Shown here: one piece after another, positions 1 to 64,000 of the stretch | Layout: each line of letters begins with the position of its first letter | How positions within the stretch are numbered: the first letter of the stretch is position 1 | From: Turicibacter sanguinis | GTDB taxonomy: Bacteria > Bacillota_I > Bacilli_A > MOL361 > Turicibacteraceae | Length of the DNA stretch: 64,000 bases | Direction of reading: 5' to 3' | Assembly: GCF_013046825.1 (NCBI RefSeq) | Contig: NZ_CP053187.1 | Coordinates: forward strand, 981,501 to 1,045,500 | Program-made: the position numbers and the translations under genes | The notes under the pieces: model-generated | Seen by the model: only the letters and a program-made list of their open reading frames with translations | The model's database searches: none | Told to the model about the DNA's origin: nothing

Positions 1-270
1 AGAAAAATGAAGATTTTTATAAAAAATAGAGTTTATGTAAATTTCTAAAAATGATAGAAGAAACTAGTTCTGTTGAAGTAATAAATAAGAGTCAAAAATA
101 AAAACTTAATGATACGTAATGAAAGTAATTCACCTATTTTAAATCAAACTTAATAATTAGGATCTTTTAAGACTAATTATCTTATAGTAAAAATAACTGT
201 TTTTTCCTCATAAAAAATTATCGCTAATCGTATATAAATAATTAAAAAATAGTTTCATAAACGCCATAAT

Positions 271-309
271 AAAAAGAAGCATTCAATTTACTGAATGCTT
301 CTTTTTATT
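271..309. terminator. Bidirectional rho-independent terminator
   Basis: A perfect 10-bp stem, GAAGCATTCA and its complement, encloses a six-base loop and has an A run on the left and a T run on the right. It could end a gene entering from the left edge of the window. Confidence 0.75.
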
Positions 310-435
310 GCAAATAGTCATTTTTATCCCGTATCAACGATTATCTTAGAATCATAACTTAAATAACTACTATATAAGATATTCTTAATTACTTTAATTT
401 TACAGTCTATCTACCTGTTAAAAGAATAAAACACA

Positions 436-546
436 TTAATTTCTAGCTCTTAAATATGTCTCAATTAGTTTAAGATCTTTCTTATTTAAACGTATATTAT
501 TTACAGTATTTTTGCTTCTCTTGTCTTTATTTACTACAGAATTCAT
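436..546 (-). CDS. Possible small basic protein or gene remnant (36 aa)
   Basis: An ATG-initiated frame of 36 codons encodes a lysine- and asparagine-rich peptide ending LKLIETYLRARN. The composition looks like protein rather than random AT-rich sequence, but I see no good ribosome binding site and recognise no family. It may be the remains of a gene decayed next to the insertion sequence. Low confidence. Confidence 0.2.
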   Translation of the reverse strand: MNSVVNKDKRSKNTVNNIRLNKKDLKLIETYLRARN

Positions 547-781
547 TAAATTTAGCTATTTTCTATAAATCCCCATTGGTTCACTTTTCAATCTTATTTA
601 TATACTTATACACATCTTTTTATAGTTATCAGTTTAATTATTTCGTTTTTTTTCAATTTTTCTTCATTAAATATTATTAATTTAAAATATATCTATTTGA
701 TATTTTGGTGCTAGTATAGTTTTATGGACACATTTAAGTTAAGTCGTTAAAATAGACTTAATCATTAAAGGATGTGTCGAT

Positions 782-1042
782 ATGAAAAAATATAATACTG
801 AATTTAAATCAATGATTGTTGAACTGTATAAGACTGGACGATCAGTGAAAGATTTAAGTCGTGAATATGGTGTGTCAGAAGTGACAATTTACAAATGGAT
901 TAAACAGATTTCTCCAATTGCCTCAGTTAAGGATACAGAGATTACTCTGGAAGACATTAAACGTATGAAGCAAGAAATGTTACGTTTACAAGAGGAGAAT
1001 GAGATTTTAAAAAAGGCTATGACCATATTCGCGAGAAAGTAA
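782..1042 (+). CDS. IS3-family transposase OrfA (helix-turn-helix)
   Basis: The 86-residue protein begins with a helix-turn-helix of the transposase IS3/IS911 OrfA type (residues 8-43, ending in the typical YGVSEVTIYKWIK recognition segment). It continues with a leucine-zipper-like coiled coil (about residues 58-80, with the repeating pattern MKQEMLRLQEENEILKKAM). OrfA binds the terminal repeats. An A6G slippery heptamer at 1009-1015, in frame as A AAA AAG, would let ribosomes shift to the -1 frame and produce the OrfAB transposase, as known for the family. The ATG follows a GGATG-containing sequence; a stronger Shine-Dalgarno is not evident. Confidence 0.88.
   Translation: MKKYNTEFKSMIVELYKTGRSVKDLSREYGVSEVTIYKWIKQISPIASVKDTEITLEDIKRMKQEMLRLQEENEILKKAMTIFARK
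1009..1015 (+). promoter_or_regulatory. Programmed -1 frameshift heptamer of the IS
   Basis: The sequence AAAAAAG is read A AAA AAG in the orfA frame, just before the orfA stop at 1042. This is the classic IS3-family slippery site. A downstream stimulatory structure was not worked out. Confidence 0.75.
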
Positions 1043-1920
1043 GTCAATCTGAATTATGTCAGTTTATCGATCAGCATCGTTCAGAACATGATGTTAAGCA
1101 ACTTTGTGAGGTTTTAAATGTTCCAAGAAGTACTTTTTATCAATCTAAGCATCAAAGCGAGTCTAAGTGGAAACTTAAAAATCAACAACTGCTTGAACGT
1201 ATTAAGAAAATTTATTTTGAGAGCAAGCGTCGATACGGTGCCATTAAGGTACATCGTCAATTGCTTAAAGAAGGATTGTATGCCAGCTTGAAACGTATCC
1301 AACGCTTAATGAAATTAGCTGGATTAGCCTCTATTATTCAAAAGAAATACACCCCTTATAAACAATCTAAAGAACTTGTTCTAGAACGTGATAACATTCT
1401 AGAACAGGACTTTTCAACGACCTCAATTAACCAAAAATGGGTATCAGATATTACTTATATTCACGTTCAAGAAGAAGGTTGGTGCTATTTAGCATCAGTG
1501 ATGGATTTACATTCAAAAAAAATTATTGGTTATCACTTTTCTAAACAAATGACAACGGATATTATTGTTCAAGCTTTAAAAAATGCTTATATTTCTCAAA
1601 GACCTAAAGATGAGGTTATTCTTCATACTGATCTAGGCTCACAGTATACAAGCAAGGACTTTAAAGACTTAATTTCGGATCTGAATATCGTTCAGTCCTT
1701 TAGTCGTAAAGGGTGTCCTTACGATAATGCCTGCATTGAATCTTTCCATGCGACACTAAAGAAAGAAGAAGTGTATCAAACAGTCTATGTTACCTTTAAA
1801 CAAGCTAGAATGGCTTTATTTCAATACATAGAAGGCTGGTATAATCGCAAACGAATTCATGGAGCGATTGACTATTTGACTCCTGAAGAATGTGAGCAAC
1901 TTGCACGACAGACTGCTTAA
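1009..1920 (+). CDS. IS3-family transposase OrfB (DDE integrase), made by -1 frameshift
   Basis: Read in the -1 frame from the slippery site, the frame is open to 1920 (about 303 codons). An independent start at 1261 (TTG) would remove the N-terminal HTH_21 segment (containing SKRRYGAIKVHRQL), so fusion to OrfA by frameshifting is the likely mode of expression. The rve integrase core carries the DDE triad: D in KWVSDITYI, D in ILHTDLGSQYTS, and E in NACIESFHATLKKE, followed by the family's YNRKRIHGAIDYLTPEE ending. Length is normal for an IS150-group OrfB, and no stop or deletion is seen. Confidence 0.88.
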   Translation, partial: KKGYDHIREKVSQSELCQFIDQHRSEHDVKQLCEVLNVPRSTFYQSKHQSESKWKLKNQQLLERIKKIYFESKRRYGAIKVHRQLLKEGLYASLKRIQRLMKLAGLASIIQKKYTPYKQSKELVLERDNILEQDFSTTSINQKWVSDITYIHVQEEGWCYLASVMDLHSKKIIGYHFSKQMTTDIIVQALKNAYISQRPKDEVILHTDLGSQYTSKDFKDLISDLNIVQSFSRKGCPYDNACIESFHATLKKEEVYQTVYVTFKQARMALFQYIEGWYNRKRIHGAIDYLTPEECEQLARQTA

Positions 1921-1961
1921 AAACTTAACTTTTTTGTGTCCAAAATATTGACCTAGATCCA

Positions 1962-2218
1962 ATTTACAATCTACTAATATAAAACTAATTTGTGGATAAA
2001 TATTCTTTAAAAGATTTTATACTAAATCTTCTCTTCTAGACTGTAAAATACGGATTATACTAATCTCAATGATACCTGCTATGATAACAATTTTAATAAA
2101 AAAGGCTACTTTTTCCTTTAAATAATCACTTTAAGAATACTCATAAAAATAACTTTGTGACCTTATCAAATAATCAGTTACCAAGTTATTTTAATCCATT
2201 AACTAACATTAAATTTAA
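1962..2218. other. Intergenic region with possible gene remnant
   Basis: Between the IS element and the next gene there is no intact gene. A 37-codon open frame on the minus strand (2017-2130) encodes a hydrophobic stretch, FIKIVIIAGIIEISIIRILQ, followed by SRREDLV and a stop. It could be the C-terminal transmembrane end of a destroyed membrane protein. A consensus DnaA box lies at 1991-1999 on the minus strand. Confidence 0.35.
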
Positions 2219-2219
2219 G

Positions 2220-2247
2220 TTGTATATTGTCGAAAATAGTATATAAT
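2220..2247 (+). promoter_or_regulatory. Promoter of the small membrane protein gene
   Basis: TTGTAT at 2220-2225 and a consensus TATAAT at 2242-2247 are separated by 16 bp, about 30 bp before the ribosome binding site. Confidence 0.55.
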
Positions 2248-2279
2248 AGTATCCATTACAGGGTCTTAAGGGAGGGCAT

Positions 2280-2471
2280 ATGATGGAACAAAAAGTGAAA
2301 ATTACAAAAAAACGTGGATTCGCAGCCCTATTAATTACCGGAGCTATTGTTGGAATCGGCGTTGGATCTACTCGTGTTGTTAAAAAAATGGCTGAGAAAA
2401 AAGCAAAATCAAATGAAATGAAACGATTAAAAGAACTTGAAGACGAAGTCTTTGATGATCTATTTGAATAA
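2280..2471 (+). CDS. Small single-pass membrane protein (63 aa), unknown function
   Basis: The ATG pair follows a strong ribosome binding site (GGGAGG). The protein has a basic N-terminus (KVKITKKRG), one transmembrane helix at about residues 14-30 (AALLITGAIVGIGVG), then a highly charged tail rich in K and E ending in an acidic EDEVFDDLFE. The layout resembles YtxH-like small envelope proteins, but I do not recognise a defined family. It has its own promoter and a terminator shared with gpmA, so it is probably a real, separately expressed gene. Confidence 0.6.
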   Translation: MMEQKVKITKKRGFAALLITGAIVGIGVGSTRVVKKMAEKKAKSNEMKRLKELEDEVFDDLFE

Positions 2472-2477
2472 TAATAC

Positions 2478-2512
2478 ACAAAAAAACACTCTATCCACAG
2501 AGTGTTTTTTTG
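2478..2512. terminator. Bidirectional terminator between convergent genes
   Basis: A long stem, ACAAAAAAACACTCT paired with its complement around a 6-nt loop, separates the small plus-strand gene from gpmA on the minus strand. It works in both directions because it has A and T runs. Confidence 0.85.
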
Positions 2513-2516
2513 TATC

Positions 2517-3251
2517 TTAAAGAATATATTCTGGAATAATACCACTCGGAATTTCACCCTCTAAATTCAAATAATAATGTCTTATTGGCTTTAATTGATC
2601 ATCTAATTCATATACCAGTGGCATCCCAGTTGGAATATTTAAATTCGCCACCCCATCATTCGATAATTCATCTAAATACTTTACTAAAGCTCTCAACGTA
2701 TTACCATGGGCTGCAATGATTACTTTTTTTTCTGCTAACAAATCAGGCACAATTTTCTCATGCCACTCCTCTAAAACTCGTTTTTCAGTGTCTGCAAGAT
2801 TTTCCGTTAACGGTAACTCATTCTCCTTCAAATTATGATATTTATATTCATAACCTGGATATCTAGGATCGTCTTTTGTTAGCTCAGGTGGACGGATATC
2901 CACATATCTCCGCCATTTATGAACTTGCTCTTCACCATATTTTTTTGCCGTTTCCTCCTTATTTAATCCCTGTAAAGCACCATAATGTCGCTCATTTAAC
3001 CTCCATGATTTATAGACAGGAATCCACATTAAATCCATCTCATGAAGAATAATCCACAATGTTCTAATAGCTCGTTTTAAACACGAAGTATAAGCTACAT
3101 CAAATTCAAATCCATGTTTATTTAAAACTTTAGCAGCTAACCTAGCTTCATTTAATCCATTATCAGATAACTCTACATCAGTCCATCCTGTAAACTTATT
3201 TTCTAAATTCCAGATACTTTGACCATGACGAATTAAAACTAATTTAATCAT
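2517..3251 (-). CDS. gpmA: 2,3-bisphosphoglycerate-dependent phosphoglycerate mutase
   Basis: This enzyme interconverts 3- and 2-phosphoglycerate in glycolysis using a phosphohistidine intermediate. The sequence has the RHG motif at residues 8-10 (phospho-acceptor His9), the ERHYGALQG motif at 87-95, and the second catalytic histidine in AAHGNTLR (His182). The 244-residue length is typical of dPGM. The ATG follows GGAGTGGAGAT. It is a single gene ending in a shared bidirectional terminator. The 244-bp upstream region carries unusual DnaA-box and parS-like sequences (see findings). Confidence 0.96.
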
Positions 3252-3347
3252 ATCTCCACTCCTTTCATTACATTATATGCACTGCGACAAAAAATCATTT
3301 TCATCATATTTAGAACATTCATCAACACAATAAACTTTATTAGACAT

Positions 3348-3402
3348 TTATCCACAATTTTCGGGAATTGTTCCACATGGAACTTTGTGGAACTGTGGAT
3401 AA
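3348..3402. promoter_or_regulatory. Inverted DnaA boxes flanking a parS-like palindrome
   Basis: A perfect DnaA box TTATCCACA at 3348-3356 and another on the minus strand at 3394-3402 (TGTGGATAA) flank TGTTCCACATGGAACT (3369-3384). The central 16-mer differs from the palindrome TGTTCCACGTGGAACA at two positions. It lies in the divergent gpmA/cfa promoter region. Confidence 0.5.
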
Positions 3403-3513
3403 ACTGTTATTTTTTTGATTTTTTGAAAGTTTTTTTCCTTATTGATGATGAAAAGAGATGATTTGGTAAATAATAAAAGTAATTTTTGAAGGAATTTGGA
3501 AAGGATTGAGTTT

Positions 3514-4695
3514 ATGGCTTTCGATAAGTTAGTTTTTAAAAATTTATTAAAAAATTTTGACAGCGTTCCATTTACAGTTGAATTTTGGGATCATGAAATA
3601 TTTTCTGTAGGACAAGGAGAGCCCAAGTTTAAAGTTTATATTAATGGCCCTATAAGCAAAAAAGATTTAGTGACTAGTACCTCTTTAGCACTTGGGGAAG
3701 CTTATATGGATAAAACTATTGAAATTGAGGGAGATTTGTATGAAGCATTAGATGCTATTTTAAGTCATATTGAACACTTCACAACAGATTTTAAAGCTTT
3801 ACCTAAAATCTTTAACAACCCTACCTCAAAGTCAAAACAAAAAGAAGAAGTCTCTTCTCATTATGATATTGGAAATAAATTTTATAAATTGTGGTTAGAT
3901 GATACTCTTTGCTACTCTTGTGCCTACTTTAAAAGCGAAGATGAGTCATTGCACCAAGCACAACTTAATAAAATTGATCACTTACTAAATAAACTGGAAT
4001 TAAAAGAAAATGAAACACTACTTGATATTGGATGTGGTTGGGGTTGCTTGTTAATTTCAGCTGCTAAAAAATATAAAGTTAAAGGAACTGGAATCACATT
4101 AAGTCAAGAGCAATATAATGAATTCTCACGACGTATCAAAGAAGAAAATCTTGAAAATTATCTGTCAGTTAAACTAATGGATTACAGAGATTTAGAAAAA
4201 TCTGATTTAATTTTCGATAAAATCGTCAGTGTCGGAATGCTTGAACATGTAGAGCGTCCAAACTACGATTTATTCTTCAAAAATGTCAATGCCGTATTAA
4301 AGCCAGGTGGAATCTTCGTTCTTCATTACATTAGCAGTTTAAAAGAAAGTGAAGGAGATGCATGGATTAAAAAATATATCTTCCCTGGTGGTGTCATCCC
4401 ATCTTTACGTGAAATTGTTTCAATTTCAGCAGACTATAAATTCCACGTTATCGATATCGAAAACTTACGCCCTCACTACCGTATGACATTATTACATTGG
4501 TATAAAAACTTCGAAGATAACATTGATGAAATTAGTAAAATGTTTGACGAGCGTTTCATTCGTATGTGGCGTATGTATTTATGCTCATGTGCTGCCTCAT
4601 TTAACAATGGTGTCATTGATTTACACCAAATTGTCTTTACCAAAGGTGTGAATAACTCTTTACCATTAACAAGAGATTACATGTACAAAGAATAA
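3514..4695 (+). CDS. cfa: Cyclopropane-fatty-acyl-phospholipid synthase
   Basis: The enzyme transfers a methylene group from S-adenosylmethionine to cis double bonds of membrane phospholipid acyl chains. The 393-residue protein has an N-terminal lipid-binding domain (1-105), HYDIGN at 116-121, the SAM-binding motif DIGCGWG at 171-177, GMLEHVERP near 245 and the C-terminal signature NGVIDLHQIVFTKG. I chose the ATG at 3514 because GAAAGGA lies 8-9 nt upstream; the frame extends back only to a TTG at 3496. It is monocistronic, ending at a bidirectional terminator shared with xpt. Cyclopropane formation usually serves acid, bile or membrane stress; that role here is inference. Confidence 0.93.
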   Translation: MAFDKLVFKNLLKNFDSVPFTVEFWDHEIFSVGQGEPKFKVYINGPISKKDLVTSTSLALGEAYMDKTIEIEGDLYEALDAILSHIEHFTTDFKALPKIFNNPTSKSKQKEEVSSHYDIGNKFYKLWLDDTLCYSCAYFKSEDESLHQAQLNKIDHLLNKLELKENETLLDIGCGWGCLLISAAKKYKVKGTGITLSQEQYNEFSRRIKEENLENYLSVKLMDYRDLEKSDLIFDKIVSVGMLEHVERPNYDLFFKNVNAVLKPGGIFVLHYISSLKESEGDAWIKKYIFPGGVIPSLREIVSISADYKFHVIDIENLRPHYRMTLLHWYKNFEDNIDEISKMFDERFIRMWRMYLCSCAASFNNGVIDLHQIVFTKGVNNSLPLTRDYMYKE

Positions 4696-4696
4696 T

Positions 4697-4734
4697 GAAA
4701 AAGGCGAGGATCCTCATCATCCTCGCCTTTTTCA
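4697..4734. terminator. Bidirectional terminator between cfa and xpt
   Basis: A GC-rich stem (AAAAAGGCGAGGAT and its complement) with a 7-nt loop is bordered by A and T runs and sits exactly between the convergent cfa and xpt stop codons. Confidence 0.92.
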
Positions 4735-5310
4735 TTATTCTTGAACAAATTCAATAACACCCGCATCTAACTTGCTAACTCGTGCTAAGGAATATACCTC
4801 ATATCCTTTTTCAATTAACATCTTACGTCCTGGTTGGAACGATTTTTCAATGACAATTCCAATTCCCGCTACTTTTGCTCCTGCTTCTTCAACTAAACGA
4901 ATAGCTCCAAGAGCGGCTTCTCCATTAGCTAGGAAATCATCAATAATTAAGATACGATCATCTTGTGAAATATATTTTTTAGATAACGTTAATTCGTAAT
5001 CTGTTGCTTTTGTAAACGAATGAACTGTTGTTTGATAAACATCACCATTCAAAATTTTAGATGATTGTTTCTTTAAAGTGACCATCGGTAAATTCATTTG
5101 CATCGCTGTCATAACCGTTGGAGCAATTCCTGAACTTTCAATCGTAAAAATTTTAGTTACTCCGTGATGTTCAAAATATTTTTTAAACTCTGTCCCAATC
5201 TCATACATTAAATGAGCATCAACTCCATGATTTAAAAATGAATCCACTTTTAAAACTGTTTCATTCAATGCTACTCCATCTTTTAAAATACGTTCTTGTA
5301 AAGCCTTCAT
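4735..5310 (-). CDS. xpt: Xanthine phosphoribosyltransferase
   Basis: Xpt converts xanthine and PRPP to XMP for purine salvage. The 191-residue protein has the PRPP-binding loop [12 protein letters not shown] at 122-133, as in Bacillus Xpt (about 194 aa). Its ATG overlaps the pbuX stop by one base (TAATG), so the two genes are translationally coupled. The operon pbuX-xpt lies behind a guanine riboswitch. This reverses the xpt-pbuX order of Bacillus subtilis. Confidence 0.95.
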
Positions 5311-6653
5311 TAAACTACAACCTCCGTTTTAGCCGCTTTTGTAGCAACTACTTTATCCTCTTTTAACAATAAATTTAAAATCAATGCCACAATAGTTCCT
5401 GTTGAAATTCCTGATGAAAAGATCATCTGTAAAGCTTCAGGTAATTGACCAATAAAATCAGGGCGGAATGTTACACCAAGACCTAATGCCATAGATGTTG
5501 CGATGATTAAAAGGTTACGGTCAGTTAATTCAACACGACTTAACGTCTTAATTCCTGCTGCTGCAACCATTCCAAACATCACAAGTCCAACTCCACCTAA
5601 AACTGGTTGTGGAATACCATTAATCACACCTGCTAATTTTGGGAATAACCCTAAACATACTAATAAAATACCTGCCATCACAGCAACATGTTTACTTGCT
5701 ACCTTTGTTAACGAAATTAATCCGACATTTTGACTAAACGAAGTATTAGAGAAGGATCCAACTAATCCACCTACAATACTTCCAACTCCATCAGCTAAAA
5801 TTCCTGATCCAATTTTCTTATCATCCATTTCAATTTGAGATGTTTCTCCAACAGCCTTTAAGCATCCTACCGTTTCAATCGTTGTAACAAAATATGCTGG
5901 AATAAACGCTAAAACAGCCTTCCAATCAAAAACCACACCGTATTCTAAAATATTTGGCATCGCAAACCAGCTTGCTTCTGCAACTGGCGTAAAATCAACC
6001 ATTCCAAGAGGAATACACACTAGATATCCAACAAGCATCCCAATTAAAATAGAAGCACTACTTACTAACCCTTTGCCATAGCGGTTTAAAATTAGCGTCA
6101 CAATCATTACAAGCATTGCAATTGAAACATTTAATAAACTTCCATAATCCAAAGCACCACTACCACCTGCTGCCCAGTCAATTGAAACTGGCAATAACGT
6201 TAAACCAATTAAACAAACAACCGTTCCTGTTACAAGGGGGGGGAATAATTTCATCAGTGGTTTAATGAAGAAACTTAAAATAATTTCAAAAAATGATCCT
6301 AGAATCGTTGCCCCTACAATCCCTGGCATTCCAAGTGTTGACCCAACTGAAATGGCAGGTGATACAAACGTAAAATCAGTTCCCATAATACAAGCAACAC
6401 GTGATCCAACTCGGCCAATCCCACGTGCTTGAATAATTGTTGCAATCCCCGCTGCTAAAATCGAAGCACTAATTAAAGATGTCGTCATCTTACTATCAAA
6501 ACCTAATGATCCTGAAATCACTAATGGTACAACGACAATTCCTGAGAAAGCAGCAAAAATATGCTGTAATCCAAATAAAAACTTCTTCCCGATTGATGGA
6601 TTATCATTTACATCATAAATTAATCCTGTTTCGACTTGCTGTTCTTTCCTCAT
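5310..6653 (-). CDS. pbuX: Xanthine permease (NCS2 family)
   Basis: This is a nucleobase:cation symporter of the NCS2/UraA fold that imports xanthine for Xpt. The 447 residues are largely hydrophobic with about 12-14 transmembrane segments, and the family sequence [19 protein letters not shown] is present near the middle. The ATG is 11 nt from AAGGAG. It is the first gene of the purine-riboswitch operon and is coupled to xpt, which supports xanthine rather than uracil as substrate. Confidence 0.93.
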
Positions 6654-6700
6654 TTCGTAATCTTCTCCTTTTTACTAACTCCAATTAGTATTTAGATAAC

Positions 6701-6743
6701 AAAAAAGACAGCCCCCATTATAAAAACGAGGTGCTGTCTTTTT
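6701..6743 (-). terminator. Riboswitch-controlled intrinsic terminator
   Basis: On the minus strand, AAAAGACAGC pairs with GCTGTCTTTTTT across a 20-nt loop just before pbuX. The loop contains ACCTCG, which can pair with CGAGG at the 3' side of the aptamer P1 stem. That gives the mutually exclusive antiterminator expected of a purine riboswitch OFF-switch: guanine binding frees the terminator. Confidence 0.85.
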
Positions 6744-6780
6744 CCTATATAATAAAAAATTATATATTAAAATCATACAA

Positions 6781-6850
6781 CTCCTCGTAGTCCGCACTTT
6801 TACGGTTTGCAGGTAGAGACGCCCAGTCCATATCACCGGGCATATACGAG
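6781..6850 (-). ncRNA. Purine riboswitch aptamer (guanine type)
   Basis: Read on the minus strand, the element has P1 strands CTCGTA and TACGAG, P2/L2 with GCCCGG and the ATATGG loop, the J2/3 element TCTCTACC, the L3 sequence CCGTAA, and the J3/1 segment GACTA before the second P1 strand. The C in GACTA is the specificity base; C selects guanine (or xanthine-like hypoxanthine) and U would select adenine. Position upstream of pbuX-xpt agrees with purine-repressed expression. Confidence 0.93.
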
Positions 6851-6874
6851 AATTTATTCAATTAAGATATCCGT

Positions 6875-6903
6875 ATTATATTATGAACTCGATTAAAATA
6901 CAA
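6875..6903 (-). promoter_or_regulatory. Promoter of the riboswitch-pbuX-xpt operon
   Basis: On the minus strand TTGTAT and TATAAT are 17 bp apart, with transcription predicted to start shortly before the aptamer. Confidence 0.7.
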
Positions 6904-6988
6904 CAAATTTTCATATCTTACAAACATTTATGAAAACTTAGACTCTCATTTTCACAAAAAAGCACCTTCTAATGCCCTAAACTCAAAA

Positions 6989-8356
6989 TTACATCCAACG
7001 TAATCCCTTTGGATAATGATTTTTTAATGTTCCATTAACTAGTTTTGCCCATCCCAGAGAATAACCATCAACACAAACTAGATACCATCCTTTATCTCCC
7101 TCATGAGATAATGTCTCACCTTTTAAATACGATTTAATCTCATTAGAATCTTGTGGATAAGAAACATAATGCTTAACATCTTCAGGGCGAAGTGATAAAG
7201 CTAAGGCATGTGATGGTTCAAAACGATTCTTTTTAAATGTTCCTAAATGCCATCCTGCACGAACAACCTTTAATTTATCAAACGTTAACATACCTTCTGG
7301 TACTAAATAAAGCTCTGATCCAAATAACACAAAGTCTCCATGTGGAACATCTTTTAACGTATCTTTAGCAAAATCAAAGAAATCATTTAAAGACTTATCC
7401 TTCTTCAATGGCTTCACGTACTCACGTTTTAAATCTGCATCTTCCCCACAAACTTTACGCAATACCGCTAAGTAATGACCTTCTCCATTAATATAATGGG
7501 GCCATAAACGATAGGTTTTTTCAATCCCTTCCACAGCGATTTGAGACCACTCGCCACGTCCTGGTTTAAATGATTCATACGCATTAACCGATTCAATTTC
7601 AAACTCAGGATGATGACTTATAAACTGCGCAATCGCTTGTTCATTCTCTTCAGGTGCAAATGTACACGTCGAATAAACTAAGCGACCACCAGGTTTTAGC
7701 ATCTTAGCTGCTTCTTCTAAAATCTCATTCTGACGCGTAGCACAAAGCTTCACATTCTCTAAACTCCACTCTTCTTGTGCCACTACATCTTTTCTAAACA
7801 TTCCTTCACCTGAACATGGAGCATCGACTACAATACGATCAAAATATAGTGGAAAATGCTTTACTAAACGAGCTGGTGTTTCATTTAACACAATCGCATT
7901 CTTAACCCCCATACGCTCAATATTTTGAGATAAGATTTTCGCACGTTGTGGATAAATTTCATTGGCTACTAAAAGACCTTTTTGCCCAAGTTGAGAAGCA
8001 ACATGTGTACTCTTCCCACCAGGAGCTGCACATAAATCTAGTACTTTCTCCCCTGGTTTTGCTTCAACAAACGCCCCAACAGACATAGCACTTGGTTCTT
8101 GAATATAGTAGACTCCCGCTTCATGATAAGGATGTTTTCCTGGTCGTTCCTCACCCTTATAGAAAAATCCTTCCTCCACCCACGGAATAGAATCTAACGT
8201 CAATTTATTCTTCTCTTTAAATGACTCCATTGATGTCTTTAATAAATTTAATCGCAATCCATGAGATTTCTCATGATCATAACTTTTAATAAATTCATCA
8301 AATTCTTCACCTAATAATTGTTGCATTTTATCTAAAAAGTCTTGTGGTAATGACAT
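6989..8356 (-). CDS. rsmF: RsmF-type rRNA (cytosine-C5) methyltransferase
   Basis: This is a NOL1/NOP2/Sun family SAM-dependent RNA m5C methyltransferase. Visible motifs are YYIQEPSAM, motif I LDLCAAPGGKS, motif IV DAPCSGEGMF (cysteine that releases product) and motif VI STCTFAPEENE (catalytic cysteine). The C-terminal third, with LKSYLKGETL and GYSLGWAKL, matches the RsmF PUA-like tail. The long frame opens at 8383, but GAAAGGA sits 6-9 nt before the double ATG at 8359/8356, which I take as the start (about 455 aa). It is monocistronic. The exact rRNA position modified (16S C1407 or another) is inferred from family only. Confidence 0.88.
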   Translation of the reverse strand: MSLPQDFLDKMQQLLGEEFDEFIKSYDHEKSHGLRLNLLKTSMESFKEKNKLTLDSIPWVEEGFFYKGEERPGKHPYHEAGVYYIQEPSAMSVGAFVEAKPGEKVLDLCAAPGGKSTHVASQLGQKGLLVANEIYPQRAKILSQNIERMGVKNAIVLNETPARLVKHFPLYFDRIVVDAPCSGEGMFRKDVVAQEEWSLENVKLCATRQNEILEEAAKMLKPGGRLVYSTCTFAPEENEQAIAQFISHHPEFEIESVNAYESFKPGRGEWSQIAVEGIEKTYRLWPHYINGEGHYLAVLRKVCGEDADLKREYVKPLKKDKSLNDFFDFAKDTLKDVPHGDFVLFGSELYLVPEGMLTFDKLKVVRAGWHLGTFKKNRFEPSHALALSLRPEDVKHYVSYPQDSNEIKSYLKGETLSHEGDKGWYLVCVDGYSLGWAKLVNGTLKNHYPKGLRWM

Positions 8357-8625
8357 CATACTCATCCTTTCAACTATGACCAAATTATTATCACATTTTT
8401 ATACTTATTCATGATAAAACACCTGAAAGTTAGATTGCAAGAATTAAAATACAAAAAAGATACACAGAGTAGCTCATTATTTTAAACTCTGATACGTCTT
8501 TAAAAAATATAACTTAAATTTAACATCTTTAACTTTTTTATCAATTATTTTCCTAATTGGTTATTAGAATTTTTCAAACTGTGGATACTAGTATTATCTA
8601 TAAAAATAGGAGGTTCATATTTTCA

Positions 8626-9672
8626 ATGAAAATTCTAAAATATTTGCTTATCTTTGTTCCGATAAGCTTCATTGCTAAATTTATGGGCGTTTCAGATTCT
8701 TGGATGTTTATCTTATCTTGCTTATCAATTATTCCATTAGCTGGTCTCATGGGAGAAGGAACTGAAGAAATTTCATTTTATTCGGGGCCTAAAATTGGTG
8801 GATTTTTAAATGGGACGTTTGGAAATGCGACAGAACTTATTATCTCATTCTTTGCTTTAAAACAAGGATTATTCGAAGTTGTAAAATCTTCAATTGCAGG
8901 AGCCGTCATTGGAAATATCTTATTAGTTGTCGGAGCTAGTATGCTCGCAGGTGGATTAAAATACAAATCACAAAAATTTAATGTAAAAGTCTCTGATGTC
9001 TCATCAAGCATGTTATTATTTGCCGTGATTGGACTCTGTATTCCAGCACTTTTCACCCACACAGTTGATCCGGCACTACTCAATACCCGCTACGAAGGAT
9101 TAAGTATTTTTGTTGCTATCGTGATGTTTATTATTTATGTTTTAAGTTTATTCTTTTCCTTTAGTACACACAAACATATCTATACCGAGACGGATAGTGG
9201 TGAAGAACATAAAGCAAAATGGTCGTTGCCAAAAGCTATTTTAATTTTAGTCATTGCAACTGTATTCATTGCAATAGAAAGTGAATTTTTAGTTAGTGGT
9301 ATCGAAGCCATTACCCAAACACTTGGATGGAGTGAGTTTTTCGTCGGTATTATCTTAATCCCGATTATCGGAAATGCAGCTGAACATAGTACAGCCGTCG
9401 TTATGGCTAGAAAAGATAAAATGGACGTTGCTCTTGAAATTGCAATTGGTTCAAGCTTACAAATTATTTTATTCGTCGCTCCTATCCTAATTTTTATTAG
9501 CCAATTCTTCATCCCTATGAGTATCGTCTTCAATCAATTTGAACTTATTGCTCTGATTGCTTCAATTCTTATCGTCAACAAAGTAGCCCATGATGGAGAA
9601 TCAAACTGGCTTGAAGGAGTTCAGCTACTCTCTGTTTATCTCATTATTGCCGCTTCATTCTTCATTCTATAA
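8626..9672 (+). CDS. Calcium/cation:proton antiporter (CaCA family, CAX type)
   Basis: The protein has about 11 transmembrane helices arranged as two inverted halves, each with an acidic ion-binding repeat: GTFGNATELIIS and GNAAEHSTAVVMARK. These are the alpha repeats of CAX Ca2+/H+ exchangers (yfkE/ChaA-like). The linker between halves is polar and acidic (TETDSGEEHKAKW). I place the start at the ATG at 8626, 12 nt after a perfect AGGAGG (8608-8613); the open frame extends 69 nt further upstream. This gives 348 residues, usual for the family. A strong terminator follows. Confidence 0.87.
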   Translation: MKILKYLLIFVPISFIAKFMGVSDSWMFILSCLSIIPLAGLMGEGTEEISFYSGPKIGGFLNGTFGNATELIISFFALKQGLFEVVKSSIAGAVIGNILLVVGASMLAGGLKYKSQKFNVKVSDVSSSMLLFAVIGLCIPALFTHTVDPALLNTRYEGLSIFVAIVMFIIYVLSLFFSFSTHKHIYTETDSGEEHKAKWSLPKAILILVIATVFIAIESEFLVSGIEAITQTLGWSEFFVGIILIPIIGNAAEHSTAVVMARKDKMDVALEIAIGSSLQIILFVAPILIFISQFFIPMSIVFNQFELIALIASILIVNKVAHDGESNWLEGVQLLSVYLIIAASFFIL

Positions 9673-9708
9673 AAAATAGCTAGTGTCTAAAGACACTAGC
9701 TATTTTTT
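9671..9708. terminator. Bidirectional terminator between antiporter and GGDEF genes
   Basis: A near-perfect inverted repeat, AAAAAATAGCTAGTGTCT with its complement around a 2-nt loop, follows the antiporter stop. Confidence 0.9.
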
Positions 9709-9739
9709 GTGGATAATAAAATCCCATCACTTATCCACA
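9708..9739. promoter_or_regulatory. Inverted pair of consensus DnaA boxes
   Basis: TGTGGATAA (9708-9716) and TTATCCACA (9731-9739) are perfect DnaA boxes facing each other with 14 bp between them. They lie in the short spacer between convergent genes, about 47 kb from dnaA. Confidence 0.5.
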
Positions 9740-9781
9740 ATTTCTGATTTTCAGATAAACATGACACTTTCATGATTACCT

Positions 9782-11686
9782 TTAAGTTGTAATTGTATTT
9801 TTACCCTGAGCTTTCGAATGATATAAATTTTCATCTGCGGTTTTTAAACTAAATTCATGCTGCCTAGAGTGTGCAATTCCTAAACTAATCGTAAACTGAA
9901 TATTGGGACTCACAATCGTTTTGGCCACCTTTTCACGAATAGACTCTGCTAAAGCAAGAACATGTTCTTCAGATTTATCAACAGATAAAATGACAAACTC
10001 CTCGCCGCCATACCTAAATCCATATTCTCGTTTTCCAAGTTCCCCTTTAACCGTCTTAGCCAAACTCATTAATACCGCATCACCAACATCATGACCATAA
10101 CGATCATTAATTTTTTTAAAATCATCAATATCAAATAAAATGATAGAATAATGACCTTTTTTTCTTTTTTTCAAAGCAAGATAAATTTTATCAAAGTATC
10201 GACGATTATATAGATTAGTAAGATGGTCCTTTCTATTTTGTGACACTAATCTAACAAATTTAAGAATACCGTAAATGATAATACTCCCTAATACCATAAA
10301 AATGCTCATATTGATTATTCTATATTGTATCGTTCTTTGTAAAATAAGGTCATTTTGATGAGACTGAATCGCATAAAAAATGTACTCATTTCCTATTCGA
10401 TTTTGTTGAACGTCTGAAAAAGCAATTAATTTATCTGTCAACAGTTGATACTCATCTATGCGCCCTAACTCTTGATAAATAGCCAATAATTTGGCTATAC
10501 TCTCTTTTTGAAATCCTAGAGACTCTCTTTTTTCAGATAACTCTAATAGTTCATGATATGTTTTAATTGCTTCATCATAATTTTCCTGATGATAATATAA
10601 TTGACCTAACGTATTTAAATAATATAAATCTTTTTCAAATACGGTATAATTTTCATCTTGTTTAAATAATTCAGTCGCCTTTAGGAGGCTTTGATACGCA
10701 TAATCTATATGCCCATAATAAATATCAACTTGTGCATAAATTAAATATCTTAATATCTCATACTCAATCGCAATTTCAGATTTAACCTTAGATTCATATT
10801 CTTTCATCAATCCAGTGTAAGCTATGACCTGTTCATAATCTTCCTGCATCAAACTGATTTGTGCCAAATTCTTATAAGCATATAATTTAAGATTATCACT
10901 TAAATCTGTATCCTTGACTACCATTTTTAATGCTTCTTGTATAACTTGTTTGGCTGCATCGTAATTTTCTAATATTTTAAAAACATTGCCAAGTTCTATT
11001 AAAATTTTCATTTTCGTTGCCTGGTCATGTTGCTGCTCTGCTAATTTAATTCCTTTTAATGCAGCATTAATTGCATCAGCATATTGATGACGTAAACAGT
11101 ATAATGGTGTTTGTTTGGAAATCAAATACAGTAATGTTTCTTCATTTAACTTCTTTTCATACTTCAACACCTCTTCAAGCGTTTGTGTAGTAAAATGCTC
11201 ACCTCTATCATTATTTATCGTTATCAATAACAACTCCCATACAGACTTAGCATGGTCATTATAATCTTCGATTTCAATATTATTAACACCAATCATGACA
11301 TAATCTAAGGCTTGTTGATACCGCTTTGTATCCATCATTTGCTTCGCTAAATAGGTCGTCGTATATAATATTACAAAGGGATCTGTTTTTTCACTAATCA
11401 ACTCAGTAACCTGATGATAATTCGCGATAGCGGACTCTTCATTACCTTCTACCTCATTCATATATCCCAAAGTGAAATAGTCCATTTCATCTTTACTTAA
11501 TTTAACTTCTATCTTTTCCGAGTATTGTCTAAGTTGTTCTACGTCTAATACAACATTCTCTTTAATTGCTCGCTTAATAATCTCTAAATGATAATTCGTT
11601 TTTTCTCTTCCTATTATAAATAGAGTGATGATTCCAATGGATATAGCTAGTAAGAGAAATCCTAATTTCTTCTTAATATAGTCCAC
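9782..11686 (-). CDS. Membrane-bound TPR-GGDEF diguanylate cyclase
   Basis: This 634-residue protein has an N-terminal transmembrane helix (about residues 9-26) and a long helical region of TPR-like repeats (about 70-440, with typical Y-x2-A pairs such as NYDEAIKTYHELLELSEK). A second transmembrane helix follows (about 455-477), then a C-terminal cytoplasmic GGDEF domain (about 480-634). The active site reads RYGGEEF, a functional variant, with the DHLTNLYNRRYF entry motif and DIDDFKKINDRYGH. It should make cyclic di-GMP in response to a signal sensed by the extracytoplasmic TPR region. The RxxD inhibitory site five residues before GGEEF is absent. Start is GTG at 11686 next to AGGGGAAG. Monocistronic. 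Confidence 0.88.
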   Translation of the reverse strand: MDYIKKKLGFLLLAISIGIITLFIIGREKTNYHLEIIKRAIKENVVLDVEQLRQYSEKIEVKLSKDEMDYFTLGYMNEVEGNEESAIANYHQVTELISEKTDPFVILYTTTYLAKQMMDTKRYQQALDYVMIGVNNIEIEDYNDHAKSVWELLLITINNDRGEHFTTQTLEEVLKYEKKLNEETLLYLISKQTPLYCLRHQYADAINAALKGIKLAEQQHDQATKMKILIELGNVFKILENYDAAKQVIQEALKMVVKDTDLSDNLKLYAYKNLAQISLMQEDYEQVIAYTGLMKEYESKVKSEIAIEYEILRYLIYAQVDIYYGHIDYAYQSLLKATELFKQDENYTVFEKDLYYLNTLGQLYYHQENYDEAIKTYHELLELSEKRESLGFQKESIAKLLAIYQELGRIDEYQLLTDKLIAFSDVQQNRIGNEYIFYAIQSHQNDLILQRTIQYRIINMSIFMVLGSIIIYGILKFVRLVSQNRKDHLTNLYNRRYFDKIYLALKKRKKGHYSIILFDIDDFKKINDRYGHDVGDAVLMSLAKTVKGELGKREYGFRYGGEEFVILSVDKSEEHVLALAESIREKVAKTIVSPNIQFTISLGIAHSRQHEFSLKTADENLYHSKAQGKNTITT

Positions 11687-11778
11687 CTTCCCCTATCCCT
11701 AAAAAAATAACTATCTTTTCCATTGTTACACTTAATTTTACTATAAATCCCAACTATTTCAAAGTAAAGTTCTAACAA

Positions 11779-11808
11779 TAAAAGCATCCTAGTTAATTAG
11801 GATGCTTC
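11779..11808 (-). terminator. Terminator downstream of the PhnA-like gene
   Basis: The stem AAGCATCCTA pairs with TAGGATGCTT around a short loop, with TTTTATTG following on the minus strand. Confidence 0.75.
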
Positions 11809-11825
11809 ATCATTCTAAAAAATAA

Positions 11826-12167
11826 TTAGATTTTTTTTACGAATTCAGATTTTAAACTCATTGCTCCAAATCCATCAATTTTACAGTCAATATCATGACC
11901 ATTAGATGAATCATGAACTAAACGGATTCCTTTTACTTTAGTTCCTTGTTTAATCGCTGAAGAACTACCTTTTACCTTTAAATCTTTAATAACTGTTACA
12001 GTATCTCCATCCGATAAAACATTTCCGTTTGCATCACGAATCACGTTAGCTTCCGCTGCTTCAGCTTCTGCTTCTGGACTCCACTCATAAGCACACATTG
12101 GGCACACTAACATTCCTGCATCTTCATATGTATATTCTGAATTACATTTTGGGCAATTTGGTAACAT
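11826..12167 (-). CDS. yjdM: PhnA/YjdM-family zinc-ribbon protein
   Basis: The 113-residue protein begins with a zinc ribbon (two CxxC pairs: CPKC at residues 5-8 and CPMC near 23-26), followed by an SH3-like beta domain containing [15 protein letters not shown]. This is the PhnA/YjdM family, named after an operon of phosphonate use although no phosphonate role is established for it. I chose the internal ATG at 12167 because GGAGG is 10 nt upstream; the earlier ATG at 12176 touches the Shine-Dalgarno. It stands alone, with its own terminator. Confidence 0.85.
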
Positions 12168-12372
12168 AAAATCCATTCCTCCAGTTAATGTTGTAGCATC
12201 TGACTTTTCTTACAATAAAAAGCCAAATATATTCTTATATACTATCATATTCTGTACATATTGACAAACGGTGATTTGAACTGGAATCTGGTATCCTTCT
12301 CAATTAGTATGCGCCAAAAATTCGCTATTGATAGGGAACTTAAATGACCATTAAATCATTTTTAAATATTTA

Positions 12373-13431
12373 CTAGAAATTCTTATAAAATAACTCTAGC
12401 AATCCCTTATAGCCGTCTGTTAAGTTATCTAGATTAATTTGCTGTATACCATTCGCTAGTGTATCACAAGTCGTATCATTTGCTACGTTATTCTCTCCAG
12501 TGGCAGAATAATTAACAACTGAAGTCAATGGAGTATTGCATCGTAATGTATTGGAGAATCCATTAACTAATATCCCTACATCATGAAATTGGCTTACCGT
12601 ATTCTGTCTGGCATAATTTCTATTTCCCTGAATTAAAATCGCAGTATTATTTATATGTTCCACAACATTCTCTATAATTGAGCTATCGTTAGCTTTTAAC
12701 ATTATCCCATTCTTTGAATTAATCAATGTATTTTTAAATATAATTGAGTAATTTCCCTCGATCATTATTCCGATCTGATTAATGTTCGTAATCGTATTTA
12801 AACCAATAAAAAAACGACCTCTTTTCACTATAATACCATTAGATGAATTTTGAATAAGATTAGTATAAACAATATTTTTATCGGAATAAGTTGTGTTAAT
12901 GTTAATGGCAAAGTTTCCATTACCGTCAAAGTAATTATTAGCTATAATATTTTCCCTAAAATCTCCGGGTCCCGCTAAAAAGCCACCTCTTCTATTTCCT
13001 TCTAAACTATTTTCATAAAATAAATTTTCTCTTCCAGACAATATAATCCCTTTATCTTGATTATTGTTTATCTGACATTGCCTTACAGTATTAAGATGCC
13101 CACTGATTTTAAATCCACTTCCTACATTACTATCAGATTTAACATGATGGAAGACATTCTTATCCCCAATTGATAAAATTCCTATTGTAAAGTTTTGAAA
13201 AGTCAAATTGGCTAATATAACCTCATTAGCATCAATAGTTATTCCGACTAACCCCTGATCAGTTCCATCAAGAATAACTTCTCCGTCACCAAAAATGGTA
13301 ATATTGTCCACATTAATGAATAAATTCTCTCTATAAATCCCTGATTGAACTTGAATCTTATCTCCTGGACTAGCATTATTAATTGCTTCTTGAATAGTCA
13401 TATCTGAGCCTGTAACCTCTATAGTTGCCAT
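12373..13431 (-). CDS. Right-handed parallel beta-helix repeat protein
   Basis: The 352-residue protein opens with a TIQEAINNASPGDKI segment and a GIYRENLFI segment typical of pectin-lyase-like and NosD/DUF1565 proteins. It then has about ten coils of a right-handed beta helix with recurring N-x-I-x-x-N patterns and G(I/F)xI turns (residues 40-320). There is no signal peptide and no obvious catalytic triad, so it may be an intracellular, spore-surface or phage-like binding protein; I cannot assign a function. The ATG at 13431 is 7-8 nt from AAGGAGG. It is flanked by decayed sequence on its upstream side. Confidence 0.7.
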   Translation of the reverse strand: MATIEVTGSDMTIQEAINNASPGDKIQVQSGIYRENLFINVDNITIFGDGEVILDGTDQGLVGITIDANEVILANLTFQNFTIGILSIGDKNVFHHVKSDSNVGSGFKISGHLNTVRQCQINNNQDKGIILSGRENLFYENSLEGNRRGGFLAGPGDFRENIIANNYFDGNGNFAININTTYSDKNIVYTNLIQNSSNGIIVKRGRFFIGLNTITNINQIGIMIEGNYSIIFKNTLINSKNGIMLKANDSSIIENVVEHINNTAILIQGNRNYARQNTVSQFHDVGILVNGFSNTLRCNTPLTSVVNYSATGENNVANDTTCDTLANGIQQINLDNLTDGYKGLLELFYKNF

Positions 13432-13493
13432 CACATTCCCTCCTTATAAACTTTTCCCTAGGACGAATTCAATACAGGTACAACACTTTCTCC

Positions 13494-14257
13494 TCAAATA
13501 GTTCGAATGAAAATTTCCCACCTAAACATTTTCATAGGCGTTGATGAATAAGCATCTACAAAATAAATAGGTATCTTTAATTCTGATTCAAGTTGTGAGT
13601 AACAAGCAACCCCTTCCCTCAATCACTATGTCGGTTTTAAAGATTTATAGATGATAGTTTTCATTTAATTGACTTAGCGCTTTGTACATTTCCATTTCTG
13701 AGAAATTTTATATTTTAATAGCGATGTAATAATGGATTTGGTGTTCTACAAATGATGATAAACAACCTTTACTTTAAATACGACTTGAAATAATCGTATC
13801 TATTGCCCATCACCATCAAAGGAGGATACTTGCTTCACACTATTCCTAAATCTTTTATGTTTTTCACTTCTTTAGAACGTTGATAAATCGACGTTCTAAA
13901 GTTAGTTTCTCATAATTTTCAAGGCTTTCCTGTTTATTTTAAACAACTTAAATCTTCTAACAAAATGCTCCATCATCAACGATAAATGGCATAAAATGAA
14001 ATAATCCCTTTTAAAACTGTATTAAAAATCTGGTCTAGCGACTGAGTTAATGTTAAATAATATAGGGAAATGACTTCTTTGGATTTCTTCTCTGAACGAT
14101 AATGAATTAAGTGTCTTTTCTTGCTTAATTCATCTGTGGACTCGCCTGATACATCTCCTGAGTGTTTCGTTTTAATTCAGGAGAAATCATTGAGTCATTT
14201 ATCTCACTAAATATCTCATTTTCGAAAGCACCTCTATAGGGGTCCCCTCGAATGTCT
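13494..14257 (-). pseudogene. Decayed gene remnants, unknown family
   Basis: Several stretches on the minus strand read like protein but are split by stops and frameshifts. At about 14257-14130 is a segment with FENEIFSEINDSM and ISPELKRNTQEMYQ. It continues in another frame to 13980 as YRSEKKSKEVISLYYLTL. At about 13780-13645 is a frame with EMEMYKALSQLNENYHL after one internal stop. At 13595-13494 is LESELKIPIYFVDAYSS. I do not recognise a family; the pieces may come from one gene of about 250 codons or from two. Decay rather than sequencing error is likely because many lesions are needed. Confidence 0.45.
13871..13900. repeat. Perfect 10-bp inverted repeat
   Basis: TTTAGAACGT (13871-13880) and ACGTTCTAAA (13891-13900) are exact complements around a 10-bp centre. 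No T run follows on either side, so it is not an obvious terminator; it could be an operator or a relic. Confidence 0.5.
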
Positions 14258-14509
14258 TAAGATGTCTATAACTTATCAATAAATTTCCTTGTTAAGAATT
14301 TGGTGTGGTAACTCATTCTATAACAATAATCTTATTTATGAGTTTTTTTTATGTTGCACTTAATATTAAAATCTGTCCTATAGTATCCTATGTCTAAATT
14401 CAAAATTAGACACTCTGTATCAGATTAAATATTCTTAGTTCTTTATTGGAATACCCTTCATTAAAATAGCAAATAATATTAAATATGAAATAGAAAGAAG
14501 GTTATATTA

Positions 14510-14944
14510 ATGCCTAATCAAGATTCAATTAAACTATTAAATGAATGTAATTCTGGAACTAAAATGGCAGTTGAGAGTTTAAATGAGGTTCTAGAAAAAG
14601 TTAAAAATGAGAACCTACGTAATACTTTAACTACTTCTCTTGAAGAACATAAAAAATTCGGTGACTTAACACACCAAAAACTAATGGAAGCTCACGATTC
14701 TGATAAAGAACCCAACCCTATTGCAAAAGCAATGTCTTGGATGAGTACAAATGTTAAACTACTAACAGGTGATGTTGATGAAAAAATAGCCGATATCGTA
14801 ACAGATGGATGCAACATGGGAATTAAATCTATTGCTAAATATCTTAACCAATATCCCGCTGCAACAAGCGATATCAAAGATCTTGCTAATCAACTCATTA
14901 AAATAGAAGAAAAACTACTACATGAATTAAGACCTTACTTATAA
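14510..14944 (+). CDS. Ferritin-like four-helix-bundle protein (DUF2383-like)
   Basis: The 144-residue protein is predicted all-helical. It opens with SIKLLNECNSGTKMAVESL, followed by an LEEHKKFGDLTHQKLMEAH helix with conserved E and H spacing, and two further amphipathic helices. The pattern resembles the DUF2383/PA2169-type ferritin-like bundles, although the metal ligands are not fully conserved. Start ATG is preceded by AAGAAGG. It has its own terminator. Function unknown; family assignment is moderate. Confidence 0.55.
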   Translation: MPNQDSIKLLNECNSGTKMAVESLNEVLEKVKNENLRNTLTTSLEEHKKFGDLTHQKLMEAHDSDKEPNPIAKAMSWMSTNVKLLTGDVDEKIADIVTDGCNMGIKSIAKYLNQYPAATSDIKDLANQLIKIEEKLLHELRPYL

Positions 14945-14980
14945 AAAAGAGCTAGTAACTGTACTATAACGCAGCATACA

Positions 14981-15021
14981 AAAATAAAAACAGTCATTTT
15001 AAGATGACTGTTTTTATTTTT
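14981..15021. terminator. Bidirectional terminator
   Basis: A long stem, AAAATAAAAACAGTCAT with its complement, separates the helical-bundle gene from the convergent MFS gene. Confidence 0.88.
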
Positions 15022-15067
15022 ATAAAGTTTTATTTAATCTAAAGTTACTACCCTAAAGAGTTAATAT

Positions 15068-16237
15068 CTAGTTTGATTTTTTCAATTTTCTCGTTAAGCA
15101 AATAATTGAGAATAACATCACGATAAAGGCGATAAATAAAGTTAATGGAAATAAATTCAATCCAAATAATTCAGCTATCAGACCAAAGAATGGTGGTGTT
15201 AGTATAGTAGCTGCATAACAAGCCGCTATTTGTGTTCCCATAACAGATTGAGAAAGATTTTTCCCAAAGTTTTCAGGTGTTAAATGAATTAGGTTTGGAA
15301 AAATAGGGCTAATCCCCAGTCCAATCAGAAATAATCCTAAAATTGAGCTTTCTAAAGATAAAGGTAATAGTAATAATAAAATTGCTAATATGGTAATAAA
15401 TTGACCAATTTTTATTAACTTCCAGCTTGATAATTTATCGGCTAAAATTCCTGATAATAAACGTCCTAGTGTCATCCCAATATAATATATCATAATTACT
15501 TTTGCAGCATGATAAGAAGCCATTCCTTTTGCATTTACGAGAAATGTACTTGTCCAAACAGCACATAATGATTCCATTGCACCTAATCCAATAAACGCGC
15601 CCCATACCCAACGTACTGATGGAATTGTAACTAATTCAGATAGTTTCAAGGGATGAGTCTTTTCTTCCTGAACATGTACTGATTCTTTGACCCTATTCCA
15701 AAGAGGAAGTGATATGATACAAATCATTGAAATAGCTAACTGAAAATAGAAAACATTCTGATAGCCGTTACGCCAGTCAGATTGATTAGATAAGGCCATA
15801 GACATCAAATAAGGACTAAACGAAACTCCTATTCCGTAAAAACAGTGTAAGAAATTCATGTGTTTAGATGAATAATGAAGAGCAACATAGTTATTCATAG
15901 CAGCATCAATTGCACCTGCACCTAATCCAAGTGGAATAGCTGATAAACATAACCATAGCAAATTATTTGATAAAGAAAACCCTAGTAATGCAATAGCTGT
16001 CATGGATGTACTAACCGCTGCTACCTTCCCTGTCCCAAACTTATTGATTACTCTTGCGCTTAATAAGCTTGAAATAACCGTTCCTACTGAAATTAATAAT
16101 GAAATACAACTAACAGTAGAAACAGGTAATCCAAACTCACGATAAATGGCTGGCCATGCTACCCCGAGTAATGAATCAGGAATTCCAAGTCCAATATAAG
16201 CAATATAAATAATAATTAATAATATTGTTGTCATCAT
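15068..16237 (-). CDS. MFS transporter, sugar or metabolite type
   Basis: The 389-residue protein has 12 predicted transmembrane helices and an N-terminal GLGIPDSLLGVAWPAIYREF segment similar to bacterial MFS carriers of the FucP/YfkF type. The first ATG is 5 nt and the second 8 nt from GGGAGG. The helix 2-3 loop (SARVINKFGTGKV) and GRLLSGILADKL in the second half are MFS signatures. The substrate cannot be read from the sequence. The gene is upstream of nothing obvious and reads toward the terminator at 15 kb. Confidence 0.82.
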   Translation of the reverse strand: MMTTILLIIIYIAYIGLGIPDSLLGVAWPAIYREFGLPVSTVSCISLLISVGTVISSLLSARVINKFGTGKVAAVSTSMTAIALLGFSLSNNLLWLCLSAIPLGLGAGAIDAAMNNYVALHYSSKHMNFLHCFYGIGVSFSPYLMSMALSNQSDWRNGYQNVFYFQLAISMICIISLPLWNRVKESVHVQEEKTHPLKLSELVTIPSVRWVWGAFIGLGAMESLCAVWTSTFLVNAKGMASYHAAKVIMIYYIGMTLGRLLSGILADKLSSWKLIKIGQFITILAILLLLLPLSLESSILGLFLIGLGISPIFPNLIHLTPENFGKNLSQSVMGTQIAACYAATILTPPFFGLIAELFGLNLFPLTLFIAFIVMLFSIICLTRKLKKSN

Positions 16238-16384
16238 TATGTCCTCCCTATTTTGCTACTATACAACAGATTAATATTTAAAAAAATAAAATAATTTAGG
16301 ATACCCATTTCAACTTTAGCCAATTCTTACTATAATCCGTAAAGCTATCTTTACTTGTTGAGAAATTTATTTTTTCATCGGTCA

Positions 16385-17320
16385 TTATTCTTTAATTTGA
16401 ACATCTTGCCAATTATCTAAATTAGTTAAGATTTCAGGGACATCACCAGAAAAAGCTTGACCAGCTTCTTCATCATTCATTAATGTGTACCTAAACCAAG
16501 CTGTCATATAACCATCAGCATGAGTTAGCATTTGGTCATGCTCAACATTCTTTCGTCTTCCCATAATGGTAAGTTGTTCACTTTCTACTCTGTTATAATT
16601 ATCTATTAAAGATAAAAGAGGTGCTATTAACTCAGCATCAGACTTTCCTGTAGCTGCTACTTTAAAATAAGGGATTTTTATTTTTGATACATCGTAGTCC
16701 CATTCAAGTGCTTGAGCGAGCTCTAAAGCTGTGGTACTTGCTGTATAGAGCGACGTAAATATGTTGCTATTATCAAAGCTTGTTATAGCATTAATTGCAC
16801 CCACACCTCCTTGTGAATGCCCTGATATTCCAATATTACCTAAATCTATTTTGCCAAAAAAAATACTTTCGTTATCTTCATTTAAAGAAAGGATGTAGTT
16901 CAACATAATAGATGACGACTTACCACTTGCTGAATTTTTATCATCGTTTCCTACCACAATAAATCCCCACGAAGCCAAATGTTCAAATATTGCACCATAC
17001 TTTGTATAGGGAACCCCTGTCCCATTTACTAACAAAACAACTGGATATGTTTTATCAGCCTTTTCCTCTAATTCTAACGGATACCATATTTTGTACTCCT
17101 TAAATAATTCTTCATTGCTATTAGCTTTAATAGACTCAACTTCATACTCCCCACGATTAGTATATTTCTTTTCAATCATGCCCACTGCATCAACTTGATT
17201 ATAGTAGTTACTTTTAATCGGTCTTGAGCCTATGAACATAGCAATGATTAAAAAGACAACTATTAATAACAAGATAATTGTGACAACAATAAAAGTGTTT
17301 TTCATTAACCTAAAAACCAT
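16385..17320 (-). CDS. Membrane-anchored alpha/beta hydrolase (esterase)
   Basis: The protein has an N-terminal transmembrane helix (about residues 8-30) and then an alpha/beta-hydrolase domain. The nucleophile elbow is GHSQGG, with upstream YPVVLLVNGTG contributing the oxyanion hole and a C-terminal histidine in MLTHADGYM. It resembles PF12740-type esterases (chlorophyllase or PET-hydrolase-like). The frame opens at 17344, but AAGGAGG lies 7 nt before the ATG at 17320, giving 311 residues. It is divergent from a TetR-family regulator whose gene starts 124 bp away, which probably controls it. Confidence 0.8.
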   Translation of the reverse strand: MVFRLMKNTFIVVTIILLLIVVFLIIAMFIGSRPIKSNYYNQVDAVGMIEKKYTNRGEYEVESIKANSNEELFKEYKIWYPLELEEKADKTYPVVLLVNGTGVPYTKYGAIFEHLASWGFIVVGNDDKNSASGKSSSIMLNYILSLNEDNESIFFGKIDLGNIGISGHSQGGVGAINAITSFDNSNIFTSLYTASTTALELAQALEWDYDVSKIKIPYFKVAATGKSDAELIAPLLSLIDNYNRVESEQLTIMGRRKNVEHDQMLTHADGYMTAWFRYTLMNDEEAGQAFSGDVPEILTNLDNWQDVQIKE

Positions 17321-17444
17321 CGACAAACCTCCTTGACAATTCATTTATACATAGGTATCCTCTAACGGAGACAAATGTATCATCTACTAAAATAGAAAAC
17401 AAGATATCTAGAAAAAATGAGACAAATTGGAGGTTTTGTATCAC

Positions 17445-17963
17445 ATGAAAAAAGAACAAAATAATTCATTTGTTAAAGAGCAAATTACTCATGCACTTTT
17501 AAGTTTAATGAAACATCACCCCTTTGAAGACATTACAATTACAGAGATTGTAAAACATGCACTGGTTAGTAGAGCTTCTTTTTATAGAAATTTTATAAAT
17601 AAAGAAGATATTTTAAAACAACATTTGGTGAAATTAATTCAAGAATGGGGAACTGAGTTTGAGCAAAGTAAAAATCCTAATTTTGTCGAAAGTCTATTTG
17701 GTCATTATCTAAAATATGCTGAAACCTATCAATTACTTTATAAATGTGGCTTATCTTATTTAGTTTTAGATACGATTAAATCTGTATGTGGACCCAAGCC
17801 TGAACAAGAAAATATCCAGGCTTATACAAATGCATGGCTAGCTTGTGGCCAGTTTGGATGGATTGATGAATGGATCATAAGAGGAATGCAAGAATCTCCA
17901 ATAGAGATGGCAAGATTAGTTGAATGGTCACAACAATCTAACAATAGTTCACCTATTAATTAA
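17445..17963 (+). CDS. TetR/AcrR-family transcriptional regulator
   Basis: The N-terminal helix-turn-helix (residues about 8-55) reads ITEIVKHALVSRASFYRNF, close to the TetR consensus, and is followed by a helical ligand-binding domain with a TetR_C-like end. Start ATG at 17445 is 11 nt from TTGGAGG; an in-frame TTG at 17427 overlaps the ribosome binding site. At 172 residues it is a short TetR protein. Divergent placement suggests it represses the membrane esterase and itself; the ligand is unknown. A direct repeat of GAGACAAAT around 17370 and 17419 could be the operator. Confidence 0.85.
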   Translation: MKKEQNNSFVKEQITHALLSLMKHHPFEDITITEIVKHALVSRASFYRNFINKEDILKQHLVKLIQEWGTEFEQSKNPNFVESLFGHYLKYAETYQLLYKCGLSYLVLDTIKSVCGPKPEQENIQAYTNAWLACGQFGWIDEWIIRGMQESPIEMARLVEWSQQSNNSSPIN

Positions 17964-17966
17964 AAG

Positions 17967-17997
17967 AAAAAAGAGCTAGTTAACTAGCTCTTTTTTC
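17967..17997. terminator. Bidirectional terminator
   Basis: AAAAAAGAGCTAG pairs with CTAGCTCTTTTTT around TTAA, between the TetR gene and the convergent holin-like gene. Confidence 0.9.
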
Positions 17998-18267
17998 TTA
18001 TTTTTCATCACTCTGAACTTGAATCAATTGCTTAAATAACTGATGAACCCCCGTACTCGAAAGTCCTGAAAACATTCCCCCAAGAACAATATCAGGTGAA
18101 ATTCCTTTATTAATCCAAACATTTAGTATCAACCCTAAAATAGCCATAATTAATGGAATATATTTATTCTGTACAAGAGTTAAACTATTTTTGATAACAT
18201 ACCCCACACACAAACAAATTCCTACAATGACAGGAATACAGTAAGTTTGTAAAAAAGATAAATCCAT
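17998..18267 (-). CDS. Phage holin-like small membrane protein
   Basis: The 89-residue protein has three hydrophobic segments (about residues 6-24, 35-52 and 58-76) with a basic/polar tail. The pattern, including YIPLIMAILGLILNVW and GGMFSGLSSTGVHQ, matches the Phage_holin_5_2 type found in phages and as orphan genes in Firmicutes. Holins form membrane pores. No endolysin or other phage gene is nearby. It starts 23 nt after the bile salt hydrolase-family stop with GAGGGAGA as ribosome binding site, so the two are probably co-transcribed. Confidence 0.75.
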   Translation of the reverse strand: MDLSFLQTYCIPVIVGICLCVGYVIKNSLTLVQNKYIPLIMAILGLILNVWINKGISPDIVLGGMFSGLSSTGVHQLFKQLIQVQSDEK

Positions 18268-18290
18268 CTTTAATCTCCCTCATATTTTAC

Positions 18291-19280
18291 TTAATTTTGT
18301 TTCTGTACTACCAGTTTATCTTGATAAGGAAACACTTTAACTTCAGAGGCATCTAAATTCTCGTCAAATAAATGAATAGCATTAATTTGATTATTATTAT
18401 AAGTGTTATAGTAATAAACGCCTGTCTCTAAACACATACAACTAGTACACTGCGTTTTCAAATATTGTTGGTGGCAAGTAACAGCAGTTCCTTTGATAAC
18501 AGCCACATTACTTAAAATATGAAAAGTACTTGTTATTAAAGCATCTTCTCCTTTTTCTACTCTAATATGATTTCTTAGAAAAGCTGCTTTTACAAAACGA
18601 GATGAAGATGAAACATCTCCTGGTAGTCCGATTCCCCCAAAACCTTCTGAGTCAAAACTTAACTCCTGATGTCCCCACTTCACCTTATGCGGATTCGTCA
18701 CTTGTATATTCATATACCGATTTAAATTTATGAGATGCCAATCGAATGTTGGAGCATTAGTTAAAACTCCCACCTTATTATTATAAATTCGAAAATTCCC
18801 CTTCGTTTTTTCTATTACAATAGACTGTCCTGTACGATCAGTTACAATCCAATGAACATCTACTGATACCTCTTTCCCTTCAAGCGACTCATTAACTAGA
18901 TTTACATTTTTTAATCCGTCTTTTACTTCCTCAAGAGATTGAAAATTTGCTAAAATCCAATAAACAAAATCATAAGGAGCCATATTTATTTTATCTTTAT
19001 CCAATGCTTTACTCCATGAAGCATATTTAGGTAACTCTAATACAGCGCAAGCTAATCCCTTTTCATTCATCCCGTCAACTAATAAGACATGATTTTCAAA
19101 CGTCGTAGACATTCCAACCATCGCGTATTTATTTTTCTTTTTTAGACTCATGATAGTATGAGTAAATGCATATGACCTCGGAATCAAAATAACAGCAACA
19201 TCTAATAAAGCCACAATATCTAAATTTCTCCCTAATGCATGCAATCCATCTTGTGTCTTTAATGTAATAGCTGTACACAT
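18291..19280 (-). CDS. Choloylglycine hydrolase family enzyme (bile salt hydrolase/PVA-like)
   Basis: This N-terminal-nucleophile hydrolase cleaves amide bonds such as those of conjugated bile salts or penicillin V. Start is the ATG at 19280, 7 nt from GGGAGAGGA; this puts cysteine at position 2, which becomes the nucleophile after Met removal. The protein has 329 residues, usual for bile salt hydrolases. Conserved residues line up exactly: Cys2, Arg18, Asp21, Asn175 (LTNAP) and Arg228 (SSSRF). Position 82, Asn in bile salt hydrolases and Tyr in penicillin V acylases, is Glu here (AVLELPKYA). No signal peptide, so it acts in the cytoplasm. It precedes a holin-like gene. Substrate preference is uncertain. 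Confidence 0.85.
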   Translation of the reverse strand: MCTAITLKTQDGLHALGRNLDIVALLDVAVILIPRSYAFTHTIMSLKKKNKYAMVGMSTTFENHVLLVDGMNEKGLACAVLELPKYASWSKALDKDKINMAPYDFVYWILANFQSLEEVKDGLKNVNLVNESLEGKEVSVDVHWIVTDRTGQSIVIEKTKGNFRIYNNKVGVLTNAPTFDWHLINLNRYMNIQVTNPHKVKWGHQELSFDSEGFGGIGLPGDVSSSSRFVKAAFLRNHIRVEKGEDALITSTFHILSNVAVIKGTAVTCHQQYLKTQCTSCMCLETGVYYYNTYNNNQINAIHLFDENLDASEVKVFPYQDKLVVQKQN

Positions 19281-19419
19281 CTCTATCCTCTCCCTATATT
19301 CATTCAAAAAAAGAAGAAGCAACTTAAAAAGTACCTCTCCTTATCATATTATGAAAGCTATTAGTATTTTAGACTAACTGAAAAGTCAATTCAAAACCAA
19401 AGTCTAGCGAAAAATTATA

Positions 19420-20196
19420 TTACCAGTGCGCAGGACGTGATAGCCAATTTGGAATTTTTGTCTGCTGATCTCCTTTGGCCACATTAATCTGGGATTGCGT
19501 TAAAAATAAACATTTATCAAGTTTAGCCCCCCTAATATCTGCATCTCTAAAATCTGCCGCAATAACATTAGCTCCACTTAAATCCTGATTCTTCAAATTA
19601 GCTGCAATTAATAATGCCCCTCTTAAATCCGAGTTAATTAGATTCTTTTTCGTTAAATTTTTTCCCATCAAATCTTTGCCAAGTTTCTCACCTGATAACG
19701 TTCCAATCTGACGAAGAATTTTATTGACCTCATCACGATATGATTCAATATCTAAAACTAATAATGAAGCGAGATCAAGATACGTTAACTGAACAATCTT
19801 CAGTCTCATCTCTTCAACTTCTTTCTTAAGTGAAATCGATACCTCTTGTAAGCTCGCATCTGTTAAATACCATAACATCTCATGTAACTGACGCATCACC
19901 ACAAAGGCATCAAACATCTCAGTCTTAGATGATTGCTTCCAATCAATTCCCTTATACGTGACCTGTGCGACCTTTTGGCCCGCCCCAAAGCAATCATAAG
20001 CAGTGCATCCTTTTAAACCTTTATCACTTAACGACTCGTGAATTTTACAACTAAAGTCATCACTTAAATGAGAACACGGCTTCCCTGCAACCTTATCACT
20101 TGGAAAACCCTCAAACTTCGAAAAATATAGTGCCACACAACAAAGACCGAAACAATTTTTACAATCAATTTTTAAATCCTTAAATTTATCACACAT
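19420..20196 (-). CDS. Pentapeptide-repeat protein with N-terminal cysteine cluster
   Basis: The first 75 residues hold many cysteines (CKNCFGLCC, PCSHL, FSCKIHE and YDCFGAG). This is like a metal- or cluster-binding YkgJ-type domain. A helical middle region follows (about 85-165). Residues about 180-240 form pentapeptide repeats A(D/N)Lxx such as NSDLRGALLIAANLKNQDLS, which fold as a right-handed quadrilateral helix. Combination proteins like this occur widely in Firmicutes without known function. Start ATG 20196 is 9 nt from AAGGAG; the frame opens three codons earlier with TTG. Monocistronic. Confidence 0.8.
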   Translation of the reverse strand: MCDKFKDLKIDCKNCFGLCCVALYFSKFEGFPSDKVAGKPCSHLSDDFSCKIHESLSDKGLKGCTAYDCFGAGQKVAQVTYKGIDWKQSSKTEMFDAFVVMRQLHEMLWYLTDASLQEVSISLKKEVEEMRLKIVQLTYLDLASLLVLDIESYRDEVNKILRQIGTLSGEKLGKDLMGKNLTKKNLINSDLRGALLIAANLKNQDLSGANVIAADFRDADIRGAKLDKCLFLTQSQINVAKGDQQTKIPNWLSRPAHW

Positions 20197-20315
20197 CCTA
20201 AACAACTCCTTAATCCTCTCACATAACCTACTTTTATTTTAACGTGACCTAGTTATAAATCCTAGTACTTTAAGCAAAACTATAATGAACACCTAATCTG
20301 AAAGGATGATTTCAA

Positions 20316-20588
20316 ATGACTGATAAATACGATTACGTCTTTAAATGGATTAAAAACGCAACAAAGCCAGAACGTCATATTGATGAAGTTGAAGCTTTTG
20401 CTAAAAAACACCCTGTATTATTTATGAAATACCACAAGTTATTTAATCCTATTGTAAATCATAGCGAAACCGACCCTGAATACATTGAAGCTAAAGAAAA
20501 ACTCATTAAATTATTCTCGGAAAACGAAGAAGATTTTAAACCAGTCTTAGATGCAGTAAAAGAAAAATTTAGCGGAAAATATTTTTAA
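20316..20588 (+). CDS. Hypothetical protein, 90 aa
   Basis: A short, charged protein (MTDKYDYVFKWIKNATKPER start) predicted as mostly helical. It has its own ribosome binding site GAAAGGATGA and a terminator directly after the stop, so it is likely expressed on its own. I do not recognise its family. No signal peptide or membrane segment. Confidence 0.6.
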   Translation: MTDKYDYVFKWIKNATKPERHIDEVEAFAKKHPVLFMKYHKLFNPIVNHSETDPEYIEAKEKLIKLFSENEEDFKPVLDAVKEKFSGKYF

Positions 20589-20595
20589 TTAAGGA

Positions 20596-20617
20596 GCCTC
20601 AGACTAGAGGCTTTTTT
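20596..20617 (+). terminator. Terminator after the 90-aa gene
   Basis: GCCTC and GAGGC pair around a 6-nt loop followed by six T residues. Confidence 0.75.
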
Positions 20618-20698
20618 GATGCCATGACATTCTTTTCACTTTTTTATCTCAGTCATTTCCCTTATGATGATACATATTAAAAACCAGGAGGAATGACC

Positions 20699-22720
20699 TT
20701 GAAGCTTACAAAAAAACATTTATCTTATTATAGCTTCGCTTTTATGACAGCTAGTTTACTACTAACACAAAAAAGTGATGTTTTAGCATCAAACATATAC
20801 TTTTCAGAAGATTTTGAATCAAACTACGACCAGTGGGAAATCCAAAGAGGGGGCTTTAATATTATTTTAGATGAAACCAATACAATTGGACATACCTCTA
20901 CTAATAGCGAAGGTCGTATCATGCGTGGCGATTTATCATGGACTGACTACAGTATTTCAGCAGATATGAAAGTTCTTGACTTCAATGGATCTAATCGTGC
21001 TTTTTTATGTGGCCGATACACAGACGGGAATAACTTCTATGGGGTAAGTCTAAGCAGCAAAAATGGATTAGAACTACGTAAGAAAGTAAATGGGGCTTCT
21101 TCGGTAATTGCCCAGGTAAGTACAGAAATTCAACAAAATACTTGGTATAACGTAACACTCGAAATGCAAGGTTCTATCTTAAAAGTATATTTAAATGGGA
21201 AACTGATGATAGAAGCAACTGATGATTCTTTAACAGCTGGTGCTGTAGGACTAGTCGCAAGCAAAGTTCAAGTCAACTATGACAATATTTTAGTAACTGA
21301 TGTTGATAACACAGTAACACCAGATTCAACACCAAATCCTGATCCTTGTCCAATGCCACAACCAACGCCAGAACCTGAACCTACTAAAGATCCGACTCCT
21401 GAAGTAAAACCTGAAGCCAGTCAATCAAAGTATTCAGTAGCGGGATTTGCTGAGGGTGTAACTGGTGGAGGTGAATTAGATGAAACTAGCCCTTACTACA
21501 TCAAAGTTACAAACGCTAAGGAATTAGGAGAAGCTCTTACTAAAAAGGCTTCAACCAAAGTCATTGAAATTATGAATGATATTGACCTGGGGTGGAATGT
21601 TATTGGACCAAGTGCTCAAGTCGCACCATTTACCTCTCATAACACTGCCTTAACTCACCCTATTTTAAAAGAAACAGGTGTCAGTAAGATTATGATTGAT
21701 GGATTTGATGGTCTGACAATCTTCTCTAAAAACGGGGCCAAACTCACTCATGGAGCTTTAATCTTCAAACGTTCAAATAACATCGTCATTCGAAACATTG
21801 AATTCGATGAACTCTGGGAATGGGACGAATCAACAAAAGGAAAATATGATAAAAATGATTGGGATTACATCACACTAGAACAATCAAGTAACATCTGGAT
21901 TGATCACTGTACATTTGGTAAAGCATACGATGGTGTCGTTGACTCTAAAAAAGGAACAACAGGACTAACTATTTCATACTCGAAATTCCTACCTGGTCGT
22001 GGTGAATTCTATGAAGCAATGTTTAAAGCAATGGAAGCTAACCAATCAGCCTATCCAATGTATCAATTCCTACGCTCTCAAAACCTAAGTCAAGAAACCA
22101 TAATGGCCGTTGCGGCACCTCAAAAGAAAACCCATTTGATTGGAGCTACAGAAATGGCTACTGATAACAAGGACTTAGAGATTACAATGCACCACAACTA
22201 CTACTTAGATTCACAGGATCGATTACCTAGACTTCGTGGTGGTAATGCACACGTCTATAATATCGTGATGGATTCACAAAATGCCTACAAAGCCTCTACT
22301 TTAATTCCATCATCAGTCGCTAAAGCCATTACTAACAAAGGCTATAGCTTCAATGTCACAAGTAATGGAGCCATCTCAACAGAAGGCGGTGCAGTCCTAG
22401 TAGAAAACTCAGCTATCCTAGGTATTAAATACCCATTACGAAATAACCAAAAAAGTGCCTCTAACTCATCTTACACAGGAAAAATCTTAGCCCTTGATAC
22501 TATCTACGAGTATAAAGATATCTCCTATCGTGGAAACAGTACTGACCCTAACTCTCCATTATCACCTGAACCAGCAACAATTCTAAAATTCTCATGGAAT
22601 GGATTTAATGAACTACCTTACAATTATACATTAGATGACATACAGAACTTATTATCTACCTTAAAAGAGACAGTGGGTTCAGGGATTATTGATTTAAATT
22701 GGATGAAAACTATCTATTAA
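20699..22720 (+). CDS. Secreted multidomain pectate lyase (PL1 type)
   Basis: The 673-residue protein has a signal peptide (to about residue 29, ending DVLAS). It is followed by a LamG/DUF1080-like beta-sandwich (about 30-200; EDFESNYDQWEIQRGGF to YDNILVTDVD), which probably binds carbohydrate. A Pro/Glu-rich linker with many PEP units (about 205-235) leads to a polysaccharide lyase family 1 beta-helix catalytic domain (about 240-673). WIDHCTFGKAYDG and the DRLPRLRGG segment with its catalytic arginine are visible. It should cleave pectate outside the cell by beta-elimination. Start is TTG at 20699, 7 nt from AGGAGG; ATG at 20693 is too close. Monocistronic with a strong terminator. Confidence 0.9.
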   Translation: MKLTKKHLSYYSFAFMTASLLLTQKSDVLASNIYFSEDFESNYDQWEIQRGGFNIILDETNTIGHTSTNSEGRIMRGDLSWTDYSISADMKVLDFNGSNRAFLCGRYTDGNNFYGVSLSSKNGLELRKKVNGASSVIAQVSTEIQQNTWYNVTLEMQGSILKVYLNGKLMIEATDDSLTAGAVGLVASKVQVNYDNILVTDVDNTVTPDSTPNPDPCPMPQPTPEPEPTKDPTPEVKPEASQSKYSVAGFAEGVTGGGELDETSPYYIKVTNAKELGEALTKKASTKVIEIMNDIDLGWNVIGPSAQVAPFTSHNTALTHPILKETGVSKIMIDGFDGLTIFSKNGAKLTHGALIFKRSNNIVIRNIEFDELWEWDESTKGKYDKNDWDYITLEQSSNIWIDHCTFGKAYDGVVDSKKGTTGLTISYSKFLPGRGEFYEAMFKAMEANQSAYPMYQFLRSQNLSQETIMAVAAPQKKTHLIGATEMATDNKDLEITMHHNYYLDSQDRLPRLRGGNAHVYNIVMDSQNAYKASTLIPSSVAKAITNKGYSFNVTSNGAISTEGGAVLVENSAILGIKYPLRNNQKSASNSSYTGKILALDTIYEYKDISYRGNSTDPNSPLSPEPATILKFSWNGFNELPYNYTLDDIQNLLSTLKETVGSGIIDLNWMKTIY

Positions 22721-22790
22721 TGATTTTTTATTTAACTAATGTAGATTTACCCTAGTATTTTACTAGACACTAGAAAAATTGATTCAATAA

Positions 22791-22827
22791 AAAATGCTTT
22801 CGAATTTTTTTCGAAAGCATTTTTTTA
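22791..22827. terminator. Terminator after the pectate lyase gene
   Basis: AAAATGCTTTCGA pairs with TCGAAAGCATTTT around an all-T-rich loop, followed by seven T. Confidence 0.88.
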
Positions 22828-22949
22828 AAATTATGATTATCAGTTATGAAGTAAAATAGTAACATATTTGATTTGTTCATACTTAAACTCTAATTTTTAT
22901 ATAACAATTCATCCATAATAATTAGAGAAATGAAAGGAGAGCCTAAGAC

Positions 22950-24143
22950 ATGGAACTGAATTTAAACCTCTACGAAACAATGGCTTTAGTTTCAATTATT
23001 TTTTATCTAGGAAAATATATCCGAAAGAAATTTTCGATTCTCTCTAAATACTGTATTCCACCATCAGTAGTAGGCGGATTTATTTTTTCATTAGTTACAC
23101 TATTTTTATATCAAACTAACCTCGCAGCCATAAATTTAGATACATCCTTACAAAATCTATTCATGACAACATTCTTTACAAGTATCGGATTTACAGCAAG
23201 TTTTGCTTTATTAAAACAAGGCGGTAAAAAAGTGATTACTTTCTTACTTCTTGCCATTTTACTTGTCATCTTACAAAATATCGTTGGAGTATCTCTCGCA
23301 ACTGCTTTTCGGTTATCTCCATTACTCGGCCTCGCAACTGGATCTATTCCAATGGTTGGAGGACATGGAACTGCCGGATCATTTGGTCCGATTCTTGAAG
23401 GACTTGGCGTTGAACGAGCAACAACCGTATCAGTTGCTTCAGCAACCTTTGGACTAATCATGGGAAGTATTCTCGGTGGATTAGTAGCAAGAAATTTAAT
23501 ACTTAAACATCATTTAAAAGCTGAAAAATCAAATCAAAAACCAGAAGAAGCGGGAGGATTTAACGAAGAAAATACAAACATTCTCTCACTAAAACACATG
23601 ATGAATGGTGCGTGCTTACTATTCATTGCCATGGGATTAGGATCTATTGTTTCTAAATTCATTCAAATGACAAGTTTAACATTCCCCTCTTATATCGGAG
23701 CGATGCTTGTAGCGGCCCTTATTCGAAATATTGCCGATTTAAGAGGAAAAGAACTGGTTGAAAAAGAAATTGAAACAATTGGTAGCTTATCTCTCTCATT
23801 CTTTCTAACCATGGCGCTTATGGGACTGAAACTTTGGCAATTATTCGATTTAGCTTTACCACTTATCATCATGCTAATTGCTCAATCCATTCTGATTGCA
23901 CTTTTTGCTTCCTTTATAACCTATAAAGTCATGGGGAAAAACTACGAAGCAGCTGTATTCGCCTCAGCCACATGCGGATTCGGAATGGGTGCAACCCCAA
24001 ATGCTATTGCCAATATGGACGAATTAACAAATCGTTTTGGATTCACACCAACACCCTACTTTGTCGTCCCACTTGTTGGGGGACTCTTCATTGATTTTAT
24101 CAACTCAGGTATCATTACCATCTTTATTAACTTATTCAGCTAA
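22950..24143 (+). CDS. gltS: Sodium/glutamate symporter
   Basis: GltS imports glutamate driven by sodium. The 397-residue protein has about ten to twelve transmembrane helices in two inverted halves. It shows the family motif GHGTAGSFGPILE in the first half and SATCGFGMGATPNAIANM in the second, which are the re-entrant loops of the ESS family. Its ATG follows AAAGGAG. It has its own terminator and no co-transcribed partner. Confidence 0.95.
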   Translation: MELNLNLYETMALVSIIFYLGKYIRKKFSILSKYCIPPSVVGGFIFSLVTLFLYQTNLAAINLDTSLQNLFMTTFFTSIGFTASFALLKQGGKKVITFLLLAILLVILQNIVGVSLATAFRLSPLLGLATGSIPMVGGHGTAGSFGPILEGLGVERATTVSVASATFGLIMGSILGGLVARNLILKHHLKAEKSNQKPEEAGGFNEENTNILSLKHMMNGACLLFIAMGLGSIVSKFIQMTSLTFPSYIGAMLVAALIRNIADLRGKELVEKEIETIGSLSLSFFLTMALMGLKLWQLFDLALPLIIMLIAQSILIALFASFITYKVMGKNYEAAVFASATCGFGMGATPNAIANMDELTNRFGFTPTPYFVVPLVGGLFIDFINSGIITIFINLFS

Positions 24144-24146
24144 ATT

Positions 24147-24181
24147 AAAGGTCTGTATCGATTCGATACAGACCTTTTTTA
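24147..24181. terminator. Terminator after gltS
   Basis: AAAGGTCTGTATCG pairs with CGATACAGACCTTT around a 2-nt loop, followed by T residues. Confidence 0.9.
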
Positions 24182-24231
24182 TTATTTTTCAATATTTCCA
24201 TATAAAAATGAACCAATACTCTCACCTTTTA

Positions 24232-25026
24232 TTAGCTTAAAATATATTTTTCAATCCCTGATACAATGCCATCATTCGCTACTGTATCTGTCACCACATT
24301 AGCATATTTTTTAACCTCATCTGAAGCATTCCCCATGGCAATTCCACACCCAACAGTCTCTAACATCTCAATATCATTACTTCCATCACCAAAAGCATAC
24401 GTGTTTTCAATCGAGATATTCAAATAATCTAATACCTTTAAAATTCCCGTCGCTTTATGATTTTCCTTTAAATAAATTTCAAGATGTGTAGGGTGCACAC
24501 TGTGGCAGTATGTATATTCCTCATGATTTTTTAAAAATTCTATACAATACTCTAAATCTTCTGGCTTTGGACATAGCACCTCTATCTTAAACGCATTGAC
24601 CTGATCCACCTCGTAATCTAACATAAAATAATCTTTTAAAATCCCATATTGCTCATAAAATGGCCAAATCTTCTCATAATTCTCATATGCGTAAACACAT
24701 GTCTCATCTTCTAACACAAATTCAAGATTTTTATTCTCTAAATGTGAAACTAAATTCTTTAATATCCCATTATCTATTGCTTTACTATGAATCTTTTTTC
24801 CATCAACAATCACATGAGCTCCATTAGCTAGAATGTACCCATCAAAACCAAACTCACGAATCACTTTACTTAAAAAAGCATATGGTCTTCCTGTTGCAAT
24901 AAAAACATAATGCCCCCGTCTTTGTAAATCACGTAATGACTGTTTTACACGAGATGAAATATCTTTTTTTCCATTATGACTATCAATTAAGGTTCCATCT
25001 ATATCAAAAAAAATGACTTTTTTCAT
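24232..25026 (-). CDS. Cof-type HAD-IIB family phosphatase
   Basis: The 264-residue protein begins MKKVIFFDIDGTLIDSH, with the DxD nucleophile motif. It continues with GYILANGAHVI (typical Cof cap entry) and ends with motif IV FGDGSNDIEML. These enzymes dephosphorylate sugar phosphates, PLP or FMN; the exact substrate is not readable. The ATG at 25026 is 7 nt from AGGAGG; the frame extends 20 codons further but without a ribosome binding site. It is downstream of an RpiR-type regulator on the same strand, about 170 bp away. Confidence 0.88.
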   Translation of the reverse strand: MKKVIFFDIDGTLIDSHNGKKDISSRVKQSLRDLQRRGHYVFIATGRPYAFLSKVIREFGFDGYILANGAHVIVDGKKIHSKAIDNGILKNLVSHLENKNLEFVLEDETCVYAYENYEKIWPFYEQYGILKDYFMLDYEVDQVNAFKIEVLCPKPEDLEYCIEFLKNHEEYTYCHSVHPTHLEIYLKENHKATGILKVLDYLNISIENTYAFGDGSNDIEMLETVGCGIAMGNASDEVKKYANVVTDTVANDGIVSGIEKYILS

Positions 25027-25194
25027 TAAACCGCCTCCTAAACCTACTATATTTTCTTCTCTTTCAAAGTTCAATAGAATAAACAAAGACTGGTTTAATG
25101 TTTTAAAACTTCCTGATTTTTTTTCATCATTTTGAAACTTTTTGGCACCATAAAGGCCTATCAGTGGAAAAACTAAGAGGCCTTTATAAAAAAA

Positions 25195-26061
25195 TTAATC
25201 TTCATAATCAATTTCACGATCATCAATCGTATTCATGATTTCCTCGATATACCGTATATTCTCATCATAATCAACTTTGAAAATACAGCTGAAAAGTAAA
25301 TCAAGCATATACTGCATCGCAATATGAGAAGAAAATTGAGAAATTCGATTTCTTAAGTTTTCGCGATCACTAATATATAAATAATGTTGAATCGACTGAT
25401 ACGGAATCTTATTTCCAAGACGACCAATTAAAATAATTTCAACCTTTTTATCCTTTAAAATATCAATAACAGATGGTAAAAAAGTTGCCTTCAAAGAATA
25501 CGAAATAATAACTGCGACATGACGTTCATTCGATGAAACAGCCGTCATTCGCTGATCATAGGCTGACTTTGGGCACGTCACCTTACGTCCAATCGCACGC
25601 ATTTTATCCTGGAAATTCTTTGCAACATTCATATTGTGACCATGCGTATAAATATCAATATAATCTGCTTCATAAAGTAATTTTACACACTCATTAAAAT
25701 CCTCTAAATTAATCGATTGATATGTATCTTCGATCGTTGTTTCATATAAATTAAGCAATTTATTTGCAATCGTTTGATGATTATCAAGTGCTGTAAATGG
25801 AAAATTCACATCAATATGCGGGACCCCCTTGCTTTCCTCCACCAAATCTTTAGCAATCTTTACTTTAAGATCATTAAATCCTTCAAACCCAATCTTTTTA
25901 CAAAAACGATGAATCGCTGACTTAGAAGCAAATGTTTTCTCTGAAAGAGACTGAATCGATGAGGTTTGAACTTCTTCCTTATTTCTTAATATATATTGCG
26001 CCAGCTGACTTTCTGTTGGCGTCAAATTCCCACAACACTTAATCATCTTCTCAAACGTCAT
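25195..26061 (-). CDS. RpiR/MurR-family transcriptional regulator with SIS domain
   Basis: The N-terminal HTH_6 domain (residues about 1-75; LTPTESQLAQYI and SIQSLSEKTFASKSAIHRFC) precedes an SIS sugar-isomerase-like domain (about 105-250; YIDIYTHGHNMNVAKNFQDK). SIS domains sense sugar phosphates such as MurNAc-6-P or glucosamine-6-P. The start ATG is 5 nt from AGGAGG. No adjacent sugar transport or catabolic gene reveals its target. The downstream HAD phosphatase on the same strand is the only candidate partner. Confidence 0.88.
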   Translation of the reverse strand: MTFEKMIKCCGNLTPTESQLAQYILRNKEEVQTSSIQSLSEKTFASKSAIHRFCKKIGFEGFNDLKVKIAKDLVEESKGVPHIDVNFPFTALDNHQTIANKLLNLYETTIEDTYQSINLEDFNECVKLLYEADYIDIYTHGHNMNVAKNFQDKMRAIGRKVTCPKSAYDQRMTAVSSNERHVAVIISYSLKATFLPSVIDILKDKKVEIILIGRLGNKIPYQSIQHYLYISDRENLRNRISQFSSHIAMQYMLDLLFSCIFKVDYDENIRYIEEIMNTIDDREIDYED

Positions 26062-26198
26062 AATAACCTCCTAAATTTATAATCTGACCTAATCATATAA
26101 CAAAAAACATAAGATAACATCCCTTATAAATAGGTAATAGCATAAAAAATTATTAATGATGAATCATAATGATATCCCTAAATTAGCGAGGTGACCTT

Positions 26199-27611
26199 AT
26201 GAATGAATCATCATCTAATGATAAAGGCGATAACGTCATCGTTATAGCAGCCGTTTTCTTACTCGGTACTTTTATTACTTTCTTAAATAGCACCTTCATG
26301 AACGTTGCACTGCCTGATATCATGAAAGAATTAAACGTCAGTGTCTCAACTGTTCAATGGCTCAGTACAGGATACATGCTTGCTCTAGGAATCGTTATTC
26401 CTTTTACAGCCTTTCTTATTAACCGATTTAAAACTAAAACACTATTTTTAACTTCAATGTCCCTCTTTACCATTGGAACCATAATTGGAGCTTTTGCCAC
26501 AAACTTTGAAGTGCTATTAACCGCTAGATTTATACAAGGTTTAGCAGGAGGTGTTACCGTCCCCCTAATGCAAACCGTATTTATGCTAATCTTTCCCATA
26601 AAAAGCCGTGGATTTGCCATGGGAATCGTCGGAATCGTCCTTGCTTTTGCCCCTGCAGTTGGCCCAACACTATCAGGCTGGATTATCAATAGCTATCCTT
26701 GGAGATATCTCTTTTATATTCCAATTCCATTCGCGATCATCGATATTATCCTCGCCTTCTTCTTACTAAAAAATGTAACGGGTGGTAAAAATGTATCCAT
26801 GGATTTTTTCTCATTTATAGCCTCTACAATAGGATTTGGAGCTCTACTATACGGATTCAGTAATGCTGGAAACTATGATTGGACGGATAAATTAGTTTAC
26901 CTTCCACTATTAATAGGTGCTTTATTCTTAATATTATTTATTTGGCGTCAATTAACAATGAAAGACCCCATCCTAAACTTAACTGTCTTTAAAAGCAAAA
27001 CCTTTATCTTCTCTACTATTATTGTCATGATTACTTATGCAGGACTCATTTCATCCGAATTGATCTTACCCATGTACCTAGAAAATATCAAAGGATACTC
27101 CGCTTTTGACACAGGACTTGCCCTTATGCCAGGTGCTATCATCATGGGAGTTATGAACCCGATTACCGGAAAAATATTCGATAAATACGGCGCTCGCTAT
27201 CTAGCATTAATCGGACTGACTATCCTAACACTTGGAACATTTGGACTCTCATTCTTAACTCCAGATACAACCAAAACATATGTGATCGTTGTCTACGCAT
27301 TAAGAATGCTAGGAATTGCCATGCTTACAATGCCATTAACAACGTCAGGATTAAACTCATTACATCGTGATTTATATGCGCATGGTAATGCTGCTAATAA
27401 TACATTACGTCAAGTAGCAGGTTCTATCGGAACCTCAATCATCATTACCATCATGAGTAAAGCCAGTTTGACTTCATCTTCAACAAATCCACTTGAATCG
27501 CAAGTATACGGTATGAATATTGCTTTTGCATCCATTGGTGCTTTAACATTTATCGGATTAATCATTGCTTTCTTCGTGGTCAAAAAGAAAGAGGTCATTG
27601 TAACAGATTAA
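26199..27611 (+). CDS. DHA2-family MFS multidrug efflux transporter
   Basis: The 470-residue protein has 14 predicted transmembrane segments. It shows the MFS-DHA2 motifs LNSTFMNVALPDIMKEL (motif D2-like) and ARFIQGLAGGVTVPLMQTVF, and motif C with FAPAVGPTLSGWI. This is the EmrB/QacA/LmrB group, exporting lipophilic drugs by proton antiport. The start ATG follows GAGGTGA. It is divergent from the RpiR regulator and shares a bidirectional terminator with the cyclase-family gene. Confidence 0.88.
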   Translation: MNESSSNDKGDNVIVIAAVFLLGTFITFLNSTFMNVALPDIMKELNVSVSTVQWLSTGYMLALGIVIPFTAFLINRFKTKTLFLTSMSLFTIGTIIGAFATNFEVLLTARFIQGLAGGVTVPLMQTVFMLIFPIKSRGFAMGIVGIVLAFAPAVGPTLSGWIINSYPWRYLFYIPIPFAIIDIILAFFLLKNVTGGKNVSMDFFSFIASTIGFGALLYGFSNAGNYDWTDKLVYLPLLIGALFLILFIWRQLTMKDPILNLTVFKSKTFIFSTIIVMITYAGLISSELILPMYLENIKGYSAFDTGLALMPGAIIMGVMNPITGKIFDKYGARYLALIGLTILTLGTFGLSFLTPDTTKTYVIVVYALRMLGIAMLTMPLTTSGLNSLHRDLYAHGNAANNTLRQVAGSIGTSIIITIMSKASLTSSSTNPLESQVYGMNIAFASIGALTFIGLIIAFFVVKKKEVIVTD

Positions 27612-27614
27612 ATT

Positions 27615-27647
27615 AAAAAAGCTATCTCACGTGAGATAGCTTTTTTA
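27615..27647. terminator. Bidirectional terminator
   Basis: AAAAAAGCTATCTCAC and its complement form a long stem between convergent genes. Confidence 0.9.
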
Positions 27648-28265
27648 ATTTATCCTTGCTACAACCCTCGTTAATGAAGCCTCAGCGCGAATATTTAACG
27701 GAAAAGCCATGACTTCAAACCTCTTAACTCCCTCTAATTTTTTTAAATTTCGAAGATTTTCAATAATTAAAATATCATTTTCTAATAATTTATGATGCAC
27801 TTTAAACGGATACTGATCGGGTGATGGCATATCGATTCCTATTAATTTAACACCTCGGTCTACGAAAAATTGTGCTAATTTTTCATCAACGATTGGATGA
27901 TTTTCAAAATATTTATCTGTTCCAAAAAACTCATCATATCCCGTATATAACAATACAATGTCACCTTCTTGAACTTTATCCAAATACTCATCCTTTAGTT
28001 TAATAATTTCTTCATTTCGAACATCTAATAAACAGCCATTTCCAATAAATTTTTCAACAGGATAATCGCAAATAAAACGATCTTTATTTAGTAGATGACT
28101 TGGTGCATCAATATGAGTTCCAACGTGCATTCCTGTTTCTAATTTTGTATCATTGTAATAATCGCGATTTAAAAATCGATGACGATACAATTTGAGCTCG
28201 TCATCCCCTGGATAAACCGCCATTTGATGTTCAATTTCATAACTTAAATCAATATACTTTGTCAA
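27645..28265 (-). CDS. Cyclase family protein (kynurenine formamidase-like metal hydrolase)
   Basis: The 206-residue protein has the PF04199 signature HVGTHIDAPSHLL (HxGTHxDxPxH), which binds a divalent metal. It also has YTGYDEFFG and LIGIDMPSPDQYP segments. Relatives hydrolyse formylkynurenine, isatin or polyketides; the substrate here is unknown. It starts at TTG (28265), 8 nt from GAGGAGG. It is divergent from cardiolipin synthase. Confidence 0.85.
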   Translation of the reverse strand: MTKYIDLSYEIEHQMAVYPGDDELKLYRHRFLNRDYYNDTKLETGMHVGTHIDAPSHLLNKDRFICDYPVEKFIGNGCLLDVRNEEIIKLKDEYLDKVQEGDIVLLYTGYDEFFGTDKYFENHPIVDEKLAQFFVDRGVKLIGIDMPSPDQYPFKVHHKLLENDILIIENLRNLKKLEGVKRFEVMAFPLNIRAEASLTRVVARIN

Positions 28266-28371
28266 AATTTCTTCCTCCTCTTTAAAAATAATTCTTCTTT
28301 TGATAAAGTTAGTTCATATCACATAAACTATCATTAATAGCCTCTTTAAGCTAATCCGAAAGGAGATTACC

Positions 28372-29790
28372 ATGTTTCAATTTTTTTCTATCTTAATCCA
28401 TCTTATCAACTTAGTCACCATCATGTATATGGTTTTTAAAGAAAAACGATCTGCAAATAGTATTATTGCTTGGACATTAATTTTATATATCGCTCCTCTA
28501 CTTGGATTTATCGTCTTTTTAATGATCGGTCGACGAATCAATAACTCTAAAATATTTAATGTAAAAGAATCAGAACTCAAAATCTTTGAAAAATATAAAC
28601 AACAAGTAGCACAAACAAACATCTCAGATTTGCCTGCCTCTAATATGATTATGGCAATCGAAAATCTCGAATACTGTCCATTTAGAAACGATAACGAAGT
28701 CGAATTATTTTCTGACGGTCAACAATTTTTCGATTCTCTACTCGAAAACCTAAAAAAAGCTCAAAAAAGTATCAACATCCAGTTTTACATCTTTAGACGA
28801 GACGAAATCGGAAATAAAATCCTCGATATCTTAATCGAAAAAGCCAAATCCGGCGTCGAAGTTCGATTCCTTTATGACTCAGTTGGAAGCCGCTCCCTCA
28901 CTAAAGAAAAACTTCGAGATTTAATTGCTGTTGGAGGGAAAGTTGGTGAATTTTTCCCAGCCTGGCTACGCTTGATTAATATAAACATGAACTTTAGAAA
29001 TCATCGTAAAATTGTTGTCATTGATCGTCGTATTGGATACATTGGTGGTTTCAATGTTGGGGATGAATACTTAGGAAAAGACGCTAAATTTGGATACTGG
29101 CGAGACACTCATATAAAATTTACAGGATCTTCTGTAAAAGATTTAAATTTACGCTTTTTAGCAGACTGGCGATATGCGACCAAAGAAGATATTTCCCTTC
29201 ATCCAGTCTTGCCTGATTTAACGCAAAATAATCAAAATATTGGAATGCAAATCGTATCCAGTGGACCAAATACAGGAAATAAGCATGAAATTAAGCTATC
29301 TTACTTAAAAATGATTCAACGTGCTAAAAAATATATTTACATTCAATCTCCTTACTTAATTATCGATAAAAGTATTGCAGATAGCCTAAAATTAGCCGCA
29401 ATCTCAGGTGTAGATGTAAGAGTGATGATTCCTGGGAAAGGTGATCATCCATTCGTTTACTGGGCAAATCTTGGATATGCTGGAGAAGTATTAAATTACG
29501 GCGTAAAAATCTATCATTACGATAAAGATGCCTTCCTACATGCTAAAACAGTGGTTATCGACGACGAAGTTTGCTCCGTTGGAACTGCAAATATGGATAC
29601 AAGAAGCTTTGAGTTAAACTTTGAAGTCAATGCTATCATTTACTCAGAAGAGATTGCTAAACAACAAAAAAATCAGTTTGAAGCCGATATCTTAAAATCA
29701 ACAGAATTAACCTTAACTGACTACAAAAATAGAAGCACTATTGTAAAAATAAAAGAATCTCTCTCAAGACTATTTTCAGGAGTCCTTTAA
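28372..29790 (+). CDS. cls: Cardiolipin synthase
   Basis: The enzyme condenses two phosphatidylglycerol molecules to cardiolipin. The 472-residue protein has two N-terminal transmembrane helices (about residues 5-24 and 31-52) and two phospholipase-D HKD motifs. One is NHRKIVVIDRRIGYIGGFNVG (about 205-225) and the other LHAKTVVIDDEVCSVGTAN (about 385-403), both intact. The start ATG follows AAAGGAG. Monocistronic, with a terminator shared with the next convergent gene. Confidence 0.95.
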   Translation: MFQFFSILIHLINLVTIMYMVFKEKRSANSIIAWTLILYIAPLLGFIVFLMIGRRINNSKIFNVKESELKIFEKYKQQVAQTNISDLPASNMIMAIENLEYCPFRNDNEVELFSDGQQFFDSLLENLKKAQKSINIQFYIFRRDEIGNKILDILIEKAKSGVEVRFLYDSVGSRSLTKEKLRDLIAVGGKVGEFFPAWLRLININMNFRNHRKIVVIDRRIGYIGGFNVGDEYLGKDAKFGYWRDTHIKFTGSSVKDLNLRFLADWRYATKEDISLHPVLPDLTQNNQNIGMQIVSSGPNTGNKHEIKLSYLKMIQRAKKYIYIQSPYLIIDKSIADSLKLAAISGVDVRVMIPGKGDHPFVYWANLGYAGEVLNYGVKIYHYDKDAFLHAKTVVIDDEVCSVGTANMDTRSFELNFEVNAIIYSEEIAKQQKNQFEADILKSTELTLTDYKNRSTIVKIKESLSRLFSGVL

Positions 29791-29793
29791 CAT

Positions 29794-29832
29794 AAAAAAA
29801 TCTCGTAGATCCTCATTCTACGAGATTTTTTT
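29794..29832. terminator. Bidirectional terminator after cls
   Basis: AAAAAAATCTCGTAG pairs with CTACGAGATTTTTTT around a short loop. Confidence 0.9.
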
Positions 29833-29837
29833 ATCAT

Positions 29838-30698
29838 TTAAGCATGTGATAACGTTGGAAACATAAGCTTTTTCTTTTCTATCTCTTTTAAATCTTTACC
29901 TAAAATAAACAAGGTACAGTCATCTTCCTCAACTTCTTTAACTTCATATCCTGAAGATTTAACAGGCGTAAATCCAAGTCTAACTTCTTGAATTTCACTT
30001 CCAAAAGCATGAATGATAGACTCTAAATTAACTTCATGCTTAGTAACTATTTGATGAATAAAAAGTTTTTCTTTTTCAACATTTGCAAGAATATATGCCT
30101 CTTCTTTTGCCAAATAATAGACAGGTTGCCCAAATAACAAATAAAAAGCAATCAATCCCCAATTATCTGTTGTAAAACGTTCATTAATCGTACTATTTTT
30201 TACAATATTTAAAAAACAATCACGATTTGATTGAATTGACATATCGATTTGTTCAACTTCTTGACTAGAGGTTGAACAAATACTTTTTATATATTGATAT
30301 TCTTTACTTTCAACAAAACCAAATTTCGGGTAAAAATGAATGACACTATCATTTCCAAACAAATAGATGCCATCTACTTTGTGCTGATATTCCTTAATCA
30401 CATGCTCCATCAGATAACGGCAAAGACCCTGTCTACGATAATTTTCATCCGTCATAACCGTTCCCAGCTGAATGTAGTGCTTTTTGACACCATCAAGCAT
30501 AAAATCCATTAAATTAACCGAAACATTTGCGATTATCTGATTATTGTTAACTAAGGAATAAGGTATATATTTTTCTGTCCAAAAACCATTATTTTGCCAT
30601 TCTATAAAATTAAATCCAAAGGTTTTCTCGGTTAACTCATTAAAACTTTTAACGAGTTTTTCATCATCTTTATAATTTTCCACTAATTTATATTGCAT
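29838..30698 (-). CDS. GNAT-family N-acetyltransferase
   Basis: The 286-residue protein has the acetyl-CoA-binding segment GTVMTDENYRRQGLCRYLM (motif A, R/Q-x-x-G-x-G/A variant) at about 80-100. It also has GIYLFGNDSVIHFYPKFGFV (motif B). The C-terminal half looks like an extra domain. The substrate is unknown. The start ATG at 30698 is 8 nt from AGGAGGG; the ATG two codons earlier overlaps the ribosome binding site. It lies between cls and the SDR pseudogene. Confidence 0.85.
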   Translation of the reverse strand: MQYKLVENYKDDEKLVKSFNELTEKTFGFNFIEWQNNGFWTEKYIPYSLVNNNQIIANVSVNLMDFMLDGVKKHYIQLGTVMTDENYRRQGLCRYLMEHVIKEYQHKVDGIYLFGNDSVIHFYPKFGFVESKEYQYIKSICSTSSQEVEQIDMSIQSNRDCFLNIVKNSTINERFTTDNWGLIAFYLLFGQPVYYLAKEEAYILANVEKEKLFIHQIVTKHEVNLESIIHAFGSEIQEVRLGFTPVKSSGYEVKEVEEDDCTLFILGKDLKEIEKKKLMFPTLSHA

Positions 30699-30792
30699 AA
30701 CCATCCCCTCCTATCATCATCTTAATTCCAATCTCTTTGTACCGCTACCTAAAAATTAAATCTTAATAAAGAATGAGCATTAATGTCTTCTT

Positions 30793-31525
30793 TTAACTAT
30801 TATATTGCCAATTCCAATCTCCATGATAAATCATTCGCTTATTCATTCCTCCATCAATCGTAATCGTTTCTCCTGTCATAAATGTCTGATTAGTTAAATA
30901 GATTACCATACTCGAAATATCTTTTGGGTTGCCAACTTTTCCTGCTGGAATGGCCATCTCATCCGTTTTACTATACGTCACTTCATCCATCACATTAATC
31001 CAACCAGGGGCAATACAATTTACTAATACATCTGGTCCTAAAGAAATAGCTAAAGCGTGAGTTAACGCCACAATTCCTCCTTTTGCACTGGCATAGGCCT
31101 CTGTATCCGGCTCCGATTGAAAGGCTCTTGAAGAAGCAATATTAATAATATGACCTCGATTCTTTTTAAGCTCTTCCTTACACAAACGACTTAGTTCATA
31201 AGGGGCCTTTAACCCCACTGCTAACACATAATCAAAGCCGTCATAATCTAAATCAGATAAAATTCCATTATTTCCACGACAGGCATTATTAACTAACACA
31301 TCTATTCGACCTAATTTCTTTATTGCAAACTCTACGAACTCCCTCAAAGTTGCTGAATTTGCCACATCACCATAAAAATAAATTTGGATGACTTTTTTCA
31401 AATTCACATGATTTTTCCTCATCAATATCTATAAAACAAACAAAATCACCTAATGATAAAAAATCCAAACAAATCTGCTTTCCAATACCATGAGCGCCAC
31501 CCGTTACTAAAACGCCTCTAGCCAT
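30793..31525 (-). pseudogene. Short-chain dehydrogenase/reductase with a frameshift
   Basis: The N-terminus (from ATG at 31525, with GGAGG 8 nt upstream) encodes the Rossmann motif GVLVTGGAHGIGK and runs in one frame to a stop at about 31369. The rest of the SDR continues in another frame: VLVNNAC, the catalytic Ser-Tyr-Lys set in NIASSRAF and AYASAKGG, and the C-terminal TGETITIDGG. The break falls in a run of five A (31374-31378 on the plus strand). One base fewer there would restore a full protein of about 244 residues, the normal SDR length. It could be a genuine inactivation, phase variation or a sequencing error in a homopolymer. Confidence 0.85.
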
Positions 31526-31654
31526 AACCATAACCTCCTAATTTCTATATCTCATTATACTTTACCTCATATTACACTCATTAATAACACTTTCCTTAAT
31601 AAGATAATGAGGCCTATAACTAAAAATCATCATTCATCAACTCTATCTCAATAT

Positions 31655-31696
31655 AAAAACAGTCTTAAACATTTAACTCAATGAATAAGACTGTTT
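31655..31696 (-). terminator. Terminator after the CPA1 antiporter gene
   Basis: AAACAGTCTTA pairs with TAAGACTGTTT over an 18-nt loop; on the minus strand it is followed by TTTTTATAT. Confidence 0.75.
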
Positions 31697-31709
31697 GATG
31701 TAATCATAA

Positions 31710-33143
31710 TTAACCTTCTAATAAACTTTTGATTCCATTTCCACTTAAAACTAAAATATCGCCTTCTTCTAACACAGTCGCACCTTTTGGAACTAATATT
31801 TTATCTCCACGCTTTATCATTACAATCAAGATTTCTTCCGGAATATTTGCATCCATAATTGTTTTATTCAGCCACGGACTGTCTTTTTTGATTGTAACCT
31901 CTAATAAATCTGTATTAATGTCTCCTGTATAATCTGTGAAAGTCTTCAATACTTGGTGTTCATCTTCCGTTTCAACTAATCCTAGCAAAGTAGCCACTTT
32001 AGGGATAAGTGTTCCTTGAATCGAAACAGAAAATAAAGCAATGAAAAAGATAATATGGAAGATATCATTTTCTATCATAACTCCAAAAGTTATAGCAATA
32101 ATCGCAAAGACAACCGATGCTGCCCCCCTTAATCCTACCCACGAGATAAACAACTTTTCCTTCATTGTAAATTTAAAAGGGCTAAGAATGGTAAACGTGG
32201 CTAATGGACGAGCAACTAATATCATAAACAACGAAATAGCAACTGCCTTCCCACTCACATACGGTAATTTAGATGGAAAAGACAATAAACCTAACATAAA
32301 AAATAATGCAATTTGCATAATCCAAGAGATTCCATCAAAAAAGTGAAACATACTTTTCTTACGAGGAATAACACTATTCCCAATAATTATTCCGGCTATA
32401 TAGACGCTTAAATATCCATTTCCACCTAGATACTCACTTAATGCATACGAAAGAATGGCGATTGCTGTAACAAAAATGGTATAAAAACCTTCTATCTCAA
32501 ACTTCGATCGTCGTAATAGATAAACCGTTCCCTTCGCACTAATAACTCCGATAATTCCACCTATTAAAACTTGTGTTAAAACACTACCTAATACCGTTCC
32601 AATGGTAAGGCTACTAGAACTTTTCATCATCGTAAGAATCAAAACTGTCATCATGTACGCTATTGGGTCATTACTTCCACTTTCAATTTCTAAAAGTGAG
32701 GCTAAAGATCCCTTTAAATTTAAACGTTGCGCCCTCAATACAGCAAAGACCGATGCCGCGTCAGTAGAAGAAACCACAGCACCAATTAATAAGCCTTCTA
32801 ATAACGTTGTTTTTATAACAAAATGACAAAACAAACCGGTCAACCCCGCAGTCATCATGACTCCGAGTGTAGACATCATGATAGATGGGACAGCTACCGG
32901 TTTAGCCATCTTCCACTTGGTTCCGAATCCTCCATAAAACATAATAAAAACTAATGCCAAAGAACATAACTGACTCGTTAATTCATAATCATCAAAATAA
33001 ATTCCAACAGGTCCATCTGATCCAAATAGCATCCCGAGTACCATAAATATAAGTAGCATCGGCACCCCAAACTTATACAATACTTTACTCGAAGTGATAC
33101 AGATAATTAATACAATCCCACTAATTATCATTAATTCAGTCAT
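31710..33143 (-). CDS. CPA1-family K+ (or Na+)/H+ antiporter with TrkA-C domain
   Basis: The 477-residue protein has about 12-13 transmembrane helices with the CPA1 motif SSTDAASVFAVLR and ESGSNDPIAYM, whose acidic residues (DAA, ND) are the ion-binding site. It ends in an RCK_C/TrkA_C domain (about 400-477). The organisation matches NhaP2/CvrA-type K+/H+ antiporters, which gate by ligand binding to TrkA_C. The start ATG follows AGGGGGG. It has its own terminator. Confidence 0.9.
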   Translation of the reverse strand: MTELMIISGIVLIICITSSKVLYKFGVPMLLIFMVLGMLFGSDGPVGIYFDDYELTSQLCSLALVFIMFYGGFGTKWKMAKPVAVPSIMMSTLGVMMTAGLTGLFCHFVIKTTLLEGLLIGAVVSSTDAASVFAVLRAQRLNLKGSLASLLEIESGSNDPIAYMMTVLILTMMKSSSSLTIGTVLGSVLTQVLIGGIIGVISAKGTVYLLRRSKFEIEGFYTIFVTAIAILSYALSEYLGGNGYLSVYIAGIIIGNSVIPRKKSMFHFFDGISWIMQIALFFMLGLLSFPSKLPYVSGKAVAISLFMILVARPLATFTILSPFKFTMKEKLFISWVGLRGAASVVFAIIAITFGVMIENDIFHIIFFIALFSVSIQGTLIPKVATLLGLVETEDEHQVLKTFTDYTGDINTDLLEVTIKKDSPWLNKTIMDANIPEEILIVMIKRGDKILVPKGATVLEEGDILVLSGNGIKSLLEG

Positions 33144-33250
33144 AAATTCCCCCCTATATTAAATCATTAGATTCCGATAATCCTATCAATTTAATTTTAC
33201 AACATTAAAGGATAAATTTTCTACTTAATCTTTATTTATCCATTTATAAT

Positions 33251-33283
33251 CAAAAAACTAGACTCAAAATCTGAATCTAGTCT
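33251..33283 (-). terminator. Terminator after the 381-aa GNAT gene
   Basis: On the minus strand ACTAGA pairs with TCTAGT, followed by TTTTTTG. Confidence 0.65.
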
Positions 33284-33336
33284 CATTATATATTTATTTT
33301 TTTCCTAGAAAATTTATGATAACGAAAACTATATTT

Positions 33337-34482
33337 TTAAACCTTATCTTGCGTCGGCATAAATAAAGGTGCTGGGAACCAGGAATGGATCAAATGATTG
33401 AATAACTCATCATCGACCAAATGCTGTCCAAAAGGTGAAAAGAATAGCTGCATCGCCTCAATATGGCTAAGCAACACATCACACTCTCCCTCAAACTTAC
33501 TAACCGTTACCTCTCCATTTTCTACCGAAATGACAAACATACCGTAATCTAAAACTTCAAAACTTAACACCCCATCGATCAAATCAGCATAACTGGCTTT
33601 AAAATGTAACAACTGTGCAATAATCTCTTCATAATTCAACACATTAAACTGATAAGCGTGATGGAGCGTGACATCTTCTGCAACCTGAGTTAACTGTTTT
33701 ATCTTTTGTTTCTCCCAAACAGGCAACTCAAAATTCACGAAATCCGCCTTATTGTTATGAATATAAGTTGCTAAAACACGAATATAATCCTCATCATTCT
33801 TAACAACTAACTCACTAATATAAGTATTTTCTTTGTTCACAACAACATAACCAATAAAATGATTACACTCATAAACAAAATAAACATTAAAATCCCAAGA
33901 CCTTAACCAATCTAAAAAAACTGATTTTTCTCGAGTAACCTTAAACTGTGCTTTATTATAAAGCTCGTAGGCCTGTTCTATATCATCAGTTACTCCCTTA
34001 AAAATAAGATTTTCATTAACATAATGATTTAGTCTATATTTAATATTTTCATTATTTAACGTAAAAGAAAGTTTTTGCCCACAAGGCGTATATCCAAAAT
34101 GTTCATAACGTTGTCTTTTTCCCCCTAAACAACTCAAATGGAATCCTTGTTCTTTCATATCTCCTAACGCCATATTCATTAACTGCTTCATATACCCACA
34201 TCCTCGTGAATAAGGATGAACAGACACCGTACCGATACCAAAAACCTTTAACGTCTGACCTAAAACACTAAGCTCCATCGGAAATGCCCCTACTAAAGCC
34301 TTTATCTTTCCATTTTCCTTTACAAGATAGTGATATTCCATCATCTGATAATCTTTCTTATATAACTTAGGTAACAAACTTGGAAAATCAGTCTTGCCTC
34401 CATCATGACTAAATACATAGTTTGCAAAATCAACTACCTCATCAAAATCAGCTTCTGCTGCCTTTAAAAATTCAACCTTCAT
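33337..34482 (-). CDS. Eis-like GNAT N-acetyltransferase
   Basis: The 381-residue protein has an N-terminal GNAT domain with the acetyl-CoA loop VSVHPYSRGCGYMKQLM (about 92-108) and the Eis-type sequence HLSCLGGKRQRYEHFGYTPCG. A second degenerate GNAT domain and a sterol-carrier-like C-terminal domain (about 280-381) follow. Eis enzymes acetylate amines, including aminoglycosides; the target here is unknown. It follows the Ada-like gene by 9 bp on the same strand and may be co-transcribed with it and rlmH. Confidence 0.85.
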   Translation of the reverse strand: MKVEFLKAAEADFDEVVDFANYVFSHDGGKTDFPSLLPKLYKKDYQMMEYHYLVKENGKIKALVGAFPMELSVLGQTLKVFGIGTVSVHPYSRGCGYMKQLMNMALGDMKEQGFHLSCLGGKRQRYEHFGYTPCGQKLSFTLNNENIKYRLNHYVNENLIFKGVTDDIEQAYELYNKAQFKVTREKSVFLDWLRSWDFNVYFVYECNHFIGYVVVNKENTYISELVVKNDEDYIRVLATYIHNNKADFVNFELPVWEKQKIKQLTQVAEDVTLHHAYQFNVLNYEEIIAQLLHFKASYADLIDGVLSFEVLDYGMFVISVENGEVTVSKFEGECDVLLSHIEAMQLFFSPFGQHLVDDELFNHLIHSWFPAPLFMPTQDKV

Positions 34483-34491
34483 ATTTACCCC

Positions 34492-34749
34492 CTATTTTCT
34501 ATTTTTCCACTCCTTATATTCTTCCGGCATACACTTCGCACACGGTCTATAACCAGCCTTGATGGCAATCTCCTCATTTGCAAAAAATACTCTATGCTGT
34601 ACATACTGTCCTTTTTCAATATATCTAGCTGCAGATTTACAATCTAATCGACCATATATTTTCAATCTTTTATGACCACCAAAGTTTCCCGGCACCTTAC
34701 TTTCATATTCTTTTCCGCTAGAATCTACTAATCGATATATCTTTTCCAT
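34492..34749 (-). CDS. Ada metal-binding-domain-like protein
   Basis: The 85-residue protein has the four-cysteine Zn-binding arrangement of the Ada N-terminal domain in part: LDCKSA, and RPCAKCMPEEY after VFFANEEIAIKAGY. In Ada this domain repairs methyl phosphotriesters, but stand-alone versions are only annotated as metal-binding. The first cysteine and the CxxC pair are present, giving three visible cysteines. It lies between rlmH (39 bp upstream) and the Eis-like gene (9 bp downstream). Confidence 0.82.
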   Translation of the reverse strand: MEKIYRLVDSSGKEYESKVPGNFGGHKRLKIYGRLDCKSAARYIEKGQYVQHRVFFANEEIAIKAGYRPCAKCMPEEYKEWKNRK

Positions 34750-34788
34750 TGCATTTACGCCCCTTTATATATGTGAACATATACATAC

Positions 34789-35268
34789 CTACTTGTGATA
34801 CGGTTCATTATTATTAATACGGTACGTGCGATAAATTTGCTCAAGTAAAATTAATTTAAATAACTGATGTGGGAAAGTCATTTTTGAAAAACAAAGTTTG
34901 TAATTGGCACGTTTTTTAACATCATCTGATAATCCAAGAGATCCTCCGATAATAAACGCCACATTGCTATCACCACTTAGAGCTAAATTACTTAACTGTT
35001 TCGCAAATTGCTCAGAAGTCTTCATTTCTCCTTGTAAATCCATCGCAATTACATACATATTATCTTTAATCTTAGAAAGAATTTGCTTTCCTTCCTTATC
35101 CTTAATCAATTCCATCTCGCGCTCTGACGCATTATCAGGTGTTTTCTCATCTGGAACCTCAATCATCGTTAATTTACAATAACGTGATAAACGTTTAGAA
35201 AACTCATCAATTCCAAGTTTAATATACTTTTCCTTAATCTTTCCGACTGAAATAATCGTGATGTTCAT
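34789..35268 (-). CDS. rlmH: 23S rRNA (pseudouridine1915-N3)-methyltransferase
   Basis: RlmH is a SPOUT methyltransferase that methylates pseudouridine 1915 in helix 69 of 23S rRNA. The 159-residue protein has the typical start [17 protein letters not shown], the SAM-binding knot [17 protein letters not shown], and the end [18 protein letters not shown] plus NNEPYHK. Neighbours walJ and the CxxH/CxxC protein are conserved with it in Bacilli. Confidence 0.97.
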
Positions 35269-35288
35269 ATCATATCCTCCAATTCATA

Positions 35289-35316
35289 AAGAAATTCCCT
35301 GATTAACAGGGAATTT
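35289..35316 (-). terminator. Hairpin between the CxxH/CxxC gene and rlmH
   Basis: AAATTCCCTG pairs with CAGGGAATTT around 5 nt; the T run is weak on the minus strand, so it may be an attenuating terminator rather than a complete one. Confidence 0.55.
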
Positions 35317-35329
35317 TATACGTTAAATC

Positions 35330-35503
35330 CTATTCGAAATCTTCCTCATCAGCCATCATTCCTTCGATAATTTTATAAACCGCTGAATGATTACAAAACT
35401 GACATTTTTCAGGTAACTCAACTTCCACTAAAATAGGTAATTTACCGTATTCATCTAAATAACGATCCATTGCTTCTTCAACATGCTCTAAACAAGTATA
35501 CAT
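35330..35503 (-). CDS. CxxH/CxxC zinc-binding small protein (BA_5709/YyzF family)
   Basis: This 57-residue gene was found by direct translation. It starts MYTCLEHVEEAMDRYLDEYG, so CLEH is the CxxH pair, and has CQFC as the CxxC pair near residue 34-37. It ends in an acidic ADEEDFE tail. The family is commonly located between walJ and rlmH in Bacilli, as here, and its function is unknown. Ribosome binding site GGAGG lies 8 nt upstream. Confidence 0.88.
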   Translation of the reverse strand: MYTCLEHVEEAMDRYLDEYGKLPILVEVELPEKCQFCNHSAVYKIIEGMMADEEDFE

Positions 35504-35516
35504 TTATTATTCCTCC

Positions 35517-36308
35517 TTATAATTTAATCACCTTTGATGGATTCATCGGATAAGTCATATGTAAATTTAATTTATTCATATCAACATTTTCTTCTTTTAA
35601 AATATGGCGTACCGTCATTTCTGCCAAATCTGGTAAATTTGCATCCTGACTTAAATGTGCTAAATAAATATGTCTTGTTTTATCTCCGATTAACTGACTT
35701 AAAGCATAAGCAGAATCTTCATTCGATAAATGGCCACAATCATCCAAAATACGTTGCTTTAACGACCACGGACGATTACACATCTGTAACATCTCCACAT
35801 TATGATTCGTTTCCATAATATAAGCATCTGCATTATGTAAAGTCTTTAAAATATCACCTGTAATATACCCTGTATCAGTAATATAAACTAGTACTTTTTC
35901 ATCCTTTTTAATCATATATCCAACAGGATCAACAGCATCGTGAGATGTTCTAAATGGCATAATCATTAAATCATCAAATTCAGCCCATTCATTCTTCTCT
36001 AAAATCGTCGTTTTCTCAACACCTGGCTTAATAATCGCCTTGCGATGCATCTCATCAATTGTTTTAGCTGTTGCACAAACATTTAACTTCCATTTACGTG
36101 TACAAACACCAACACCTTTAATATGATCCCCATGCTCATGTGTAATAAAGATATGCTTAATTTTATTTTCGTCAAATCCACTTTTTTTAATCAATTCTTG
36201 TAATTTTTTTAATGATAAACCATTATCTATTAATATTGCTGTATTTTCTGTTTCAATAATCGTCGCATTTCCGACACTTCCGCTCGATAATACACATATT
36301 CTCATCAT
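35517..36308 (-). CDS. walJ: WalJ/YycJ-type MBL-fold metallohydrolase
   Basis: The 263-residue protein is a metallo-beta-lactamase fold enzyme with the metal site HEHGDHIKG (about 56-64), D in DTGYITG and H in ETNHNVEM. WalJ members are double-strand exonucleases or related hydrolases implicated in coordinating cell wall and DNA processes. In Bacillus it ends the walRKHIJ operon; walRKHI are not present here, only the walJ-CxxH/CxxC-rlmH part. The start ATG pair follows AAAGGTGA. Confidence 0.92.
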   Translation of the reverse strand: MMRICVLSSGSVGNATIIETENTAILIDNGLSLKKLQELIKKSGFDENKIKHIFITHEHGDHIKGVGVCTRKWKLNVCATAKTIDEMHRKAIIKPGVEKTTILEKNEWAEFDDLMIMPFRTSHDAVDPVGYMIKKDEKVLVYITDTGYITGDILKTLHNADAYIMETNHNVEMLQMCNRPWSLKQRILDDCGHLSNEDSAYALSQLIGDKTRHIYLAHLSQDANLPDLAEMTVRHILKEENVDMNKLNLHMTYPMNPSKVIKL

Positions 36309-36423
36309 ATCACCTTTTTCTCTAAAGAAACCTATATCTTAACCTTGATATTTATCTGATTATTCATTTTAACATGATTTATAACTTCTAATCCAGTGGT
36401 AACACATAGAAGCACTCAAAAAT

Positions 36424-36467
36424 AAAAAAAAGTAAGTAGGCTATTGAAAGCCTACCTACTTTTTTTA
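36424..36467. terminator. Terminator after the M23 peptidase gene
   Basis: GTAGGCT pairs with AGCCTAC, extended outward by a second stem with A and T runs. Confidence 0.85.
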
Positions 36468-37862
36468 ATAAAAACTCATTGGATTAGGTGCATAACTCGG
36501 TTGGGATCCAGTATTGGTCCGTATCTCAAAATGAAGATGAGGACCTGTACTATTCCCCGTATTACCAGCCTTTCCAATTAATTGCCCTCCTGCCACAACT
36601 TGTCCAACAGATACATCAACCTTACTTAAATGAGCATAGCGAGTATAATATCCATTGTTATGATTAATCAAAATACTATATCCATAAGCCCCGTTCCAGC
36701 CAGCTTGAACGATAACCCCATTATCAGCTGCATAAACAGGCTGTCCCACATAAGCCGAAATATCTAAAGCATAATGACCACTATAGCATAAATAAGCACA
36801 GCTAATCGTATATCGTGATGTTGGCCATTTCCAATCCTTTGTCCCACGACTCGGAATTTCCTTCGTTCCCTTTACAACAATACGATTTTGAGCCTCATTT
36901 AGTACTTTTTCACTCAACTTTTCTTGAGAAACCTGTTCTCCATTAATATAGGACTCCTTGTAAGATGTCAGCTTAATACCATTATACCCTTCCTGCTCTG
37001 TATATGTTTCCCCCACAGGAAGATTTGGATCCTCTATCGTCTCAGTTATATACTCAATCACTTCTTGCTTTACAACTTCTTTTTCAACCTGAATTTGGAC
37101 GGATTGCATCATCGGCGTAACATTAAATTTTTGCCCAACATAAGGTATCGCCTGGTTACTTAAAACACGATAATTTAATAATTTGAAATCATTATATTTC
37201 AAATCATTTAATGATGCCAAAGTTTCAATTGTACTATCATTTTCTAAAATACCTACTTTAACAGGATCTTTTTCGCCAGTTAAAATCAGATTTCCAATCT
37301 CCTGTTTAGTAACTAAATCATCAATATTACAAATAGAACTAGAATACTCAACACTTGGACTAAATTTAATTCCAATAACCTGTTCTCCTTCAGTCATCAG
37401 AGGTTCAATCTTTAAATTTGTATCCTTTACACGCTTTAAATCAGATTCAGAAATATATAACTGAAATAATGATTCAATCTCTTTTTCAACTTCAGTAACA
37501 TCCTTTACGCACATATTAGCTGAACCAACTTTAACATAATATCCTTTTGTTTTAAACTTAACATTTTCATCAATATAATTGATGACTTCCTCATCTTTCG
37601 GAATATGCGGAATATATGTTACCTCTTGTTCAATTCGAACATTATCAGGAATAATTAAATCCTCTAATTTATAGTGATTTAGATAAGATTCAATCTTCTT
37701 TTCCTCATATTCTTCATATATTGCAATATCACTTAAAACACCTATCATCTGATCATTAACATAAACCCGATAAATAATCTGGCTTATATCCCCCGCATAT
37801 GCAGATATAAGTGGTATAAAGCACAATATGATAAGAATAATACTCATTCCCCGTTTTTTCAT
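36465..37862 (-). CDS. Secreted M23 peptidase with G5 domain
   Basis: The 465-residue protein has a signal peptide (MSIILIILCFIPLISAYAG within residues 6-24) and an N-terminal region of two repeats resembling Zn-peptidase pro-domains. A G5 domain follows (about 255-335; EYITETIEDPNLPVGE), then a C-terminal M23/LytM domain (about 345-465). Catalytic zinc ligands are visible in HYALDIS and in HLHFEI, with HLSKV between. It should cleave peptidoglycan cross-links outside the cell. The gene is near walJ, fitting a cell-wall context, and is monocistronic. Confidence 0.9.
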   Translation of the reverse strand: MKKRGMSIILIILCFIPLISAYAGDISQIIYRVYVNDQMIGVLSDIAIYEEYEEKKIESYLNHYKLEDLIIPDNVRIEQEVTYIPHIPKDEEVINYIDENVKFKTKGYYVKVGSANMCVKDVTEVEKEIESLFQLYISESDLKRVKDTNLKIEPLMTEGEQVIGIKFSPSVEYSSSICNIDDLVTKQEIGNLILTGEKDPVKVGILENDSTIETLASLNDLKYNDFKLLNYRVLSNQAIPYVGQKFNVTPMMQSVQIQVEKEVVKQEVIEYITETIEDPNLPVGETYTEQEGYNGIKLTSYKESYINGEQVSQEKLSEKVLNEAQNRIVVKGTKEIPSRGTKDWKWPTSRYTISCAYLCYSGHYALDISAYVGQPVYAADNGVIVQAGWNGAYGYSILINHNNGYYTRYAHLSKVDVSVGQVVAGGQLIGKAGNTGNSTGPHLHFEIRTNTGSQPSYAPNPMSFY

Positions 37863-37966
37863 CTTATCACTCTCATCTTCAGTTGGTATATTATACTAAT
37901 ATTTTACTTTAATCTAATCTCACTGTCAAAACACTTTCATGTCTAATAATGCGTTTATACAAATTA

Positions 37967-37995
37967 AAAAGGAGTACTATACAGTACTCCTCTGA
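37967..37995 (-). terminator. Terminator after serS
   Basis: A palindromic stem AGGAGTACT/AGTACTCCT, followed on the minus strand by TTTTTAATTTG, ends serS. Confidence 0.8.
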
Positions 37996-38007
37996 CTAAG
38001 ATACAAA

Positions 38008-39303
<1,296 letters not shown>

Positions 39304-39361
39304 TTAGCATCAATTCAATCATCAACATCCCATTTCAGTTCAAAGATTTAAAAGAAAATAA

Positions 39362-39612
39362 AAAAATCTCGTCCCTGAATTAGGGACGAGATTAACCCGC
39401 GTTGCCACCCTAGTTGCCTCTTGTTCCACGTGGAACAATTTAGAGACCCCTTACAAAGATAACGGTTATACCGTGAATAAATACTCATCAATGACTTTCT
39501 TCATTCCGCTCCTAGGTTGATTCTTAATCTCCTATACATCAGTTTACACCAACCACTGACTCTCTATGCTATAGAAAGAAAATTACTAATCCTAATCAAT
39601 GCTTTATTATTT
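39362..39612 (-). ncRNA. Serine T-box leader of serS
   Basis: On the minus strand the leader contains the T-box core AGGGTGGCAACGCGGG. This precedes a GC-rich intrinsic terminator (ATCTCGTCCCT with its complement followed by seven T), and upstream sequence forms stem I. Uncharged tRNA binds the leader and stabilises the antiterminator, raising serS expression. The specifier triplet was not assigned with confidence. The element also carries a perfect parS palindrome (39422-39437). Confidence 0.9.
39422..39437. promoter_or_regulatory. Perfect palindromic parS site
   Basis: TGTTCCACGTGGAACA is an exact 16-bp palindrome of the parS type bound by ParB/Spo0J. It lies in the serS T-box leader about 7.4 kb from the spo0J gene. 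As RNA it would form a hairpin, so it could serve a dual role. Confidence 0.75.
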
Positions 39613-39618
39613 ACTTGT

Positions 39619-39647
39619 AATATAACACTATACATTTTTTTTGTCAA
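39619..39647 (-). promoter_or_regulatory. Promoter of the serS T-box transcript
   Basis: On the minus strand, consensus TTGACA and TATATT are separated by 17 bp, just before the leader. Confidence 0.8.
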
Positions 39648-39657
39648 TATTATATCA

Positions 39658-39702
39658 GAAGCAGTAGTTTTTTACATTTAATACTGCTTCTATAGGTTTA
39701 TC
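39658..39702. repeat. Inverted repeat downstream of gyrA
   Basis: GAAGCAGTA and TACTGCTTC pair across about 15 nt between gyrA and the serS promoter; no strong T run follows on the minus strand, so termination is uncertain. Confidence 0.4.
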
Positions 39703-39792
39703 TATTGATATGAATTCTGACATCACATATGTACATTAGTTTATATTATTATGTCTCATTAAATTTAATTATATGCGCATAAGACCTATTGT

Positions 39793-42294
39793 TTATTCTT
39801 TTTCTTCTAATAAAATTTCTGAAGCTTCGGTATTTTCAACCTTTTCAGTTGCTAATTCCTCTGTATGCTCTTCTTCATGTTCAACAAGTGCCACACTTGA
39901 TACAAATTGATCATCAGTTAATCGAATTAACGTTACCCCTTGTGTTGCACGTCCTGTTTGTGAAATTTGGCTAATCGGTGTACGAATAATAATACCTTTA
40001 TTCGTTACAATTAATAAATCTTCTTCACCTGTTACAGTTTTCATTGCAACTAATGAACCATTTTTATCTGTAATATTAATTGTTTTAACACCTTTTCCAC
40101 CACGGCTAGTTTTACGATATTCACTAATTGGAGTACGTTTTCCAAATCCTTTTTCAGAAACAATTAAAATTTCTTGATCCTCAGTTACGATTTCCATTCC
40201 AACTGCAACTTCTCCCTCTTCAAGGTTAATTCCTCGAACTCCGGCAGCTGTACGTCCCATTGAACGAACTTGATCTTCCTCAAACCATACTAATTTACCA
40301 CCACTTGATGCGATAACAATATCATTTGAACCAGTTGTTTTTCTGACTCCAATTAACTCATCATCTTCACGCAATGATAAAGCAATTAAACCATTTGTTC
40401 TAATATTACCAAATGCTGATAACGTTGTACGTTTAACGACTCCGGTACGAGTTGCAAAGAATAAGAACTCATTCTCATTGAACTCTTTAACTGGAATAAT
40501 CGCACTAATTTCCTCATCTTGTGCAATTTCAATAATATTGACAATCGGTAATCCTTTAGCTGTTCTACCATATTCTGGAATAGTATAAGCTTTCTTCTGA
40601 TATACCTTACCTTTATTCGTGAAGAATAATAAATAATCATGCGTAGAAGTTGATAGCAACTCTTTTACATAATCATCATCATGAGTTCCCATACCTTGGA
40701 CACCACGTCCTCCACGGTTTTGAGAACGATATGTTGAGATAGGTTGGCGTTTAATATATCCATTATTCGTTAATGTGATAATGACTTGTTCTTCTGGAAT
40801 TAAATCTTCATCCTCAATATCAAAATCAGAACCACGAACAATCTCAGTACGACGATCATCACCATGCTTAATCATTACTTCTGTTAACTCATCGCGGATA
40901 ATACCATGTACACGATACTCATTAGCTAAAATATCTTTTAAATCAGCAATTAAAGTCACTAAATTTTGATATTCATCCTCAATTTTGTCACGTTCTAAAC
41001 CTGTTAAACGACGTAAACGCATCTCAAGAATTGCTTTACCTTGACGTTCAGAGAATGAGAATTCTGAAATTAAGTTATTTAATGCTTCCTCATCATTTGA
41101 AGAACCACGAATAATTGCAATAATACGATCAATATGATCAAGCGCAATACGGAATCCTTCTAAAATATGAGCACGATCTTCTGCTTTATTTAAATCAAAT
41201 TGCGTACGGCGTACAATAACTTCTACCTGATGTTTGATATACGCTGCAATAATCTCTTTTAAGTTTAATACTTTAGGTTGCCCATCTTGAAGAGCTAACA
41301 TATTAATTCCGTAAGAAACTTGTAATTGAGTTAATTTGAATAAGTTATTTAACATAACCTGTGGATTAACATCCTTACGCAATTCAATAACAATTCGAGT
41401 TCCTTCACGGTTAGACTCATTACGTAAATCTGTAATTCCATCTAAACGTTTCTCCTTAACTAACTCAGCAATTTTTTCAATTAAACGTTCACGGTTAACT
41501 TGGTAAGGAATTTCAGTTACTAAAATTGAATATTTCCCACCATGACCTTCGATAATTTCACATTTTGAACGCATCATAATTGAACCATTACCAGTTTCAT
41601 AAGCGTTACGGATACCTTTAGTCCCTAAAATTAAAGCCCCTGTTGGTAAATCCGGCCCTTTAATATGTTCCATTAATCCTAAAACATCGATTTCTGGATT
41701 CTCCATATAAGCTAAACAGGCGTTAATCACCTCTGTTAAGTTATGTGGAGGAATATTGGTAGCCATACCTACTGCAATCCCAGTTGTACCATTAACTAAT
41801 AAACTTGGAAAACGTGCTGGTAGAACAACTGGCTCATGTTCTTCACCATCAAAGTTAGGTTGGAAATCAATCGTATTTTTATTAATATCACGCATCATTT
41901 CCATCGCAAGTTTTGACATTCTTGCTTCTGTATAACGCATTGCGGCTGCTCCGTCACCATCGATAGAACCAAAGTTTCCGTGACCGTCAACTAAAGGATA
42001 ACGATAACTAAAATCTTGTGCCATACGTACCATGGCATCATAAACAGACGAGTCCCCATGAGGATGGTACTTGGCAATTACGTCCCCGACGATACGGGCA
42101 GACTTTTTATATGGTTTATCACTGTGCATTCCTAAATCATTCATCGAATATAATATACGACGATGTACAGGTTTTAAACCGTCACGAACATCCGGTAAAG
42201 CACGCGATACAATAACACTCATTGCATAATCAATGAATGAAGTTTTCATTTCTTTTGCTATGTTATGTGGTTTAACTTGATCATATCCAGACAT
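39793..42294 (-). CDS. gyrA: DNA gyrase subunit A
   Basis: GyrA cuts and religates DNA in the gyrase A2B2 complex. The 833-residue protein has the winged-helix DNA-binding site with [17 protein letters not shown] (quinolone-determining region with Ser at the resistance position) and the catalytic tyrosine in [13 protein letters not shown]-terminal beta-pinwheel carries the GyrA box QNRGGRGV. The start ATG follows AAGGAGG, 31 bp after gyrB. Orientation is leading-strand, away from dnaA. Confidence 0.98.
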
Positions 42295-42325
42295 TTTCGT
42301 TCCTCCTTATAGATGTTGCTTCAAA

Positions 42326-45347
<3,022 letters not shown>

Positions 45348-45361
45348 AAGAATCTTCCTAT

Positions 45362-45580
45362 CTACTCAGCGACAATGACAAATTCGCCAACTTCATCAAT
45401 TACAATCACGTCACCTGGATAAAGTTTTCGTCCACGACGATTATCACGTTCATTGTTAATATAGACTGGAATTTCTTCTAAGAAGAACTTTACATTTCCT
45501 CCACTTTCAATGATGTTTTCAAACTTCAAAAACTGTCCTAGAGTAATGTACTCGCTCGTAATAAATACTTCAGTTTGCAT
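45362..45580 (-). CDS. yaaA: S4 domain protein YaaA
   Basis: A 72-residue S4-fold RNA-binding protein (TLGQFLKFENIIESGGNVKFFL and VYINNERDNRRGRKLYPGD), normally encoded between dnaN and recF. Its function is probably in ribosome or RNA binding. It is the promoter-proximal gene of yaaA-recF-gyrB-gyrA here, with dnaN some 10 kb away. Confidence 0.93.
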   Translation of the reverse strand: MQTEVFITSEYITLGQFLKFENIIESGGNVKFFLEEIPVYINNERDNRRGRKLYPGDVIVIDEVGEFVIVAE

Positions 45581-45651
45581 GTTTAATCACCTTTTTCTTT
45601 CTATATATATTATAGCATATTTTACATTTTTTTAACACGTCATTCCAAAAT

Positions 45652-45689
45652 AAAAAGCGTTGAAATCAGTGATTTCAACGCTTTTTTTT
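45652..45689 (-). terminator. Terminator after the DUF951 gene
   Basis: AAAAGCGTTGAAATCA pairs with its complement across 3 nt; on the minus strand the T run follows. This marks the junction between the spo0J block and yaaA. Confidence 0.88.
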
Positions 45690-45722
45690 AGTTACTGCAA
45701 ACCTAACTTTTACAGTACAATT

Positions 45723-45932
45723 TTATTCATTTACAGCTTCACTTGCAGAGACTAAAACTTTCTTAATTTTCTTCTTAAATTCAGGTCTTGGCATCATCAA
45801 AGTGCGTTCACAATGGCAACATTTAATCTTAATATCTGCCCCTAAACGAATCACTTGCCAACGATTTGTCCCACAAGGATGTTGTTTCTTCATTTCAACA
45901 ATATCATTAAGTCCAAATACAATATTATTCAT
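45723..45932 (-). CDS. DUF951 domain-containing protein (YyzM-like)
   Basis: The 69-residue protein has the DUF951 core GLNDIVEMKKQHPCGTNRW and a CxxC pair in IKCCHCERTLMMPRPEF, so it probably binds zinc. It overlaps the mscS stop by 8 bp (ATGAATAA) and has GGAGG 11 nt upstream inside mscS. In Firmicutes it is usually followed by ychF and rpsF, which are absent here. Confidence 0.88.
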   Translation of the reverse strand: MNNIVFGLNDIVEMKKQHPCGTNRWQVIRLGADIKIKCCHCERTLMMPRPEFKKKIKKVLVSASEAVNE

Positions 45933-46839
45933 TGACTGCATTGCCTCCATTATGTTGGTATACAACCATGCGTGGGAATGGAATTTCAATCCCTTTTTCA
46001 TCAAAAGTTAGTTTGATTATCTTACGTAATTCACGTTGAATATGCCACTGTGTCGTCGGCTGTACTTCAGCGATCATACGAATAACCACTTCAGATGCCC
46101 CAAGTTCTTGTACCCCAAGTACTACTGGTCTTTTAATAATCTCATCATATAAATCAAATGTACGCGTCGCAACTTCTTCAAGTGTAGATAAAGCTTTATT
46201 TAAATCCGCTTCATAAGCTACACTAATATCAACAACTGCTTGCCCATTTGAAATGGAATGATTAATAACTTTATTAATATTACCATTTGGAATAATAACT
46301 GTTTCTCCTGTTAAAACGCGTATCTTAACAGAACGTAATCCAATCTCAACAACTGTACCTGTTGCTCCATCAACTTCAATAAAATCTCCCACTGAGAATA
46401 AATCTTCAAACACAATGAAAAATCCCATTGCAATATCGTCAAGCATACTTTTAGCAGCAAATGCAAAGACAACTGCAAAACTTCCTGTCCCTACTAATAA
46501 TGTTTGAATCGGAACAAATACACCTAAAACGGCAATTAATCCTATAATATTAATCATATAACGCCAAATATTTAAAACAAGACTCTCAAGTGTCCCTTTA
46601 CGACGATTCGTTCCACCTGTCATCTTTTGTAATTTATCGATATTAACAGCGAATGCACGCTTAATAATATTCTTACCAATGCGACGAACAATTGATAAAA
46701 CAATGATAATCGCAATCACAGTAAAAATATCAAAAGCAAATTGAACTAAAAATTCTTCAATTTTGTCCATTGAAAAGAATTTAGCAATACCATCTGCTGT
46801 TGACATTGCTTGCTCTAAATTAGTTAAAAATAAATTCAA
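45925..46839 (-). CDS. MscS-family mechanosensitive ion channel
   Basis: The 304-residue protein has three transmembrane helices in the first 130 residues. The MscS pore helix and beta domain follow (SFAVVFAFAAKSMLDDIAMGFFIVFEDLF as separate segments; VGDFIEVDGATGTVVEIGLRS). Such channels relieve turgor on hypo-osmotic shock. It starts at TTG (46839), 8 nt from AAGGAA, directly after spo0J, and is coupled to DUF951. In many Firmicutes the same gene lies in the parAB-ychF region. Confidence 0.9.
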   Translation of the reverse strand: MNLFLTNLEQAMSTADGIAKFFSMDKIEEFLVQFAFDIFTVIAIIIVLSIVRRIGKNIIKRAFAVNIDKLQKMTGGTNRRKGTLESLVLNIWRYMINIIGLIAVLGVFVPIQTLLVGTGSFAVVFAFAAKSMLDDIAMGFFIVFEDLFSVGDFIEVDGATGTVVEIGLRSVKIRVLTGETVIIPNGNINKVINHSISNGQAVVDISVAYEADLNKALSTLEEVATRTFDLYDEIIKRPVVLGVQELGASEVVIRMIAEVQPTTQWHIQRELRKIIKLTFDEKGIEIPFPRMVVYQHNGGNAVNE

Positions 46840-46857
46840 TTCTATCGTTCCTTACTA

Positions 46858-47736
46858 TTATAATTCTATACCCATTATCTCGAGTAAATGATTTAAGTTA
46901 TCAAGATCATTATAGTTAATAATAATCTGACCCTTACCTTGTTTTTCTTTAATTTTAACTTTCGTTCCGAAATAAGACTCTAGATTCGTTTTAACATAAT
47001 CTAGATGTGGATTTAATACTTTCGTTACTTTCTTTTCTATTTCCGGTTGATTAATTGACGCGTCTTTAATTAAATCTTCTAATTCACGAACTGAAATTTG
47101 TTTTTCTTTAATAACATTCGCAAATTTAATGATTAAATCTTCATCTTTTAATCCAGCTAAAACTTTTCCATGTCCTACTGAAATTATATTATTTTCAATA
47201 TCATCTTGAACAACACGTGGTAATTGTAATAAGCGCATCGTATTTGCAATATAAGCACGACTTTTTCCAATACGTTCAGCTAATCTTTCTTGTGTTAAAT
47301 CTAACTTTTGCATCAACATTTTATAAGCTTCCGCTTCTTCAATTGCCGTTAAATCTTCACGTTGTAAGTTTTCAATTAAAGCATATTCCATCATTAAATG
47401 ATCGTTAAATTCACGAACAATAGCTGGAATCGTTTGAAGATTTGCTTTTTGTGCAGCCCTAAAACGACGTTCCCCTGCAATAATGATGTAACCTTTAATG
47501 TCTTTTTTAACAATAATCGGCTGAAATACTCCATGCTCTTTAATCGAAAGAGCTAATTCATTAATCTTAGTCTCATCAAAATATTTACGTGGTTGATAAG
47601 GATTTGGACGAAGTGTTTTCACATCTAACTGCTGAACAACTTCTCCTTCTTTTACTTGCTCAAAAGATTCAATACTTTCAATATCATGTTCTTGAAATAA
47701 GGCACCTAAACCTCTTCCTAATCTATTAGTCGACAT
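46858..47736 (-). CDS. spo0J: Chromosome partitioning protein ParB/Spo0J
   Basis: ParB-CTP binds parS and spreads to organise the origin region. The 292-residue protein starts LGRGLGALFQ and has the arginine patch GERRFRAAQ (CTP binding), NPYQPRK, the LTAIEEAEAYK segment and an HTH region with QERLAERIGKSRAYIAN. The C-terminal dimerisation domain follows. It overlaps soj by 11 bp. parS-type palindromes are present at 39422-39437 and, less perfect, at 38950 and 3369. Confidence 0.96.
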   Translation of the reverse strand: MSTNRLGRGLGALFQEHDIESIESFEQVKEGEVVQQLDVKTLRPNPYQPRKYFDETKINELALSIKEHGVFQPIIVKKDIKGYIIIAGERRFRAAQKANLQTIPAIVREFNDHLMMEYALIENLQREDLTAIEEAEAYKMLMQKLDLTQERLAERIGKSRAYIANTMRLLQLPRVVQDDIENNIISVGHGKVLAGLKDEDLIIKFANVIKEKQISVRELEDLIKDASINQPEIEKKVTKVLNPHLDYVKTNLESYFGTKVKIKEKQGKGQIIINYNDLDNLNHLLEIMGIEL

Positions 47737-48493
47737 TGTTCTTAACCACCTCTTTAGCTAAATCAACATAAAATTGAGCAGCAGACGATTTTTCATCATA
47801 GGCAATAATTGATTTTCCAAACGATGGTGCTTCACTTAAACGAACCAAACGTGGAATAATCGTATTAAAAACTTTTTCTTTAAAATATAGTTTTACTTCG
47901 TTAATAACATCAAGTCCTAAACGAGTACGACGGTCAAGCATCGTTAATAAAACACCTTCGATTGATAAATTTCGATTTAAACGTCTTTGAACAATACGAA
48001 TTGTATTTAATAACTGCGTTAATCCCTCTAATGCATAATATTCACATTGAACTGGAATTAATGTCGAATCTGCGGCAGATAACGCATTAATAGTTAGTAA
48101 TCCAAGTGAAGGTGGACAATCAATGATAATGTAATCAAAATAATCTTTTACCTGCTCTAATTTCGGCAATAATTTAAACTCACGTTCTTTTTCCATTACA
48201 ATCATCGCTTCAAATCCCGCTAATTCCTGTGAAGATGGAATTAAAAATAAATTTTCTTCATTTGTTTTTAAAATTACCTGATTTGTTGGTATCTCATCAA
48301 CTAATAAATCAAACACAGTTAACTCAGCATCACCTTTATAAACCCCAATTCCTGTAGAAGCGTTAGCTTGGGGATCCATATCGACAAGTAAAACTTTATG
48401 TCCCAAGTGAGCCAACGATGCTGATAAGTTAATACTAGATGTCGTCTTACCAACTCCACCTTTTTGGTTCGTTATAGCGATAATTTTCCCCAT
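47726..48493 (-). CDS. soj: Chromosome partitioning ATPase ParA/Soj
   Basis: The 255-residue deviant Walker-type ATPase has the KGGVGKTTSSINL motif (about 11-23) and DCPPSLG, and regulates DnaA and origin segregation in Bacilli. It is the first gene of soj-spo0J-mscS-DUF951. The start ATG follows GGAGGGTTAAT. Confidence 0.97.
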   Translation of the reverse strand: MGKIIAITNQKGGVGKTTSSINLSASLAHLGHKVLLVDMDPQANASTGIGVYKGDAELTVFDLLVDEIPTNQVILKTNEENLFLIPSSQELAGFEAMIVMEKEREFKLLPKLEQVKDYFDYIIIDCPPSLGLLTINALSAADSTLIPVQCEYYALEGLTQLLNTIRIVQRRLNRNLSIEGVLLTMLDRRTRLGLDVINEVKLYFKEKVFNTIIPRLVRLSEAPSFGKSIIAYDEKSSAAQFYVDLAKEVVKNNVD

Positions 48494-48837
48494 ATTAACC
48501 CTCCTAAAGTCATACTTGTTAATATTTTACCATGAAATGATATTATATTAAAAATAAATTTTAGCAGATAATTGTGTATTTTGTGATTTTTATAATACAT
48601 AAAATCTTATCTTGTAGATATATAGGATTATTATAAACAATACCTAATTTTTTATCAAAAAATGGCGTCTAATTTGTCCACCTGTGAATAACTCTACATT
48701 CAAAATAAATCTACAAATAACTTGCCCAAAATCATTAACTTTACAATAAAAGATATTTAGTATTCACTTTTCAAAATTTATAGCCCATTTTTACTATTAA
48801 ACTCAAACTTACAACTTTTTCCCCTAATTATTAATAG
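48494..48837. other. Spacer between soj and noc
   Basis: This 344-bp stretch must contain the soj promoter on the minus strand. It is AT-rich; I see a near-consensus DnaA box TGTGAATAA at 48683-48691 and no gene. Confidence 0.45.
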
Positions 48838-48871
48838 AAAAAAAAACAGGATGAATAATCCTGTTTTTTTT
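48838..48871 (-). terminator. Terminator after noc
   Basis: AAAAACAGGAT pairs with ATCCTGTTTTTT around a short loop, bounded by long A and T runs. Confidence 0.85.
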
Positions 48872-48875
48872 TCTA

Positions 48876-49697
48876 TTAATGTTTATTTTTAGGAAGGGAA
48901 ATTTTAATCACATAAGAATCCTCTAATTCTTCTGTTTCATGAGCAACTTTCATTCCTGTTTTTTCAACCATCATAATTGCTTGTTTAAACGTATTCATTG
49001 CAATACGATAATCTCTTGGAACACGAGAAATTGTTTTTGGCTTCGTCGGCTTTTGAACTGGATTTAATGTCTCATCAATTAAACGTTCTGTTTCTGATAC
49101 ATTTAAATCCTTTTCAATCACTTTATTTAATAACTCTAACTGTAACTCTTCCTCTTTTACCACTAATAATGCACGTGCGTGACGTTCCGTAATTTTACGT
49201 TCTAAAACAGCCTGTTGCACCGTTTCAGATAAATTTAATAAACGAATTTTATTAGCAACCGTCGATTGAGATTTTCCCATCTGTTTTGCTAAAGTCGCCT
49301 GCGTAATACCATGTAAATCAATTAACTGTTTGTAAGCTAAAGCTTCCTCGATTGCCGTTAAATCTTCACGTTGAATATTTTCAACAATCGCAATTGATGC
49401 TGATTTTTTATCATCATAATCACGAATAATAGCAGGAACTTTATCTAATCCAATTAATTTTGATGCACGATAACGTCGTTCTCCGGCGATAATTTCATAT
49501 CCATCTTTTAATTTTCTTACCACGATTGGTTGAATAACCCCGTGTTCCCTAATTGATTCTGATAATTCCAAAATCTTTTCGTCATTAAAAATATTTCGTG
49601 GTTGATATTTATTCGGAACAATTTTTGCAATAGGTAATTGAGTTACTTCATCTTTTACTTGATTGTGCGAGTCATCTTTCGAAAAAAAGCTAAACAC
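48876..49697 (-). CDS. noc: Nucleoid occlusion protein Noc
   Basis: This 273-residue protein is a ParB paralogue with NKYQPRNIF, GERRYRASKL and the central HTH (GITQATLAKQMGKSQSTVANK). Its place directly after rsmG, and the presence of a second, separate Spo0J, identify it as Noc. Noc binds NBS DNA and membrane to prevent division over the nucleoid. A GGGGGAC-type ribosome binding site precedes the start. It has its own terminator. Confidence 0.92.
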   Translation of the reverse strand: MFSFFSKDDSHNQVKDEVTQLPIAKIVPNKYQPRNIFNDEKILELSESIREHGVIQPIVVRKLKDGYEIIAGERRYRASKLIGLDKVPAIIRDYDDKKSASIAIVENIQREDLTAIEEALAYKQLIDLHGITQATLAKQMGKSQSTVANKIRLLNLSETVQQAVLERKITERHARALLVVKEEELQLELLNKVIEKDLNVSETERLIDETLNPVQKPTKPKTISRVPRDYRIAMNTFKQAIMMVEKTGMKVAHETEELEDSYVIKISLPKNKH

Positions 49698-49810
49698 CCT
49701 ATGTCCCCCTTATAGTAAAATAAAAAAAGAATTAATGTTTAAATTATAACGTATTTTTCTTCTTTTTTCTATCATTTATAAAGTCTTGTCCTGACAACTG
49801 ACAGTTAATG

Positions 49811-50524
49811 CTATTTTATTGGCTTATTTTTAATCTGCCCGTATGCTCTTGGATACTTGTTTGGTGTCTTTTTGTATTTTTTTGTATAAATATTAGTTCG
49901 AGTTCCCGCTTCTTCGGGTAACTCAATATGTTTGACTTCAATGATTTCCACACCAAATGTTTCTAATGCTTTTTTAGATTCTTTTAATTCTTCATCACCT
50001 GTTTGACCTTTTAGAGCAATAAAGAATCCACCCTCTTTAACTAAAGGCACACATAACTCAGATAAAACATTTAATCTTGCAACCGCACGTGCTGTTACAA
50101 TATCAAACGATTCACGATGTTTATCTGCATATTCTTCAGCACGTGAATGATAAGCCTTGATATTTTGAAGCTTTGTTTCCGCAATAACATGATTTAAAAA
50201 GTTCACACGTTTTCCTAGGGAATCGACTAAATCCATCTTTAAATGTGGATAAACGATTTTCACCGGTAAAGCTGGGAATCCTGCTCCAGATCCAACATCA
50301 CATAAAGATTCACACTTGTGGATATCTTTAAACATTAAAAATGCAAGTAACGAATCATAGAAATGTTTTAAATAAACTTCATTAACTTCAGTTATTCCAG
50401 TTAAATTCATTTTTTCATTCCATTCAACTAATAATTCAAAATAACGATGTAATTGCCATTTTTGCTCTTCCGTTAACTCAATTCCAAATTCTTTTAATGC
50501 CTCATAAAATTGTTGTGGTGTCAT
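49811..50524 (-). CDS. rsmG: 16S rRNA (guanine527-N7)-methyltransferase RsmG
   Basis: The 237-residue SAM enzyme has KMNLTGITE, CDVGSGAGFPALPVKI (SAM motif I) and DIVTARAVARLNVLSEL. The C-terminus is extended by a basic KYPRAYGQIKNKPIK tail. It lies 61 bp downstream of mnmG on the same strand. Confidence 0.96.
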   Translation of the reverse strand: MTPQQFYEALKEFGIELTEEQKWQLHRYFELLVEWNEKMNLTGITEVNEVYLKHFYDSLLAFLMFKDIHKCESLCDVGSGAGFPALPVKIVYPHLKMDLVDSLGKRVNFLNHVIAETKLQNIKAYHSRAEEYADKHRESFDIVTARAVARLNVLSELCVPLVKEGGFFIALKGQTGDEELKESKKALETFGVEIIEVKHIELPEEAGTRTNIYTKKYKKTPNKYPRAYGQIKNKPIK

Positions 50525-50537
50525 TATTTCATCTCCT

Positions 50538-50583
50538 TACTCGACAAAGAGTTAAGAAAGCGTCCTTCCTTAACTCTTTTTTT
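50538..50583. terminator. Hairpin between mnmG and rsmG
   Basis: AAGAGTTAAG and its complement form a 10-bp stem over 13-14 nt. The T run follows on the plus strand (seven T), whereas on the minus strand, which is transcribed here, it is followed by TTTGTCG. It may act as a partial attenuator or mark a former plus-strand gene end. Confidence 0.5.
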
Positions 50584-50584
50584 A

Positions 50585-52462
50585 TTAATTAATTTTTTTA
50601 AATTTCCCTGACTCTAAATAAACCATTAAGATTGAAATATCCGCCGGATTAACTCCCGAAATACGAGTTGCTTGTCCAATTGTTAATGGACGAATATCTT
50701 TTAGTTTTTGTTTTGCTTCGATCGCTAAGTTTGGAACATCATCATAATCAATGTAGTCTGGAATTTTCTTTTCTTCAACTTTATGAAGTTTTTCAACTTG
50801 TTGTAAAGCCTTATTAATATATCCTTCGTATTTAACTTGAATTTCAACCTGCTCAATGACTTCTTCAGAAATTGATTCATTTTTTTCTTCAATTAAACTG
50901 TGGATATGTTGATAAGTAATCTCTGGACGTTTTAAAAGTTCAAGAGCTGTAATCCCATCTTTTAAAGGAGATGAAGGAATACTTTCTAAATATTCATTCG
51001 TATTTCCTTTTGGAGTAATTTTAATTTGAGATAAGCGTTCTTTTTCAGCTTCAATTTGAGCTTTTTTATCTAAAAAGGCTGCATATTTTTCTTCATTAAT
51101 TAAACCAACTTGATGTCCATATTCGCGTAAACGTAAATCTGCATTATCATGGCGTAATAATAAGCGATATTCTGCACGAGATGTTAATAAACGATAAGGT
51201 TCTAACGTTCCTTTCGTCACTAAATCATCAATTAATACCCCAATATAAGCTTCACTACGTTTTAAAATTAATGGATCTTTCCCTTGTACTCGAAGTGCCG
51301 CATTAATTCCGGCCATAATTCCTTGCCCTGCTGCTTCTTCATATCCACTTGTTCCGTTAATTTGACCTGCACTATATAAATTTTTAACTAATTTAGTTTC
51401 AAGTGACGGCCATAATTGAACAGGTTTAATTGCATCATACTCAATGGCATAAGCATAACGCACAATACGACAATTTTCTAACCCTGCAATCGTACGAATC
51501 ATTTTCTCTTGTACGTCTCTTGGTAAACTACTCGAGAACCCTTGAACATAAATTTCATCGATGTGCTTACTTTCAGGTTCTAAGAAGATTTGGTGACGTG
51601 GTTTATCGTTAAAACGAACCACTTTATCTTCAATTGATGGACAGTAACGAGGTCCAACCCCTTCAACAACTCCTGAATACATTGAAGAACGTGTTAAGTT
51701 ATCCATAATAATTTGGTGTGTATCACCACTTGTATAAGTTAAATAACATGGCACTTGATCCTCAAGTGGTAAATGTTCTTTTGTATCAAAACTAAACGCA
51801 CGAACAACATCATCGCCAGGTTGAATTTCTGTTTTAGAAAAATCAACACTATCTGTTGCAACACGAGGCGGTGTTCCAGTTTTTAATCGGAATAGCTCAA
51901 ATCCTAAATCTTTTAGACTTTGAGATAATCCTAACGAAGTTTTAGCACCATCAGGTCCACTTAATGTAATCTCATCACTGATCATGACTTTAGAATGCAT
52001 GTAAGTACCTGTTGTTAAAATAACCGTTTTACCAAAAATTTGTTCCCCAGATTCTAAAGTAATTCCTTTAACAGTTCCATCTTCAACAATTAAGTTATCC
52101 ACAATTGCTTCTTTAACATCTAAATTTTCTTGTGAAAGAACTGTTTTTTGCATTTCTTTTGGATAATCAACTTTATCCGCTTGAGCACGAAGTGCTCGAA
52201 CAGCAGGTCCTTTACCTGTGTTTAACATACGCATTTGAATATGCGTCTTATCTGTATTAGCACCCATTTCTCCACCAAGGGCATCGATTTCACGAACAAC
52301 AATCCCTTTCGCTGGACCCCCAATAGCTGGATTACATGGCATATGACCAATACGATTAATATCTCCCGTTACCATTAAAGTTTGGCAACCCATACGTGCC
52401 GGGGCAAGTGCCGCCTCAATTCCGGCATGACCTCCACCAACAACGATTACATCATATATCAT
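50585..52462 (-). CDS. mnmG: tRNA uridine 5-carboxymethylaminomethyl modification enzyme MnmG
   Basis: MnmG (GidA) is the FAD-dependent partner of MnmE for U34 wobble modification. The 625-residue protein begins [22 protein letters not shown] (FAD-binding GxGxxG), has the C-terminal [22 protein letters not shown] signature, and has the usual length. MnmE is encoded on the other side of dnaA (about 59.7-61.0 kb) instead of directly next to it. Confidence 0.97.
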
Positions 52463-52781
52463 ATAAGCTCACTCCTTACAGTAAACATTAAACTTCACAC
52501 TATTCAAAAAGACTATTCTTATTTTACATCTAAAACTCGACAATAAACAATAAAAATAACATTAGTATCACAAATAGTAAACAAATTTCTTTCGTTTTAG
52601 ACAAAATTCTTTAACATCCTTCAATATTTTATGAGAAATTAAATTTGTGGATAAAAAGCAATTATGAATTATTATCATCCAAATATTGTTATTTGATACC
52701 AAATATATCATAATATTGATATCTATGACTTAATCATAAGGCGCATACTTCATGAATTTACATGAAAAGGAGAGAAAAACG
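52463..52781. other. Divergent spacer between mnmG and the ABC exporter
   Basis: This 319-bp AT-rich region must hold promoters for both directions. It has a consensus DnaA box on the minus strand at 52646-52654 and an imperfect dyad ATATCA/TGATAT at 52705-52722 that could be an operator for the transporter genes. Confidence 0.4.
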
Positions 52782-53681
52782 GTGCTAGTTTTAAAAAATG
52801 TAAATAAAGAGTTTCATGATATAAAAGCCGTATCAGACTTAAACCTGCATCTAAAAAAAGGTGAAATCTATGGATTACTCGGGGCAAATGGAGCAGGTAA
52901 AACCACAACATTTAGAATGATTTTAGGACTTTATGATCAAACCTCTGGTGAAATCACTTGGAATGGCCACAAAATCAATGAATCAACAAACGATATCATT
53001 GGGTACTTACCTGAAGAAAGAGCATTGCTACAAAAACTAACCGTTAAAAATCAAGTTTCTTATCTTGCTTTACTAAAAGGTATGAAAGAACAAGAAATTG
53101 ATAAAGAACTTGATTATTGGCTCGAAAAATTTGGAATCATGGAATATAAAAACAAAAAAATTAAAGAACTTTCAAAAGGAAACCAACAAAAAATTCAATT
53201 TATTACCGCCGTTATTCATAAGCCAGAACTTATTATCCTAGATGAACCTTTTACAGGACTTGACCCAATCAATCTTGAAATGATGAAAACAGAAATAATG
53301 AACTTCAAAGAACAAGGTAAAGTGATTATATTCTCCTCTCATCGTATGGAACACATTGAAACATTATGTGATCGACTTACTATTTTGAGAAAAGGTCAAA
53401 CTGTTTTACAAGGTAATCTAAAAGAAATAAAAAAATCATATAATGCTAGAACCATTCTGATTCAAGGAAATTTAACTCTTGATTATTTAAAAGCTATTCC
53501 ACATGTTAATGAAGTCACACGTGTTCAAGATGATTGGTGTTTAAAAATCGATAATAAAGAGTATGTTTCAACAATTTTTAATGCTTTAAAACCTGAGCAT
53601 CATATTGAAAAGTTTCTCGTGTGTGAACCTTCACTACATGAAATTTTCATAGAAAAGGTGGGACAAGCATATGAAGAGTAA
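52782..53681 (+). CDS. ABC transporter ATP-binding protein (NatA-like)
   Basis: The 299-residue ATPase has Walker A GANGAGKTT, signature LSKGNQQKI, Walker B LIILDEPFTGLDP and a C-terminal extension of the drug/sodium exporter type. It energises the permease encoded next, which overlaps it by 11 bp. Start is GTG at 52782, 9 nt from AAGGAG; the frame opens at 52752. It is on the plus strand, opposite to neighbouring origin genes, and so is transcribed against the left-moving replication fork. Confidence 0.9.
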   Translation: MLVLKNVNKEFHDIKAVSDLNLHLKKGEIYGLLGANGAGKTTTFRMILGLYDQTSGEITWNGHKINESTNDIIGYLPEERALLQKLTVKNQVSYLALLKGMKEQEIDKELDYWLEKFGIMEYKNKKIKELSKGNQQKIQFITAVIHKPELIILDEPFTGLDPINLEMMKTEIMNFKEQGKVIIFSSHRMEHIETLCDRLTILRKGQTVLQGNLKEIKKSYNARTILIQGNLTLDYLKAIPHVNEVTRVQDDWCLKIDNKEYVSTIFNALKPEHHIEKFLVCEPSLHEIFIEKVGQAYEE

Positions 53682-54927
53682 ATTTTGGAACTACGTCTTA
53701 TATAACTATCTTCGTAAAATTAAAAGTAAAGCCTTTATTGGATTTAACATCTTCTTAATCATCATCGGCTTTTTAGTGAGTCAACTTGGTAATATCATGA
53801 GTTTCTTTAATGATACTTTTGATTATTCTCAGACAATTTATGTTGTGGACGAAACGAATCAACTTTATTCACAATTTGAAAAAGATTTTAATAGTATTCT
53901 CCCAGATGTCTTACTTGAACAAAGTACAGATTCAACAGATGAACTTAACCAACTCGTCGAAAATAACGACATATCGGCTTACTTCATTATCGATTATGAT
54001 GAAACGAACCTATTATCTGCCACATATGTTGCCAATGATTTCTCCAACAATTCATTCTATACCATTGGTGAACAAATTTTATCAGGGTATAACTCAAAAA
54101 TTGCAATGGAAACTGCCGGTTTAACAGAAGCTCAAACCGAACTTATCCAAAGACCATTTTCTATGAATTTAATTGCACTTGATGAGAAAGCTCAATCAGC
54201 AGAAGAATCATTAGGGAGCATGGGAATTGCCTATATCTCAATCATCTTAATTTTCTTATTCTCATACATGTACTCAGTGTATGCAGGTCAAGAAATCATG
54301 GAAGAAAAAACATCACGTGTTATGGAAATTATCATTACTTCAATTTCTCCAATCAAACAGCTTTACGGAAAAATTGTGTATAACAGCTTCTATGCTTTAA
54401 CACAACTCGCTATCTTTATGGTGCTATTTACAATCTCCATTCAATCGATGATGAAAAACCTCCCAGAAGATGTTATGAATACCGTCTCAATGGTGATATC
54501 ACCTGATAAAGCTCGAATTATTATTTACCTAATTATCTTTGCAATTGTCGCTTACCTCGTTTATCTCGTTAGTGTCTTAATCTTAAGCTCAATCATTAGT
54601 TCCGTAGAAGAATATCAAATTGCTATTTCACCAATTATGGTCATTGGACTTGTTTCTTTCTACATTGGAATTTTTGGAATGACTTCACCCGAAGCGCCAT
54701 TTATCAAAGTCATGTCTATGATTCCATTTGTTTCTCCTTACATTATGCCACTTCGAATCGCGACCATGACTGTTTCAACGCCAATGATTTGGTTATCAAT
54801 TGGACTCAATCTACTAGTTATCATCATTATTCTAACCTTCGGATCACGAGTTTATAAAAATGGTGTTTTAAACTACTCGGGAGATTCAGTCATCAAAAAA
54901 TTCATGCAATCAGTAAAAAAATCTTAA
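53671..54927 (+). CDS. ABC-2 type permease (NatB-like)
   Basis: The 418-residue protein has one N-terminal transmembrane helix, an extracellular loop of about 130 residues, and five or six C-terminal transmembrane helices. It has the family segment YAGQEIMEEKTSRVMEIIIT. With the overlapping ATPase it forms a NatAB-type exporter (sodium or small hydrophobic compounds; substrate unknown). A bidirectional terminator separates it from the dnaN region. Confidence 0.9.
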   Translation: MKSKFWNYVLYNYLRKIKSKAFIGFNIFLIIIGFLVSQLGNIMSFFNDTFDYSQTIYVVDETNQLYSQFEKDFNSILPDVLLEQSTDSTDELNQLVENNDISAYFIIDYDETNLLSATYVANDFSNNSFYTIGEQILSGYNSKIAMETAGLTEAQTELIQRPFSMNLIALDEKAQSAEESLGSMGIAYISIILIFLFSYMYSVYAGQEIMEEKTSRVMEIIITSISPIKQLYGKIVYNSFYALTQLAIFMVLFTISIQSMMKNLPEDVMNTVSMVISPDKARIIIYLIIFAIVAYLVYLVSVLILSSIISSVEEYQIAISPIMVIGLVSFYIGIFGMTSPEAPFIKVMSMIPFVSPYIMPLRIATMTVSTPMIWLSIGLNLLVIIIILTFGSRVYKNGVLNYSGDSVIKKFMQSVKKS

Positions 54928-54928
54928 T

Positions 54929-54968
54929 AAAAAAACGGTGGGAAACTTTATTTCCTACCGTTTTTTTT
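54929..54968. terminator. Bidirectional terminator after the ABC exporter
   Basis: AAAAACGGT, a bulge, GGAAA and the complement form a stem with A and T runs. Confidence 0.85.
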
Positions 54969-54984
54969 ATTCTCTTATCTAACT

Positions 54985-55160
54985 CTTTTAATTTATCCAC
55001 ATTATCCACAGGCAAAATAGTATCTTTTTTTCGACTATATTTAATATTTTCTTCTAATTTTGTGATAATACCAATGTAAAATCATACTTTTTTCTATCTA
55101 AAAAAATCGGAAAATATCGTTTTCAAATCTGTGAACAACTCTAAAAGTTATCCACAACTT
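54985..55160. promoter_or_regulatory. DnaA-box cluster downstream of dnaN
   Basis: Perfect DnaA boxes lie at 54993-55001, 55002-55010 (tandem, no gap) and 55148-55156, with a TTGTGGACAA inverted partner directly after the last one. This lies between the ABC exporter and dnaN and probably belongs to the origin. Confidence 0.7.
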
Positions 55161-55170
55161 GTGGACAAAC

Positions 55171-55206
55171 AAAAAAAGATTAGTGACAAAATGTCACTAA
55201 TCTTTT
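55171..55206 (-). terminator. Terminator after dnaN
   Basis: AAAAGATTAGTGACA pairs with TGTCACTAATCTTTT around a short loop. Confidence 0.88.
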
Positions 55207-55211
55207 AAATA

Positions 55212-56348
55212 CTATTCCATACGTACTGGGACAATTAATTGAATTGTTGTCTCATCGTATTTATCTCTTAAAACAAATGGACGCATATCTCCATTGAAAC
55301 TCATGATAACATCTGAATTATTAATTGCTTTTAATGCATCGATAATAAATAGTGCACTACATGCAATACGTAATTCTCCACCCGAAATCATTTCTACTTG
55401 AACTTCTTCTTCAACTTTTCCGACTTCAGGAGATTGAGCTGTAATTAATAACTTACTTTCTTCAGGTAAAATATTTAATTTAACGACATTAGATACTTGA
55501 TCACGAGCAATTAAAGCAGCACGATCAAATGCATTTAATAATTCATGATAATTTGCTTTAATTTCAATTCCGAATGTTGTAGGAACAAATTCTTTTGTTT
55601 CTGGATAAATTCCATCTAATAAACGTGATTGGAATGAAATATTTCCAATTTGGAATAAAATTTGATTATTTGCTAAATAGATATCTACCGAGTTATGTGA
55701 ATCATCTAAAATTTTTGATAACTCGATTAAACTACGTCCTGGAATAACGATATTAAATGAATCATGTAATTTATTTAATGGAACTGTCTTTTTAGATAAA
55801 CGGAAACTATCTGTGGCAACACACATTAACTCATCTGCATCATAGCGGAAGTTAACCCCTGTTAACACAGGACGATTTTCACTATTTGCTGTTGAAAATA
55901 CCGTTTGACGAATAATTGTTTTTAGTAATTGTTTTTCCATGTGAATAGGATCATCATTTTTAATTAACTCAATGTTTGGATATTGAGTAACATCAAATCC
56001 ATTTAATGTGTATTCACTTCGTCCACATTTAATTGTGACATAGTTTCCTTCAAATGTACTAATTTCAATTGTATCTCCATTTAATTTTTTAATAATTTCA
56101 ATAAAATATTTTCCTGGGATAATAATTGAACCTACAGCATCAATTTGGATTACTTGTGTATCATTTACTTCTAACGGTAAAAATGTATTAATCGTAATAT
56201 CTGAATCACTTGTTGTTAAATAAAGACCTTCATCTGATACAACAAATTTAATACCCGTCAACACTGGTAAAGGTGTTTTAGTCGGGATTGCTTTGCTAAT
56301 GTATGAAAGTTGGGTTAATAACAATTGACGATCAACTTTAATTTTCAA
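55212..56348 (-). CDS. dnaN: DNA polymerase III subunit beta (sliding clamp)
   Basis: The clamp encircles DNA and tethers polymerase III. The 378-residue protein shows three repeats of the clamp fold, with PVLTGIKFVV and PVLTGVNFRYDADEL near the domain starts and the C-terminal QLIVPVRME. I choose TTG 56348 (8 nt from AGGAG) as start because the GTG at 56357 overlaps the Shine-Dalgarno; the product then begins MKIKVDRQLLLTQL, as in relatives. Normally yaaA-recF follow directly; here the ABC exporter region is next. Confidence 0.95.
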   Translation of the reverse strand: MKIKVDRQLLLTQLSYISKAIPTKTPLPVLTGIKFVVSDEGLYLTTSDSDITINTFLPLEVNDTQVIQIDAVGSIIIPGKYFIEIIKKLNGDTIEISTFEGNYVTIKCGRSEYTLNGFDVTQYPNIELIKNDDPIHMEKQLLKTIIRQTVFSTANSENRPVLTGVNFRYDADELMCVATDSFRLSKKTVPLNKLHDSFNIVIPGRSLIELSKILDDSHNSVDIYLANNQILFQIGNISFQSRLLDGIYPETKEFVPTTFGIEIKANYHELLNAFDRAALIARDQVSNVVKLNILPEESKLLITAQSPEVGKVEEEVQVEMISGGELRIACSALFIIDALKAINNSDVIMSFNGDMRPFVLRDKYDETTIQLIVPVRME

Positions 56349-56359
56349 ATTAATCACTC

Positions 56360-56511
56360 CTATATAATTATATATTATATCTTTTTATAACCATTTTAGT
56401 AATAATGTTTGTGAATATAGGGGATAATGTCTAAAAACATCCTCCTGTAGGTGTTTTTAGTTGTGGATAACTTGTGGACAGTTCATACTTTAATGTCGAA
56501 TCTTATCCATA
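56360..56511. promoter_or_regulatory. Origin unwinding module between dnaA and dnaN
   Basis: On the minus strand, going away from dnaA, the spacer has a near-consensus box at 56503-56511 and a perfect DnaA box at 56462-56470. A hairpin (56431-56460) and two weaker boxes (near 56418-56430 and 56410-56418) follow. Next comes a DnaA-trio-like run ATTATTACTA (about 56397-56406), then an AT-rich stretch (56360-56390). This is the Bacillus order of boxes, trios and unwinding element. Confidence 0.7.
56431..56460 (-). terminator. Hairpin between dnaA and dnaN
   Basis: CTAAAAACA pairs with TGTTTTTAG, extended by CCT/AGG with a one-base mismatch, around 5 nt. No further T run follows, so it may be an attenuating terminator or part of the origin structure. 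Confidence 0.5.
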
Positions 56512-56525
56512 AGCCTGTTTATAAA

Positions 56526-57872
56526 TTAAGATAGAGCCTGTTTTAAATCATTAATAGCTTTCTTTAATTCAGCACTCTCTTTTAACTCTTTTTCAATCTT
56601 CTCACAACCATGCATGATTGTCGTATGATCGCGTCCACTAAAAGCTTCCCCGATTTTTGGGAATGAACTTCCTGTTAGTTCCCTTGTTAAGAACATGGCC
56701 ACTTGCCTTGCATAAGCAATATTTTTCTTACGTTTTTTCGATAAAATATCAGCAACTGATACATCGTAGTATGCGCCAACTTCTTTTATAATGTTATTCA
56801 CATCAATTTTTGAATTTTTTTGTTCTGCTTTAAATAAATCTCTTAACGCTTCGTTCGCTAATTCAATAGTGAAATCTGAATTATTAATTGTAGCATAGAA
56901 AATTAAACGTTTCAATGCACCCTCAAGCGTACGAACATTGCTATTAAACTTACTTGCAATAAACTCTAAAACTTCTTCTGGGAACTCATCAAGATTAATG
57001 TTTTCCCCAGCTAATTTTTTCTTCATAATTTCAATTCTTGTTTGCGTATCAGGGATTTGAATATCTGCTTGTAATCCCCATTCAAATCGAGAAGTTAAAC
57101 GATCCATAATATCCTTTAAATCAGATGCTGGACGATCCGATGTGATAACAATTTGCTTATTATTATTGTATAGCTCATTAAACGTGTTGAAGAACTCAGT
57201 TTGAGTTTGTTCTTTTTTAGATAAGAATTGAATATCGTCAATTAATAAAACATCAATATTTCGATATTTTTCTTTAAATGCTTCAAAATTATTATCTAAT
57301 GTTGCGTGACGATAATCATCAATAAATTTTTCTGAGGTACAGTATAAAATTCTTGATGATGGATTATCATCTAAAATAAAATTCCCGATGGCTTGCATTA
57401 AATGTGTCTTTCCAAGTCCTACCCCACCAAAAATATACAGTGGATTGGCAACCTCTCCAGGACGTTCCGCTACCTGAAGAGCAATCATATACGCTAAACG
57501 ATTGCTTTTCCCCGCAACAAAGCGATCAAATGTATAAGTTGTATTTAAATTCCCTCTATAATATTTTGGAAGATTTGGATCCGGTTTTGTTAAATCAAAT
57601 GCTTGCTGATCATTTTTTACATAGTCATTTGTAATAAATTTAACATCATAATTAAATCCGGATACTTCGGCAATCATTTCCACAAGTTCTTTTAAATAAA
57701 ATTTATCTAGCATAAATTGTTCATGGTTATTTTGAACAATCACATACATTTTATTATTCTTTACTTTATATACTTTTTTGGGAGTGCTAAAAAACATATC
57801 AAATGATTGTTGAGAAATATTAGATTTCAGTCGGTTGATAGCATCATCCCATATTCGTTGATATTTTTCCAC
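56526..57872 (-). CDS. dnaA: Chromosomal replication initiator protein DnaA
   Basis: DnaA binds DnaA boxes and opens the origin. The 448-residue protein has domain I (1-80; IWDDAINRLKSNISQQSFDMFF), AAA+ domain III with Walker A GGVGLGKTHLM (about 149-159) and LLIDDIQFLSKK, and domain IV with the box-recognition GRDHTTIMHGCEKI near 415. I choose GTG at 57872 (8 nt from GATGAGG) since the product then begins MEKYQRIWD as in relatives; earlier GTG codons at 57881 and 57875 are closer to the Shine-Dalgarno. It is divergent from rpmH. Confidence 0.97.
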   Translation of the reverse strand: MEKYQRIWDDAINRLKSNISQQSFDMFFSTPKKVYKVKNNKMYVIVQNNHEQFMLDKFYLKELVEMIAEVSGFNYDVKFITNDYVKNDQQAFDLTKPDPNLPKYYRGNLNTTYTFDRFVAGKSNRLAYMIALQVAERPGEVANPLYIFGGVGLGKTHLMQAIGNFILDDNPSSRILYCTSEKFIDDYRHATLDNNFEAFKEKYRNIDVLLIDDIQFLSKKEQTQTEFFNTFNELYNNNKQIVITSDRPASDLKDIMDRLTSRFEWGLQADIQIPDTQTRIEIMKKKLAGENINLDEFPEEVLEFIASKFNSNVRTLEGALKRLIFYATINNSDFTIELANEALRDLFKAEQKNSKIDVNNIIKEVGAYYDVSVADILSKKRKKNIAYARQVAMFLTRELTGSSFPKIGEAFSGRDHTTIMHGCEKIEKELKESAELKKAINDLKQALS

Positions 57873-58290
57873 CACATACACCTCATCCGAAAGTCTCTTC
57901 TATCAACATTATAGCATAACCAAAACTTAAAAAAGTCCACAATGTGTAAAAAATCAACAAAAAGTTATAAACAACCTTGTGGATATGTGCTTTTCTTCAA
58001 CAATCTGCAACACTTTTCGACAATGTGCAGTGGATAACCACAAGCTAAAAAGCCTGTAACACCAATGTTTTCGTCATTTATCCCCAATATCCACAGAGTA
58101 AGGTATAAACAACGTGTCGAATTGTGAATAATATTGTGGAATACTTTTTAATTCTATCGTCTAAGTAAAATCTATTCACATGTCCACAGTAGACGACACG
58201 ATATCCAAAAAGTAATCATTGACTTTACAGTTTAGATTGACTATAATATTGAATTATGCTATGGTATAAAACTCTTAGGAGGTGTTATAG
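57873..58290. promoter_or_regulatory. oriC DnaA-box cluster upstream of dnaA (dnaA-rpmH)
   Basis: The 418-bp divergent spacer holds at least six one-mismatch DnaA boxes, including TGTGGATAT near 57979, CAGTGGATAA near 58028, TTATCCCCA at 58078-58086, ATATCCACA at 58087-58095 and TGTGAATAA near 58122. I see no long AT-rich unwinding element or trio run here. It resembles the upstream half of a bipartite Bacillus oriC and also contains dnaA and rpmH promoters. Confidence 0.75.
58219..58247 (+). promoter_or_regulatory. rpmH promoter
   Basis: TTGACT and TATAAT are separated by exactly 17 bp, about 44 bp before the rpmH start. Confidence 0.88.
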
Positions 58291-58425
58291 ATGAAACGTA
58301 CTTGGCAACCAAACAAACGTAAACGTGCAAAAACTCATGGTTTCCGCGCTCGTATGGCAACACCAGGAGGACGCAATGTTTTAGCTCGTCGTCGTAAAAA
58401 AGGTAGAAAAGTGTTATGCGCATAA
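58291..58425 (+). CDS. rpmH: 50S ribosomal protein L34
   Basis: This 44-residue, strongly basic ribosomal protein was read directly from the sequence: [18 protein letters not shown] at the start and [19 protein letters not shown] in the middle. It ends KVLCA, where most homologues have KVLSA, a harmless-looking Ser-to-Cys change. The ribosome binding site AGGAGG lies 9 nt before the ATG. A hairpin follows before rnpA. Confidence 0.98.
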
Positions 58426-58450
58426 GACCACTCTTTATAGTGGTCTTTTT
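58424..58450 (+). terminator. Attenuator-like terminator between rpmH and rnpA
   Basis: AAGACCACT pairs with AGTGGTCTT, followed by TTTTTACT. It is placed to reduce rnpA expression relative to L34. Confidence 0.8.
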
Positions 58451-58477
58451 ACTAGCTAAAAAAATATAGCGGGTGAG

Positions 58478-58822
58478 ATGATGCAAAAAAATTATCGAAT
58501 CAAAAAAAGTAGTGAAATTGAACAAGTCATGAAAAATGGACGTTCAAAAGCTAATCCTTATTTCATTGTGTATAAATATAAAAAAACAGACAATGAAAAC
58601 TTCAGAATTGCAATCTCAGTTGGAAAAAAAATCGGAAATGCGGTAGAACGAAATAAAGTTAAACGATATATCCGAAACGTCACAACTGAACACAAACAAA
58701 CAATAGATTCTAACTATGATTACTTTGTAATCGCCCGTAAAGGCGTAAAAGAATTAGATTACGTATCATTTAAAGAAAAATTAGAGCAACTTTATAAAAA
58801 AATGGATATCATTCCAAAATAA
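58478..58822 (+). CDS. rnpA: Ribonuclease P protein component
   Basis: RnpA binds the RNase P RNA and helps process pre-tRNA 5' ends. The 114-residue protein starts MQKNYRIKKSSEIEQVMKN (or with an extra Met), has the RNR-like motif AVERNKVKRYIRNV and the DYFVIARKG strand. It follows rpmH as in most bacteria; here jag rather than yidC comes next. Confidence 0.95.
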   Translation: MMQKNYRIKKSSEIEQVMKNGRSKANPYFIVYKYKKTDNENFRIAISVGKKIGNAVERNKVKRYIRNVTTEHKQTIDSNYDYFVIARKGVKELDYVSFKEKLEQLYKKMDIIPK

Positions 58823-58941
58823 TATAGATTAAAATTGTATTAGGATATGACGACCATCTGTGAAATAGATTCCACTAGTCATTGCATAAATTAACCGTTG
58901 GTCGCAAAACTTACTCATACTTAAAAGAAAGAGTGATTTGG

Positions 58942-59553
58942 ATGAAACCGAAAATATTCGAAGGAAAAGTTATGAACGATATCCTCATAGCTGCAAAGAA
59001 TCATTTTCATCAAGACCAACAACAATTGATTATTAATGTGCTAGAGGAGAAAAAAGGAATCTTTGGACTAGGTGCTTATATAAAAGCAGAAGTCTCTTTA
59101 AATCTTGATCCAATTGAAGAAGGAAAAAAATATCTTCTCCAATTATTAAATGATTTCAATTTAACAGGAACAGTCGAGATAATACCTAGCAAACAATCTA
59201 TAACTTTTAATGTAAATAGTGATAATAATGGACTTATTATCGGCCGTGAAGGAAAAACACTTCAAAGCATTCAAGTTTTAACAAGCCAAGTTGTAAATCA
59301 ATATACCAATAAACATTTAAAAGTCCTTGTGGATATCGGCTCTTATAAGGAAAATCAAATTAAAAAATTAGAAGCTCTTGCTAAGAAAACCGCAAAAGAA
59401 GTGCTTCACTCAAAGATTGATGCGAAACTTGACCCAATGAATGCTTATGATCGACGTATTATCCATAATACATTATCAGATTGGAAAAACATTCAGACAG
59501 TTTCAAATGGAATCGAGCCTAATCGATATCTTACAATCAAATATAAAGCCTAA
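58942..59553 (+). CDS. jag: RNA-binding protein Jag/KhpB
   Basis: The 203-residue protein has an N-terminal Jag_N domain (1-50), a KH domain with GREGKTLQSIQVL (about 101-113) and an R3H domain at the C-terminus (RRIIH at 171-175). With KhpA it forms an RNA chaperone affecting cell elongation. The gene normally follows yidC, which is absent. I choose the ATG at 58942 because the product then begins MKPKIFEGK as in homologues; the open frame extends back to 58882 without a ribosome binding site. Confidence 0.93.
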   Translation: MKPKIFEGKVMNDILIAAKNHFHQDQQQLIINVLEEKKGIFGLGAYIKAEVSLNLDPIEEGKKYLLQLLNDFNLTGTVEIIPSKQSITFNVNSDNNGLIIGREGKTLQSIQVLTSQVVNQYTNKHLKVLVDIGSYKENQIKKLEALAKKTAKEVLHSKIDAKLDPMNAYDRRIIHNTLSDWKNIQTVSNGIEPNRYLTIKYKA

Positions 59554-59671
59554 TAGACCTCTTAGTGAGGTCTATTTTTAACTTATTGACCTTTTATGCT
59601 ACAATTAAACTAAATTGAATAAAAGCCAGAAAAATCGAACATGATAAACTAACTGCTATGGAGGTGTTTTA

Positions 59672-61030
59672 ATGCTACAAGATACAATCGCTGGAATCTC
59701 TACTGCTATGGGCGAAGGAGCCATCTCAATCATTCGTTTAAGTGGAGATGAAGCCTTAGATATTGCAAATAAAATTTTTCGTGGAAAAGATTTAAAAAGT
59801 GTTGCTAGCCATACCATTAACTACGGTTTTATATATGATCCTGAAACTGACCGAAAAGTCGATGAAGTTTTAGTTTCAGTCATGCGAGCACCAAAAACAT
59901 TTACGGCTGAAGATATCGTGGAAATTAACTGCCACGGGGGAATTTTAGTCACTAATAAAATACTAGAACTTGTTTTATTAGCTGGTGCACGACTTGCTGA
60001 ACCTGGGGAATTCACAAAACGCGCCTTCTTAAATGGCCGTATCGATTTAGCACAAGCCGAATCAATTATGGATATCATTCATGCTAAAAGCGAACAATCT
60101 TTATCACTAGCTTTAAACGGTTTAGATGGGCGTGTTTCTCGTTTAATTAAAGAAATGCGTGAAGAAATTTTAAATATTTTAGCTAATATCGAAGTTAATA
60201 TCGATTATCCTGAATATGATGATGTTGAAGAAATGACAAACGACATCTTACTTCCTCGTTCAATCGATATTCATGAAAAAATGTTAAAACTATTAGATAC
60301 AGCTAAAACAGGAAAAATTCTTCGAGATGGAATTAAAACTGTCATTATCGGGCGTCCTAACGTTGGAAAATCAAGTTTACTGAATCAATTAATGCGTGAA
60401 GAAAAAGCCATCGTAACAAATATTGCAGGAACAACACGTGATACAGTTGAAGGGTATATTAATATCGGTGGATTAACATTAAATTTAATCGATACGGCTG
60501 GAATTCGTGATACAGAGGACATTGTTGAAGCTATTGGTGTTGAAAAATCAAAAAAACTAATTAACGAAGCCGAACTTGTTTTATTAGTTTTAAATAATAA
60601 TGAAAAATTAACAGCCGATGATCGTGAACTATTATCATTAACAAATGATAAAAACCGTATTATCATCTTAAATAAAACAGATTTAGAGACTCAAATTGAA
60701 CGAGACGAACTTCCAAACTATATTGAAACCTCTATGGTTTTAGAAAAAGGAATTGAAGTTCTAGAAAATCAAATTAAAAAAATGTTTGAAATTGGGGATA
60801 TCGGAGCTAAAGATATGACTTATTTATCAAATGCCCGTCATATTGCTAAACTAAAACAAGCCATTAATTCAATTAACGATGCCATTTCAGCTATGCAGTT
60901 AGGAATGCTTGTGGATATGGTTGAAATTGATATTAAAAATGCATGGTATTCACTTGGTGAAATTATCGGAGAAGATATGGGAGATTCATTACTCGATGAA
61001 CTCTTCAGTAAATTCTGCTTAGGAAAATAA
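59672..61030 (+). CDS. mnmE: tRNA uridine-5-carboxymethylaminomethyl GTPase MnmE
   Basis: MnmE is the GTPase partner of MnmG for tRNA wobble U34 modification. The 452-residue protein has the N-terminal THF-binding domain, the G domain with GRPNVGKSSLLN, GTTRDT and DTAGIRDT (about 225-275), and ends in FCLGK, with the catalytic cysteine. The ATG follows GGAGG. MnmG is on the other side of dnaA, about 7 kb away, which is unusual. Confidence 0.97.
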   Translation: MLQDTIAGISTAMGEGAISIIRLSGDEALDIANKIFRGKDLKSVASHTINYGFIYDPETDRKVDEVLVSVMRAPKTFTAEDIVEINCHGGILVTNKILELVLLAGARLAEPGEFTKRAFLNGRIDLAQAESIMDIIHAKSEQSLSLALNGLDGRVSRLIKEMREEILNILANIEVNIDYPEYDDVEEMTNDILLPRSIDIHEKMLKLLDTAKTGKILRDGIKTVIIGRPNVGKSSLLNQLMREEKAIVTNIAGTTRDTVEGYINIGGLTLNLIDTAGIRDTEDIVEAIGVEKSKKLINEAELVLLVLNNNEKLTADDRELLSLTNDKNRIIILNKTDLETQIERDELPNYIETSMVLEKGIEVLENQIKKMFEIGDIGAKDMTYLSNARHIAKLKQAINSINDAISAMQLGMLVDMVEIDIKNAWYSLGEIIGEDMGDSLLDELFSKFCLGK

Positions 61031-61032
61031 AT

Positions 61033-61069
61033 AAAAAAGATTAGAGAAATTTTTCCTCTAATCTTTTTT
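61033..61069. terminator. Terminator after mnmE
   Basis: AAAAAAGATTAGAG pairs with CTCTAATCTTTTTT around a short loop. Confidence 0.88.
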
Positions 61070-61155
61070 ATTTTATAACCTTCATAGATTATAAAAAATC
61101 TAAACTAGCTATATCTTTATGTCATATTATGTCTGTTTTTCTCACTTTGATTGCC

Positions 61156-61345
61156 GACAATAAAATGCATTTATCTACAACTAATTCACATCTATGTGGA
61201 CAAAAAACGACACTTGTCTATAATTTATTCACAAGATATCAACAAGCAAAAATCTCATAAAATCGACATTTTCAGACAGTTATCCCCACTACCCACAGAA
61301 CTTATTATTATTGTTATTATTATAAAAAATAAATATATAAATACA
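61156..61345 (+). repeat. Origin-like direct repeat, copy A
   Basis: The copy has one-mismatch DnaA boxes at 61171-61179 (TTATCTACA), 61195-61203 (TGTGGACAA), 61225-61233 (TTATTCACA) and 61280-61288 (TTATCCCCA), and a two-mismatch box at 61289-61297 directly abutting it. After GAAC come seven trinucleotides (TTA TTA TTA TTG TTA TTA TTA, 61302-61322), whose complement fits DnaA trios, and then an A/T-only run. The first 165 bp align without gaps to copy B. Confidence 0.8.
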
Positions 61346-61669
61346 ATAGGAAGTTTTGTCGAAAAAAAGTTTTTTACTTTCCTAAAAATAAAATAATTCT
61401 TTATCACCTATCATTTAAAATTAATGCTGTATTTCTAACTTAAGTATTTAAATTCAAAAAAAATTAATAAATTTTCATATTCACTTAATAAGCTGAGTAC
61501 CAGACTTTCCACAATACAAATACCATTTCATTCTAACTATTAATAAATAAAAATCCTATATATAATAAAAATTTTTTAAATCTAATATTAGAACCCTTTT
61601 TCTAGCTTAAATAATATCAAAAATCATTTCTCCATAAAAAATTAAAACTCTCTTTTTGATTTCTCACCT

Positions 61670-61680
61670 CCCCTAAGGGG
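61670..61680. repeat. GC-rich mini palindrome
   Basis: CCCCTAAGGGG is a small inverted repeat of four C and four G within a sequence otherwise nearly free of G and C. No gene adjoins it. Confidence 0.4.
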
Positions 61681-61745
61681 GGACAATTAAATAATAAAAA
61701 AGTATTTTTCTAACTAAAATTCAACTTTTTTAAACCACTATTTTC

Positions 61746-61935
61746 GACAATAACAAACAGTTATCTACAAACAATTCACAACCATGTGGACAAAAAACGA
61801 CACTTATCTACAGTTTATTCACAAGATATCAACAAGCAAAAACTTCGTTAAATCGACACTTTCAGACACTTATCCTCAATATCCACAAAGCTTATTATTA
61901 TTGTTATTATAAAAAAAATATAATATATAATAATA
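61746..61935 (+). repeat. Origin-like direct repeat, copy B
   Basis: Copy B has six one-mismatch DnaA boxes at 61761-61769, 61785-61793 (minus orientation), 61804-61812, 61815-61823, 61870-61878 and 61879-61887. The last two abut. AAGC and then six trinucleotides follow (TTA TTA TTA TTG TTA TTA, 61892-61909), then an AT-only run with TATAATATATAATAATAA. Spacing of the final boxes, spacer and trios is identical to copy A. Confidence 0.8.
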
Positions 61936-61995
61936 ACAAAAAAAGACGTGAATCGACAAACTCACATCTCTATTTAAAACTGTGTATAAAGACTA

Positions 61996-62562
61996 TTAAA
62001 TTAAATTTAAATGAGTTAACGTTCTCTTTAATTGAGCAATGGGTAATCCCATGACACTATAATAATCTCCAGAAATAGATTTTACTAATTCAAACCCTTT
62101 TCCTTGAATTCCATAAGATCCTGCCTTATCCATTGGTTCTCCACTTTTAATATAATTTAAAATCCATTCATCTGTAACATAATAAAATTCAACATCCGTA
62201 ATATTAACGAAACTTGTTAATAACTCTTTTTCTTTATTAATAATACTTACACCTGTCATAACCTGATGTTTACGTCCTGATAAATTTTTTAACGTATTAA
62301 ATGCATCTTCTTCATTTTTTGGTTTACCTAAAATTTTTCCATCACAGACAACAATCGTATCCGCACCAATAACAGTTTCACTTTCAAAAAGATCAGCAAC
62401 TGCACAAGCCTTTTGAATTGCTAAATCTTGAACTTGATCTGCTACATCTAAATCAGCATCCATTACCTCATCTACAGCACTAACAACCACTCTATGTTCA
62501 ATTCCAGCTAACTCTAATAATTCTTTTCGTCTTGGAGACTGTGACGCTAAAATAATTCCCAT
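61996..62562 (-). CDS. maf: Maf-family nucleotide pyrophosphatase
   Basis: Maf hydrolyses non-canonical or selected nucleoside triphosphates (dTTP, UTP and modified forms). The 188-residue protein starts MGIILASQSPRRKELLEL and has VIGADTIVVCDGKILGKP and GSYGIQGKGFELVKSISGDYYSVMG, split across motif regions. The ATG at 62562 is 8 nt from AAGGAG; the earlier TTG has no ribosome binding site. It is the only minus-strand gene right of dnaA in the window. Confidence 0.96.
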   Translation of the reverse strand: MGIILASQSPRRKELLELAGIEHRVVVSAVDEVMDADLDVADQVQDLAIQKACAVADLFESETVIGADTIVVCDGKILGKPKNEEDAFNTLKNLSGRKHQVMTGVSIINKEKELLTSFVNITDVEFYYVTDEWILNYIKSGEPMDKAGSYGIQGKGFELVKSISGDYYSVMGLPIAQLKRTLTHLNLI

Positions 62563-62665
62563 AATCAACACTCCTTCTTATTTATCCACATTTCAATGTC
62601 GAATTCTGATAACAGATTCGACATCTAATATAATTAAAAATTATAACATATACAGGAGATTCTAT

Positions 62666-62880
62666 ATGACTATCTAAATAATCTCTGCTAAATTATCAGA
62701 CTACCAAGAAGTTTTCCAAATGATGCTCAATTTATACGAAGACACTCTCCAATAATCATAAACCTCTGAAGAAAAATTCAAATAAAGAAATTATCTTCTT
62801 CAGCAAATTAGAGTAATAGGGATGGAAAAAACATCTTATATGTGGATAAACATATCATCTTCTTACAAGAAAAGCATAAA
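62666..62880 (+). pseudogene. Decayed GNAT-type acetyltransferase
   Basis: A good ribosome binding site (CAGGAGA) precedes ATG at 62666, but the frame has a stop after three codons. The next stretch, ISAKLSDYQEVFQMMLNLYEDT, looks like a GNAT N-terminus, followed by three more stops, and a coding-like piece in a second frame (NILYVDKHIIFLQEKHKLLI). I read this as a decayed acetyltransferase gene. The assignment rests on resemblance only. Confidence 0.5.
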
Positions 62881-62970
62881 CTTTTAATAAAAAAATAATT
62901 TTAAAATATATGAGAATATTTTTAACTTTAAAGAACTAGACTAAACAATATAAATTTTTAATATTTATCA

Positions 62971-62999
62971 TTGACTAAAATTAGTTAAGTGTATAAGAT
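62971..62999 (+). promoter_or_regulatory. asnA T-box promoter
   Basis: TTGACT and TAAGAT are separated by 17 bp, immediately before the leader. Confidence 0.7.
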
Positions 63000-63005
63000 A
63001 TTAAT

Positions 63006-63254
63006 AAGTCAATATCTACGTTGAAAAGGAGAGTACCTTTTAATTAAGTCAAAGCGAGTCAGGGACGGTGGGAGCCTGATATGGCGTTAAAAGCGAAGAA
63101 CACCTTGGAGTTACTTATCGAAAGCAATTATTTGTAAGTAGGCTAAGTCGTACACCTGCGTTAAAGGGAAAGGGTAAGAATATTCTATTCTTAAACTAGG
63201 GTGGTACCGCGGATCAACAGTCATTCGTCCCTTTTGGGCGAAGACTGTTTTTTT
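63006..63254 (+). ncRNA. Asparagine T-box leader of asnA
   Basis: The leader has a stem I region and the T-box core AGGGTGGTACCGCGG (63198-63212), followed by an intrinsic terminator (ACAGTC and a GC-rich stem ending in eight or more T near 63247-63255). The triplet AAC at 63099-63101 in a bulge-like setting is a plausible Asn specifier. Binding of uncharged tRNA-Asn would switch on asnA. Confidence 0.92.
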
Positions 63255-63274
63255 TGTTGCCGGAGGTGGAATTC

Positions 63275-64000
63275 ATGTACGAAAGCAAGTTATCTCTCAT
63301 TGAAACACAAAAAGGAATCAAAAAAATTAAAGATTTTTTTCAAACAGAATTAGCAAAAGAATTAAATCTACTTCGAGTATCAGCTCCTTTATTTGTCCCA
63401 TCAGATAGTGGACTAAATGATAATTTAAATGGAGTTGAACGTCCAGTAAGCTTTGATTTATTATCAGGGGAAACTATTCAAATCGTTCATTCACTTGCTA
63501 AGTGGAAACGTAAAGCCTTAAAAGACTATGGATTTTCTATAGATGAAGGGTTATACACAGATATGAACGCGATTCGAAGAGATGAAACTTTATCTAATAT
63601 CCATTCGATCTATGTTGATCAATGGGATTGGGAAAAAATTATTCTTGAGGAAAACCGCACGACACAGAATTTATACTCAATTGTTCAACAAATTTATCGT
63701 GCACTAGTTGAGACGGAAAAAAGTTTATTAAAGACTTATCCACAACTCACCAAAAAATTGCCTGATGAAATTACATTTATTACGAGCCAAGAGTTAGAAA
63801 ATTTATATCCTAATTTATCTCCAAAAGAAAGAGAAGATGAAATTTGCAAAAAGTATGGCGCTGTTTTTATTTCGCAAATTGGGAAGGTTTTAAACTCTGG
63901 CAAAGTTCATGATTTACGAGCACCTGATTACGATGATTGGGAACTAAATGGGGATATCTTACTCTATAATCCCATCTTAAAAAGGGCTTTTGAAATTTCA
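63275..64000 (+). CDS. asnA: Aspartate-ammonia ligase (AsnA-type), partial
   Basis: AsnA makes asparagine from aspartate, ammonia and ATP. The first 242 codons are inside the window and the gene continues past the right edge (family length about 330). Translation begins [20 protein letters not shown]; motifs include [20 protein letters not shown] and [10 protein letters not shown], and [10 protein letters not shown], as in bacterial AsnA. Start ATG lies 8 nt from GGAGG. The T-box leader directly upstream supports regulation by asparagine supply. Confidence 0.95.

Follow-up and report, generated by a model that had tools for sequence, protein, structure and literature searches.

The gap between the converging genes mnmE and maf of Turicibacter sanguinis contains two copies of a DnaA-box module with a complete unwinding motif, and the chromosome has a third copy further to the right. 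It is almost certain that this element is an origin-type unwinding module under selection. Together with the third module, the mnmE-maf gap is also the probable main working origin of the Turicibacter chromosome and of the family, its use as a start site being inferred.

The window, the whole stretch of DNA that was analysed (64,000 nucleotides, G000:C1:981501-1045500), belongs to a closed genome of 2,999,687 bp. Its gene order from left to right is dnaN(-), dnaA(-), rpmH, rnpA, jag, mnmE(+), the gap, maf(-), a T-box and asnA(+), where the names rpmH, rnpA, jag and asnA were assigned by eye. The T-box leader (RF00230, 134.8 bits) occupies window positions 63012-63235, upstream of the asnA-like gene. 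The gap separating mnmE from maf is 965 bp long and contains both direct repeats, which are 191 nt in length (61150-61340 and 61740-61930), 85% identical and spaced by exactly 590. A sequence-only reading had described two repeats with this offset, each with five to six near-consensus DnaA boxes and each ending in abutting boxes, a 4-nt spacer, six or seven TTA/TTG trinucleotides and an A/T run. Sequence comparison bears out the repeats and their boxes as well as this order of elements, with seven trinucleotides in copy 1 and six in copy 2; the observation is real, and was understated.

Four boxes of module 1, starting at 61171, 61195(-), 61225 and 61280, have one mismatch each to TTATCCACA, and the last one, CTACCCACA at 61289, has two. 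All six boxes of module 2 (61761, 61785(-), 61804, 61815, 61870 and 61879) have a single mismatch. The trios of both modules are TTA or TTG with a middle T, so that the complement, which is the bound strand, has A as the middle base. A/T-only DNA follows the trios in both window copies. The features are collected in Table 1.

Table 1. Features of the dnaA-mnmE-maf region, in window coordinates
Feature	Position	Strand	Remark
Canonical dnaA-dnaN unwinding module, TTATCCCCT-ATATTCACA-AACA-TTATTACTA	56398..56427	-	faces left, away from the mnmE-side modules
rpmH-dnaA spacer DnaA-box cluster	57978..58131	no strand	abutting pair TTATCCCCA-ATATCCACA without trios
mnmE	59672..61030	+	conserved left neighbour of the gap
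Module 1, DnaA-box cluster and complete BUS	61150..61343	+	mnmE/maf convergent gap
Module 1, upstream DnaA boxes	61171..61233		61171 TTATCTACA +; 61195 TGTGGACAA (-); 61225 TTATTCACA +
TCGACA-4 nt-CAGACA, two Spo0A-box-like motifs 10 bp apart	61263..61278	+	module 1, beside the BUS
Module 1, abutting DnaA-box pair TTATCCCCA-CTACCCACA	61280..61297	+	
Module 1, seven DnaA-trios TTATTATTATTGTTATTATTA	61302..61322	+	after the 4-nt spacer GAAC
Further TCGACA/TGTCGA	61357, 61744, 61853, 61953		
Module 2, second DnaA-box cluster and BUS copy	61740..61936	+	
Module 2, abutting DnaA-box pair TTATCCTCA-ATATCCACA	61870..61887	+	
Module 2, six DnaA-trios TTATTATTATTGTTATTA	61892..61909	+	after the 4-nt spacer AAGC, then an A/T-only run
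maf	61996..62571	-	convergent right neighbour of the gap

A whole-genome search with copy 1 finds the third module at G000:C1:1049255-1049451, with 82% identity to copy 1 and 88% to copy 2. It is located 6.0-6.6 kb to the right of modules 1 and 2, about 3.8 kb past the right end of the window, and is also placed in a convergent gap, flanked by one gene that has no Pfam match and by a radical SAM gene of the ygiQ type. All three modules face right and the canonical dnaA-dnaN element faces left. The pattern box-box-4nt-TTATTATT occurs at only four sites in the 3.0-Mb genome when up to three mismatches are allowed: modules 2 and 3 match it perfectly, module 1 has one mismatch and the dnaA-dnaN spacer has three, while a reversed control pattern has no site in the whole genome. 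Random sequences (five order-2 sequences, 560 kb) contain 0-1 BUS-like sites, and no cluster of at least three boxes was found in ten 180-kb first-order random sequences.

The published rules for a BUS (PMC8287927) call for one or two DnaA boxes, with at most two and at most four mismatches, beside the trios, for up to 16 bp from the first located box to the trios, and for a minimum of three NAN trios in a row on the bound strand. The abutting pairs of the modules have 1 and 1-2 mismatches, the trios start 4 nt from the second box and 13 from the first in every copy, and the three modules have seven, six and seven trios. The A/T-rich criterion is met by the A/T-only run adjoining the trios in both window copies. 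Judged by their sequences, all three modules qualify as BUS under these rules, strand separation by ATP-DnaA being an inference. The dnaA-dnaN module, with three trios (TTA TTA CTA), has the minimum the rules allow; it is a weaker match than the mnmE-side modules, yet is kept in Turicibacter.

Each of the three further closed genomes from the genus (G001, G002 and G004) carries two modules. All of them follow mnmE on its downstream side and precede maf, or asnS in cases where no maf was found at this place. The geometry of the box pair and the 4-nt spacer is identical in every copy, while the DNA between the copies is unrelated among the genomes, and in blastn comparisons of the mnmE-side gaps essentially the modules alone align. 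In G002, the two copies are separated by an apparent transposase (IS-like) insertion, judged by eye from the sequence. A draft genome (G003) has a match downstream of mnmE, at a contig end, and a member of a different genus of the family (G005) has one complete module downstream of mnmE. A lack of conserved boxes and trios in this intergenic region of close relatives had been named beforehand as a finding that would refute the reading; both are conserved, and the refutation failed. The box half of a module is closer to the other copies within the same genome, and in G001 and G004 the trio half of copy 2 is closer to its ortholog. Because the two halves show different resemblances, an old duplication with some gene conversion is suggested. 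The canonical dnaA-dnaN core is almost invariant within the genus; such a highly conserved module therefore probably still matters, which counts against the mnmE side as the main working origin.

When a sequence profile is made from nothing but the nine modules, it matches the dnaA-dnaN spacer in all four closed genomes, with E values from 6e-7 to 4e-11. In a sample of 198 Bacilli genomes, 16 matching loci from outside the family were fetched, of which 11 contain dnaA and dnaN, 3 contain rnpA and dnaA and 2 are unrelated places. Since a profile made of modules alone finds the dnaA-dnaN spacers across Bacilli, homology identifies the modules as paralogs of the canonical unwinding element (BUS) of that spacer. 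Among 80 Bacilli mnmE loci, strong matches just downstream of mnmE are present only in two Turicibacter records, and nearly all other matches agree in distance and orientation with the dnaA-dnaN spacer. The position downstream of mnmE is thus, within this sample, special to the family of Turicibacter. Many Bacillaceae have instead 3-5 boxes just upstream of mnmE, a cluster known from B. subtilis (PMC4447404).

Other DnaA-box clusters were also noticed. Where dnaN converges with an ABC-type permease gene (window 54990-55190), the gap contains perfect abutting boxes at 54993 and 55002 and a third one at 55148, with no trios; G001 and G004 have a three-box cluster at the matching place, and the cluster is possibly a DnaA sink. 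The parA/noc gap of the same two relatives (G001:C1:1882420-1882850 and G004:C1:2105682-2105851) contains a cluster in which several boxes are perfect, and which is largely missing from this gap in G000. At G000:C1:1020450-1020937, 17-18 kb to the left of dnaA, there are two parS-like sites separated by about 0.5 kb, one reading TGTTCCACGTGGAACA and the other differing from it by one mismatch.

The mnmE-maf gap is also rich in motifs resembling Spo0A boxes. TCGACA/TGTCGA occurs five times within these 965 bp, whereas 540 kb of the genome average 0.27 per kb; the counts are similar in the relatives and the positions of the motifs are fixed within the modules. Many copies read TGTCGAT, one mismatch from the 0A box TGTCGAA, and in B. 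subtilis oriC the Spo0A boxes (TGTCGAA) overlap DnaA boxes (PMC5295017). Spo0A control is a reasonable inference because the motif is enriched, Spo0A (Spo0A_C) is present in the genome and B. subtilis provides a precedent. By this analogy the modules are probably read by Spo0A, binding and control being inferences and not results.

The position at which the strand asymmetry switches was assessed preferentially at fourfold-degenerate sites, where the choice of amino acid has no effect. Across the four closed genomes, the plus-strand fourfold skew of rnpA+jag+mnmE takes the values -0.32, -0.29, -0.16 and -0.21, with intervals extending about 0.2-0.25 to either side; that of dnaA is negative as well, which is left-arm-like, and argS has a positive or a zero skew. 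Switch positions were compared in a change-point model whose reference values were specific to arm and orientation and which was scaled for overdispersion. It places a switch at dnaN|dnaA below the best one by 18.7 (G000), 10.8 (G001), 6.9 (G004) and 11.2 (G002) log units, and rejects dnaA|rnpA less strongly, by 13.8, 7.7, 5.2 and 3.1 log units. The best switch is mnmE|asnS in G002 and maf|asnS in G004, where mnmE|maf is 0.3 below. In G001, it is on the asnS|DUF-argS side, with maf|asnS 1.4 below and the module locus within 2.2 log units, and in G000 it is the gap holding module 3, once a presumed acquired minus-strand block is left out. This block, to the right of module 3 or asnS, was omitted in G000 and G001 because ygiQ is absent from G002 and G004 and the composition may be imported; when it is included, the G000 switch moves to 1058.5 kb, likewise a long way from dnaA. 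By this fourfold measure, the skew changes sign at or to the right of the module locus, and not at dnaA-dnaN, in all four closed genomes. The evidence is good but not conclusive, because the orthologs are not independent and each gene offers few sites.

The four minus-strand genes to the right of module 3 (G000:C1:1049601-1058452) have a strong left-arm skew and encode ygiQ, clostripain-like, pullulanase-like and EAL-type products, the last three named by eye. This block displaces the raw skew minimum by about 9 kb. Raw cumulative GC skew is ambiguous and counts against the main reading, its minimum lying elsewhere, at about 1058 kb in G000 and near dnaA/rnpA in two relatives. An origin at 1058 kb, some 20 kb from dnaA, was rejected, since the 200-bp gap there has no DnaA boxes and the preceding minus-strand block, which starts with ygiQ, absent from two relatives, was treated as acquired. 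Skew at third positions without the fourfold restriction moves the G002 switch to dnaA|rnpA, also a point against; this measure depends on amino-acid make-up and was set aside after disagreeing with the fourfold sites in that genome. In control Bacillus genomes, the fourfold skew is too weak for a sharp test of the change-point method. On its own strand, mnmE has a fourfold skew of -0.31 in G000, a left-arm value, and of -0.41 in G005; the mean over 63 Bacilli with mnmE near dnaA is +0.15, with 87% of the values positive.

The sister genus (g3, represented by G006 and G007) has almost no space between dnaA and dnaN, and neither boxes nor trios separate the two genes in either genome. In G006, dnaA-dnaN is located away from the rpmH-rnpA-mnmE cluster, and a single BUS-like site lies directly downstream of mnmE, now adjoining noc-parA-parB. 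The fourfold counts of this genome, pooled by hand, differ across the mnmE-side gap (G117/C125 on the left, G313/C200 on the right). In G007, the sign of the skew is the same to the left and to the right of dnaA-dnaN, and mnmE was not found in this incomplete genome. Such a pattern is expected if the mnmE-side module took over, and is to be taken with caution as G006 is a draft genome and its profile match is weak (E = 0.0012).

The anatomy, uniqueness and conservation of the modules, their BUS homology and the position of the fourfold skew switch are shown by computation, the raw cumulative skew disagreeing on the last. DnaA binding, melting, start-site use and Spo0A control are all inferred, and a shift of the origin to the mnmE side is not proven, in the absence of marker-frequency, footprint or biochemical data. 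In the proposed mechanism, DnaA would bind the upstream boxes and then pass to the abutting pair, ATP-DnaA would polymerise along the six to seven trios on the complementary strand, and the A/T run on the right-hand side would melt and allow loading of the helicase. The two or three modules would act as redundant start points within 0.6-6.6 kb, and the B. subtilis precedent makes it probable that Spo0A can block them via the interleaved TCGACA boxes during sporulation. The dnaA-dnaN module would have been retained in Turicibacter and lost in the sister genus. It is tentatively proposed, at somewhat short of an even chance, that the origin of Turicibacteraceae was re-founded beside mnmE as two to three independently usable unwinding modules giving alternative starts within a few kb, which freed dnaA-dnaN to lose its BUS and to leave in the sister genus.

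The modules might instead be accessory parts of one extended origin, with the main unwinding and helicase loading at dnaA-dnaN and the mnmE-side copies helping by looping, as an opposite-facing second helicase-loading site or as a backup. The near invariance of the dnaA-dnaN core within the genus, its recognition by the module profile and the opposite facing of the two loci are in line with this, as is the bipartite, looping oriC of B. subtilis (PMC5295017). However, dnaA and rnpA+jag+mnmE have a left-arm-like fourfold skew in all four closed genomes, and the dnaA-dnaN spacer of the sister genus lacks boxes and trios; both speak against it, and a bipartite oriC with unwinding only at dnaA-dnaN is at odds with complete motifs at three mnmE-side sites. 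An accessory role is possible but unlikely; together with titration it is the main rival of an origin on the mnmE side.

The sequence-only reading had also offered the alternative of a decoy or activating locus that titrates or reloads DnaA. As a DnaA sink, the modules would be a datA-like box cluster lowering free DnaA near the origin after each start. Clusters of 5-6 boxes in convergent gaps resemble the gcp/ydiF cluster of B. subtilis (PMC4447404), deletion of six such clusters leads to early initiation in that organism (PMC5295017), and the definition of a titration locus, a DnaA-box cluster outside oriC, is met provided that oriC is equated with dnaA-dnaN. For a sink, boxes alone would suffice, whereas every copy has conserved the 4-nt spacer, the trios and the A/T run along with the box pair, the modules match true unwinding regions and the skew also points to the locus. 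Titration is thus the less likely of the two earlier proposals, an improbable one that is not excluded. The other, duplicated replication-start modules outside dnaA-dnaN, gains support from conservation, profile homology and the fourfold skew, initiation and melting being unmeasured.

A DnaA-controlled transcription site or a 3' regulatory element for mnmE/maf is very improbable: DnaA of B. subtilis binds upstream of trmE (mnmE), which it appears to repress (PMC4447404), and other Bacilli have their 3-5 boxes upstream of mnmE, but in Turicibacter modules 1 and 2 sit on the downstream side of mnmE, in a gap where two genes converge, and module 3 sits in the gap of a different convergent gene pair, so that a promoter or regulatory site was rejected for both loci. 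The modules contain no Rfam element and only the asn T-box was found nearby, and an RNA element was likewise rejected. A recent repeat expansion or a functionless mobile element, to which the direct repeats and the box halves partly more alike within one genome than between orthologs (as gene conversion would give) could point, is hardly tenable and is refuted in the main by conservation, as site and geometry are kept in several species and a second genus while the surroundings diverged, and the module has no gene of its own to move it.

The common picture of a bacterial origin is that of a single unwinding site, usually located next to dnaA. If the re-founding of the origin beside mnmE is true, the old site, the two to three new sites and a sister genus with the new site only would represent an origin moving by duplication without loss of function, and origin predictions that assume adjacency to dnaA would misplace the Turicibacter origin. 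The modules allow asking whether two of them fire independently and how once-per-cycle control copes. They also provide natural variants, with trio arrays of 3, 6 and 7 and with box and trio halves of different histories, for testing the determinants of DnaA-trio strength.

No paper on the Turicibacter origin or on a BUS beside mnmE was found. The closest known system is the incC BUS in the dnaA-dnaN spacer of B. subtilis (PMC6669920, PMC8287927), which shares the upstream boxes, the tandem pair, the short spacer, the middle-A trios and the A/T-rich run, but the Turicibacter modules are located beyond mnmE, 5-11 kb from dnaA-dnaN, in two to three copies and facing away from dnaA. The bipartite oriC of B. 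subtilis and Helicobacter pylori (PMC5295017, PMC4403523) similarly spreads origin information over several intergenic regions near dnaA; there one subregion unwinds, whereas Turicibacter has three or four intergenic sites with complete unwinding motifs. The non-oriC clusters of B. subtilis, including jag-trmE and gcp-ydiF (PMC4447404, PMC5295017), also place boxes near mnmE/trmE or in a convergent gap, while those of Turicibacter are downstream of mnmE and not upstream, and have complete trios and an A/T run. The origin of E. coli is likewise separated from dnaA (PMC6669920, PMC8287927), but its BUS score is weak, while Turicibacter has an intact BUS in several copies, one of them still at dnaA-dnaN. 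More than one oriC-like region per chromosome has been proposed in the putative double origins of some bacteria (PMC4403523), which were predicted from DnaA boxes and skew, while the Turicibacter sites are conserved in the family and contain complete unwinding motifs.
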